Below, in pieces: positions 1 through 41,721 of a stretch of DNA of 41,721 bases. The DNA lies in assembly GCA_012520995.1 (NCBI GenBank), contig JAAYNI010000075.1:1-41721 (forward strand). Direction: 5' to 3'. Each line of letters opens with the position of its first letter. The stretch's first letter is position 1. The position numbers were made by a program, and so were the translations under genes. Source of the DNA: Candidatus Rifleibacteriota bacterium (GTDB lineage: Bacteria; Muiribacteriota; Ozemobacteria; Ozemobacterales; Ozemobacteraceae). Under the pieces are notes generated by a model, which was given only the letters and a program-made list of their open reading frames with translations, had not been told where the DNA came from and did no database searches.

Positions 1-51
1 GTTGAAGATTTCATTAAGAACTTTTTTCCTGAATTTAATACTATATGCCAT
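1..51 (-). CDS. IS630-like transposase, N-terminal 17 residues only (cut by window edge)
   Basis: On the minus strand an ATG at 51 opens a frame reading MAYSIKFRKKVLNEIFN that runs off the window. This pattern (MAYS, then a basic residue and KVL) is typical of the first helix of the helix-turn-helix domain at the start of IS630-family transposases. Purine-rich AAGGAGAAAGGA sequences lie upstream and could act as ribosome binding site, though the spacing is long. A 13-bp inverted repeat sits directly in front of the start, as expected near an element end. Only 17 residues are visible, so this is a family-level guess; another HTH protein is possible. Confidence 0.5.
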   Translation of the reverse strand, partial: MAYSIKFRKKVLNEIFN

Positions 52-106
52 AACACATTTTCCTTTCTCCTTCACGAAAGGGGAAATATTGTCGGAAAAT
101 GTGTTA
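51..106. repeat. 13-bp perfect inverted repeat in front of the partial transposase
   Basis: The arms TAACACATTTTCC (51-63) and GGAAAATGTGTTA (94-106) are perfect reverse complements around a 30-nt centre. The left arm touches the start codon of the minus-strand transposase-like frame. It may be part of an insertion-sequence end or a hairpin that limits transposase translation. The element boundary itself is not resolved. Confidence 0.6.
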
Positions 107-291
107 CCTTTTTGGGGTCCGGATCATAATGATAATTTTGATAAGTAAGTTTGCTCAGAATGAACACACTCTTTTTATAAAAAAGCTGCAGCAGTTTTTT
201 CGGATTGATAAAAGCAGTTGTTAGTTCTAATATTGAGTTTAAACAATTTCACTATCCACACTCCACTAACCCCTATCCACTGGTTTTATAT

Positions 292-1626
292 ATGGTTGTT
301 AAGAATAAAACAGAAATTTTGGAAAACATCAAAAGCGACCTGCTCAGAAATAAAGCCGAGGTCTTGCTGAATGCTTATGAACAAGCTTTATTAAAGACAG
401 ACCCTTCCATTGCAGTACAAGAATGGCTCGAAACAAATTATGACTTGAGAACCTTTGTTGAATCAAATAAAGGCAAGCTCTATTTAGGAGCCAGCGGCAA
501 AGCGGCTTTAAAAATGACAAAAGGTTTTCTCTCTGTTTATAAAGACCGTCTGACTGAAGGTTTAGCTGTTGTCCCTGACAACTCCGAGCGTTATGCAAAC
601 TATCATCCCGAAAACTTTAGGATTATAGAAGCTTCGCATCCTGTGCCCTCTGAGAAGTCGCTCACCGCAGCCAAAGAAATGCTCTCCTTGGCAAAAAAAG
701 CAAAATTCGGCGATATTTTTATTTATCTGTTATCCGGCGGAACCTCAAGCCTGCTTTGTTTGCCCAAATCTCCACTCACTTTGGAGGATGCTGCGGTTGT
801 TAACAAAGAGTTATTGGCTTCTTCTGCCTCAATTAGTGAAATAAACAGCATTAGAAAGTATTTCTCTAATATCAAAGGCGGAAAGCTTTTAGAAGCTGTT
901 TACCCTGCTGAAGCTGTTAACTTAGTTTTTTCAGATGTTGAGGGCGATTCTTTGTCTACGATTGCTTCAGGTCCATTGCACCCTTCTTCTGAACTTTCTG
1001 AAAGTGAGCTCTTAGATAAAATCAATACTCTGGGTTTACATAACACCAAGCAAATTATCACAAGAGCAAAAATATCAGAAAAGGATTCAAAAAGTAAAAA
1101 ATACGGCAAAATCACTAACAAGATTTTGAAAAACAATGCTTCGTTAGTCTTGGAAGCAAAAACCACCCTACTCTCTTCCGCATCTCATCCTGAAGTTAAA
1201 ATGTCTGAAAAATATTTTGCTGGCGAGCTTTATAACATTTTACCTGAGCTTGAAGAATTCTTTTTTAAAGAAAATTCGAAATCTTCCTCTTCTGCATCAA
1301 TCGGCGGCGGTGAAATCACTGTATCTGTCAGAGGCAAAGGTCTTGGCGGACGTTGCCAAGAAATGTGCTTGGCTCTTAAAAGGAGCCTTGAACAAAATCC
1401 AGAAAGCGTTTTTTTGGCAGCCGCCTCTGACGGTCTGGATGGAAACAGCAATGCAGCTGGAGGCATAGTTTGCTCAGAAACCTTTGAAAATGCACTTACA
1501 CAAGGACTCTTAGTGGAAAACTTTCTTGCAGACAGCAACTCCTACGGCTTTTTAGCACTCACCCACTCTGCTATTATCACAGGCTCTACCGGCAACAATC
1601 TGAATGATATTTATCTTAAAATCTAG
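292..1626 (+). CDS. Glycerate 2-kinase (GckA/TtuD-type, DUF4147 + MOFRL domains)
   Basis: The 444-residue product matches the glycerate 2-kinase family, which uses ATP to phosphorylate D-glycerate to 2-phosphoglycerate in the cytoplasm (serine or glyoxylate/tartronate assimilation). The N-terminal DUF4147 part shows GASGKAALKM, EASHPVPSEKS and LLSGGTSSLL. The C-terminal MOFRL part shows GGGEITVSVRGKGLGGRCQE and ASDGLDGNSNAAGG, the usual catalytic region. The frame is open from a TTG at 205, but ATG 292 is preferred: residues encoded before it do not look like the family, and bases about 212-290 resemble dispersed repeats seen at 1973-2008 and 8586-8625. No strong ribosome binding site precedes the ATG. 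It is convergent with rtcB and has no operon partner here. Confidence 0.88.
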   Translation: MVVKNKTEILENIKSDLLRNKAEVLLNAYEQALLKTDPSIAVQEWLETNYDLRTFVESNKGKLYLGASGKAALKMTKGFLSVYKDRLTEGLAVVPDNSERYANYHPENFRIIEASHPVPSEKSLTAAKEMLSLAKKAKFGDIFIYLLSGGTSSLLCLPKSPLTLEDAAVVNKELLASSASISEINSIRKYFSNIKGGKLLEAVYPAEAVNLVFSDVEGDSLSTIASGPLHPSSELSESELLDKINTLGLHNTKQIITRAKISEKDSKSKKYGKITNKILKNNASLVLEAKTTLLSSASHPEVKMSEKYFAGELYNILPELEEFFFKENSKSSSSASIGGGEITVSVRGKGLGGRCQEMCLALKRSLEQNPESVFLAAASDGLDGNSNAAGGIVCSETFENALTQGLLVENFLADSNSYGFLALTHSAIITGSTGNNLNDIYLKI

Positions 1627-2200
1627 CTAGTGCTGTGTTGCAGCTAGAAGAATTTATTATCCACAGATGACGCAGTATAGGAGCGATAAAGGCAAAAAAA
1701 ACTTTTAAACCACAGAACACACAGAATACACGGACGAAAACACCGACAGGCTGAAAAATTACACCAAAACTTCGTTTTCGCTAGTCTCAGATTAAAGCGA
1801 TCGCTTTATCAAATAACTTTGCTAAAAAGCTCTTTTAATCTGAGACCTGAGTAAAACCTTAGTTCATTGCATTGTCTAAGATTTTACTCAATTTTTACCT
1901 AAGAAACATCACAGCGGCAGAAAGATACGAAGCCACAGAAAGATAAACTCTGGTTATTTATCAACATCTCAAAGCAGTTATCAGTTGTTTCAGAAATTGA
2001 GTCTGTTTTTTCGCTACGCCCTCCTATCTGACTTTAACTATCTCTCCTTAATCAGAGGCTAGGGCAAAAATTGTGATTATGCGGTAGCAGAATGCAATTT
2101 TTGACCAATTTTGCCCTCAGCTGTGTTAATCCGTGTCCATCTGTGGATAATATTTTTTTTATTCTTAAAAGAAACTTTTAGACAAAACAAAGCACTAGCG
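1627..2200. repeat. 574-bp non-coding gap filled with dispersed repeat pieces and hairpins
   Basis: No convincing gene lies between the two convergent stop codons. The gap starts with a 20-bp motif (1627-1646) repeated exactly at 8416-8435. It contains CACAGATGACGCAG/CACAGAACACACAG-type pieces also found at about 13735 and 40995. Bases about 1915-2010 resemble 34856-34945, and about 2046-2155 resemble 37558-37650. It also holds two adjacent hairpins (1784-1889) and a third inverted repeat (2061-2073 with 2106-2117). A degenerate intergenic repeat family, perhaps miniature mobile elements, is the simplest reading. Confidence 0.75.
1784..1889. terminator. Two back-to-back hairpins between convergent genes
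   Basis: Hairpin one has perfect 13-bp arms at 1784-1796 and 1834-1846. Hairpin two has 14-bp arms with one mismatch at 1849-1862 and 1876-1889, only two bases further on. The loop of hairpin one contains a 14-bp palindrome (1794-1807, core GCGATCGC). The setting between two converging genes fits bidirectional termination, but neither arm is followed by a clear T-run in both directions, so a repeat-element structure is equally likely. Confidence 0.45.
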
Positions 2201-3430
2201 TCAGCTGGCTTTGAAGTTGTACAGCGGCTTTATCTGCTCTATTATTTCCACAGTATCTGAAATAAGTCCTATTATTTCTTCGGCGGGTTTATAGACCTGC
2301 GGAGCTTCATCTAATGTTGAGGCTCTTACCGATGTTGAATAAACATCTTTCATCTGATATTGAAAGTCTTTCAAAGAGATTTTCCGCATTGCTTCAGCTC
2401 TTGAATAGAGCCTTCCAGCACCGTGAGGAGCTGAATAATTCCAATCTTCGTTTCCTTTGCCAATTGCGATCAAAGAACCGTCTCTCATATTGAGAGGGAT
2501 CAAGACCTTCTCACCTTTTCTGGCTGATATTGCGCCTTTTCGGATAATTTTATTCTCAAGGTCTATATAGTTATGAAGGGTTTCGAAATGATAGAAGTCA
2601 TCCAGTTTAGCACCCAAAAGATGTCTTAAAATAGTGTTTATCATTTCTTCGCGATTCAAAGTCGCATATTTCTGGGTTATTTCCATGTCATGCAGGTAGT
2701 CATCAAGATAGCTTCCATAGAGGTAGCAAAGGTCTTTCGGATATCTGGATGCACCTTTATAACGATTTCTGATTTTCTTAATAGCCTTATCTATATCTTT
2801 CTGCTTCTTTTTTCCTTTGAGATCTTTTATAACTCTTTCAACATCAGCTTGATAATTCTTGGTGTTGCTGTGCAAACCTTCTGCAATATCTTGGTGATGT
2901 TTGGCAACCTGAGTTCCCAAGTTCCTGGAGCCTGAGTGGACTACAAGAAGTTTAAACTTGGTTTTTTCGGAGTAATTCACTTCTATGAAGTGATTTCCGC
3001 CTCCGAGGGTGCCAATGCTTTTGTATATACGACTTTTATTTTGAAGTTCATCGTAACACTTCAGTTTTTTGAGCAGGTAAAAATCTTTTTCTTGGTTGAG
3101 AGTAGCATGCCCAGAGGGTATGTATCTTCTTATGATTGCATCAAGTTTCTCAAGGCTGAAATCATGGTCTTCCAAATCTACTGTCAGCATTCCGCATGCA
3201 ATGTCGACTCCGACTATGTTAGGAACAGCTTTGTCGCTGAAAGTTTGAGTAAATCCTATAACAGAGCCTTTTCCAGCATGCACATCCGGCATGATTCTGA
3301 TTTTTTCTCCTGCTGAGAAGTCTTGATCAAGATAGTCGACAATCTGTGAAGATGCTTTATCACAGAGGTTATGAGTAAAAACTTTTGCTTCGTTGTATTT
3401 GCCTCTAAGGGTCGTCACTTTTCTTGCCAC
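2201..3430 (-). CDS. rtcB: RNA-splicing ligase RtcB
   Basis: RtcB joins RNA ends bearing 2',3'-cyclic phosphate or 3'-phosphate to 5'-OH ends, using GTP and manganese. The 409-residue length is normal for bacterial RtcB. Visible family motifs, in order, are MPDVHAGKGSVIGFT, VGVDIACGM (usually VGVDIGCGM; the metal-binding Asp and Cys are kept), LGGGNHFIE, VHSGSRNLG, and near the C-terminus APHGAGRLYSRAEA, whose His is the guanylylated residue. The start is a GTG with AAGGAG eight bases upstream. An extended -10 promoter (3497-3502) lies upstream. No archease or release-factor-H gene is adjacent. Its stop is followed two bases later by a CTAGTGCT piece shared with other gene ends. Confidence 0.95.
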   Translation of the reverse strand: MARKVTTLRGKYNEAKVFTHNLCDKASSQIVDYLDQDFSAGEKIRIMPDVHAGKGSVIGFTQTFSDKAVPNIVGVDIACGMLTVDLEDHDFSLEKLDAIIRRYIPSGHATLNQEKDFYLLKKLKCYDELQNKSRIYKSIGTLGGGNHFIEVNYSEKTKFKLLVVHSGSRNLGTQVAKHHQDIAEGLHSNTKNYQADVERVIKDLKGKKKQKDIDKAIKKIRNRYKGASRYPKDLCYLYGSYLDDYLHDMEITQKYATLNREEMINTILRHLLGAKLDDFYHFETLHNYIDLENKIIRKGAISARKGEKVLIPLNMRDGSLIAIGKGNEDWNYSAPHGAGRLYSRAEAMRKISLKDFQYQMKDVYSTSVRASTLDEAPQVYKPAEEIIGLISDTVEIIEQIKPLYNFKAS

Positions 3431-3496
3431 TGTCTTTTCTCCTTAGTTTTGAAAGACTCAAAGCTGAGACCCTTTCATTAATTCTGGACAAGCTCT

Positions 3497-3525
3497 ATTA
3501 TAGCAGAATTGCTAGCAAAAAGCGA
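3497..3525 (-). promoter_or_regulatory. Putative promoter of rtcB (extended -10)
   Basis: On the minus strand TGCTATAAT (TATAAT at 3502-3497 with a TGn extension) lies about 65 bases before the GTG start. No good -35 hexamer is present at 17 bp, as is common for extended -10 promoters. Confidence 0.5.
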
Positions 3526-3591
3526 AAGCTGTAAGGTGGATAAGCCTTACTTAAGAAGCGGTTTTATAAATTAACAATATGAAGTTTGGCT

Positions 3592-3694
3592 AAAATTGGA
3601 AGTCCAGTTCCTATTTTGCAAACTTTGGACAAAATAGGAAGTTAACTTCCAAAATTGATGATTTTTACTAAAATTGGAAGTTTGCTTCCAATTT
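3592..3694. repeat. Three palindromes spaced exactly 39 bp apart (operator-like array)
   Basis: Three imperfect-to-perfect palindromes share the form GGAAGTnnnnTTCC. The GGAA...TTCC cores span 3598-3611, 3637-3650 and 3676-3689, so their centres are exactly 39 bp apart. The third is the best, with perfect 10-bp arms (3671-3680 and 3685-3694). Flanking A/T tracts also repeat. The last palindrome covers the -35 region of the promoter for the downstream AAA ATPase gene. This fits multiple binding sites for a dimeric regulator, or an iteron-like array. Function is inferred only from position and symmetry. Confidence 0.75.
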
Positions 3695-3702
3695 GTTATA
3701 AT
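3674..3702 (+). promoter_or_regulatory. Promoter of the AAA ATPase gene, overlapping a palindrome
   Basis: TTGGAA (3674-3679), a 17-bp spacer and a consensus TATAAT (3697-3702) form a strong sigma-70-type promoter 26 bases before the ATG. The -35 box and most of the spacer lie within the third palindrome, so a protein bound there would block polymerase. Confidence 0.75.
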
Positions 3703-3727
3703 ATAGATAAGTGAAAGCGAGGTGTCT

Positions 3728-4933
3728 ATGTTTGAGAGACCTTATTATCTAAATCAACTTATCAAATTCAAAGATACTGATTTTATCAAGGTTATAACAG
3801 GTGTCAGGCGTTCCGGCAAATCAGTTTTAATGACGCTTTATGCTGATTATTTGAAGAATGAACTTGGCTCAGAGGAAAACATTGTTCATGTAAATTTTGA
3901 AGCTTTTGAATATCAAACCATAAAGGTTGAAGAAGATTTCAGGAAGCTGATACTCGATATAACTCCCGAGAATAAAAATAAAATTTACTACCTGTTTGAC
4001 GAAATACAGCTGGTCCAGGGATGGCAAAAGGTTGTTAACTCATTAAGAGCAAGTTACAACTGCGATATCGTCATTACAGGCTCAAACGCGAGAATGCTTT
4101 CGGGAGAGTTGGCGACTCTTTTAACAGGACGATACCTAGAAATCCCTGTTTATCCACTTTCTTTTAAGGAGTTTTTGGCTGCCAAAAACTTGGAAGAAAA
4201 TTCAAGAAAAATCGACCTATATTATTCCGAATACGAGAAGTATGGCGGATTTCCAAGTGTAGTATTAGCTCAAGAACAAATAAAAGATACGATATTATCG
4301 GGTATTTTTGATTCGATTGTTTTAAATGACATTGCTTATCGTTCTGGAGTTAAGGATACTTTTGTTTTAAAAGATCTCGTTACTTATTTGGCTGATAATA
4401 CTGGACAACTTGTAAATCCGACTAAAATTGCTAATGTGCTGAAAAATGAAAAAATCAACACGAGCAATCACACTATAAATCGTTATCTTGAGCTTTTGGA
4501 AGATGCTTTTTTATTTTACCGCACAAGACAATATGACATCAGAGGAAAAGCTTACTTAAAAACCAACGCCAAGTATTTTATCGTAGACAATGGTCTAAGA
4601 AGGCATGCTCTTGCGGGAAAAGACGGAAACTTTGGAAATCGTTTGGAAAACATTGTTTTCCTGGAGCTTTTGAGAAGAGGATACAGAGTCGATGTCGGAA
4701 GACTTGATTCAAAAGAAATAGACTTTATTGCCAGAAAAGCAGACGAAAGACTCTATCTGCAAGTAACTTATGAAATGCCAAAGGATTCACGAGAAATAGA
4801 CAATCTTCTGCATATCAATGACAATTATAAGAAAATAATTGTCACAGGAAGATACTTTGAAGAAAAGAACATCCAAGGCATTCCTGTCATTTACATCATA
4901 GATTGGCTATTAGGCACCTCGCACAGTGACTAG
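3728..4933 (+). CDS. AAA family ATPase with DUF4143 domain
   Basis: The 401-residue protein has the two-part layout of the widespread AAA_14/DUF4143 family. The N-terminal ATPase carries Walker A GVRRSGKS, a Walker-B-like YLFDEIQ, and the sensor-like ITGSNARMLSGE followed by LTGRYLEIPVYPLSFKEF. The C-terminal DUF4143 part contains KYFIVDNGLRRH, NIVFLELLRRGYRVDVGR and KEIDFIA, resembling a restriction-endonuclease-like fold. ATG 3728 is preferred to the GTG at 3722, because GAGG at 3719-3722 then stands five bases before the start. The family's biochemical role is not established; these genes are often solitary and scattered in genomes. Here it stands alone behind the 39-bp palindrome array, which suggests tight, possibly self-imposed control. 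Confidence 0.9.
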   Translation: MFERPYYLNQLIKFKDTDFIKVITGVRRSGKSVLMTLYADYLKNELGSEENIVHVNFEAFEYQTIKVEEDFRKLILDITPENKNKIYYLFDEIQLVQGWQKVVNSLRASYNCDIVITGSNARMLSGELATLLTGRYLEIPVYPLSFKEFLAAKNLEENSRKIDLYYSEYEKYGGFPSVVLAQEQIKDTILSGIFDSIVLNDIAYRSGVKDTFVLKDLVTYLADNTGQLVNPTKIANVLKNEKINTSNHTINRYLELLEDAFLFYRTRQYDIRGKAYLKTNAKYFIVDNGLRRHALAGKDGNFGNRLENIVFLELLRRGYRVDVGRLDSKEIDFIARKADERLYLQVTYEMPKDSREIDNLLHINDNYKKIIVTGRYFEEKNIQGIPVIYIIDWLLGTSHSD

Positions 4934-5009
4934 CACATATAGTAGGCAGCGGAATTGTTTGGTTGTCAGACTATACTCCCTACCCTCTACTCCCTGAGTT
5001 TTCAGCTCT

Positions 5010-5921
5010 TCAGTATTTGAGAGTGAACTTTCGCTCGAAGCCTATGGGATTATATCTAGTTTTTGCGATTCTCAAACCTGGAATACCCATATCCGCTTCA
5101 CGATTAAGTGTCTTTACGTGCTCAGGCAGTTTATTGGCTAGACAATAGTTTACATATTGATACATGCCTGATATCTCTCTTGATGCTTTTTCGACTGGTA
5201 TTAGCCAAACATCATCAGTAATAGGAACAGCCCAGCTGAAACCGCACAGTTCATCGTCTGTCTTAACAACTATTCCTACGCCGCCTAAATCCCTAAGAAG
5301 CGGCAAAGCTTTCTTGATAGAAGTTCGTTCTTGTTGCAAAAAAGGATCTGAGCCATCATCATATTTGTCGAACCATCCGTCTATACATGCAATAAACTTC
5401 TCATAGTTTACATCGGCTATATCATAAACTTTGACTTTATTTGTGCGCAGGAACTTGTTAACCAGATTTCTGCGTTTTGTATATTTACGGCCTGACAGAT
5501 TAGCAAGGTCTTCTCTGCTATAGAGATAGTCGTTATAATCTACATTTTCAACGACCTCAATGGGCTTTTTTGCAGCTATTAAGTCCTCTGCCAATGCTTT
5601 GGGTACAAAATGCAGAGTTCGTTCTTCTGAAAACTCTTTTTCAATGGTATCAAGATAGAAGTCCACAGTGGCTTCTGTTAGTTCTCCAGCACCAAATGGT
5701 CCCAAGAAAATATGTCCGCCAGGTCTCTGACCGTGCATATCCAAGATTAGCCTTTCACCTATTCTGGATATGTTTGCAGGGCGCTCGTAATACCAAGTTT
5801 CAAGATAATAGAAGGAGCTTTCTGCGGCATACATTTTTTGTGCTGTCAATGCTTCTGTGAGTGCGGGTAAGTGAGTGAGATTTAGTTTTGTAACTTCTGG
5901 GAATTCTGGTATATTATTCAT
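5010..5921 (-). CDS. DUF2156 protein (GNAT-fold, phosphatidylglycerol-lysyltransferase-like domain)
   Basis: The product is 303 residues from ATG 5921. The C-terminal half has clear DUF2156 hallmarks: YLYSREDLANLSGRKYTKRR, GVGIVVKTDDELCGFSWAVP, and the terminal NREADMGIPGLRIAKTRYNP. The fold is a double GNAT domain related to the aminoacyl-transferase part of MprF, but free-standing members have no agreed substrate. The frame is open to 5999, but that longer start would overlap the divergent flavin oxidoreductase gene and adds an unusual Trp/Tyr-rich leader, so 5921 is chosen. No clear ribosome binding site is seen. It is convergent with the AAA ATPase. Confidence 0.82.
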   Translation of the reverse strand: MNNIPEFPEVTKLNLTHLPALTEALTAQKMYAAESSFYYLETWYYERPANISRIGERLILDMHGQRPGGHIFLGPFGAGELTEATVDFYLDTIEKEFSEERTLHFVPKALAEDLIAAKKPIEVVENVDYNDYLYSREDLANLSGRKYTKRRNLVNKFLRTNKVKVYDIADVNYEKFIACIDGWFDKYDDGSDPFLQQERTSIKKALPLLRDLGGVGIVVKTDDELCGFSWAVPITDDVWLIPVEKASREISGMYQYVNYCLANKLPEHVKTLNREADMGIPGLRIAKTRYNPIGFERKFTLKY

Positions 5922-5968
5922 GACGATATTTTTAGCATAAAAATGCTTATAAATCCAGATAAACTGCC

Positions 5969-7078
5969 ATGTCAATGTACACAGACTTGTTCCTGCCATA
6001 TGACTTCAAAAGTCTTCTGCTCCCAAACAGGATTTTTGTTGCCCCTCCCCCTTCCCTGTTAACTGATTCCAACGGAATCCCCTTAGCTTCTTTGAAAACC
6101 TATTACAGAGAACTGGCAAAAAGAAATCCGGCAGTTTTGATAACTGAGCCGGTTGCTGTTTCAGAAAGAGGTAAAAGTTTCGGAAATCAACTTTCTCTTT
6201 CTAATCCTGCAGTAAAAAGAGGACTTGAAGAAATAGCAGAAGAAATCAGCAAGTTCAACAGTATTCCTATTTTAAAGCTTTATCATGCGGGAGTCAATTC
6301 TATTCCTGATAGTGAATATACTGTCTATGGTCCCTCGGCAATTAATATTTCTGATAAAACCTCTAAAATAAAAGCATTGAATTTTCATCAAATAGACGAA
6401 ATTGCTTCAGCTTACTTAGAGGGAGCGAAGTTTGCTTGGCAAGCCGGCTTTGCTGGTGTTCAGTTGCAAGTTTCTCACGGCAGTTTGTTGCAACAGTTTA
6501 TTTCTCCAATCACCAATAAAAGACAGGATCAATACGGACTATCAGCGACCGGAGGCTTAAATTTTTTAAAGCGGATAATTTATGAAATACATCTGGCAAT
6601 ACCGGAACAGTTTTTTTCTCTGGACTGGACAATGAGAGATCTAAGGCCTGGAGGTTTAACTTTAAAAGATTCAATAGAAAAACTGCAAACTTTGACAAAT
6701 GATGAACAAATTGATTTCATACAACTTTCTTCCGGTTTGCACTTGAGTTCGGTGGAAATACGCAGCGAGTTTTTGGATAAATTTGCTTCCCCTGCTCCAT
6801 TCAAACCTGATTCGTCAGTAGTAAAAAACTCTCTCAAAATTCCAATAGCTCTCTCTGGCAAGATTGAAAACCCGTTTATTGCAAACAGACTTATTAAAAA
6901 TAACTTTTGCGACTTTGTCGTTATTGGAAATTCTTTAAACAGAGATCCAAACTGGATAAGAATCGCCAAAACCGATCAACCTGTAGCATTTATAAACAGC
7001 TGTCTAAGATGCAGAGTCTGCAGAGCAGTGTCTTATTTCTGTCCTGACTTGCAGAAATACAACAGGTGGTCTATCTAG
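5969..7078 (+). CDS. Old yellow enzyme family NADH:flavin oxidoreductase, short form with C-terminal Cys cluster
   Basis: The 369-residue protein is an FMN-binding TIM barrel of the old yellow enzyme family. Visible motifs are NRIFVAPPPS near the N-terminus, LKLYHAGVNS, SHGSLLQQFISPITNKRQDQYG (the active-site strand, with SHG where HGAHG/HAAHG is common), and IALSGKI...FVVIGNSLNRDP at the phosphate-binding end. The last 20 residues hold C-x2-C-x2-C-x6-C, recalling the Fe-S motif linking the FMN barrel to the FAD domain in 2,4-dienoyl-CoA reductases, but the protein ends there. Two in-frame ATGs (5969, 5975) are possible and neither has a good ribosome binding site. It is divergent from the DUF2156 gene with a gap of under 50 bp. 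The substrate cannot be assigned. Confidence 0.85.
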   Translation: MSMYTDLFLPYDFKSLLLPNRIFVAPPPSLLTDSNGIPLASLKTYYRELAKRNPAVLITEPVAVSERGKSFGNQLSLSNPAVKRGLEEIAEEISKFNSIPILKLYHAGVNSIPDSEYTVYGPSAINISDKTSKIKALNFHQIDEIASAYLEGAKFAWQAGFAGVQLQVSHGSLLQQFISPITNKRQDQYGLSATGGLNFLKRIIYEIHLAIPEQFFSLDWTMRDLRPGGLTLKDSIEKLQTLTNDEQIDFIQLSSGLHLSSVEIRSEFLDKFASPAPFKPDSSVVKNSLKIPIALSGKIENPFIANRLIKNNFCDFVVIGNSLNRDPNWIRIAKTDQPVAFINSCLRCRVCRAVSYFCPDLQKYNRWSI

Positions 7079-7414
7079 TGCTGCTTTTTCACTAAAAGTT
7101 ACCTGTTTAATGCCAAGCCAGTCAGCAATCTATTCATGCTTGATTGATACAGCCGCCGCACTATAGGGTGTGGGCGTAGGTGGCAGAGAGTAGTAAAATT
7201 GTTTAGAAACCCGCTATTAAAAGATATTTAACTGCTTGGCGATAGAAATAAGTAACTGTTGCTGTTAATCTTTTTTCTTTAAATCAACTTGATTCTCAGC
7301 TAAAAAGAAATTTTGCGAAAATATTCAAAAAAACTTTTAGTTGCAACCCAGCAATAGACTTGTATAAGATCCTTAATAGACAATGATAAGATTTTAACAG
7401 CACCAGGAGAGAAC
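7079..7414. repeat. 336-bp gap: degenerate dispersed-repeat pieces, then the sppA promoter region
   Basis: CTAGTGCTG at 7075-7083 overlaps the preceding stop codon and matches the start of the motif at 1627 and 8416. A stretch near 7150-7205 (GTGTGGGCGTAGGTGGCAG, then AAATTGTTTAGAAACC) resembles the repeat at 8500-8545. No protein-coding frame of note is present. Confidence 0.5.
7341..7368 (+). promoter_or_regulatory. Putative sppA promoter
   Basis: TTGCAA (7341-7346), 16 bp and TATAAG (7363-7368) lie 46 bases before the sppA ATG. The spacing is slightly short but acceptable. Confidence 0.45.
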
Positions 7415-8398
7415 ATGAAGAAAAGAATCGCGATTTTCTTGTTTGTTTTTATGTCTGTATCTATGATTACTCAAGCTCAATCTATTTTTGATTTGATTTT
7501 TGGAGGAAGTCCTGCTCCCAAAAAAACTGCAACCGTAAAGTTTGCTGACGGAGATCCACAAGCAGAAGATGAAGTCATGCTTATAAGTATCAATGGCCCT
7601 ATTTTCAGGAAAGTTCAATCTCAGAACACTCCCTTTTCAATGCCTACAGATTTGATTAAAAACCTCAAAAAAGACTTGGCTGTTGTTCGAGAAAGAACTG
7701 AAATCAAAGCTGTATTGCTTGAAATAGACTCTCCTGGCGGTGAAATTACTGCAAGCGATATTGTTTACAACCTTATTTTGAAATGCAAAAAAGAAACAGG
7801 TAAGCCAGTAGTTGCCATATTTGGCTCTTTAGGAGCCTCAGGCGCTTATTACGTAGCTTGTTCCGCTGATAAAATCATGGCTCATCCTACTTCGATTGTG
7901 GGGAGCATAGGTGTTATCATGCAAAGCCTTAACATAGAAGAGCTGGCGAAAAAAATAGGCATCAGCCCAGTGACTTTGAAATCTGACTCTACTCCTATGA
8001 AAGACATTCTTTCTCCTTACAGACCTATGACAGAAGAAGAACGTGCCTCCCTCTTGGCGATTATAGATGCCATGTACAACAGATTTGTGAAAATTGTTGC
8101 TGATTCAAGAAAAATGAAGTTTGAAGATGCCAAAAAGATATCCACAGGCGCAATGTATATCGCAGACAAAGCCAAAGAATTGGGTCTTTTGGATAGCGTT
8201 GGCTACAGGGAAGATGCACTGGAAGAAATTAAAACTCTCATAGAATCAGAATCTGTAAAGCTTGTGGAAAGAAAATCAGAAAAATCTATGAGCGATATAC
8301 TTTCATTTTTTACTGGCGATTCAATGGAAGGCTCTGTTGCCAACCTGCTTCACAATGCCATAATGTTTGGCGGCTATCCCACGGCAATACTTAAATAA
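7415..8398 (+). CDS. sppA: Signal peptide peptidase SppA (peptidase family S49)
   Basis: SppA is a membrane-associated serine protease that degrades remnant signal peptides at the outer face of the inner membrane. The 327-residue protein begins with a signal or anchor segment (MKKR followed by a hydrophobic stretch to about residue 20). The S49 core shows AVLLEIDSPGGEITAS (about 102-117), GSLGASGAYYVAC with the nucleophile Ser142, SIVGSIGVIMQS, and PMKDILSPYRPMT, whose Lys196 corresponds to the general base. The size suits the short, single-domain bacterial SppA rather than the double-length E. coli form. AGGAGA lies four bases before the ATG. The last 40 residues are a variable tail. It appears monocistronic. 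Confidence 0.92.
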   Translation: MKKRIAIFLFVFMSVSMITQAQSIFDLIFGGSPAPKKTATVKFADGDPQAEDEVMLISINGPIFRKVQSQNTPFSMPTDLIKNLKKDLAVVRERTEIKAVLLEIDSPGGEITASDIVYNLILKCKKETGKPVVAIFGSLGASGAYYVACSADKIMAHPTSIVGSIGVIMQSLNIEELAKKIGISPVTLKSDSTPMKDILSPYRPMTEEERASLLAIIDAMYNRFVKIVADSRKMKFEDAKKISTGAMYIADKAKELGLLDSVGYREDALEEIKTLIESESVKLVERKSEKSMSDILSFFTGDSMEGSVANLLHNAIMFGGYPTAILK

Positions 8399-8621
8399 AT
8401 GTAAAGAATAATTTGCTAGTGCTGTGTTGCAGCTAAAACCTCCTTTTAACAGACATCCAGCTCTACGATAAATCATCGTTGGCAGGCACTAAGATCGCAC
8501 GGTGACGAGTGGTGAGTGGCGAGTGGTGAGTTTAATTGTTTAGCAACTCAAGATTACAGCTAAAAACTGCTTTGTGATGCTGAGTTGAAAAGTATTCACA
8601 CTACCCACAACCCACTGGTTT
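8399..8621. repeat. Dispersed repeat region between convergent genes
   Basis: The 20-bp motif at 8416-8435 is identical to 1627-1646. Bases about 8460-8545 are an inverted copy of about 34950-35030: both contain CGATAAAT, AAGATCGCAC and a GAGTGGTGAGTGGCGAGT-like run. Bases about 8586-8625 (cacactacccacaaccca, then ctggttttt) resemble 250-290. No gene is seen. Confidence 0.75.
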
Positions 8622-9254
8622 TTATCTGATAAAGTTTGTGAACTGAATTTCTTCTCTCGCAGGAAGAGGAACGCCAGCCTTTTTACCGGCTTCTTTACAC
8701 TTCAAAAACCAAGCCATGTTCCTTCCGAGTATTCGCATTATCTGCATGCCTTCAAGATCTTGCTTAACTTCCTCAGGAGTAGTTCCGTGCACCATATTCC
8801 AATAACGGGAAGATATAACAGGCATTTCCGCAATAGTGAAATATTTGTTTAGCTGATCCAAAGCTGCCGTGCTGCCTGCTCTTCTTGCAACAAATACTGC
8901 AGCAGCAGGTTTTAAATAAAAGGTATTCTTTTTTGACTGAGCATTTGAATAAAACAGGCGATCCATAAACGAAGTAATCGTGCCGCCCGCAGCTGCATAG
9001 TGCACAGGAGAACCGAATATAAAGCCGTCAGCTATTTCTGCAAACTCACGAAACTCGTTTACTTTATCTTGGAATATACATCTTCCGATTCCTGCACATC
9101 TTCGACAAGCGACACATCCTGACAAAGGGTGTGCCCCTACATCAAATATTTCCGTTTCTATTCCTTCTTCATTTAAGGTTTTTGCAACTTCTGTGAGTGC
9201 AGTATAAGTACAACCCTTTGGCTTGGGGCTTCCGTTTACAAGCAATACTTTCAT
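8622..9254 (-). CDS. Flavodoxin-fold NAD(P)H-dependent FMN reductase with Cys motif (iron-sulfur flavoprotein-like)
   Basis: The 210-residue protein has the flavodoxin-like FMN_red fold: VNGSPKPKGCTYTAL at the N-terminus binds the FMN phosphate, and FIFGSPVHYAAAGGTITSFMDR lies near the flavin ring. Between them, CVACRRCAGIGRC gives the compact Cys motif (C-x2-C-x2-C-x5-C) of the iron-sulfur flavoprotein/NADPH-dependent FMN reductase group common in anaerobes; it may bind a 4Fe-4S cluster. The ATG has AAGGAG six bases upstream. It lies 45 bp downstream of hldD on the same strand, so co-transcription is possible but no functional link is evident. Electron donor and acceptor are unknown. Confidence 0.85.
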   Translation of the reverse strand: MKVLLVNGSPKPKGCTYTALTEVAKTLNEEGIETEIFDVGAHPLSGCVACRRCAGIGRCIFQDKVNEFREFAEIADGFIFGSPVHYAAAGGTITSFMDRLFYSNAQSKKNTFYLKPAAAVFVARRAGSTAALDQLNKYFTIAEMPVISSRYWNMVHGTTPEEVKQDLEGMQIMRILGRNMAWFLKCKEAGKKAGVPLPAREEIQFTNFIR

Positions 9255-9299
9255 AGCTTTCTCCTTAATATTTAATTATCTGTTTCTAATTATGTTGCC

Positions 9300-10376
9300 T
9301 TAGCCATTAAAAGGATTGTTAGAGTTATCATCTTCTTCCCCTAGCCTCTTGTTTAATTCTAAGTAGTTTTGCACATAGTCTTTAACTGAATCTTCAAGAC
9401 TTTGAGGCTTAGAAGGATAATCCGTTTCTTTATAAAATTTTGTCATATCTGCTTCTGTGAAGTATTGATACTGATTTCTGATTGAATCAGGCATATCAAT
9501 ATACTCTATATTCTCTTTCTTGCCCATAGCCGCGAAGACCGCTTTTACCAAGCGATTCCATGAGGAAGCCTCTCCTGTTGCTATATTAAAAAGACCAGTT
9601 GCATCGTTATCTAAGAAGCTTACAGTCATTTTGGCTGCATCTTTGACATAAATAAAGTCACGTTTCTGCTCTCCATCGGCATAGCCATCTCTATGAGACT
9701 TGAAGAGCTTAACTTTGCCGGTTTCTTTGATTTGTTCAAAAGCTTTGGCAACGAAACTCATCATGCTGCCTTTATGATATTCGTTGGGACCAAAAACGTT
9801 GAAGTATTTCAAACCTACGACTTGATCCAACAAATTATTTGAACGCAGCCAAAGGTCAAACATCTGTTTCGAGTAACCGTACATATTCAGAGGCAAAAGT
9901 TCATGAATAGCCGACTCATCGTCTACGAATCCCTTTTCTCCATCGCCATAAGTTGCTGCACTGCTGGCATAGATAAAACGCATATTACGGCTTAAAGCAA
10001 AACGAGCCATAGCTTTGCTATATTCGAAATTATTTTTTATCAGATGAGAAGCGTCTCGTTCAGTTGTACTTGAGTTGGCTCCAAGATGAATTAAAGCTTG
10101 GAAATTCAGATCAGATTCGCAGTCACACTCACAGCCACAGTCACACTCGTTTTCATTGTCGCTTTCACATTCACACTCGTTTAACCCGCCCAGCTCATAT
10201 AAAAAATCTTCTTTTTCCATGTAGTCGGAATACTTCAATGCACGAAGATTCTTCCATTTTTCTGTTGAGGTACCCAAATGGTCAACTATTAATATATCAG
10301 TAATGCCTCTGTTGTTTAATTCTGAAACGACTGCTGAACCGATAAATCCTGCTCCGCCTGTAACTATTACTTTCAT
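9300..10376 (-). CDS. hldD: ADP-L-glycero-D-manno-heptose 6-epimerase, with a Cys-rich insertion
   Basis: HldD converts ADP-D-glycero- to ADP-L-glycero-beta-D-manno-heptose for the lipopolysaccharide inner core. The 358-residue protein is a short-chain dehydrogenase-type enzyme: VTGGAGFIGS (NADP-binding glycine loop, residues 5-14), GANSSTTERD, YASSAATYGDG, the catalytic YGYSK, and FNVFGPNEYHKGSMMS. The C-terminal part (NQYQYFTEADMTKF) also matches HldD. An insertion at residues about 66-90 has seven cysteines alternating with Glu/Asp, where E. coli HldD has a short loop (separate entry). Start ATG 10376 is preceded by AGGTG. It is divergent from the DHH phosphoesterase gene. Its presence supports a diderm cell envelope. 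No other heptose gene is in the window. Confidence 0.92.
   Translation of the reverse strand: MKVIVTGGAGFIGSAVVSELNNRGITDILIVDHLGTSTEKWKNLRALKYSDYMEKEDFLYELGGLNECECESDNENECDCGCECDCESDLNFQALIHLGANSSTTERDASHLIKNNFEYSKAMARFALSRNMRFIYASSAATYGDGEKGFVDDESAIHELLPLNMYGYSKQMFDLWLRSNNLLDQVVGLKYFNVFGPNEYHKGSMMSFVAKAFEQIKETGKVKLFKSHRDGYADGEQKRDFIYVKDAAKMTVSFLDNDATGLFNIATGEASSWNRLVKAVFAAMGKKENIEYIDMPDSIRNQYQYFTEADMTKFYKETDYPSKPQSLEDSVKDYVQNYLELNKRLGEEDDNSNNPFNG
10107..10181 (-). repeat. Low-complexity repeat inside hldD encoding alternating Cys and acidic residues
   Basis: The coding strand is built from GAGTGTGACTGTG-like units, giving the peptide series CECE...ECDCGCECDCESD (residues 68-89, seven Cys). 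The unit structure suggests slippage-type expansion. It falls in the surface loop between the strand after EDFLY and the LIHLGA strand, so the fold can accommodate it. Metal binding is possible but unproven. Confidence 0.8.
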
Positions 10377-10564
10377 TTTGCACCTGCCTCAAATTTTATT
10401 GTTTAAAGCTTATTCTGGCTGATGAGGTTTGTCCAGAGAAATTTATAGAAGAGAGTTGCGAGAAAAACAAATCCAATCTATTCATCTCACTTTTCATATA
10501 ATCTGTAGATTAATATGTTTTTTTCGTTTATACTATTCCGCTGATAACTTTGAAAGGAATAAAT

Positions 10565-11992
10565 ATGCAAGGATCACAAATTTTAGAAAAAGATTTTTAC
10601 AAAAACACAACTGACTATGCCTCACAGTGGGAACAGCTTAAAAACGAATCTCCTGGACTTCAGAAAATATTAAAAGATATAGAAACTCCAGGACATGCCA
10701 TAGTTTTCGGGCACGACGATCCTGACGGAATCACCAGCGGCTTGATTCTTTACAGAATGCTTCTTAAAAAGGGCTGGAAAGCTGTTTTGATCAATCCGGA
10801 ACAATTCAATTTAAGCCAAGCTCAGCTTGACGAAGCTCTAAAAAACAATCCTGGAGCCACCGCACTTTTCATAGCAGATAAAGGAACATCTGCTGCCTAT
10901 GACGAGCTCAAAACTAACTTGCCCGTCTATCTGGTGGACCATCATCCAACTCCTAAGGTTCCAGAGAAATGCACATGGTTTAACCCTGCCGCTCATGCTT
11001 ATATACAATGCTCAGGTTCGATTCTTGCACATGGCATTTCCTTCTTGGCAGGAACAAGAGACGAGTATGACGACTTTCTCTGCCTCGTCGGTTTAAAGGG
11101 CGATTGGGCAATTGAGCCTGTCACAGGTCATGCTGCTGAATTTACAAAGCCCTTCTTGGCCAAGTACGGTTTGCATTTTTCTAATATGCTTAAAAACCTG
11201 AACGAGCGCCCGACCATGTTCGACTCGACTCAGCGTGAAAAAACTTGCTTGCTTTCCCGCGTAGCAGAATATGTGCACGCTTGCGGCGGCGGCGGTTTCT
11301 CTTACTTCTATCATGACAGAGAAGAAGCCCTCAAAAATGTAAATCACGCTAAGACAGTAGCAGACGCATTGCTTGCTATCGAAAATAAAGCAGAGCAACT
11401 CAAGAAAATTGCAACTTTGAATGAATTTACAGCTCTATTGCCTGAAAAAGAAGGTAAATTGCTCGAAAAGATCTGGGGTTGGTTCCTTAAAGATTGGGAT
11501 ACAGCAAACAAGTTGATGGATTCCTCTGCTCTTTCTCTCAGACTCCATGACACCGATATATTCCTTTTTACAGGTCCCAAAGTTCCTCTACTGCCTATGA
11601 TCGGCTCCATTAAGCTTGCAGAGCTTAAGACCGAATACAATAGCCCTCAAGCCCAGATCATTATGGTGAGCCGAGTTGATAAAAATTACACCCACGTTTC
11701 CGTGAGAGCGACAGGTATAAATGTTCACTCTGGCAAGTTCTGCGGTTACCTCCAAGACTCTTCAAGAGAAAAATATCCTCAGCATAAAGATGCCATAAGC
11801 GGAGGCGGTCACCCAGTTGCAGCCGAATGCACATTCAGAACACCTGAAATACCTTTTTTGACAGTTCTCTCCAGGGTTACCAACCAGCTTTGCGAAATGA
11901 ACCGTCTTGATAATCTCGCCAAGAAAACTGCTCTTACTGCAGAACAAAAAGAGACAGCTGCTAAACTTGGTCTCGATTACCTAAAGAACTGA
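10565..11992 (+). CDS. DHH/DHHA1 family phosphoesterase (RecJ-like)
   Basis: The 475-residue protein has an N-terminal DHH domain and a C-terminal DHHA1 domain. Metal-binding motifs are HDDPDGITSG (motif I, residues about 50-59), DHHPT (motif III, 125-129) and LKGDWAIE (motif IV). The DHHA1 glycine motif is SGGGHPVAAE. DHH proteins with this plan are manganese-dependent nucleases or phosphodiesterases acting on single-stranded nucleic acid, short oligonucleotides or cyclic dinucleotides; the exact substrate cannot be read here. ATG 10565 is chosen over the TTG at 10550, because AAAGGA precedes it by six to seven bases. It heads a plus-strand cluster with a small unknown protein and a Clp1-type kinase, 18 bp apart from the next gene, followed by sbcD and sbcC. 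Confidence 0.88.
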   Translation: MQGSQILEKDFYKNTTDYASQWEQLKNESPGLQKILKDIETPGHAIVFGHDDPDGITSGLILYRMLLKKGWKAVLINPEQFNLSQAQLDEALKNNPGATALFIADKGTSAAYDELKTNLPVYLVDHHPTPKVPEKCTWFNPAAHAYIQCSGSILAHGISFLAGTRDEYDDFLCLVGLKGDWAIEPVTGHAAEFTKPFLAKYGLHFSNMLKNLNERPTMFDSTQREKTCLLSRVAEYVHACGGGGFSYFYHDREEALKNVNHAKTVADALLAIENKAEQLKKIATLNEFTALLPEKEGKLLEKIWGWFLKDWDTANKLMDSSALSLRLHDTDIFLFTGPKVPLLPMIGSIKLAELKTEYNSPQAQIIMVSRVDKNYTHVSVRATGINVHSGKFCGYLQDSSREKYPQHKDAISGGGHPVAAECTFRTPEIPFLTVLSRVTNQLCEMNRLDNLAKKTALTAEQKETAAKLGLDYLKN

Positions 11993-12010
11993 ACTATTTA
12001 AGGAGCTAAA

Positions 12011-12427
12011 ATGTCATTTCACGAAACCGACTATCCAGCATTGCTGGATTATCTAAAAGAACTGATTGCTGCTAACAAGAACCCATTGGAATTCAAACAG
12101 CTTGTTATAAATATGCTTGAAATCTATGACCAAATACCAGTTTACCCTGGCATAGCCGCCGGCTGCTCCAAACAGCTGGAAAAGCCAATTAAGGTTGAAT
12201 CCTTGGCTCCTGGACAAACTGTATTTGTAAAGGTTGGAGACGACGAAGTTTCAGGAGAAATCAAAAGCATAAGCGATGATGCTATAGTACTGAAAAAAGC
12301 TGAACTTCTCTCTGTCGAAGAAAACTTTGAAATAGAAAAAAAGGAAATGTCGAATCTTAGATTTGTCGACAAGGGCATTTTAAAAGAAATGTGGCCTTCC
12401 TTGGTATTTGATAAGGACAAAAAGTAG
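12011..12427 (+). CDS. Uncharacterised 138-residue protein between DHH and Clp1-like genes
   Basis: I do not recognise the family. The start is well supported by AAGGAG five bases before the ATG, and the gene sits 18 bp after the DHH gene and one base before the Clp1-like start, so it is probably co-translated with both. The N-terminal 55 residues look helical (DYPALLDYLKELIAANKNPLEF). The second half (GQTVFVKVGDDEVSGEIKSI and on to about residue 110) reads as a small beta-barrel of SH3/Sm-like type. There are no cysteine clusters, signal or membrane segments. It could be an RNA-binding accessory factor of its neighbours, but this rests only on context. Confidence 0.72.
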   Translation: MSFHETDYPALLDYLKELIAANKNPLEFKQLVINMLEIYDQIPVYPGIAAGCSKQLEKPIKVESLAPGQTVFVKVGDDEVSGEIKSISDDAIVLKKAELLSVEENFEIEKKEMSNLRFVDKGILKEMWPSLVFDKDKK

Positions 12428-12428
12428 C

Positions 12429-13685
12429 ATGCAAATCACATTAAAAAAAGATGATTTTTATATAGTATCTGGAACAGCCGAAGTCACTGTAAAATCAGGA
12501 AGCCTAGAAAGTATCGCTGTTACCAAAAAACTTGGCGACAAAATTTCTATTCCCGTAGGAAAATCTGTTCCCCTGCTGGCTCTTGAAGATTCTTCAGTAG
12601 AAATTCAGCTTAAAAATGAAGAACAAGTAAAAAAACTTGAAACAAGCTCTATTCCAGAAGAATGGGATAAGTTTGTTGAAAAGATCCTCAAGGAACGCAA
12701 AAAGGACTCCCTCTATAAGATACTTATACTGGGCGAAGTAGACACCGGAAAGACCTTTTTCACCACTTATTTGGCAAACAGACTTCTCGGAAGCGTCGAC
12801 AGAGTAGCCATTCTGGATACCGATACAGGCCAGTCTGATATAGGTTGCCCTGGCAATTTCGGAATGCTTGTACTTGACAAACCCGAAATATTCCTGACCG
12901 ACCTAAAACCCACTCATAGCTATTATATAGGCGCTCACTCTCTTGCGATGCATTTTTGCCAGACACTTACCGGTCTTGTGGAAATGATGCGTTATGCCAA
13001 AGCAGACGCTGACGTTCTTATAACAGATACTACAGGCTGGGTACAGGGTGATGGCGGCAGAGCTATCAAAAAAGCAAAGCTGGACATTCTTCAACCCGAT
13101 CTTGTAATTTTGATGCAAAGAGGCACAGAACTTGAACATCTGGTCAAACACTTGCCTGCAAACAAAGTTATAAGAAACAAAGTTTCCAGAACAGCTTCTT
13201 CGACTAGTCAGCTTGACCGACAAGAACTGCGCCAGCTTGTAAGCAGAAGATATTTCAAAGAAACTAAAGTTTTTGAAATACCTTTCGATAATGTTTACAC
13301 CGACAGATGTTTCTTTAAAACTGGCACCAAAATCGAACTGGAAAACACTTTCTGGGCTGAAAAGCTTTCCGGATGGGAAGGCACATTGGTTGTAACCTCA
13401 GGTTCTCTCCTAAAAGAAGATATGAAAAATTGGCCGAAAGATCTTGGCAGAATCAGGAACTTTATTTCTGGTGATGAAACAGGTCTTATGGTTGCTCTTC
13501 TTGGTGAAAACCAGAGAATGCTTGCAGTGGCCAGACTTGAAAAAATTGATTTTCTGACTAATAAATTCAGAATTCGCTCTGAATTTAAAGGAGACCTCTC
13601 AGAAATAAAAGGAATACAATTCGGTTCCCTTAAGGTTGATGAAAAAGGCAATGAAGCCGGTTTTCTTGAACCTGGCAAACTCTGA
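12429..13685 (+). CDS. Clp1/Grc3-type polynucleotide 5'-hydroxyl kinase
   Basis: The 418-residue product has the Clp1/Nol9/Grc3 layout. There is a beta-rich N-terminal domain of about 70 residues (DDFYIVSGTAEVTVKSGS), then a P-loop kinase with Walker A GEVDTGKT (102-109), the Clp1 hallmark DTDTGQSDIGCPG (130-142) and ADVLITDTTGWVQGDGG (about 195-209), and a beta-rich C-terminal domain. Family enzymes phosphorylate 5'-OH ends of RNA or DNA with ATP. They are best known from eukaryotic tRNA splicing, mRNA 3'-end formation and rRNA processing, and from archaea; bacterial members are little studied. ATG 12429 starts one base after the previous stop, so translation is coupled. Substrate is inferred from family only. 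Confidence 0.85.
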   Translation: MQITLKKDDFYIVSGTAEVTVKSGSLESIAVTKKLGDKISIPVGKSVPLLALEDSSVEIQLKNEEQVKKLETSSIPEEWDKFVEKILKERKKDSLYKILILGEVDTGKTFFTTYLANRLLGSVDRVAILDTDTGQSDIGCPGNFGMLVLDKPEIFLTDLKPTHSYYIGAHSLAMHFCQTLTGLVEMMRYAKADADVLITDTTGWVQGDGGRAIKKAKLDILQPDLVILMQRGTELEHLVKHLPANKVIRNKVSRTASSTSQLDRQELRQLVSRRYFKETKVFEIPFDNVYTDRCFFKTGTKIELENTFWAEKLSGWEGTLVVTSGSLLKEDMKNWPKDLGRIRNFISGDETGLMVALLGENQRMLAVARLEKIDFLTNKFRIRSEFKGDLSEIKGIQFGSLKVDEKGNEAGFLEPGKL

Positions 13686-13834
13686 CAAAACAGTGGGTAG
13701 TGGACAGAAAATACCAAAACACCAAACAGCAGATCTATCCACAGATTACGCAGATGACCACAGATGGAGGACAGACTAGGCAAAAAAACTAACCAAAACT
13801 ATTTTATAGAAAGCCATTAACACAGCACTAAAAT
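13686..13834. repeat. Short gap with dispersed repeat pieces
   Basis: CAGTGGGTAGTGGACAG, ATCCACAGATTACGCAGATG and GGCAAAAAAAC match pieces in the gaps at 1660-1700 and 34800-34860. AACACAGCACTA near 13818 is a reverse copy of part of the 1627/8416 motif. The insertion separates sbcD from the Clp1-like gene, and sbcD has no visible Shine-Dalgarno sequence. Confidence 0.6.
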
Positions 13835-15055
13835 ATGTTTAGAATTTTACATACCTCAGATTGGCATATAGGCCACCTATTCTACGGTAAGCGCAGAATA
13901 GATGAATTTGAGAGTTTTTTTGCCTTTTTGCTCGAAACAGTAAAGACTACGTCGCCTGATGCTTTAATAGTATCGGGCGATGTTTTTGACTCCCCAATAG
14001 TTTCTAATGCAGCTCAAGAACAATATTATTCATTGCTTTCCGCATTGGCTGAAACTTCTTGTAAAAACATCATAATTACTGCCGGGAACCATGATTCGCC
14101 ATCTTTTTTAGAAGCGCCTTCATCAATCCTTAAAAGATTGAATGTACATATCTCGGCCAGAGGCGATTCACTGCAAACAAAAGAACCTTTGCTTTTAAAA
14201 GATTCCGAAGGCAAACCCGCTTGCGTTGTTTGTGCTGTTCCCTACTTGAGAGAAAGAGATGTCAGAAGAGTTGAAGACGGAGAATCTCCTGACGAGAAAG
14301 CCGCAAAATATTGTGAGGGCATACTAAACTTTTACACAGAAGTCTGCTCTGAGGCATTGAAGTTAAAGCAAGAATATAAAATTCCCCTAGTAGTTACAGG
14401 CCATCTCTTCGCATCTGGAGGCAAGACCCTGGATGACGACGGAAGAAGAGATATATTCGTCGGCAAACTCGTAAACATTAATGCGGAACATTTCCCTTCT
14501 TATATAGATTACTTGGCACTCGGCCACTTACATATGCCCCAAAAGATAAACGCAAAGATTTCAGCAAGATATTCTGGTTCGCCTTTGCCAATGGGTTTTT
14601 CAGAAGCCTCACAACAAAAACAACTTGTCTTGGCTGATTTCAAAGAGGGCACAACTGAACTTTCTTTTATAGATATTCCAGTCTTTCAGCGTCTAGAAAG
14701 ACCGGAAGGTTCTCTAAAAGAACTAATAGACTTGCTGGAACAACTTAAAGAGAGCAAAAAATCTGTTTGGCTTGAAGTAACCGTAACCTCTGATGAATCG
14801 CCTACGGAAATAAAGCAAACTTTGGAAAAGGCTGTAGCAGAATCACAGCTTGAAATACTTATAATAAAACGAGATGCTCCGACTCTTTCTATAGAAAAAC
14901 GTTTAAAAACAACTTCAGATATAAAAAGAATCACTCCACCTGCAGTTTTTGCAGAGCTTTTAAAAAAGAATGATTTTGATGAAGAAAAGAAAGAACTTTT
15001 AACCTCTCTCTTTAATGAAGCCCTAACAGCCGTTCAAGAAGAAATAGCTCAATGA
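13835..15055 (+). CDS. sbcD: DNA repair exonuclease subunit SbcD (Mre11-type)
   Basis: SbcD is the nuclease subunit of the SbcCD complex, which opens hairpins and processes double-strand breaks with manganese. The 406-residue protein has the calcineurin-type phosphoesterase motifs in order: HTSDWHIGH (6-14), SGDVFD (47-52), AGNHDS (83-88), VTGHLFASGG (187-196) and ALGHLHMPQ (228-236). The C-terminal domain fits SbcD length. Its stop overlaps the sbcC start (ATGA, 15052-15055), so the two subunits are translationally coupled. The start ATG 13835 lacks a Shine-Dalgarno sequence, although the MFRILHTSDWH beginning is normal. Confidence 0.96.
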   Translation: MFRILHTSDWHIGHLFYGKRRIDEFESFFAFLLETVKTTSPDALIVSGDVFDSPIVSNAAQEQYYSLLSALAETSCKNIIITAGNHDSPSFLEAPSSILKRLNVHISARGDSLQTKEPLLLKDSEGKPACVVCAVPYLRERDVRRVEDGESPDEKAAKYCEGILNFYTEVCSEALKLKQEYKIPLVVTGHLFASGGKTLDDDGRRDIFVGKLVNINAEHFPSYIDYLALGHLHMPQKINAKISARYSGSPLPMGFSEASQQKQLVLADFKEGTTELSFIDIPVFQRLERPEGSLKELIDLLEQLKESKKSVWLEVTVTSDESPTEIKQTLEKAVAESQLEILIIKRDAPTLSIEKRLKTTSDIKRITPPAVFAELLKKNDFDEEKKELLTSLFNEALTAVQEEIAQ

Positions 15056-18003
15056 AAATACTTAGACTGAGATTCAAAAATATAAATTCTCTGAAAAACG
15101 AATGGATTATTGATTTTAGAGAACAGGCTTTTCAAGAAGAGACAATCTTTGCTATTACAGGTCCGACAGGTTCAGGAAAGAGCAGTATTCTGGACGCTCT
15201 TACTTTGGCATTTTTTGGCAGAACTCCACGACAGCAGAATGTCACCAAAAGCACAAATGAAGTCATGACCAGAGGCACTGCTGAATGCTTTTCAGAAGTT
15301 CTTTTCCAAAGCGGTGAAAACCAATATATGGTTTTTTGGAGTCAAAGAAGAGCCAGAAATAATGCTGAAGGCAACCTTCAACCCCCTCAGCATCAACTTA
15401 CAATCTATAATGGAGAATTTGACGGAAAAGAAATAGCCTCGGGAATCAAAAAGGTCGAAACAGCTTTAGAAAATATAGCAGGCATGAACTTTAAAAAGTT
15501 CACACGCTCCATTTTGCTGGCTCAAGGTGGCTTTGCTTCCTTTTTAACAGCAGAAAAAGACGATAAAGCTGAATTTTTGGAGCAGCTTACAGGCACTGAA
15601 ATTTATTCGGAGATTTCCAAGAAGGTGCACGAGCTTCATTCCAATGCTTTCAAAGAATTATCTCTAGCCGGTGCCAAGTTGGAATCCATCACTCTTTTAT
15701 CAGATGAAAAACTTGATGAGATAAATAAATCTATTTCCGAAAAAGAAGAAGAAGCTAAAAGCTATGAAAAAAAAATTCAAACCCTTACACTAAAGCTTTC
15801 TCTCTCTAAAGAAATAACTCAATTAATCACAAAAAGCGAAAAAGTCTCTATAGAAATCAAAGAAATAACCAATCTTCTTCCTGAGCTGCAAAAAACTAAG
15901 GAAACTCTGACAAAAGTATTAACTTCACATAAAGAGACTTTGCTTAAATTAAAAACTGATTTAAAACTGCAAGAACCAATTTTTAAAAAGGTTCGTGAAT
16001 TAGACAATCAGATAAAGAATGAAGAAAAACGCTGTGATGAGCTTGTAAAGACCTTAAGTGAAATTTCAGATAAAAAGAATTCTATCGAAAAGAATTTGCA
16101 AGCTGCTGAAAATAAGGCAATTAACACAAAAGAAGCTATTTCGGAATCATCAAATTTCTTGAAAGACTCCCCATCCATACCTGAACTAGAATCAATTCTC
16201 TTCAAATTTTCAAGCATGCTTCAAGAATTTGAAACCTCAAGGACTTCTCTTAATAACTTGAAAACAAAGAATGCCGAGCTTGCTAAAGAACTTTCAAAGC
16301 TACAGCAACAAGAGTCTTCACAAGAAAAACTCGTGGCTGAAGCTCAAGGTGAAGTCTCAGAAAAAATTCAAATGATATCTAATTTAAGAGAAGAAATTGA
16401 TAAAAATCTTGCGGGCAAATCCCCTGAAGAATACGGTCAAGAGCAAGACCTTCTGTACCGCAAACTCAGAGAAGCAAAAACGGTCACTAATCTTACGGAT
16501 GAAAGAGAGATGCTTGCCGAAAATACCCCCTGCCCTCTTTGCGGTTCAACAAACCATCCCTATAAAGAAACATCCTCTCTGTTGCCTAAAGAAGACCCTA
16601 TCATAGAACGACAAGGCGAAATAGCAAAAATTTTAGGTAAACACACCAGCTATTTGCTGCTTCTTGATAAATATCGAGAAGAGCGTTCAGCAGCTGCCGA
16701 TAAGCGGCAAAAACTTTCAGACTCAATTGCTGCGTCAGGAAAAGAAAAAGCTGCTTTAATCTCATCTATTGAGTTTCACAAAAACTCTGAAATAGAACTG
16801 CAAAAGGTGCATGAAACTGTAAAGCAGCGTCTTGCTGAAGAATCAGAAGCAGTAAGGGAGAAAATAAATTTGCCGGAAACTGCAAATTCCACGGAAAACC
16901 TTTTAAGCTGCTTGAGTGAGCTTAAACCTAAAATTGAAAATACAGAAAAGCGACTGCAAGCTTTGCAAAATGAAATGCAAGAAATAGAAAAACGACAAAC
17001 AGAGCTTGCAGCCAAAAAAACTATGCTTCAGCAGCAAGAAACTTCACAGAAAAACCTCCATACAGACTTTATAGAATCATCAAAGAAACTGAGAAAAGAA
17101 AGAGAAGAACTTTTTGAAGATAAAAATCCAGACACTCTAGAAGCTCTGAATAAAGAACAGATCGAAGAAAGTGAACGTCTCTGTGAAGAAACAAGCAAAA
17201 AATTTGAAGAAACAGACAAGAGTTTGCAAACCAATCAAACTTTATTGTCAGAAAAAAACAAGCTTTTAACCTCTTACGCAGATGAATTGTCGAAAAAACG
17301 TTCAGAGCTTGGAGATTTCCAAGAAAATGCCTCTGCCGAACTTGAACTCCAAGAGAAAAACTCTGCATTAAAGCTTATTCATAATCAAATAGGCGGATTG
17401 AAAGAGAAGCTTTCTCAAAATGAAAAAACAAAGATTAAATATGCTGAAATCACTAAAAACACAGAAAAACTGAATAAAAGATATCTGGATTTAAGTTCTT
17501 TACATGAGCTAATAGGCTCTGCTGATGGTAAAAAGTTCAGAATAATAGTCCAAGAAATGACATTTGCTTTGCTCGTACATTACGCCAATAACTATCTTGA
17601 GAAGTTTACTAAAAGATATTCACTGCAGGTTTCTGATAAAACTCCTTTGGATTTAGATGTTATAGATTATTTTCAGGCTGGCGAGCTCCGTCCAGTCTCA
17701 AATCTTTCCGGAGGGGAAAGTTTCTTAGTCAGCCTTGCATTGGCTCTTGGACTTTCTGATATGTCCAGTGAGAACGTGCGTCTGGAAAGTCTCTTCTTAG
17801 ATGAAGGTTTCGGCTCTCTTGATGCTGAATCTTTGGAAATAGCCCTGCAAGCTCTATTAAGCCTAAGAAACGAACAAAAGCTAATAGGAATAATCTCTCA
17901 CGTTTCCGCTATCCAAGAAAATTTACCCTTACAGATCAAAGTTGTACCATCCTCTTCCGGAGTTTCGGAGCTTAGCGGCGTTGGCGTAGAAAAAATATAC
18001 TGA
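15052..18003 (+). CDS. sbcC: DNA repair ATPase subunit SbcC (Rad50-type)
   Basis: The 983-residue SMC-like ATPase pairs with SbcD. Walker A is GPTGSGKSSILDAL (about 39-52). Long, Lys/Glu-rich coiled coils run from about residue 180 to 480 and from about 510 to 800. Between them CPLCGSTNHP (about 493-502) is the zinc hook with its paired cysteines. The C-terminal ATPase half has the signature LSGGESFLVSLALALGLS and Walker B LFLDEGFGSLD. All features needed for an active SbcCD complex are present. The gene overlaps sbcD by four bases and is followed by a 107-bp gap holding the speA promoter. Confidence 0.96.
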   Translation: MKILRLRFKNINSLKNEWIIDFREQAFQEETIFAITGPTGSGKSSILDALTLAFFGRTPRQQNVTKSTNEVMTRGTAECFSEVLFQSGENQYMVFWSQRRARNNAEGNLQPPQHQLTIYNGEFDGKEIASGIKKVETALENIAGMNFKKFTRSILLAQGGFASFLTAEKDDKAEFLEQLTGTEIYSEISKKVHELHSNAFKELSLAGAKLESITLLSDEKLDEINKSISEKEEEAKSYEKKIQTLTLKLSLSKEITQLITKSEKVSIEIKEITNLLPELQKTKETLTKVLTSHKETLLKLKTDLKLQEPIFKKVRELDNQIKNEEKRCDELVKTLSEISDKKNSIEKNLQAAENKAINTKEAISESSNFLKDSPSIPELESILFKFSSMLQEFETSRTSLNNLKTKNAELAKELSKLQQQESSQEKLVAEAQGEVSEKIQMISNLREEIDKNLAGKSPEEYGQEQDLLYRKLREAKTVTNLTDEREMLAENTPCPLCGSTNHPYKETSSLLPKEDPIIERQGEIAKILGKHTSYLLLLDKYREERSAAADKRQKLSDSIAASGKEKAALISSIEFHKNSEIELQKVHETVKQRLAEESEAVREKINLPETANSTENLLSCLSELKPKIENTEKRLQALQNEMQEIEKRQTELAAKKTMLQQQETSQKNLHTDFIESSKKLRKEREELFEDKNPDTLEALNKEQIEESERLCEETSKKFEETDKSLQTNQTLLSEKNKLLTSYADELSKKRSELGDFQENASAELELQEKNSALKLIHNQIGGLKEKLSQNEKTKIKYAEITKNTEKLNKRYLDLSSLHELIGSADGKKFRIIVQEMTFALLVHYANNYLEKFTKRYSLQVSDKTPLDLDVIDYFQAGELRPVSNLSGGESFLVSLALALGLSDMSSENVRLESLFLDEGFGSLDAESLEIALQALLSLRNEQKLIGIISHVSAIQENLPLQIKVVPSSSGVSELSGVGVEKIY

Positions 18004-18033
18004 CTATTACCTTTAATATTACTGTTTTTCTGA

Positions 18034-18101
18034 TATAATGCTGCTCAATTGTTATTTTGAATTGCGCTTTTGTCGCAGCATTTACTTTTGAAACTAGGAG
18101 G
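18034..18101 (+). promoter_or_regulatory. speA extended -10 promoter and Shine-Dalgarno
   Basis: TGATATAAT (TATAAT at 18034-18039) is an extended -10 element. A leader of roughly 65 nt follows, ending in a strong AGGAGG (18096-18101) nine bases before the speA ATG. Confidence 0.55.
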
Positions 18102-18110
18102 CCTCTGCAG

Positions 18111-20012
18111 ATGAGAAAATGGCGCATTGAAGATTCTGAAGAACTTTATAACATTCAAGGATGGGGAGCAGGCTACTTCAGAGTAAACGAACATGGACAT
18201 GTGGTTGTCACGCCTACCAGAGATCCTGAGCATGCAATAGATCTCAAAGAAGTAATTGACGATCTCAACCTTAAAGATATTTCTTGCCCAATTTTAATGC
18301 GTTTCCCCGACATTTTGGATGACAGAATAGAACAGATAGCTGAATGTTTCAAAAACGCATCTAAAGAATATGGTTTTAAAGGAAACTATCATACTGTTTA
18401 TCCGATCAAAGTAAATCAAGACAAGTCTGTAGTTGAAGAAATCGCAAGATATGGCAAAAAATTCAATTTAGGACTGGAAGCTGGTTCTAAACCTGAATTA
18501 CACGCAGTATTAGCTGTTATAGATGATCCTGATGCCTTGATAGTTTGCAACGGATACAAAGATGAGGATTTCATAGAATTGGCTCTTCTTGCCAGCAAAA
18601 TGGGCAAAAAGGTTTTCATTGTTGTTGAAAAGTTCAACGAATTAAGACTCACACTCAAACTTGCCAAAAACCACCAAATAGAACCCCATCTTGGTATCAG
18701 ACTCAAACTTGCTGCCTCAGGCAGCGGCAAATGGGAAGATTCAGGCGGAGACCAAAGCAAGTTCGGCCTTACTCCTAATGAGTTAATGGAAGCTATCAAT
18801 TACCTAATGTCTGAAGATAAACTCCACTGTCTTGAACTTATACACTGCCATCTCGGAAGCCAAATAACCAATATACGCAAAATTAAAAATGCTTTGCGTG
18901 AAACAGCCCAATTCTTTGTTCAAATGAACAAACTTGGTTGTAATGTAAGATACGTTGATATAGGCGGCGGCTTGGGTATTGATTATGACGGAACAAGAAG
19001 CACTGTTTCCAGCAGTATGAACTACTCTGTACAAGAATATGCCAATGACGCAGTTTCTGCTCTTTATGATGCCGCAGAGAAAAATGGCCTTGAGCACCCC
19101 CACATAATTACAGAATCTGGAAGAGCTATTACAGCTCATCATGCAGTATTAGTATTCAATGTTCTGGAAGCTACTGCTCCTCCTCGCACTCTCTATGAAG
19201 AGTTTAAACCTGAACCAGACGATCATGAACTAGTCAAAGACATGTGCACAGTCTTTGAAACTCTTTCTGATATAACTCTCTTTGAAGCTTGGCACGATGC
19301 TTTGCAACTACGCGAAGAAGCCTTGGATCTCTTCAGCTTGGGCATATTGGATCTTAAAGGTCGCAGCAAGATAGAATTGCTCTTCTGGAGCATAGCTTAT
19401 GAAGTCAGAGATCTGGCAAAAAATGCAAAACACCTTTTGGAAGAAAGCAATCAGCTTGATAAATTGCTTGCCAGCAAATATTTCTGCAATTTTTCTATTT
19501 TCCAGTCAGTTCCTGACTCTTGGGCGATAGATCAGCTTTTTCCTATAATGCCTTTGCACAGGCTGGATGAAAAACCTACAGAGAGAGCCACTATTCAAGA
19601 TATTACTTGTGACTCTGACGGAAAAATCGACAGATTCATAGGCTTAAGAACATTCAACAGCACCCTTCCCTTGCATCATCTTAAAACCTATGAAAACTAC
19701 TATTTAGGAGCCTTTATAGTAGGAGCTTATCAAGAAATTCTAGGCGATATGCACAATCTCTTCGGAGATACAAATGCTGTGCATTTGACTTTAAATAAAG
19801 ATGGCACCTATGAGGTTGACAAGATTATAGAAGGTGAAACAATTTCTGATGTTTTGGCATATGTTAATTATAACGCTAAAAAACTTGTCAGAACTATGGA
19901 AAGCTGGGTTTCAGCCTCGGTCAAATCAGGCAAAATCACCGTAAAAGAAGGCAAAGAATTCTTAGCTCTATATCGCTCTGGCCTTTACGGATATACCTAC
20001 CTTGAGGACTAA
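18111..20012 (+). CDS. speA: Biosynthetic arginine decarboxylase (SpeA)
   Basis: SpeA removes CO2 from L-arginine to give agmatine for putrescine and spermidine synthesis. The 633-residue protein is a fold-III PLP enzyme close in length to E. coli SpeA (658). It begins with WRIEDSEELYNIQGWGAGYF, typical of the family. HTVYPIKVNQ carries the PLP lysine, HCHLGSQI and DIGGGLGIDYDGT bind the cofactor phosphate, and DITCDSDGKID holds the catalytic cysteine. ATG 18111 is preferred to an upstream TTG in the same frame because AGGAGG lies at the right distance and the family N-terminus starts here. It is monocistronic, with its own promoter and a perfect hairpin terminator downstream. Confidence 0.96.
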   Translation: MRKWRIEDSEELYNIQGWGAGYFRVNEHGHVVVTPTRDPEHAIDLKEVIDDLNLKDISCPILMRFPDILDDRIEQIAECFKNASKEYGFKGNYHTVYPIKVNQDKSVVEEIARYGKKFNLGLEAGSKPELHAVLAVIDDPDALIVCNGYKDEDFIELALLASKMGKKVFIVVEKFNELRLTLKLAKNHQIEPHLGIRLKLAASGSGKWEDSGGDQSKFGLTPNELMEAINYLMSEDKLHCLELIHCHLGSQITNIRKIKNALRETAQFFVQMNKLGCNVRYVDIGGGLGIDYDGTRSTVSSSMNYSVQEYANDAVSALYDAAEKNGLEHPHIITESGRAITAHHAVLVFNVLEATAPPRTLYEEFKPEPDDHELVKDMCTVFETLSDITLFEAWHDALQLREEALDLFSLGILDLKGRSKIELLFWSIAYEVRDLAKNAKHLLEESNQLDKLLASKYFCNFSIFQSVPDSWAIDQLFPIMPLHRLDEKPTERATIQDITCDSDGKIDRFIGLRTFNSTLPLHHLKTYENYYLGAFIVGAYQEILGDMHNLFGDTNAVHLTLNKDGTYEVDKIIEGETISDVLAYVNYNAKKLVRTMESWVSASVKSGKITVKEGKEFLALYRSGLYGYTYLED

Positions 20013-20105
20013 TACAAAAAACTGCAGCAATTAAAATTATTTTAGAATTGACTAATTAACTTAACAACAGCTTGAATCTGTTGATAAATAACTAACGCCT
20101 TTATT

Positions 20106-20143
20106 AAAACTCAGATATTTATAAATATCTGAGTTTTATTTTA
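20106..20143 (+). terminator. Rho-independent-type terminator after speA
   Basis: A perfect 32-bp palindrome (20106-20137; arms AAAACTCAGATATTTA and its reverse complement) is followed by ATTTTATG. With A-run and T-run on its two sides it could work in both directions. Confidence 0.85.
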
Positions 20144-20217
20144 TGAAGGTTTGCAGAATTAAAAATCATTTTGCAGGATCCCATCCTTAAAAGGAAATAA
20201 TTAAATAAAAATAAAGC

Positions 20218-20246
20218 TTGTGCTTTTTTTCACAATGTGTTATTGT
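20218..20246 (+). promoter_or_regulatory. Putative promoter of the alcohol dehydrogenase gene
   Basis: TTGTGC (20218-20223), 17 bp and TATTGT (20241-20246) lie 57 bases before the ATG. It is a moderate match only. Confidence 0.4.
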
Positions 20247-20302
20247 TTTTTTGGCGTTCAGTGATAAAGCTGAATCGTTAATAAAAAATTAGGAGCATTC
20301 AT

Positions 20303-21367
20303 ATGATGAAAGGTTATGCAATGTTAAGCACCGGAAAAACAGGTTGGATTCAGAAAGAAAAACCTGTTTGTGGTCCGAAAGACGCAATAGTGCGCCCTTT
20401 GGCAGTCTCCCCCTGCACTTCTGACGTGCATACAGTATGGGAAGGCGCTCTTGGCGATAGACATAATATGATTCTTGGTCACGAAGGTTGTGGCGTAGTT
20501 GTAGAAGTAGGCGCTGCAGTTAAAGACTTTAAACCTGGCGACAGAATCATGGTTGCAGCTATTACCCCCGATTGGGATTCAATTGAAGCTCAAGAAGGTT
20601 ATGCCATGCACTCAGGCGGCATGCTTGCCGGTTGGAAATTCTCTAACTTTAAAGATGGCGTTTTCGGCGAATATTTCCACGTAAACGATGCAGACGGTAA
20701 CCTCGCTCATCTTCCCGATAATGTTACAGTCGAAGAAGCCTGCATGCTCTCCGACATGGTTCCCACAGGCTTTCACGGTGCTGAACTTGCTGACATCCAG
20801 TTTGGCGACACAGTTTTGGTCGTAGGTATTGGTCCCGTAGGTCTGATGTCTGTTGCTGCTGCCAATATGCGCGGCGCTTCCAGAATTATAGCAGTCGGCA
20901 CAAGACAAGTTTGCATTGATGCAGCTAAAGGATATGGAGCCACAGACTTTATCAGCTATAAAGACGGTCCCCTGGATGAACAGGTTCTTAAACTTACAAA
21001 TGGCAAAGGGGTTGACAAAGCTATTGTCGCAGGCGGCGGTGTAGAAACATTTGAACCTGTTATCAACGCCCTTAAACCAGGCGGAAAAATCGGCAATGTT
21101 AACTACCTTGGCGGCGGCGATTACATAAATATTCCCAGAGTTGGATGGGGTGTAGGAATGGGCCATAAACAGATTAACGGCGGCCTCATGCCTGGCGGAC
21201 GAGCACGTATAGAAAGACTTGCCCGACTAATTCAGTATGGCAAACTTGACGTTAATCCTCTTTTGACTCATAAGTTCGAAGGATTTGACCACATAGAAGA
21301 AGCTCTCTTCTTGATGAAAGACAAGCCCAGAGATCTTATTAAACCTGTAGTCGTTATCGAAAGATAA
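20303..21367 (+). CDS. Zinc-dependent, NADP-type secondary alcohol dehydrogenase
   Basis: The 354-residue protein closely resembles the NADP-dependent secondary alcohol dehydrogenases of Thermoanaerobacter brockii and Clostridium beijerinckii, with almost the same beginning (MKGYAMLSTGKTGWI) and length. Zinc ligands are visible: Cys in SPCTSD, His in GHEGCG and Asp in DMVPTGFHGAEL. The nucleotide site has GIGPVGLMSVA, then VGTRQ and, later, YKDG; Gly-Ser/Thr-Arg with the downstream Tyr is the NADP-selecting set in the T. brockii enzyme. The likely reaction is reversible reduction of ketones to secondary alcohols, an electron sink in fermentation. AGGAG lies seven bases before ATG 20303. It is monocistronic, with a strong terminator. 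The close similarity to clostridial enzymes suggests possible transfer. Confidence 0.93.
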   Translation: MMKGYAMLSTGKTGWIQKEKPVCGPKDAIVRPLAVSPCTSDVHTVWEGALGDRHNMILGHEGCGVVVEVGAAVKDFKPGDRIMVAAITPDWDSIEAQEGYAMHSGGMLAGWKFSNFKDGVFGEYFHVNDADGNLAHLPDNVTVEEACMLSDMVPTGFHGAELADIQFGDTVLVVGIGPVGLMSVAAANMRGASRIIAVGTRQVCIDAAKGYGATDFISYKDGPLDEQVLKLTNGKGVDKAIVAGGGVETFEPVINALKPGGKIGNVNYLGGGDYINIPRVGWGVGMGHKQINGGLMPGGRARIERLARLIQYGKLDVNPLLTHKFEGFDHIEEALFLMKDKPRDLIKPVVVIER

Positions 21368-21398
21368 TTATATACAATTCTTGTGTTCTAAAACATTA

Positions 21399-21436
21399 TG
21401 AAAGGGCGGCATAAAACCCGCCCTTTCTTGATTTTT
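21399..21436 (+). terminator. Rho-independent terminator after the alcohol dehydrogenase gene
   Basis: Perfect 10-bp GC-rich stem GAAAGGGCGG (21399-21408) and CCGCCCTTTC (21417-21426) with an 8-nt loop, followed by TTGATTTTTT. Confidence 0.93.
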
Positions 21437-21524
21437 TACGTAATTTTTCGTGTTTTCTTATTGAAAGGAAGGATGTGGATTCTAACATTTTCAGTTATCC
21501 ACTGCCCCCAACTTTCCACTGTTA

Positions 21525-21710
21525 TTAGGAGTGGCACATATCAAAGTCAGGGCAAGTGCCCTCAGCTGTTCGGCACTCCAAAAGTCCCGTAGTTTTTCCT
21601 TCACATGCAGTTCTCATCCCCATAACCCTTCTGGATTTGCGGTTAAGTTCGATCTTATTGTTTCTTAATTCTATTACTTCTTCTTCAGTAAGGCTTGACG
21701 GTCTCATCAT
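21525..21710 (-). CDS. Small 61-residue protein with four cysteines
   Basis: The frame begins with two ATGs (21710, 21707) after an AGGAG about eleven bases upstream of the first. It lies 36 bp downstream of the beta-CASP nuclease gene on the same strand, matching the spacing used elsewhere in this run. The N-terminal half is helical and charged (SLTEEEVIELRNNKIELNRK). The C-terminal half has cysteines at 36, 46, 53 and 59 (C-x9-C-x6-C-x5-C), which could bind zinc or a cluster. The family is not recognised. Coding status rests on position, ribosome binding site and composition; it could still be chance. Confidence 0.5.
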   Translation of the reverse strand: MMRPSSLTEEEVIELRNNKIELNRKSRRVMGMRTACEGKTTGLLECRTAEGTCPDFDMCHS

Positions 21711-21746
21711 TTGTATTTTATCTCCTGTTTGCTGTAAATAGTAAAT

Positions 21747-23312
21747 TTATTTTTCCAATTTTTTCAAAAAGCTTTCAAGCTTTTTGTAGCGTTTTTCTTC
21801 AGATTCTTCCGCTCGCATGTAGTCTGCAAGCTCAAGCATAAATCTTGCATAAAGATTGTGAGAGTCACTGAGAACAGGTGTTTCATGTTCTTTAAGAACA
21901 GATGTTTGAATGTCCAGAAGATTCACACTTTCAAACATGCTGGGAACAGAGGCGCTTATTTGATACTTTTCTTCTATAAGCTTTGCAAACTCTTCAGAAG
22001 CTTCAGACTCTCCATGAGTTACAAATATGTGTCCAGGCTTCTCCGGCATGGTCTCAATTTGCTCAAAAAGTTCAGTTTGATCTGCATGTCCGCTATAGCC
22101 GTCTATCTGGGTTATTTCAGCATTTACCTTTATTTCTTTTCCATTGATTCTAACAGTTTCTTCGCCATCTATAATCAATCTTCCAAGTGTGCCTTCTGCT
22201 TGGAAACCGACAAAAACAACTGTGTTGTTAGGGTTCCAAAGATTATGTATGAGATGATGTTTTATTCTTCCCGCATCGCACATGCCGTTTGCCGAGAGAA
22301 TGATAACACGGTCTCTTTCATTTAATGCCTTTGAATCATCAACGGAAGATGTAAAGCTGATATCAGAATGATCAAATATGTTACCTGTACCCTCTAATAC
22401 TTCAGTCGCTTCTTCATCATAATGATTAGGATACTTTATAAAAACCCGTGTAATTTCAGAGGCCAATGGCGAGTCTACTATTACAGGGATTGAAGATATT
22501 TGCTTGCGTTTTTTCAATTTGATTAAGTCGTAAATCAGGTCTTGTGTTCGTTCAAGAGCAAAGGCTGGAATAATAACCTTTCCGCCTCTTTCCTCAGTGC
22601 GATTTACAATTGCTGCAATATCAGCTAAACGCTTATCAGAGTCCACTTCTTCACGCGTTCTGTTTCCATAGGTGGATTCCATTACCAAAAAATCAGCTGT
22701 AGGGAATTTGTCAGGATCCTCAATTATGGGACGGTTTTCTCCTCCCATGTCTCCAGAGAATATAATAGATCTTTCTTCTCCCGATGAATTCTTCAGTTCT
22801 ATTTTAATAAAAGAAGAACCCAAGACATGCCCCGCCTCATAATATGTTGCTTTACAGCCTTTTGCAGGTTCAAAAGAAACATGCAATTTAACGGGTCTCA
22901 TAAGATTTAAAGCATTAGCAGCATCTGATTCGTCATAAATGGGTTCTACCGGCGGCAAACCTCTGCGCTCGTTTCTCTTGTTTTTCAGCATGACATCATA
23001 AACCTGAATTCTGGCTGAATCAGGCAACATGGCTTTGAGCAAATCTATGGTAACTTCAGTCGCATAGACTGGTCCCTTAAACCCCGCCTTTACAAGTTTA
23101 GGCAAAAGGCCTGTATGATCTATGTGAGCATGAGTTAATAAGACAAAGTCAATAGAAGCGGGATCAAAATAAAAATCCAGGTAGTTGTTTGTTCGCAAGG
23201 ACTTGCTGCCTTGAAACATGCCACAATCTACCAAGAAGTTTACATCGTCATAAGAAATTTTGTAGCAGGAGCCAGTTACACATTTAGCAGCTCCAAAAAA
23301 CGATATATTCAA
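21747..23312 (-). CDS. MBL-fold beta-CASP metallohydrolase (RNA-processing nuclease type)
   Basis: The 521-residue protein has a metallo-beta-lactamase core with zinc motif THAHIDHTG (60-68), YEAGHVLGSS and IFSGDMGGENRP, followed by a beta-CASP insert (MESTYGNRTREEVD, then IPAFALERTQDLIYDL) and the closing IDGYSGHADQTEL and FVTHGE motifs. This is the layout of CPSF73/RNase J-related nucleases that cut or degrade RNA. The closest type is the bacterial and archaeal YSH1-like group, not RNase J itself. The start is a TTG with GGAGG six bases upstream. The last 75 residues form a charged tail (EESEEKRYKKLESFLKKLEK). It follows the histone-like gene by 36 bp. Confidence 0.9.
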   Translation of the reverse strand: MNISFFGAAKCVTGSCYKISYDDVNFLVDCGMFQGSKSLRTNNYLDFYFDPASIDFVLLTHAHIDHTGLLPKLVKAGFKGPVYATEVTIDLLKAMLPDSARIQVYDVMLKNKRNERRGLPPVEPIYDESDAANALNLMRPVKLHVSFEPAKGCKATYYEAGHVLGSSFIKIELKNSSGEERSIIFSGDMGGENRPIIEDPDKFPTADFLVMESTYGNRTREEVDSDKRLADIAAIVNRTEERGGKVIIPAFALERTQDLIYDLIKLKKRKQISSIPVIVDSPLASEITRVFIKYPNHYDEEATEVLEGTGNIFDHSDISFTSSVDDSKALNERDRVIILSANGMCDAGRIKHHLIHNLWNPNNTVVFVGFQAEGTLGRLIIDGEETVRINGKEIKVNAEITQIDGYSGHADQTELFEQIETMPEKPGHIFVTHGESEASEEFAKLIEEKYQISASVPSMFESVNLLDIQTSVLKEHETPVLSDSHNLYARFMLELADYMRAEESEEKRYKKLESFLKKLEK

Positions 23313-23348
23313 AAAAAACCTCCGAAAGCTATGAAAGTAAAAAAATAA

Positions 23349-23888
23349 TTATTTAGATTTGACTACTTCTTCAGGCAATTTTTTATTTTTTGCATAAGTC
23401 AGCAATTTAAGATGTCTAAGCGGATGTTCTGTTTCAAAAACTCCCTTTTTATCGGTTTCATACTTAATTTTTATAATATCGCCTGAGGCATTCAGATACT
23501 TGGTTATCTTTACCGCTTTCCCTCCATCAGCAGCTTCAAAGGTTCGTGGAAGAAATGTAATTAAACCGTATTTGCTTTCACCCAAGTCATAAAGCTTTTT
23601 CTTCAGATCTGCAGACAACTTCTCATATTCTTCTTTAAAGATTGGAATATAGGTAGCCACAGGGCCAAAGTCGCCTTTATCAATTAAGCCTGCATAAGGT
23701 CTGGAAAAGTTATCTAATCCGAGCTTTCCAAATATTAACGTTATCTCTTCGCGACTTATAGGTTTAATTGCTTTTACCGCTGTTTTTTTTGCAGCAGTTT
23801 TTTTAGTTGCGGTTTTCTTTTTCGTAGTTTTTTTAGTTGCGGTTTTCTTTTTCGTAGTTGTTTTTGCTGCGGTTTTCTTTGTTGTCAT
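23349..23888 (-). CDS. Protein with histone-H1-like Lys/Thr/Ala tail and an unknown C-terminal domain
   Basis: The first 43 residues of this 179-residue protein are almost only Lys, Thr and Ala in repeats such as TKKKTATKKTTKKKTATKK, encoded by tandem DNA repeats (about 23765-23880). Such tails resemble eukaryotic H1 and bacterial Hc1/AlgP-type tails, which bind DNA or RNA without sequence preference. Residues about 45-179 form a separate globular part (REEITLIFGKLGLDN, SKYGLITFLPRTFEAADG) that I do not recognise. It sits between alr and a beta-CASP RNA nuclease, 36 bp from the latter. A nucleic-acid-binding role is likely; anything more is speculation. The repeats make length variation between strains likely. 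The ribosome binding site is weak. Confidence 0.75.
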   Translation of the reverse strand: MTTKKTAAKTTTKKKTATKKTTKKKTATKKTAAKKTAVKAIKPISREEITLIFGKLGLDNFSRPYAGLIDKGDFGPVATYIPIFKEEYEKLSADLKKKLYDLGESKYGLITFLPRTFEAADGGKAVKITKYLNASGDIIKIKYETDKKGVFETEHPLRHLKLLTYAKNKKLPEEVVKSK

Positions 23889-23909
23889 CTCTAGTATCCG
23901 TTCTATCTG

Positions 23910-25046
23910 TTATTCTTCCGAGTCATCACCCGTATAAATTCTTGGAACTCTGCTATGTATGCGAGAAGTTACCTCGTATGTAATGCTTGTCAGCTTTTCT
24001 CCCCACTCGTAAGCTGTTATTTCTTCGTTGCCCGAGGAGCCTATGAGCACTACTTCATCACCTAGTTTTGCATTGCAATCAGTTCCGAGATTACACATAG
24101 CCTGATCCATACAGATGCGGCCAACAATGGGATAGGATTTCCCGTTTACAAGAACTCGTCCCATATTGGAAAAAAGTCTGCTAAATCCATCTGCATAACC
24201 TGCAGGGAAAGTGCCTATCCAGACATCCTCAGGAGCCACCCAAGTTCTGTTATATCCTATAGAAGTTCCTGCTTTTATTCGCTTAATAAAGGAAAGTCTC
24301 GTTTTGAATGACATGCCGAATTTTAATGGAACAGTTTGAGGAACTTCATTAGAGGGATAAAAGCCATAAGTCATAATTCCAGCTCTTACCATGTCCATGT
24401 AAGCTTCGGGATAAGCAAGAATGCCAGCACTGTTTGCTGCATGCTTCAGCTTGAACTTGAAAGAAAATTCTGACTCAACTTCTGCTATCAACTTTTTAAA
24501 CTTATCTATTTGCCGTTCTGTAAATGCACGGTTAGCCTCATCGCTAGCAGGTAAGTGTGTCATAGCTCCTATCAGCATAAGATTTGGACATTTATTCAAA
24601 ATATGGCTGACAAGAGGCTTGATATCTTCTTCTGAAGTCCCTACCCTGCCCATGCCAGTTTCAAAGTTCATGTGAACTCTTACTTTTCTGCCCAGTTTTT
24701 CAGCAACTTCTTGTATTAAATCTGCTCGTCCTTGAGTAAAGACCGGCAAATCAAAATCATGAATCAGCGCTGCTTCTATTTCTTCAAGAAAAATAGGGGT
24801 AAAAAGCATAATGGGCTTAGTGATTCCCGCTTCTCGCAATTCTATTCCTTCAGGAACAGTAGCTACTCCGAAATAATCAGCTCCGTTGCGTTCAGCCATT
24901 CGCCCTACTCTGACTGCTCCATGACCATAGGCATTGGCTTTGAGAGGTATCAAGAGCTTGCAGTCAGGACCGATTTTTTCTCTTATATTCTGTATATTTT
25001 CCCTAATGTGATCTAAGTGAACTTCTACATGAGTTTGGTACAACAC
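23910..25046 (-). CDS. alr: Alanine racemase
   Basis: Alr interconverts L- and D-alanine, supplying D-alanine for peptidoglycan. The 378-residue protein has the PLP-lysine motif LIPLKANAYGHGAV (Lys36), SIGYNRTW with the catalytic tyrosine side, PAGYADGFSR, and GRICMDQAMCNLG, all typical. The frame starts with GTG at 25046, eight bases after the stop of the preceding racemase gene; no independent Shine-Dalgarno sequence is obvious, so translation is probably coupled to the upstream gene (a TTG at 25043 is an alternative). The C-terminus ends with the usual beta-domain followed by an acidic tail. Confidence 0.95.
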   Translation of the reverse strand: MLYQTHVEVHLDHIRENIQNIREKIGPDCKLLIPLKANAYGHGAVRVGRMAERNGADYFGVATVPEGIELREAGITKPIMLFTPIFLEEIEAALIHDFDLPVFTQGRADLIQEVAEKLGRKVRVHMNFETGMGRVGTSEEDIKPLVSHILNKCPNLMLIGAMTHLPASDEANRAFTERQIDKFKKLIAEVESEFSFKFKLKHAANSAGILAYPEAYMDMVRAGIMTYGFYPSNEVPQTVPLKFGMSFKTRLSFIKRIKAGTSIGYNRTWVAPEDVWIGTFPAGYADGFSRLFSNMGRVLVNGKSYPIVGRICMDQAMCNLGTDCNAKLGDEVVLIGSSGNEEITAYEWGEKLTSITYEVTSRIHSRVPRIYTGDDSEE

Positions 25047-25054
25047 AGTTTTTT

Positions 25055-26161
25055 TTAAGCCTCTATTACCATTTTATGAACATATTCCGAGGTGGAAAGA
25101 GCCAATAAAGCTCCATAACTCGGATAAAAAGCGACTTCGTCGCCAACTTTGTATTCTTTTTCAGAATCGGAAACATCCAGTAAAAGATGATCACTGGAAC
25201 CGCCGAGTATTATAATCCCAGGATCGCAGGGTGTCAAACCGTCAATATTTACGTCTTGTCTGCCAATGTTGCAAATAAGACGCTGCCTGTTTCCTCTGTC
25301 TTCAAAAACCCCTGTTTCGCCGAAAGCATCTTGGCCACGCTCTCCTATGGGAACAGAAGGCTTAGCCGCGGATTCTATTACTTCAGCAACGGCTATAAAA
25401 GTATCCTGCCTTGTTCCAATCCAAGGTGAACGATCTATTACGTTGCGTCCAAGCATAGCTGCTTCACCAATGCGATAAAGATTTATGCCTTTCGGCAGTT
25501 TGCCTGAATGAAGCAAAGGCAGCCCCGAGCTGTTACCGCCGCAAATAGTTGTCAAAGGCAAACCGGTAGCTTTTCGGCACTTCTCAGTCAAGTCCGCAAG
25601 AAGTGTCATATTCTCTACAGAGGGTATAACTCCTCCGTAACAAGCTAAGTTGGCACCCAAGCCTATTAGTTTTATAGAGTCAACTTTTGCCATTTCTTTT
25701 GCAATATCAACAACTTTGTCAGGCCAAACGCCTTCTCTCAAGTCGCCCAAGTCTACCATCAAAATTACTTTGTGTGTTTTACGTAAAGCTCTGGCAGCCT
25801 CACCAAGACGTTTAACTACTTCCACTGAAGTGTTTAAGCTTATATCCGTATATTTAACTGTTTCAAAAGCTTGAGATAAAGCAGGAAGCCTCAAAAGCAT
25901 GAAAGGTCCTGCAAAGCCGCTTTTCCTCATTCTGATTATGTTTTCAATACGGGAATCAGCCAACATATCAGCACCGGCATCCCTCATGGCTCTTGCCACC
26001 GCAGGATGAGCCATAGCTACTTTTGTAACAAAGGCCACATCTACATTTTTATCTTTGCACTGTTTTAAAATTGCGCTTGTATTCTCTTTGATCCGCTCAG
26101 GATAAATCTCAAGCCGAGGCGTGACTTTTACATCAGATGTCATAGCTGAAAATTTATTCAT
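25055..26161 (-). CDS. Ornithine-racemase-type (Orr/YhfX) PLP amino-acid racemase
   Basis: The 368-residue protein is a fold-III PLP racemase of the group containing Clostridium ornithine racemase and YhfX. VDVAFVTKVAMAHP carries the PLP lysine (Lys47), and DAGADMLADSRIENI, MVDLGDLREG, TICGGNSSGLPLL and YRIGEAAMLGRNV are typical of Orr. In ornithine-fermenting clostridia Orr makes D-ornithine, the substrate of the B12-dependent ornithine 4,5-aminomutase. The gene overlaps glmL by eight bases and is followed by alr eight bases on. A GlmL-Orr pair is known from ornithine degradation operons, but the aminomutase genes are not in this window. The true amino acid could be ornithine, lysine or another basic residue. 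Confidence 0.82.
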   Translation of the reverse strand: MNKFSAMTSDVKVTPRLEIYPERIKENTSAILKQCKDKNVDVAFVTKVAMAHPAVARAMRDAGADMLADSRIENIIRMRKSGFAGPFMLLRLPALSQAFETVKYTDISLNTSVEVVKRLGEAARALRKTHKVILMVDLGDLREGVWPDKVVDIAKEMAKVDSIKLIGLGANLACYGGVIPSVENMTLLADLTEKCRKATGLPLTTICGGNSSGLPLLHSGKLPKGINLYRIGEAAMLGRNVIDRSPWIGTRQDTFIAVAEVIESAAKPSVPIGERGQDAFGETGVFEDRGNRQRLICNIGRQDVNIDGLTPCDPGIIILGGSSDHLLLDVSDSEKEYKVGDEVAFYPSYGALLALSTSEYVHKMVIEA

Positions 26162-27485
26162 TTTTGATTCCTATCCATTTTTTTATTGTATTTTTTATTT
26201 CTTCGGGATACTCGAAGCTTAGAAGCCCTAATGAAGACAAAAGATAATTTTTGTCGAGAAGAATTTTGGCAGATTGTGACGGAAGCAAATATTTACCTGA
26301 GTTGTCAACGCAGGATTTCTTTATAATTTCTTCTCCGCCAGGAATTCTGGTTAATGCTCCTCCCGTTGCTATTATGTATTTGACTTCAGAAAGGTCTTTT
26401 CCTTTTATAGTCTGTTTTCGTCCTGTAGGAGTATACAGATCTGATACAACAGCCGCATGTCTTCTTATCGCAGTGTACACAGCTGTCGAGCATAGGCTCG
26501 CGGTTAAGTTTTTCTCGTTCTCTGTATCAGGAACTGCCTTCAGAAAATTTAAATCAGGCTTTTCCTTAGTTTTAACCAAGTCAGCCACATTAGCGGCATT
26601 TACAAAAACTCCCAGATCGCCTTCAACTGTTCGTTTTGAAAAAGGCTCAGGTTCTATCAGCATATCCGCATACTTTGGACTTCCCTCTGTTACCGAGTGC
26701 ACATCTGTTGTGGCTCCTCCAACGTCTATTATTGCCACATCTCCCGCCGCTTCGTAGATAATCTCAGCAGCTTTCAAAACAACTGCTGGAACCGGTAAAA
26801 CAGGTTTATTAGTAATTCTTGTAACTTTTTCCATACCTTTGGCGTGCACAATATGCTTTGAAAAAACCTCTTGGATTTTTCGGCGTAAAGGTTCTACATT
26901 GAGCACATCCACATCAGGAAAAACGTTATCTACAAAGGAAAAGTCTTTGAGAGAATTCTGAAATATCTTAGTTAGAGGTCTTTTAAGAGCCACATTGCCG
27001 CAATATATTACGGGTATTTGTAAGTCTAATGATGCCAAACGTACAGCATTGTCTAAAACTGGCTCTCTTGCTCCAAAATCTACTCCACCTGCAAGTATGA
27101 TCATATTTGGATTTATTTCTTCTATTTCTTCCAGATCATACTCGCTGAGAGCACCTGCAGTAATCAGCTTTATATTGGCTCCTGCACCTAAACTGGCTTC
27201 TTTGGCAGCTCTGGCAGTCATATTGTAAGTCAAGCCGTGCACAGTGACTCTAAGACCGCCAGCCGCAGAACTGCTTATATATGCCTGAGCTCCGTCAGAA
27301 GAACAGTTTCCTGCTTCTTCCATGCTGTTTATAGCCTCGAGCAAACCTTCGGAAACATCAGAAACAGTAGTAGGAGCAAAGCCTTGAGCGACATGCTTAA
27401 AGATGCCCTCTTCTAAAACAAACCCATTGGATTTGGTTATAGTGCTTCCTATTTCCAGAGTTACTGCATCGAGGCTTAAAGGCAT
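26154..27485 (-). CDS. GlmL/MutL family protein (B12-mutase-associated ATPase)
   Basis: The 443-residue protein belongs to the GlmL/MutL family of actin/Hsp70-like ATPases linked to adenosylcobalamin-dependent glutamate mutase and ornithine aminomutase, thought to reactivate or assemble the mutase. Visible motifs are LDAVTLEIGSTITKSNGF at the N-terminus (phosphate 1), IILAGGVDFGAREPVLDN, DVAIIDVGGATTDVHS (phosphate 2) and YIIATGGALTRIPGG (adenosine site). ATG 27485 is preferred to a TTG at 27503, because it begins one base after the stop of the GH13 gene and places the first beta-strand correctly. It overlaps the racemase start. No mutase subunit is encoded nearby, so its client must be elsewhere if the assignment holds. 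This is unrelated to the DNA repair protein MutL. Confidence 0.87.
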   Translation of the reverse strand: MPLSLDAVTLEIGSTITKSNGFVLEEGIFKHVAQGFAPTTVSDVSEGLLEAINSMEEAGNCSSDGAQAYISSSAAGGLRVTVHGLTYNMTARAAKEASLGAGANIKLITAGALSEYDLEEIEEINPNMIILAGGVDFGAREPVLDNAVRLASLDLQIPVIYCGNVALKRPLTKIFQNSLKDFSFVDNVFPDVDVLNVEPLRRKIQEVFSKHIVHAKGMEKVTRITNKPVLPVPAVVLKAAEIIYEAAGDVAIIDVGGATTDVHSVTEGSPKYADMLIEPEPFSKRTVEGDLGVFVNAANVADLVKTKEKPDLNFLKAVPDTENEKNLTASLCSTAVYTAIRRHAAVVSDLYTPTGRKQTIKGKDLSEVKYIIATGGALTRIPGGEEIIKKSCVDNSGKYLLPSQSAKILLDKNYLLSSLGLLSFEYPEEIKNTIKKWIGIKNE

Positions 27486-27486
27486 T

Positions 27487-29550
27487 TTATTTTTTCCATG
27501 CAAAGAAACAGCTTTGGCCAGGTTTCAGATCATATTTAAGCTGAGTTCCATTAATTTGGAAACGCAGCTCTTTATCTGAAAGCTGATCTTCTATGTAGGT
27601 CATCCAACTGGCAAACGCAGGTCCCAAATCCAAGGTGCCATTATAAGACTTTTTGTAGTCTCTGTTGAAGATTACCAGGGCATGTTCTCCGTTATTGTTG
27701 AACCTCAAATAGGCTATAACATCAGGATGCTTTGTAGGCACTAAATAGAAGGATTTTGTATCAGTTTGGCTGATTAATGCTTCATAGCGTTTTCTGAGAC
27801 CCAATACTTTCTTCACGTAATCAGTCATTTCATGGCGACCATTCCAATTATAAGCATATTTGTCAAACAACGGCAAAGGACGCTTTGAGGCTTCTTTGAT
27901 TTGAGCATCAGTAAAGTCTAATCCAGTATTTATAGGCTGAACTTCCGATAGTTCCTGCCCAGAATGTAAGAAAGGTATAGCTCTCGGAAGCATTGTATTG
28001 ACTAAGAAAGCCTGTTTCGCATATGCCAAGGAGCCTTCTCTTGCTAATGCACGCGGGGTATTGTGATTTTCCGCGGCTCCAAGGAAATGTATGGGAACGC
28101 CTTGATTGCCTATGTGATTAAGCATTTTGAGCATGCCGTCTCTTTTATACTCTACCCACCAAGCATAGCCTATAACGGCATTGTAACCTGCTTCGACACT
28201 GGACTGATCAATATCAAAGTTTTCGGAAAGGAAGGCAAAATTAGGATCTTTCTCGCGAGCTTTGGAGATGATTCTCTGCATCAAAGGAACCGGAACCGCA
28301 TGTCCCATGTCGATCATTACACCGTCAATACCATATTTATCTTGATAGTCTGGAATAATATCTGCAAGTTTCTGCCAGAGTTTTTTGTTTGCCAGCTTAA
28401 CTTTATTAAGGCGCGAGTCAAACATTCTTATAGTGTTATAAGCAATGTAGTTAAACTCAGGTTTTTCAGGATTTTCATCTACAAACATTTTAAGATAGGT
28501 AACATCTGTCCAAGGCGGTTGATTGTCATCAGGCGGCCAGTCAGCAAAGGCGCCAGGTATTCTTACCTCATACTTTTTGCCAGAAATAGGATCCACACTA
28601 GTTCCTATGTAGTTGCCCTTTTTATTTTTTTTGATTGTGTCTTTTGCAGGCGGGATCTTGAAAAAGTCTATGAAGTCTTGCGGAGGAGGCGGCATATTTG
28701 TAAAGTCGTTTGCTGCAACCTTAGCCTTGACAGCTTTAAGTGTTTCTTCATCAAAAATTGGGTTACCGTAAGTTTTTTTGGCTTTTTCCAAATCAGTTTC
28801 GCCAGGTTTTCTATCTTTTACTTTAGCATTTATCCAATAGAACCAATCAGGATGTTCAGGTATCCAGTCAGAGTCTTTGCTGGCTGTTCTAAAAACAAAC
28901 TCACATATTACTCTCATACCAAGCATATGGGCTGCTTCTACGAAAGCTGCGAAAAGTTCGCTTGCATCCATTTCCGGAACTAGCGGATCTGCAAGAGTCT
29001 CTTCTATTTTGTAGGGATTTCTGATGCCATAAGGAGAACCCAGGTCGCCTTTTTTGTCGCTCTTTCCCGATGCTGTTACTGGAAGCAGATAAACAGTTGT
29101 GAAGCCCAGTTCTTTTATGTGTCCCAGCAAAGCTATAGCCTTCAGCATGGTTCCTGTTTCGCGATAACCATTCTTACCTGCGGTAATATCTTTTTTATTG
29201 CAACCTATTTGCTCATCGGAATCATGGTCGTAAGCACAAGCCACACGAACAAACATATTATATATGCTTTCATTTTCCAGCCAAGTGCCGCCCTTTCCGC
29301 CATCTATTTGCGAGTTAAGAGACTTGGAAGGATCAATGCCTTTTACAGCATTCTTTTCTATGGCTTCAATGTGTTTGAGAAAAAAAGCTTCGGGCACAAC
29401 CTTTAGTTCTTTTGTCTTGCCTTCAATCGGCTTTCCGACTGGATGCCAAGAACTGGGAACGGCGTAATTTTTTTTATCACGTTTTGCCTTTTTCTTTTTT
29501 GCAAGCGAGTCTTTCAGATAAGATTTCAGTTGTTGGAAATGTACAGACAT
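27487..29550 (-). CDS. Divergent GH13 alpha-amylase-family protein
   Basis: The 687-residue protein has a GH13 barrel: LGHIKELGFTTVYLLPVTAS and SPYGIRNPY (about 142-180), region II IDGVMIDMGHA (Asp414 as nucleophile), region III LSENFD (Glu443 as acid/base) and region IV AAENHNTPR (about 492-500). Region I (CEFVFRTASKDSDW) lacks the usual Asn-His. Region IV has Asn497 where the third catalytic Asp of NHD is expected. DWIPEHPDWFYWI after region I recalls GlgE-like enzymes. No signal peptide is seen, so it acts in the cytoplasm, perhaps on glycogen or maltodextrin, possibly as a transferase. AGGAGAG precedes the ATG by five bases. It overlaps the glmL region and follows the DUF523 gene by 32 bp. 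Activity is uncertain given the changed residues. Confidence 0.85.
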   Translation of the reverse strand: MSVHFQQLKSYLKDSLAKKKKAKRDKKNYAVPSSWHPVGKPIEGKTKELKVVPEAFFLKHIEAIEKNAVKGIDPSKSLNSQIDGGKGGTWLENESIYNMFVRVACAYDHDSDEQIGCNKKDITAGKNGYRETGTMLKAIALLGHIKELGFTTVYLLPVTASGKSDKKGDLGSPYGIRNPYKIEETLADPLVPEMDASELFAAFVEAAHMLGMRVICEFVFRTASKDSDWIPEHPDWFYWINAKVKDRKPGETDLEKAKKTYGNPIFDEETLKAVKAKVAANDFTNMPPPPQDFIDFFKIPPAKDTIKKNKKGNYIGTSVDPISGKKYEVRIPGAFADWPPDDNQPPWTDVTYLKMFVDENPEKPEFNYIAYNTIRMFDSRLNKVKLANKKLWQKLADIIPDYQDKYGIDGVMIDMGHAVPVPLMQRIISKAREKDPNFAFLSENFDIDQSSVEAGYNAVIGYAWWVEYKRDGMLKMLNHIGNQGVPIHFLGAAENHNTPRALAREGSLAYAKQAFLVNTMLPRAIPFLHSGQELSEVQPINTGLDFTDAQIKEASKRPLPLFDKYAYNWNGRHEMTDYVKKVLGLRKRYEALISQTDTKSFYLVPTKHPDVIAYLRFNNNGEHALVIFNRDYKKSYNGTLDLGPAFASWMTYIEDQLSDKELRFQINGTQLKYDLKPGQSCFFAWKK

Positions 29551-29582
29551 TTATTCTCTCCTGTGGTTAATCAGAAATAAAT

Positions 29583-30095
29583 TTACTTTATAAGTGAGAG
29601 ATACTCGCGTTCAGTAATTACCGCAACGCCGTTTTTCATAAGCAAATAAGCCGCCATGCCAGAGCCATCTACAAGCGTCTTTGAAAAAGTGCCATCATAG
29701 CGTTTATATTTGCCGCAAGAAGGACTTTTACTTTTCAGAATAGCAAACTTGGCATCAAAGAATTTCGCCAAATGGAGAGCTTCAAAAGCTCCTTTAATAA
29801 AACTGTCAGAAACATCATCGCCTTCTACAGAAATAACCTTAGCTTTTCTGTCAAAAACAGCTTCAGCTCCGCCTAGCAGCTCTGAAGGCAAACGAGGAGT
29901 GGTCATACCGCCAAGCTGCTCAGGACATATCGGAATCAAGTTATAGTGTTTTGAGAGGGAATTCCACACATCTGGTTTATCTCTGTAAGCGGCTGCGCAA
30001 GTGCCTGCATAGTTGCACTGAAGACCTATCAAACAGCCGCTTATCAACAGAGATGAACCAGATGGAGGCAAGTTGAGAACTTGTGAATTCTTCAT
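29583..30095 (-). CDS. DUF523 (TudS-like) protein
   Basis: The 170-residue protein shows all DUF523 hallmarks: LLISGCLIGLQCNYAGT, LIPICPEQLGGMTTPRLPSE and LKSKSPSCGKY. The three conserved cysteines in CLIGLQC and SPSC are those that hold a 4Fe-4S cluster in the thiouracil desulfidase TudS, a member of this family. A desulfidase role, for example on thiolated bases, is therefore possible, but many DUF523 proteins are untested. Its start overlaps the stop of the TadB-TadC gene (ATGA at 30095-30092), indicating coupled translation in the Tad operon. No link to pilus assembly is known. Confidence 0.9.
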   Translation of the reverse strand: MKNSQVLNLPPSGSSLLISGCLIGLQCNYAGTCAAAYRDKPDVWNSLSKHYNLIPICPEQLGGMTTPRLPSELLGGAEAVFDRKAKVISVEGDDVSDSFIKGAFEALHLAKFFDAKFAILKSKSPSCGKYKRYDGTFSKTLVDGSGMAAYLLMKNGVAVITEREYLSLIK

Positions 30096-32155
30096 TCAGT
30101 TCTTTCAACTCCATCCAAGGAATAATCCTCATAATATGGTTGAACTTTTGGCAAAGTATCATCCCCCATAAAGAAAGGCGGCATAGAGTCTCTCTCTGTC
30201 GTGTTTTGTTCAGTTCCTAATGCGGGAGGAGGAGGAGGATCTTCCTGAAAAGTCATATAGAATGTCTTTGCTTGGGCATCAACCGAAGTGTCTGTTGTTT
30301 TCTTTGAAGGAACATCGACAGCAGGCGGAGGAGCTATAACAGCTTTAGGAGGAGCGGGAACCTTCGGCTGCAAAACAGGAATACTGGGAGGAGCTTCAAG
30401 CTTTGGCTGTTGCGAAGGAGAAAGCTTATAGAGATTAGAAGGTTGTTTGTTTTTTTCTGTTGGAAGAGTAACAGAAGTTTTTGTACCTTCTTCTGCCAAA
30501 GGCTTAGCAACAGGTTTTATTTGCTGTGAATCCATGGTGTGAGAAGCATATCCAGGCAAGCTTTTACCAGGCAGCTCGTAGTGTTCTGTTATAGAAACTG
30601 CTGGAGTTTGGGCTGCTTTTCGTTCCGCTACTTTTTTATCAGCCATAGGCATATTAAGCTTTACTTGGAGAATTGCAGGACCTAAGATGATAACAATAAT
30701 GCTGGGGAAAATGAATAAAACCAGAGGCAAAACCAATTTTGCTGGCAATTTATTTACCTTTTCTTCTGTTTGAATCATCTTCTGATAACGCATCTGCTCT
30801 GCTTGAGCACGAAGCGTAGGGCCTATTTCCGCTCCCAGACGTTGTGCCTGAACGAGAGCACTTACGAAAGAAAAGAAGGAAAGAACGCCAACCCTGCTAG
30901 CCATGTTTGTCAGAGCTTCTTCAAGACTTTTGCCTACTTTTGTGTCAGCTATAAGTTTCTTGAATTCTATTATAATATCGGTGTTGCGTGATTTTTCTAC
31001 GATTTTGGTTATACTGGTTATAAGGTCATAACCTGATTCTACTGCCAAAGAAAGCAAATCAATAATATATGGCAATTCAAACTCAATATTTTTCTGTCTT
31101 TCTTTAACCCTATGCATCATGTGCAGCTTCGGCGCTTGATAAGCAAGATATATCAATACTATAACCATTAAAAAGTGACCGAAGGTTGAAGCTCCTGAAA
31201 TGAGCATAAGCAGGATATAAATTATAGCAACTATCAAGGCAGAAAGAGCTTGGAGACCAACAAATTCTTGCGGAGTATAGAAGCCGGAGCGATCTGCCGC
31301 ATTCATTAAATATCTTGCGTCTTCAAAAGCCTGCTTTTTGTCTTGTCCTGGAAAAAGCTTGTCTATCAGCGTTACAATAGGTTTTACAGCTGCCTTGAGA
31401 AGATTTCTTGTGCGAATCGCAAAGCGAGTATTCGGATTTTTAGGTATCATGCTTTCTTCAGAAGCAGGAACCAAATAAGAAGTCAGATTGTTTATAAGCA
31501 GAAGACCTGCAAAATAAAGAACCGCTGTAACTGCCAATATCAAAAGACCTGTCGGATCCTTGATCATGGGAACAAGATAATCACGTCTTAGGAAGAACAT
31601 GAGTATAATCAAAAACACAGGGATCAAAGCAACCATGTTGCCTGAAATTCTGGCATGAGCACTGCCTGCTCTTATTTTACCCATAATCTTTTTGCGTTCT
31701 GTAACTGTCTGTACAATTTGTTTATACAAATCTTCCAGATTTCCGCCCGTTTCTTGTTGGAAAATCGTCGCGTTTACGGCTAAATCCAAATCAGGGCTGT
31801 TAACTCTCGCAGCAAGATTATTAAGAGCATCAGTCAGATTGACACCCAATCGTCGTTCCTGGACAAGAGTTCTGAATTCGTTGCATATAGGCGCAGGCGT
31901 TGATATGGCAACCAATTCAAAAGCTTGGTCAAGGTTACGTCCAGCCTTAAGAGAAGAAGATATCATAAGGAGAGCTTCAACAAGCTGATCTTCAAAGGTC
32001 GCATCGCTCATAACCTTGGCGTAAGGTGACTTGGACTTGTCTTCAGAGTCTTTTTGATTTGGGCTCACACCAATATAATTAAGAACTATTGCTCTTATAC
32101 CTAGGAACAGGAGCAATACTGCTGTAGCTTGTAAAAACAAACTGATAATATCCAT
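30092..32155 (-). CDS. TadB-TadC fusion, inner-membrane platform of a Tad/type IVc pilus system
   Basis: The 687-residue protein contains two type II secretion F domains in one chain. The first (about 55-190: LVEALLMISSSLKAGRNLDQAFE, FQQETGGNLEDLY) matches TadB; the second (about 360-500: IDLLSLAVESGYDLITSI, LVQAQRLGAEIGPTLRAQAEQMR) matches TadC. Membrane segments are seen near residues 5-25, 172-190, 203-223, 302-320, 325-341 and 475-498. A proline-rich tail of about 185 residues follows, with runs such as PAPPKAVIAPPPAVD. TadB and TadC are normally separate and form the platform that works with the TadA ATPase. The gene begins three bases after the TadZ-TadA stop. No pilin, prepilin peptidase or secretin gene is nearby. 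Confidence 0.88.
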   Translation of the reverse strand: MDIISLFLQATAVLLLFLGIRAIVLNYIGVSPNQKDSEDKSKSPYAKVMSDATFEDQLVEALLMISSSLKAGRNLDQAFELVAISTPAPICNEFRTLVQERRLGVNLTDALNNLAARVNSPDLDLAVNATIFQQETGGNLEDLYKQIVQTVTERKKIMGKIRAGSAHARISGNMVALIPVFLIILMFFLRRDYLVPMIKDPTGLLILAVTAVLYFAGLLLINNLTSYLVPASEESMIPKNPNTRFAIRTRNLLKAAVKPIVTLIDKLFPGQDKKQAFEDARYLMNAADRSGFYTPQEFVGLQALSALIVAIIYILLMLISGASTFGHFLMVIVLIYLAYQAPKLHMMHRVKERQKNIEFELPYIIDLLSLAVESGYDLITSITKIVEKSRNTDIIIEFKKLIADTKVGKSLEEALTNMASRVGVLSFFSFVSALVQAQRLGAEIGPTLRAQAEQMRYQKMIQTEEKVNKLPAKLVLPLVLFIFPSIIVIILGPAILQVKLNMPMADKKVAERKAAQTPAVSITEHYELPGKSLPGYASHTMDSQQIKPVAKPLAEEGTKTSVTLPTEKNKQPSNLYKLSPSQQPKLEAPPSIPVLQPKVPAPPKAVIAPPPAVDVPSKKTTDTSVDAQAKTFYMTFQEDPPPPPALGTEQNTTERDSMPPFFMGDDTLPKVQPYYEDYSLDGVERTE

Positions 32156-32158
32156 ATA

Positions 32159-34423
32159 TCAGTTTTTCCTCCTTCTTTTATTTTTCTTGGAAGCTTTATT
32201 ATCGAGATTATGGGATGATTCGCCACCGTCTTCCTCAAATCCTTCAGTTTCAGAATTATCCTCCGAAACGTTGCCATCTTCAAGTGTTTCTTCACTAGGG
32301 TTTTCCAAGGCTTCTTGAGACAATTCACTTTGTGAAGAGGGTGCGGATACAATGGTGAAATCTTCTGAAACGGTGTCAGGATCGAACAAATGCATATATT
32401 GTTTGGTAAATTCATAAGGCATTTTTTCCAAGAAGGTCGGAATTACGCCCGTCGGATAAATTTTACCTACTACATCGCCGCTTTCAGCTATCCATTTCTT
32501 TCTGAATTCAAAAATTGTCTGAGTCTGAACGACATTGTCTTCCATACCTACTACTTCTATGACTTCAAGCAGTTTTCTTTTGCCGTCGGCAAGCCTGCCA
32601 TTTTGAACAATTATATTCACTGAGCTGGCTATCTGTTCTCTGATTGCTCTAAGAGGCAAATCCACTCCCGCCATCAAAACCATAGTCTCCAAGCGAGCTA
32701 TAGCGTCTTTAGGAGAATTAGCATGCAAAGTCGTCAAAGAACCGTCGTGACCGGTATTCATGGCTTGGAGCATATCCAAAGTTTCAGCGCCTCTGCACTC
32801 GCCCACTATTATTCTGTCTGGTCGCATTCTGAGAGCGTTTTTAACCAAATCGCGAATCGTGACCTGATTTTTTGCTTCGGTACCTTGTTGTCTAGCCTCA
32901 AGCCTGCCTAAGTTCAATTGACTAAGATTAAGTTCGGCAGAGTCTTCAATACATATAATTCGCTCTGTCGGAGAAATAAAGGTGGAAAGAACGTTTAGCA
33001 AAGTTGTTTTACCAGAGCTGGCGCCGCCCGAAACAACAATGTTCTTTTTCATTTTTACGCAAAGCTTGAGAAAGTCTGCCACAGAAGGCGTCATACTTTT
33101 AAAGCGATACACAAGGTCGTCAATTGTCAAAGGAACCTTGGAGAATTTGCGTATGGTGATCATTGGCCCAGTCAGCGAAAGAGGCGGAATTATTGCGTGA
33201 ACCCTCGAACCGTCTAAGAGTCTTGCATCAACATAAGGGGTTCTTTCATTGATAGTTCTGCCAGCAGGCATTAAAATACGCTCTATAACCGTCTTGACGT
33301 GGTCAGAACTCGTAAACTTGTTAACAGTTAATTGGAGTTTTCCATATTTTTCAACGAAAATTTTGTCAGGCCCGTTTACCATGATTTCATCAACATCTTC
33401 ATCTCTCATGAAATCTTCCAATGGGCCTAATCCTAATATCTCATCCATTAAATACTGCTTTACTTCAATCGCAGCATTCTTGGCCAGATTTTCAGGCAAT
33501 GGATTTTTATGCAAAGCAACTTCAATACGCTTCTCAACAATTTCCCGCAATTCAGCGTCTGACATACCGAATTTGCTTTCAAGCTCTCCGACGATCTCAG
33601 ATCTGAGTTTTGTGCGATAGGCTATCAATTCTTCATTTAAAACTTGTTGCTGTGTTTGAGGGTACCCTCTTTGCGGAGTTTTACCAAGAGCTTCAAAAGC
33701 CAAGAGCTTGTCTGCGAGCATTTCAAAACTTTGATTAATACTTCTTCTGTTTCCTCCCATCAATTCTTCATTCATGGGAATTATATGCTCATTATCAAAA
33801 AGCGAAGCTTCTTTCAGACCTATTTCTTTGTCTACATGGTTTCTTATCCACAAAAGCTTTGATGTGACTTCCAATGGACTTTTAGCCTCCCGCTGAAACT
33901 TTTGAGCAAAAGCTGGTGCTGGCGGCTGTGAGTTGTAAATGTACATAACAGCATCCGCTTTATGAACCAAATACAGAGGCAATGGAGTCATCTGAAAAGC
34001 TATATCGAAAACAGCAAAAATCTGATTTTTTCTCAACAACTCTAACAAATGAGTTAATGCTTCAGTCAAATCCTCTTCCGAAAGGCGGAAGCTGGGTAAA
34101 AGACTTGCCGAATCGTTGTTTCCCGAAAATGGAATATAATATATGCCGTCATATTCAGTAAAAATTTTTGAAATACTTTCGGCATTGCTGAGCATCCAAT
34201 TGCTCATATAATATTCTAAAAAAGAGGTCTTAATTCGCTCCGTAGAAGGAAGCATTTCGACTATGGTCGAAGGTTTGAGAATATTGAACTCAAACAAAGC
34301 CACCTGTTTGCCTGTCTTTTTGGCTATGGCTTTTGCAGTCTCGTAAGCCACAAAAGTTTTACCTATGCCACCTTGGAAGCTTGTAAATAAAAAAGAAGAA
34401 GCTTTTTGATTGTTGTTAGCCAT
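32159..34423 (-). CDS. TadZ-TadA fusion (MinD-like localiser joined to CpaF-type ATPase)
   Basis: The 754-residue chain has two parts. Residues 1-245 are a ParA/MinD-like domain of the TadZ/CpaE kind, with an atypical Walker A FQGGIGKT (16-23; Gln where the signature Lys is usual) and AVFDIAFQMTPLPL. Residues about 265-660 are a TadA/CpaF secretion ATPase: VDEIMVNGPDKIFVEKYG, SGGASSGKTT (465-474), CIEDSAELNL, MRPDRIIVGECRG (Walker B) and SLTTLHANSP (His box). The last 70 residues are acidic, then strongly basic (KASKKNKRRRKN). TadA powers Tad pilus assembly and TadZ places the machine in the cell; here both are one protein. A good promoter lies 78 bases upstream. It heads a ten-gene run. Confidence 0.9.
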   Translation of the reverse strand: MANNNQKASSFLFTSFQGGIGKTFVAYETAKAIAKKTGKQVALFEFNILKPSTIVEMLPSTERIKTSFLEYYMSNWMLSNAESISKIFTEYDGIYYIPFSGNNDSASLLPSFRLSEEDLTEALTHLLELLRKNQIFAVFDIAFQMTPLPLYLVHKADAVMYIYNSQPPAPAFAQKFQREAKSPLEVTSKLLWIRNHVDKEIGLKEASLFDNEHIIPMNEELMGGNRRSINQSFEMLADKLLAFEALGKTPQRGYPQTQQQVLNEELIAYRTKLRSEIVGELESKFGMSDAELREIVEKRIEVALHKNPLPENLAKNAAIEVKQYLMDEILGLGPLEDFMRDEDVDEIMVNGPDKIFVEKYGKLQLTVNKFTSSDHVKTVIERILMPAGRTINERTPYVDARLLDGSRVHAIIPPLSLTGPMITIRKFSKVPLTIDDLVYRFKSMTPSVADFLKLCVKMKKNIVVSGGASSGKTTLLNVLSTFISPTERIICIEDSAELNLSQLNLGRLEARQQGTEAKNQVTIRDLVKNALRMRPDRIIVGECRGAETLDMLQAMNTGHDGSLTTLHANSPKDAIARLETMVLMAGVDLPLRAIREQIASSVNIIVQNGRLADGKRKLLEVIEVVGMEDNVVQTQTIFEFRKKWIAESGDVVGKIYPTGVIPTFLEKMPYEFTKQYMHLFDPDTVSEDFTIVSAPSSQSELSQEALENPSEETLEDGNVSEDNSETEGFEEDGGESSHNLDNKASKKNKRRRKN

Positions 34424-34501
34424 GTATATTCTTTCTGCTTATTATCACCTGCAGCTTTAAAAGAAAGCTCATTCAAATAAGTTTGGTGTCAAACGCAGGC
34501 A

Positions 34502-34530
34502 ATTATAACTTTATTTTTGTCCGCTAACAA
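34502..34530 (-). promoter_or_regulatory. Promoter of the tad-led gene run
   Basis: On the minus strand TTGTTA (34530-34525), a 17-bp spacer and a consensus TATAAT (34507-34502) lie 78 bases before the TadZ-TadA ATG. It is the only strong promoter I see for the following ten minus-strand genes. Confidence 0.65.
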
Positions 34531-34576
34531 CTATTATTTATGTATTCAGGTTTTACTGAGACGAACTGCAGCTATA

Positions 34577-34607
34577 AGCAAGGAAAAGGAGGCTCCCTTT
34601 CCTTGCT
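34577..34607 (-). terminator. Hairpin between the 49-residue gene and the tad promoter
   Basis: Perfect 10-bp arms AGCAAGGAAA (34577-34586) and TTTCCTTGCT (34598-34607), with GGAG/CTCC extending the stem. It starts six bases after the small gene's stop. No T-run follows on the minus strand, so it may be a weak terminator or an RNA-stabilising hairpin. Confidence 0.5.
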
Positions 34608-34613
34608 CAGCGA

Positions 34614-34763
34614 TTATTCATATACACATTTTTTCAGATGGCCAAGTTCATTTGCAGTCAGAGGAAGCATTTTTTCATATCTGTTGAGAATAGCCTTACA
34701 GGTTCTGCATTTGCAATTATTGCCTGAAAAACGGCAAAGAGCTACTAATTCATGCACACACAT
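34614..34763 (-). CDS. Small 49-residue Cys-rich protein
   Basis: ATG 34763 is preceded by a full AGGAGG with seven bases of spacing, the best ribosome binding site in this area. The product begins MCVHELVALCRFSGNNCKCR and ends HLKKCVYE, with cysteines at 2, 10, 17, 19, 22 and 46. The C-x-C-x2-C centre (NCKCRTC) suggests a zinc finger or metal site. The family is not recognised. A hairpin follows its stop, and the tad promoter lies beyond. Coding is supported by the ribosome binding site, the compact length and the terminator-like hairpin; comparison with relatives would settle it. Confidence 0.65.
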   Translation of the reverse strand: MCVHELVALCRFSGNNCKCRTCKAILNRYEKMLPLTANELGHLKKCVYE

Positions 34764-35089
34764 ATTTTGCCTCCTATTTGTTTCTATAAATTTTATCTAA
34801 GACTTTTATTATCTGCAGATTACAACAAAGAGTGGTCTACAGACGATAAACAGTGGGCAGAAAGAGCACGAACCACAAAAGACAAACAACGCTTATTTAT
34901 CGACTTCTCAAACAGTTGTCAGTTTCAGCGATTGAGTTCTAAAGAATTCCACTCGTCACCCGCCACTCATCACTCACCACGGTGCGATCTTAGCAGCTGC
35001 TAACAATCATTTATCGTTGAGCAAGATGTCTTTTATAAAGAACTTCTAGCTACAAGATAGCACTATAATATGTATCGGTATTTTGTGAC
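34764..35089. repeat. 326-bp gap of dispersed repeats
   Basis: Bases 34856-34945 align with about 1915-2010 (shared GGCAGAAAGA, TTATTTATC, CAGTT and ATTGAGT in the same order). Bases 34950-35030 are the inverted counterpart of 8460-8545. Bases 35043-35065, read on the minus strand, match 1628-1650 at 20 of 23 positions and lie 24 bases after the oligopeptidase stop. No gene is evident. Confidence 0.75.
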
Positions 35090-37135
35090 CTAATATTTAA
35101 TATTCAGAGTTTTAAACAAAAAGGCATAGTTGAAAGCTAATTCTTTGATGTAATCATATCTCCCTGAATCGCCAGCGTGACCAGAGTCAAAGTTAATTTT
35201 AACCAAATCAAGATTGTTATCTGTTCTATATTCTCTTAATTTTGCCATGTATTTTAACGGTTCCCAATAAGAAACCCTGCAATCGTTGATGCCAGTTGTC
35301 ACCAAGATATGCGGATAGCTTTGTTTTTTTATGTTGTCGTATGGCGAATAAGAAAGCATATAGTCAAAATACTGTTTTTCATTGGGATTCCCCCACTCTT
35401 CATATTCCTCGAAAACAAGAGGCAAGGTAGGATCAAGCATTGTATTCATAACATCCACAAAGGGCACTTTAGCTATAACCGCTTTGAATAATTTCGGCTC
35501 CATATTGCAGACGGCTCCCATTAAGAGACCGCCTGCACTTCCGCCTTCTATGGCAAGCTTTTCAGAAGTTGTATAGCCACGCTTAATAAGAGCTTTTGCC
35601 ACATCTATAAAGTCATAGAAGGTGTTTTTCTTTCTAAGAAGCTTTCCGTCAAGATACCATTGCCTTCCCTTTTCCGCTCCGCCTCTAATGTGAGCTATAG
35701 CATAGACAATTCCTCTGTCTAACAGCGGAAGCAAATAAGGAGAAAAATATATGTCCGAAGAAACTCCGTAAGACCCGTATGAAGTCAGAAGCATTGGTGC
35801 TGGTTCTTTATATACATCTTTTCGCCAAACCATACTTACGGGAACTTTTGCTCCATCGCGTGCAGTAACAAAAATCTGCTTCGACTCATAGTCATCAGAG
35901 TTGAAATCTGTTCCTGCATAATAACTTTTAAGCAAAACAGCTTTCTTTTTGCTCAAATCATAGTCATAGACAGCTGTCGGCTCTGTGAGAGAAATGGCAA
36001 AGACTCTTAAAACATCATTATCAAACTCTAAATTGTTTGCCAATTCTGTAGAGCTGACATCTTTTCCAAGACTTATGCGGTATGAGCGGTCTTTACGAGT
36101 ATCTGTTACCAATAGCCTGCTAAGACCGTTTCGCCTCTCTTCGACTATTATATAATCTTTAAAAGCAACCATGCCGTCTAATAAGACATTGTCATCTGAT
36201 TGAACCACTAAAGTCCAATATTTAGGTTCCGGTTCAGAATAAAGAGTTTCATAAATACTGAAGTTGACAGCATGTTTATTGGTTCTGATGTAAACCACAT
36301 CTTCTTTAGATGTCAGATAATATTTCACATTCTCTTCTCGCGGCAAAAAGACCTTGCTGCCCTTTTCAGGAGCATTTGCATTTATAATATGAAATTCAGT
36401 CGAAGTGGCACTTTCCGAAGAAATAAAGATATACCGCCGGTCCAAAGTTTTGCCAATATCAACAGTAAACTTGGCATCTTTTTCTGTATAAATGGTTTTA
36501 TCTGAAGTTCTTTTATTTCCGAGTTTATGGCTTTTAATTTTAAAAGCTCTTCCCGTATCGTCCAAAAGAGTGTAAAAAATGGTTTTATTGTCATTTGCCC
36601 ACTCTATCTCTGAACCTATATCTGTAAGTTTTTCAGACATTTCTTCGCCTGTTTTCAAGTTCACAAAAGTCAGAACATACTTTTCATCTCCGCTGGTATC
36701 AAGTGTATAGGCTAATATATTTTGATCTTCGCTGATAGCCATTGAAGCCACATCGCAATAGCTTTGATTCAAGGCCAAAAGATTTTCATCCAAAATTACT
36801 TCTTCTTCAGCTCCGTCAACATCCTTTTTTCTGCAATGCACAGGATATTGTTTGCCCTTTATGTCTCTTGAATAATAGAGGTAACCGGATTTTCGGCAAG
36901 GCACACTCTTGTCATTTTCCTTTATTTTGGATTTAATTTCTTCAAAAAGCTTTTTCTGCAAATCTTCAGTATCTTTCATGACAGCATCCGTGTAAGCCTC
37001 TTCTGCCTTCATATGCTGCATAACTTCTTCATTTTCGATGTGATGAAGCCAAGAGTAATCGTCTTTAAGCATTTTTCCGTGCATAACTCTGTAAACAGGT
37101 ATCTTCTTGGCTTGCGGTGGAATTATTTTTTGCAT
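35090..37135 (-). CDS. ptrB: Oligopeptidase B (prolyl oligopeptidase family S9)
   Basis: Oligopeptidase B is a cytoplasmic serine peptidase that cuts short peptides after Arg or Lys. The 681-residue protein has the seven-bladed propeller (about 70-400), with the PtrB-typical GYLYYSRDIKGKQYPVHCRK near the start, and a C-terminal alpha/beta-hydrolase domain. The latter contains LTSYGSYGVS, the nucleophile motif IEGGSAGGLLMGAV, the Asp region TTGINDCRVSYWEPLKY, and the catalytic His in SGHAGDSGRYD. ATG 37135 is chosen over an in-frame start at 37171, because AGGA stands about eight bases upstream and the added leader is only Lys-rich. It is monocistronic and divergent from the tRNA gene. Confidence 0.93.
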   Translation of the reverse strand: MQKIIPPQAKKIPVYRVMHGKMLKDDYSWLHHIENEEVMQHMKAEEAYTDAVMKDTEDLQKKLFEEIKSKIKENDKSVPCRKSGYLYYSRDIKGKQYPVHCRKKDVDGAEEEVILDENLLALNQSYCDVASMAISEDQNILAYTLDTSGDEKYVLTFVNLKTGEEMSEKLTDIGSEIEWANDNKTIFYTLLDDTGRAFKIKSHKLGNKRTSDKTIYTEKDAKFTVDIGKTLDRRYIFISSESATSTEFHIINANAPEKGSKVFLPREENVKYYLTSKEDVVYIRTNKHAVNFSIYETLYSEPEPKYWTLVVQSDDNVLLDGMVAFKDYIIVEERRNGLSRLLVTDTRKDRSYRISLGKDVSSTELANNLEFDNDVLRVFAISLTEPTAVYDYDLSKKKAVLLKSYYAGTDFNSDDYESKQIFVTARDGAKVPVSMVWRKDVYKEPAPMLLTSYGSYGVSSDIYFSPYLLPLLDRGIVYAIAHIRGGAEKGRQWYLDGKLLRKKNTFYDFIDVAKALIKRGYTTSEKLAIEGGSAGGLLMGAVCNMEPKLFKAVIAKVPFVDVMNTMLDPTLPLVFEEYEEWGNPNEKQYFDYMLSYSPYDNIKKQSYPHILVTTGINDCRVSYWEPLKYMAKLREYRTDNNLDLVKINFDSGHAGDSGRYDYIKELAFNYAFLFKTLNIKY

Positions 37136-37216
37136 TATCTGTTTCCTTTTTACAATATCTTTTTTTAGCAACCTTCTATGTAACAGAAAAGCTGTAAAAA
37201 ATAAAAGCTTTTTTCC

Positions 37217-37245
37217 TTGTTAGAGAGAATTTATTGAGGTATTAT
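37217..37245 (+). promoter_or_regulatory. tRNA-Arg promoter
   Basis: TTGTTA (37217-37222), 17 bp and TATTAT (37240-37245) place the start of transcription a few bases before the mature tRNA 5' end at 37256. Confidence 0.65.
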
Positions 37246-37255
37246 TGCAAAACAT

Positions 37256-37328
37256 ACTCCCGTGGCTCAATGGATAGAGCGTTTGCCTCCGGAGCAAAAG
37301 GTTGTGGGTTCGACTCCCGCCGGGAGTA
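37256..37328 (+). tRNA. tRNA-Arg (anticodon CCG)
   Basis: A complete 73-nt cloverleaf folds by eye: acceptor ACTCCCG (37256-37262) with CGGGAGT (37321-37327), D stem GCTC/GAGC, anticodon stem TTTGC/GCAAA around loop CTCCGGA (anticodon CCG, reading CGG codons), T stem GTGGG/CCCGC around TTCGACT, and discriminator A. The 3' CCA is not encoded. A T-run follows at once and may terminate transcription. No duplicate of the tRNA 3' end is seen in the window, so there is no sign of an integrated element here. Confidence 0.97.
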
Positions 37329-37342
37329 TTTTTTATTGCTTT

Positions 37343-37436
37343 CCTGAAATTTCCTGAAATCATTTGAAACCATAATTTTCAGCTCTGGAAGCCGATTTTG
37401 AAAGCTCCTGAAACCATCTGAAAGCATCTGAAATAC
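37343..37436. repeat. 10-bp periodic repeat downstream of the tRNA
   Basis: Blocks of exactly ten bases with the form yCTGAAAnnn or TTTGAAAnnn start at 37343, 37353, 37363, 37397, 37407, 37417 and 37427; a 24-bp degenerate stretch breaks the register in the middle. No frame across it looks like a protein. Confidence 0.65.
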
Positions 37437-37497
37437 TAAAACAATAAAATCGAAGGTGTGGTAACATGGTGTGGTAACTGACTAAAATCACACAGTA

Positions 37498-37660
37498 ACA
37501 AGTGGTGCGTGGCAATCGGCGATTTGAATATTTAGCTGCCATCCTTTTCGGTTCTGTCCTTAATCAACTATGACAAAAATTGTAATTATGAAGTAGCAGA
37601 ATACTTTTGACCATCTCCTGTTCTGTGTAATCTGTGGGTAAAAAATAAAAAAACTCTTGA
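37498..37660. repeat. Dispersed repeat copy before the GNAT gene
   Basis: Bases 37558-37650 align with about 2046-2155 (CCTTAATCA, CAAAAATTGT, GTAGCAGAAT, TTTTGACCA, then a TGTGTAATCTGTGG-type end) in the same order and strand. It reaches to about 25 bases before the probable acetyltransferase start. Confidence 0.65.
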
Positions 37661-37675
37661 TTGCAACAGACTAAT

Positions 37676-38566
37676 ATGAATGGGATTGCTGCCGAGATGC
37701 AATATAAGAAATATAGCTATGTTCAAGACTTTTATGATGACGTCTATGAGCTTCTGTTGAAAGACGAAGCTCAGAACTTGATAATACTTGGAAATATTCT
37801 GATTGGGTACATGGAAGTCGACAAAACAGGTTGGCGAGATCCGGCAAATTGGCTTATGGCGACAGCTTCCGAAAATGGCAAAATACTCTTAACAGCACTC
37901 ATGACCCCTCCGCATAATCTAACACTTTACTCGACTGACAATAAAATGAGACCCGAAGCATTAGATTGTTTAATATCAGGGCTTGCTCAAGAGAATATTC
38001 CAGGTGTTATATCAGAAAAAAACTTAGCTTTGGCTTTTGCAGAAAAATACTCAGCCAGCAAGCAATTGTCCTATAGCATGCAAATGAATCAAAGAATTTA
38101 TGAGCTCACAGATTTAGAGCAGAACATTAAAACCGATGGTACAATTCGACTTGTAAATACTAATGATATGCACTTTCTTCCTTATTGGCTGGAAGCTTTT
38201 AAAGCAGCAGATATTTATGGCCGAACCGACATGAATATACCTCAGAGTTCTCAGGAAGCTCAGTATTTGATCAACTCAAATAAAACTTATGTTTTAGAAA
38301 TAAACGGAATTCCAGTTTCAATGGCGGGATTCAGCAGACCGTTAGTAACAGCTATAGGAATAGCTCTTGTATATACGCCGCCATATTTTCGCAGAAACGG
38401 CTACGCAACTTCGCTTGTAACTCAGTTAAGTCAAACAGCTTTGTATAACGGTTACAAAAAATGCGTCTTATACACGGATTTATCTAATCCGACCTCTAAT
38501 AACATTTACCAAAAAATCGGTTATAAACCCGTTTGTGACTCCCACATGCTTAAGTTTAGCGAATAG
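37676..38566 (+). CDS. GNAT family N-acetyltransferase
   Basis: The 296-residue protein has an N-terminal half without recognised motifs and a C-terminal GNAT domain: LVYTPPYFRRNGYATSLVTQ is the acetyl-CoA-binding motif A (R-R-N-G-Y/A form of Q/RxxGxG/A), and NPTSNNIYQKIGYKPV is the usual closing motif B. The layout resembles two-domain GNAT proteins of the YobR/Eis-like type. The start is unsure: ATG 37676 and ATG 37697 are both in frame and neither has a good ribosome binding site; a TTG at 37661 also exists. The acceptor is unknown. It appears monocistronic, with a repeat upstream. Confidence 0.85.
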   Translation: MNGIAAEMQYKKYSYVQDFYDDVYELLLKDEAQNLIILGNILIGYMEVDKTGWRDPANWLMATASENGKILLTALMTPPHNLTLYSTDNKMRPEALDCLISGLAQENIPGVISEKNLALAFAEKYSASKQLSYSMQMNQRIYELTDLEQNIKTDGTIRLVNTNDMHFLPYWLEAFKAADIYGRTDMNIPQSSQEAQYLINSNKTYVLEINGIPVSMAGFSRPLVTAIGIALVYTPPYFRRNGYATSLVTQLSQTALYNGYKKCVLYTDLSNPTSNNIYQKIGYKPVCDSHMLKFSE

Positions 38567-38670
38567 TAACAATAGATACAGAACCACAAACAACTTTGTT
38601 TAACAGCCTAAAATACGAAAGACGCACAAATTTCTCATTAATAACTTTTAATTGAAACATTTGGAAAACT

Positions 38671-38699
38671 TTATTAGTTTTTAATTCTCATTATATAAT
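38671..38699 (+). promoter_or_regulatory. Putative promoter of the membrane protein/lipoprotein pair
   Basis: TTATTA (38671-38676), 17 bp and a consensus TATAAT (38694-38699), 41 bases before the ATG at 38740. Confidence 0.5.
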
Positions 38700-38739
38700 T
38701 ATGCGGCTAAAACATATCTTTTATATTAGGATATAAAAT

Positions 38740-39354
38740 ATGAATAAAATTATAAAAGCTATCCTGTTGTTTTTTGGCTATGCTGCTATAGGATATTTCA
38801 TTGAGAAGCTTATTGAGAAGGTAAAGTCTTTTTTAGGTATTAATATCTCATCAAACTCAAAAAGAAAAAGAAATGTATCCAGAGGCAACGCAGCTCAATA
38901 CCCAGACTCTTACAACAAGACATTTAAGCTCTTAGAGATGGCTAGCAGCCTACTTCAAGGCGAAAAAGTCACAAAAACTGCTTTAATAAATCAACTGCAA
39001 AATTTAAAAGAGTCCTTAACTGGAGAAAACTGGAATAGAGATACTGCAGACATAGAAGGCACACTTGATTATATAACCGTTTTTTGCAAAGAAGCTCCTG
39101 GACAATATGATAAAGAAAAAGTCTTAGTTACTCAGGTTATAGATGAAACTGAAGAAATTCATAAAACAACCAAGCTTCATTCTTCAAATAATGTTATCCA
39201 ATTGCCAACTAACGTATTTGGCAGCGGAGGATGGCAAATAGTAGAAGAGTCTGGTTCCCAGATAAGCGAAATACTAGATGAATCAGAGGATGGGGAAATG
39301 CCGGAAATTCCAGAAGAACTGAGAGACTTAGATGATGAAGACGAGGAAGAATAA
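38740..39354 (+). CDS. Uncharacterised membrane-anchored protein with acidic C-terminus
   Basis: The 204-residue protein starts with a single membrane segment (about 4-24), then a basic patch (KRKRN near 43). The middle is likely helical (YNKTFKLLEMASSLLQGE; TKTALINQLQNLKESL). The C-terminus is strongly acidic and ends DLDDEDEEE. No family is recognised. AGGAT lies upstream of the ATG, and a good -10 box is further upstream. The lipoprotein gene follows after 30 bp, so the two are probably co-transcribed and may act together at the envelope. Orientation suggests a cytoplasmic or periplasmic stalk held by one helix; which side is not certain. Confidence 0.8.
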   Translation: MNKIIKAILLFFGYAAIGYFIEKLIEKVKSFLGINISSNSKRKRNVSRGNAAQYPDSYNKTFKLLEMASSLLQGEKVTKTALINQLQNLKESLTGENWNRDTADIEGTLDYITVFCKEAPGQYDKEKVLVTQVIDETEEIHKTTKLHSSNNVIQLPTNVFGSGGWQIVEESGSQISEILDESEDGEMPEIPEELRDLDDEDEEE

Positions 39355-39384
39355 TTAGAGTTTTGTTTTTTTAGAGGTTCTTTC

Positions 39385-40959
39385 ATGAAGAAATATTTTG
39401 CTATTACCCTCCTGACCATTTCAGCACTTTTACTGACAGCATGTGGCGGAGGCGGAGGCGGAAGCGTAAGCAGCGGCGGAGCTGGCATCGGAGGAAGCAT
39501 CGCTGGAACAGACGGCGAAGGGAATTTTGCCAACTTTATACAATACTTTGATTTTCCCGTTGGGAATCCAAGTAACATCAGCATTTCTCTTACCTATAAT
39601 CAAGGCATTGTTTCTCCAAAAGACATTCGCTATGCTTTTGACGATGAGGACTGGAAGGAATTGCCCGAAGATGGCATAGTGACCTTTCCCGGAGCAAAAC
39701 CAATCTCTTTGAAATCTCCAACAATTAATGAATCCGCCATAACATCAGAAATTTCTTACAAAGACCTGCGGATTCTTTGCCTCCCTCCTAACAATGAATT
39801 TCTGCCGCTATGCAGGATTTACAAAGACGTTTTCAGTCATATGGGTACAGTAAATTTGGCTATCTGGGGTTATAACTTCGTAGATTCACCTAGCTCCGGT
39901 TACGGAGTAAGCAACCTCACGCTTAGGCAAGATACGAATTATAGCAATACGCCTGAATTTTTAAGATGGGATATATCAGGCGACACGGTTTTCGGCATCA
40001 CATTTCCTGGAGGATCTCTAACAAATCAACCAACATCTGACACCGACATCACTGCCCATTTTTTCTTGCCTTATATGACTGCTTCAAATTACACACAAAC
40101 CTTTCAAGCATATTTCCCTGGCGACCTTTCTTGCGAAGTTTTGGCATTTGTGTATTTGCAAATTCCAGATTCTCTCAACAAAGACTGGGCAACTGCTAAG
40201 CCATCCATGACTGTCACAACAGCGAACGATGGCTCTGAGCTTTCTCTCTACGGCTTTGATTATAAAACAGCCGAATGGATAGAGATTGGCACAGCAAATA
40301 GGACAGCTTCTGAAGTGAATGCTTCTTGCAAATACGAATGCGCGCTTTCTGAATATTACCCTTGGTATTGCCTTGCCAAACCTCTGGAATCAGAGAAGAT
40401 GATAGATGTTGAAGTAATATTTGCCGACTTCCCTTCTGACGTTTACAATAGAGCCAATGACTTCTGCAAAGCCAATAAAGACCTCTTCACTGCGGATACC
40501 ATCTATAATATTTTTGGAAAAAACGACAGCCTTAACAATGGTATAGGTCGCATCTTTCAAATCTGGTGGGAAATAAAAAACAACTCTAAACATGAAGGAG
40601 AACTTTCAGGAATCTTAGGTCCCTATTATGAAAAGGACGGCAGAGAATATTACAATCTGCCGGAAGGGATTGAATTAAAAGAGGGAGATAAATATTCTTT
40701 GGCGAGAAAGAACTTTGTTCAAGCTCTTTACCAAGATGTTGTCAAAGAACCCAGACTCAGATCTATACCCCTCCCTGCATGCAAGTTCTCTCCGCTGGTT
40801 TGGAAGAGCGGAAAAAGTATATTTCCGCAAGCAAGGCTCATTTCAGATTATACGGGCAAAATTAAGTTTCAAAAACCTGCAGATGCCTCCTTCAATCTCT
40901 ACGAAGGAAAAATCGAAGGCTCTCTCGCTGAACACGGCGAAACAAATTTGATTTATTAA
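39385..40959 (+). CDS. Uncharacterised lipoprotein with poly-glycine linker
   Basis: The 524-residue product has a clear lipoprotein signal: MKKYF, a hydrophobic core and the lipobox LLTAC with Cys20, so it is probably lipid-anchored at the outer face of the inner membrane or in the outer membrane. A flexible Gly/Ser stretch (residues 21-44) follows. The rest (about 50-524) is likely beta-rich with several aromatic segments and paired cysteines (for example NASCKYECALSEYYPWYCLA), and I do not recognise it. AGAGG stands seven bases before the ATG. The preceding gene is 30 bp upstream. No repeats or catalytic motifs are visible. Surface or periplasmic binding is a guess. Confidence 0.85.
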   Translation: MKKYFAITLLTISALLLTACGGGGGGSVSSGGAGIGGSIAGTDGEGNFANFIQYFDFPVGNPSNISISLTYNQGIVSPKDIRYAFDDEDWKELPEDGIVTFPGAKPISLKSPTINESAITSEISYKDLRILCLPPNNEFLPLCRIYKDVFSHMGTVNLAIWGYNFVDSPSSGYGVSNLTLRQDTNYSNTPEFLRWDISGDTVFGITFPGGSLTNQPTSDTDITAHFFLPYMTASNYTQTFQAYFPGDLSCEVLAFVYLQIPDSLNKDWATAKPSMTVTTANDGSELSLYGFDYKTAEWIEIGTANRTASEVNASCKYECALSEYYPWYCLAKPLESEKMIDVEVIFADFPSDVYNRANDFCKANKDLFTADTIYNIFGKNDSLNNGIGRIFQIWWEIKNNSKHEGELSGILGPYYEKDGREYYNLPEGIELKEGDKYSLARKNFVQALYQDVVKEPRLRSIPLPACKFSPLVWKSGKSIFPQARLISDYTGKIKFQKPADASFNLYEGKIEGSLAEHGETNLIY

Positions 40960-41267
40960 TAATTGCTATCCGATTAACAAAAACCCTTAATAAACCACAG
41001 AACACACGGAACACACAGACCAAAAACCGAAAACTCCAGAAAACTCCAGAAAACTTTTCATGCATGAAACATAATGTAGAAGCAAATTAACCAAAGCTTG
41101 ATTTAAAAACGATAACAACTAGATAAATCGGGGGTTTGGAGCATCCAGGATGCACGCTGAACTGCAGGGAGAACTTCTCTATAATGCTTAAAGAGAAAGG
41201 CACCGTAGTAAATTACAATTGCTCACATTTTACCTAGACATCCAATCTTAACGAAGGAAATAGAATT
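40960..41267. repeat. 308-bp gap with a CACAGAACACACGG repeat piece
   Basis: ACCACAGAACACACGGAAC near 40995 matches the piece at about 1710-1730. CTCCAGAAAA is repeated twice at about 41034-41053. A small palindrome GCATCCAGGATGC lies at 41141-41153, and a TATAAT (41180-41185) could be the -10 box for the downstream gene. No coding frame stands out. Confidence 0.5.
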
Positions 41268-41582
41268 ATGAAAAAAGTAAAGATCACGGTGAAGAGAATA
41301 GCAATCCATAAAGATCTCATCGATGAATATGAGAATCCGATTGAGAACGCCTGTAACTTAGCAGAAGGACAGGTGTTTATCGCAAATGGCTGGCAAAAGC
41401 CGGAAGGCATATGCGACAGTGCATGGGAGACGATGTCGCCATTTGTAATGACCTTGGCTTATGGAGGCGAAGATATCTACAACGGTTGGATGAAGAACAA
41501 AAAAACTGCAATGATTTCATGCAATGACGGCTTTCGTCCTGTCAGTTTTCTCTTGGAAGCTTTGGACACAGAGGCTGACTAA
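41268..41582 (+). CDS. TIGR04076 family protein
   Basis: The 104-residue protein matches the small TIGR04076 family: it begins MKKVKITVKRI, has NLAEGQVFIANGWQKPEGICDSAW in the middle (the EGQ...PEG-C-DWAW-type motif), and ends with TAMISCNDGFRPVSFLLE. Members are found mostly in anaerobes and have no known function; conserved cysteines (in GICDSAW and ISCNDG) may matter for metal or redox work. AAGGA lies nine bases before the ATG. A hydrolase gene follows about 20 bp on, so the two may be co-transcribed. Confidence 0.85.
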   Translation: MKKVKITVKRIAIHKDLIDEYENPIENACNLAEGQVFIANGWQKPEGICDSAWETMSPFVMTLAYGGEDIYNGWMKNKKTAMISCNDGFRPVSFLLEALDTEAD

Positions 41583-41601
41583 GAATGATAAGATTAGCTT
41601 T

Positions 41602-41721
41602 ATGAACAAGGTCGTCATATATATACACGGAAAAGGCGGCAACGCAAAAGAAGCAGCAGATTATAAGCCGCTTTTTGCTGACAGCAATGTCATCGGATTG
41701 GACTATACAGCACAATCACCA
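41602..41721 (+). CDS. Alpha/beta hydrolase, N-terminal 40 residues (cut by window end)
   Basis: ATG 41602 opens a frame that runs off the window: MNKVVIYIHGKGGNAKEAAD, then DSNVIGLDYTAQSP. The IYIHGKGG segment is the oxyanion-hole strand and loop of small alpha/beta hydrolases, and the GLDY segment the next strand. The nucleophile elbow lies beyond the end. Ribosome binding site is weak. Substrate cannot be inferred. Confidence 0.72.
   Translation, partial: MNKVVIYIHGKGGNAKEAADYKPLFADSNVIGLDYTAQSP

Follow-up and report, generated by a model that had tools for sequence, protein, structure and literature searches.

Fused tadZ-tadA and tadB-tadC genes encode a second Tad-type motor in the family Ozemobacteraceae

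The window analyzed in this study corresponds to an entire contig (C35; 41,721 bases) of a Candidatus Rifleibacteriota genome, which has a size of 2.84 Mb and is assembled in 101 contigs. Its reverse strand, on which all window features described below lie, carries two neighboring genes for a Tad-type motor, a tadZ-tadA fusion (32159–34423, 754 aa) and a tadB-tadC fusion (30092–32155, 687 aa). The two genes are separated by three bases, and both open reading frames were recovered as the first-pass annotation had given them. A Shine-Dalgarno-like GGAGG (32172–32168) precedes the start codon of tadB-tadC (ATG at 32155) and lies within the 3′ end of tadZ-tadA. The third gene of the unit encodes a 2-thiouracil desulfurase (DUF523-type, 29583–30095) and overlaps tadB-tadC by 4 bp. 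Elsewhere in the window, a gene at 23349–23888 encodes a 179-aa protein without Pfam match, whose lysine/threonine/alanine-rich N-terminus is histone-H1-like.

The product of tadZ-tadA consists of a TadZ-type MinD/ParA-like domain (residues 6–258; 33650–34408) followed by a complete TadA/CpaF ATPase (residues 266–672; 32408–33628). The ATPase has a strong T2SSE match (Pfam, 2.1e-56, residues 331–607; 32603–33433) with every ATPase motif intact (Walker A GGASSGKTT, EDSAEL, RMRPDRIIVGECR and TTLHA), and the top structural matches of the modeled chain are the CpaF structures 8rjf, 8rkd and 9e24 (40–42% identity). For the N-terminal part, the CbiA/MinD P-loop (residues 12–48) was sub-threshold in Pfam when a single sequence was used (1.4e-4). 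A profile of 21 sequences, compared with canonical TadZ of the same genomes, matched over 215 columns (hhalign, probability 96.9, E 1.3e-10), and it also matched MinD 3q9l (9.5e-5) and 3fkq (0.0025), the latter being the TadZ structure of E. rectale. In the AlphaFold model of this part, strands alternate with helices, so that profile comparisons and model both show a MinD/ParA fold with a P-loop. The chain ends in an acidic-then-basic low-complexity tail (residues 685–754; 32162–32371; pLDDT < 50), which is found in some relatives only.

The TadZ part differs from canonical TadZ in having neither a REC domain nor the signature lysine of the deviant Walker A motif. Its P-loop in the window reads FQGGIGKT, with glutamine at the lysine position; QGGxGK[ST] was found in all 21 fused sequences, whereas canonical TadZ of the same genomes keeps the lysine (KGGxGK[ST]). 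The usual switch-I aspartate is replaced as well; E45 and N47 are invariant, and the P-loop lysine and D140 are retained. Judging from these residues, ATP binding may persist in the TadZ part. A MinD-type ATP-dimer switch is doubtful, because the signature lysine has become glutamine and the switch-I aspartate is replaced.

The tadB-tadC protein contains two T2SSF stretches by Pfam, the first TadB-like (31598–31969) and the second TadC-like (30683–31063). Models built from each half identified the N-terminal half as TadB and the C-terminal half as TadC, and the tree agrees with this assignment (99/99 split). Both the TadZ-like domain and the second T2SSF domain, on which the first-pass view of two fused chains depended, were found by domain and profile searches. 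The model of the first T2SSF domain resembles the cytoplasmic domains of EpsF/OutF/PilC; a Foldseek search with the TadB-TadC model gave no match below 1e-3, just domain-sized matches to EpsF, OutF and PilC. The proline-rich tail noticed in the first-pass annotation is present in the window protein (residues 516–687; 30095–30610), where it is predicted to be disordered (pLDDT < 50), but it is confined to some relatives. It was rejected as a functional part since it is not conserved across the family.

Besides the genome studied here, 20 others of the family (Ca. Riflebacteria/Ozemobacteraceae) carry an intact tadZ-tadA fusion, which excludes the assembly-joining error considered in the first-pass annotation. 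Records with names among the close relatives are mostly Candidatus Riflebacteria or Ozemobacteraceae. In the alignment of 21 family TadZ-TadA proteins, identity to the window protein is 54–63%. Wherever the contigs of relatives reach, tadB-tadC follows directly downstream of tadZ-tadA, and the desulfurase gene adjoins the pair in most of them, usually as the third gene. Two further family members have contig-edge fragments only (of both genes in G023, of tadB-tadC in G007). A search of GTDB-representative contigs by the motif SFQGG[IV]GK and then by homology, which reaches close relatives only, gave 20 loci, apparently all of the fused group. G001 contains two copies of tadB-tadC together with the 3′ end of tadZ-tadA, at a distance of about 17 kb (L068:279-2636 and L068:17706-19991). 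Either the region was duplicated in tandem and one copy is truncated, or the repeat results from the assembly.

Among the best matches listed for 382 genomes (109 with TadB/TadC-type matches), a depth at which weak fusions could be missed, one-chain TadB-TadC was found in this family only. Nine other candidates (G077, G222, G256, G340, G334, G233, G165, G286 and G240) were rejected, as their TadB and TadC had no shared ORF when fetched. The TadZ-TadA architecture is not unique, because MinD-TadA fusions were found in at least five genomes of other phyla among the loci inspected (L032, L105, L106, L108 and L109). Like the fused chain of the window, these carry a MinD/ParA-like domain N-terminal to TadA; they differ in belonging to other TadA clades, with TadB separate where seen, and apparently have several independent origins. 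Literature searches found no papers on a TadZ-TadA fusion or on Riflebacterial Tad systems.

Partial parallels have been published for both chains. KilF of the Myxococcus Kil system is an FHA-TadA fusion, and the Tad genes of that system are split over two loci (PMC8460266). KilF resembles the fused chain in its extra domain at the TadA N-terminus, but this is an FHA domain and not a MinD-like one, and the platform genes are separate. In Micrococcus luteus tad-2, the TadB and TadC ORFs are reported as fused ("TadB/C"), as in tadB-tadC; this protein differs in that few transmembrane segments are reported, and the system is Flp-based with no TadZ ortholog (PMC4322843). In many actinobacterial systems TadC is missing and TadB lacks two domains (PMC6668835), so that such a TadB is not a TadB-TadC fusion. 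Type IVa pili and T2SS use a PilB/GspE-type ATPase with one PilC/GspF, while the ATPase of the fused motor is of TadA type. All four motor parts of the canonical Tad system (type IVc, Flp; TadZ/CpaE, TadA/CpaF, TadB/CpaG and TadC/CpaH) are recognizable in the fused pair, in two chains instead of four, and unlike in canonical Tad loci, RcpA, RcpC, Flp and TadV are not nearby.

Searches of the same genome by family or profile located a canonical Tad locus on contig C70, with separate genes for a TadV-type peptidase, RcpC, the RcpA secretin, REC-TadZ, TadA, TadB and TadC. Flp pilins are encoded on C2, TadE-type pilins on C47 and a second prepilin peptidase on C41; the contigs bearing the Flp and TadE genes have no Tad motor. 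The genome also encodes several PilB-type motors. Beside the fused pair, Flp-type pilin, TadV peptidase and RcpA/RcpC genes are absent from the whole of C35. The first-pass observation that no pilin, secretin or prepilin peptidase gene is nearby is true of the 41.7-kb contig, although other contigs of the genome carry each of these genes. Its reading that the Tad pilus motor had been condensed into two genes is not supported for this organism, and condensation of the only Tad motor was rejected, because the separate-gene motor is still encoded on C70. Canonical TadA is likewise present in nearly all family relatives, and the fused motor and canonical Tad coexist in nearly every one. The fused pair is a second Tad-type motor, besides the ordinary Tad set, in nearly all sequenced members of the family.

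In the TadA tree, the fused sequences form one clade (100/100), whose sister group (99/97) consists of three unfused TadA from two other families of the phylum (f7 and f8), and the canonical TadA of the same family falls in a different clade. The trees of the TadB half and the TadC half gave the same sister group (98/98 and 100/97). A recent duplicate of the canonical motor is thereby rejected by all three trees, and on this phylogenetic basis the fused pair is an old, anciently diverged second motor. Because TadA and both platform halves stand beside unfused f7/f8 genes, a single origin of the fusions, from a second motor that was still unfused, is most likely. The unfused tadA-tadB-tadC loci that are sister to the fused motor in all three gene trees (L098/L119, L102 and L030/L118) have, unlike the fused pair, no TadZ domain and separate TadB and TadC. 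Their organization resembles the state from which the fusions arose.

Synteny points to N-methyl-type prepilins as candidate substrates of the fused motor. N-methyl prepilins adjoin tadABC at three of the sister loci: at L098 and L119, prepilins with the N_methyl motif (PF07963) are followed by tadA-tadB-tadC on one strand, and at L102 one N-methyl prepilin lies upstream. At the G038 sister locus, no prepilin gene immediately precedes tadABC. Within the family, ten genomes contain a prepilin operon (large PilX-like, PilV-like and PilW-like) 5.9–16 kb from the fused motor. In the genome studied here, contig C31 carries the PilX/PilV/PilW-like operon, with hrcA and a groEL pair as its neighbors. 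The groEL pair also lies beside the operon in G008, G015, G001 and G013, and not beside the paralogous operons fetched; hrcA adjoins the operon here and in G008, and adjoins tadABC in sister loci. The C31 operon was assigned to the motor-linked group by synteny, as its branch in the tree is long and poorly placed. A full-length PilX-like match was found in most family genomes. G012 has neither a detected fused motor nor any PilX-like match, a double absence that is weak evidence because the genome is 70% complete. The first-pass suggestion that the motor may serve an unusual or scattered system agrees with this distribution, in which the prepilin operon is on another contig here and near the motor in relatives.

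The likeness between sister and family prepilins is confined to the prepilin N-terminus, and the PilX-like proteins of the two groups do not align, so that homology between them is not detectable. No major pilin was identified, and the PilX/PilV/PilW-like operon looks like a minor-pilin set. One of the prepilins beside tadABC (L098:5733-6704(-)) matches "Verru_Chthon cassette protein C" (TIGR02599) weakly, below the cut-off, which hints that this prepilin cassette might be shared with Verrucomicrobia. The genome studied here contains two further PilX/PilV/PilW-like sets (L152:4080-12542(-) on C79 and L153:6962-11131(-) on C92), and the C79 set includes two PilX-like genes of about 1040–1070 aa.

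With regard to these data, we propose that a second type IV filament machine of the Tad class, distinct from the canonical Tad pilus, has its motor and platform encoded at this locus; with its prepilin substrate and fusion mechanism included, we consider this proposal evenly poised between right and wrong. The fused pair would supply the cytoplasmic motor and the inner-membrane platform. The substrate would be the PilX-, PilV- and PilW-like prepilins (C31 in this genome), which would probably be processed by a PilD-type peptidase and assembled into a filament or pseudopilus. The TadA part would form the usual ATP-driven hexamer, in which the N-terminal MinD-like domain of each subunit may act as localizer or membrane adaptor in place of a TadZ recruited separately, and the TadB-TadC chain would be the platform heterodimer in one piece. 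Both fusions would have a single origin in the family ancestor, from an unfused tadA-tadB-tadC like those beside prepilins in related families. That the fused motor builds a filament from N-methyl-type prepilins, a pilin class differing from that of the Tad pilus, has about even odds on the synteny described above.

Several observations speak against the prepilin link. Within the family, intervening genes, some of them on the opposite strand, stand between the prepilin operon and the motor, which therefore do not form a single operon; four genomes, this one among them, show no linkage across the range searched; and the PilB-type motors of this genome could use the PilX/PilV/PilW-like operon. 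The link might thus be accidental, and the fused motor would then drive another filament, or serve secretion or adhesion as a device of its own, its pilins being too small or too divergent for recognition. This explanation draws on the intervening genes and the four unlinked genomes, on the paralogous sets of C79 and C92, which have no fused-type Tad motor nearby, and on the Flp and TadE genes, which lie here on contigs without a Tad motor. However, the prepilin-motor association recurs in another family, as adjacent same-strand genes, and we regard an accidental link as rather unlikely.

Alternatively, and as a chief rival to the N-methyl-prepilin reading, the fused pair could drive the canonical Tad (Flp) pilus as its second motor, so that both motors act on the same filament, used for example under different conditions or dividing extension and retraction between modules. 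The co-occurrence of both motors in nearly every family genome is in line with this, as is the case of Micrococcus luteus, where two distant tad clusters, one with tadB-tadC described as fused, are both needed for Flp pili and transformation (PMC4322843). The canonical locus, however, has TadZ, TadA, TadB and TadC of its own, and the fused TadA, TadB and TadC branch with unfused tadABC, some beside N-methyl prepilins, and not with the canonical set, which makes this use of the fused motor unlikely. It is highly improbable that the fused TadB-TadC is a relic of an ancestral unsplit platform: archaeal platforms do have two T2SSF domains, from which TadB and TadC are thought to derive by gene fission, but their order is TadC-like then TadB-like (PMC6668835), the reverse of the fused chain, and each fused half nests in its own clade beside the separate TadB or TadC of related families, so that an archaeal-type unsplit platform was rejected in favor of re-fusion of neighboring genes.

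A fixed 1:1 ratio of TadZ to TadA and of TadB to TadC, as expected in the first-pass annotation, holds within each chain by construction. How the Tad motor and platform are coupled, and in what stoichiometry, is debated (rotary or gyratory models, and the number of CpaG/CpaH dimers per CpaF hexamer; PMC11300603), and a 6:3:3 model of CpaF:CpaG:CpaH has been published (PMC11300603). The TadB-TadC fusion would fit the 6:3:3 model, and TadZ on every TadA would mean six TadZ domains per hexamer.

Other fusions of motor genes were observed in the same phylum. Families f7 and f8 encode single chains of 1510–1780 aa that contain three TadA (T2SSE) domains each (L042:2761-7293(+), L044:6021-10553(-), L043:1549-6777(+), L050:5169-10511(-) and L045:1631-6448(-)). 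Each of the three domains has a Walker A motif, the third domain of L045 has a deletion, and the domains cluster by position across genomes in L042/L044 and L043/L050. The CpaF hexamer has C2 symmetry, with a trimer as its repeating unit (PMC11300603), so that one triple-TadA chain could, speculatively, be one asymmetric unit of the ring. In G006, a TadC-like T2SSF domain and a TadA-like ATPase are joined in a 772-aa ORF (L047:5293-7611(+)); the ATPase motifs are altered (TSCLAENP for TTxHANTP), and this platform-motor fusion is perhaps decayed.

A natural single-chain TadB-TadC simplifies the platform and makes equal numbers of TadB and TadC obligatory, and the MinD-like domain covalently attached to TadA shows that each subunit of a motor can accept, or require, a TadZ-type partner of its own. 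For the organisms themselves, a tentative reading, to which we give a little under an even chance, is that a Riflebacterial Tad-class lineage switched to N-methyl-type (T4a/T2SS-like) prepilins, and that one family has consolidated its motor into two polypeptides, with a MinD-like adaptor on each TadA and a single-chain TadB-TadC.
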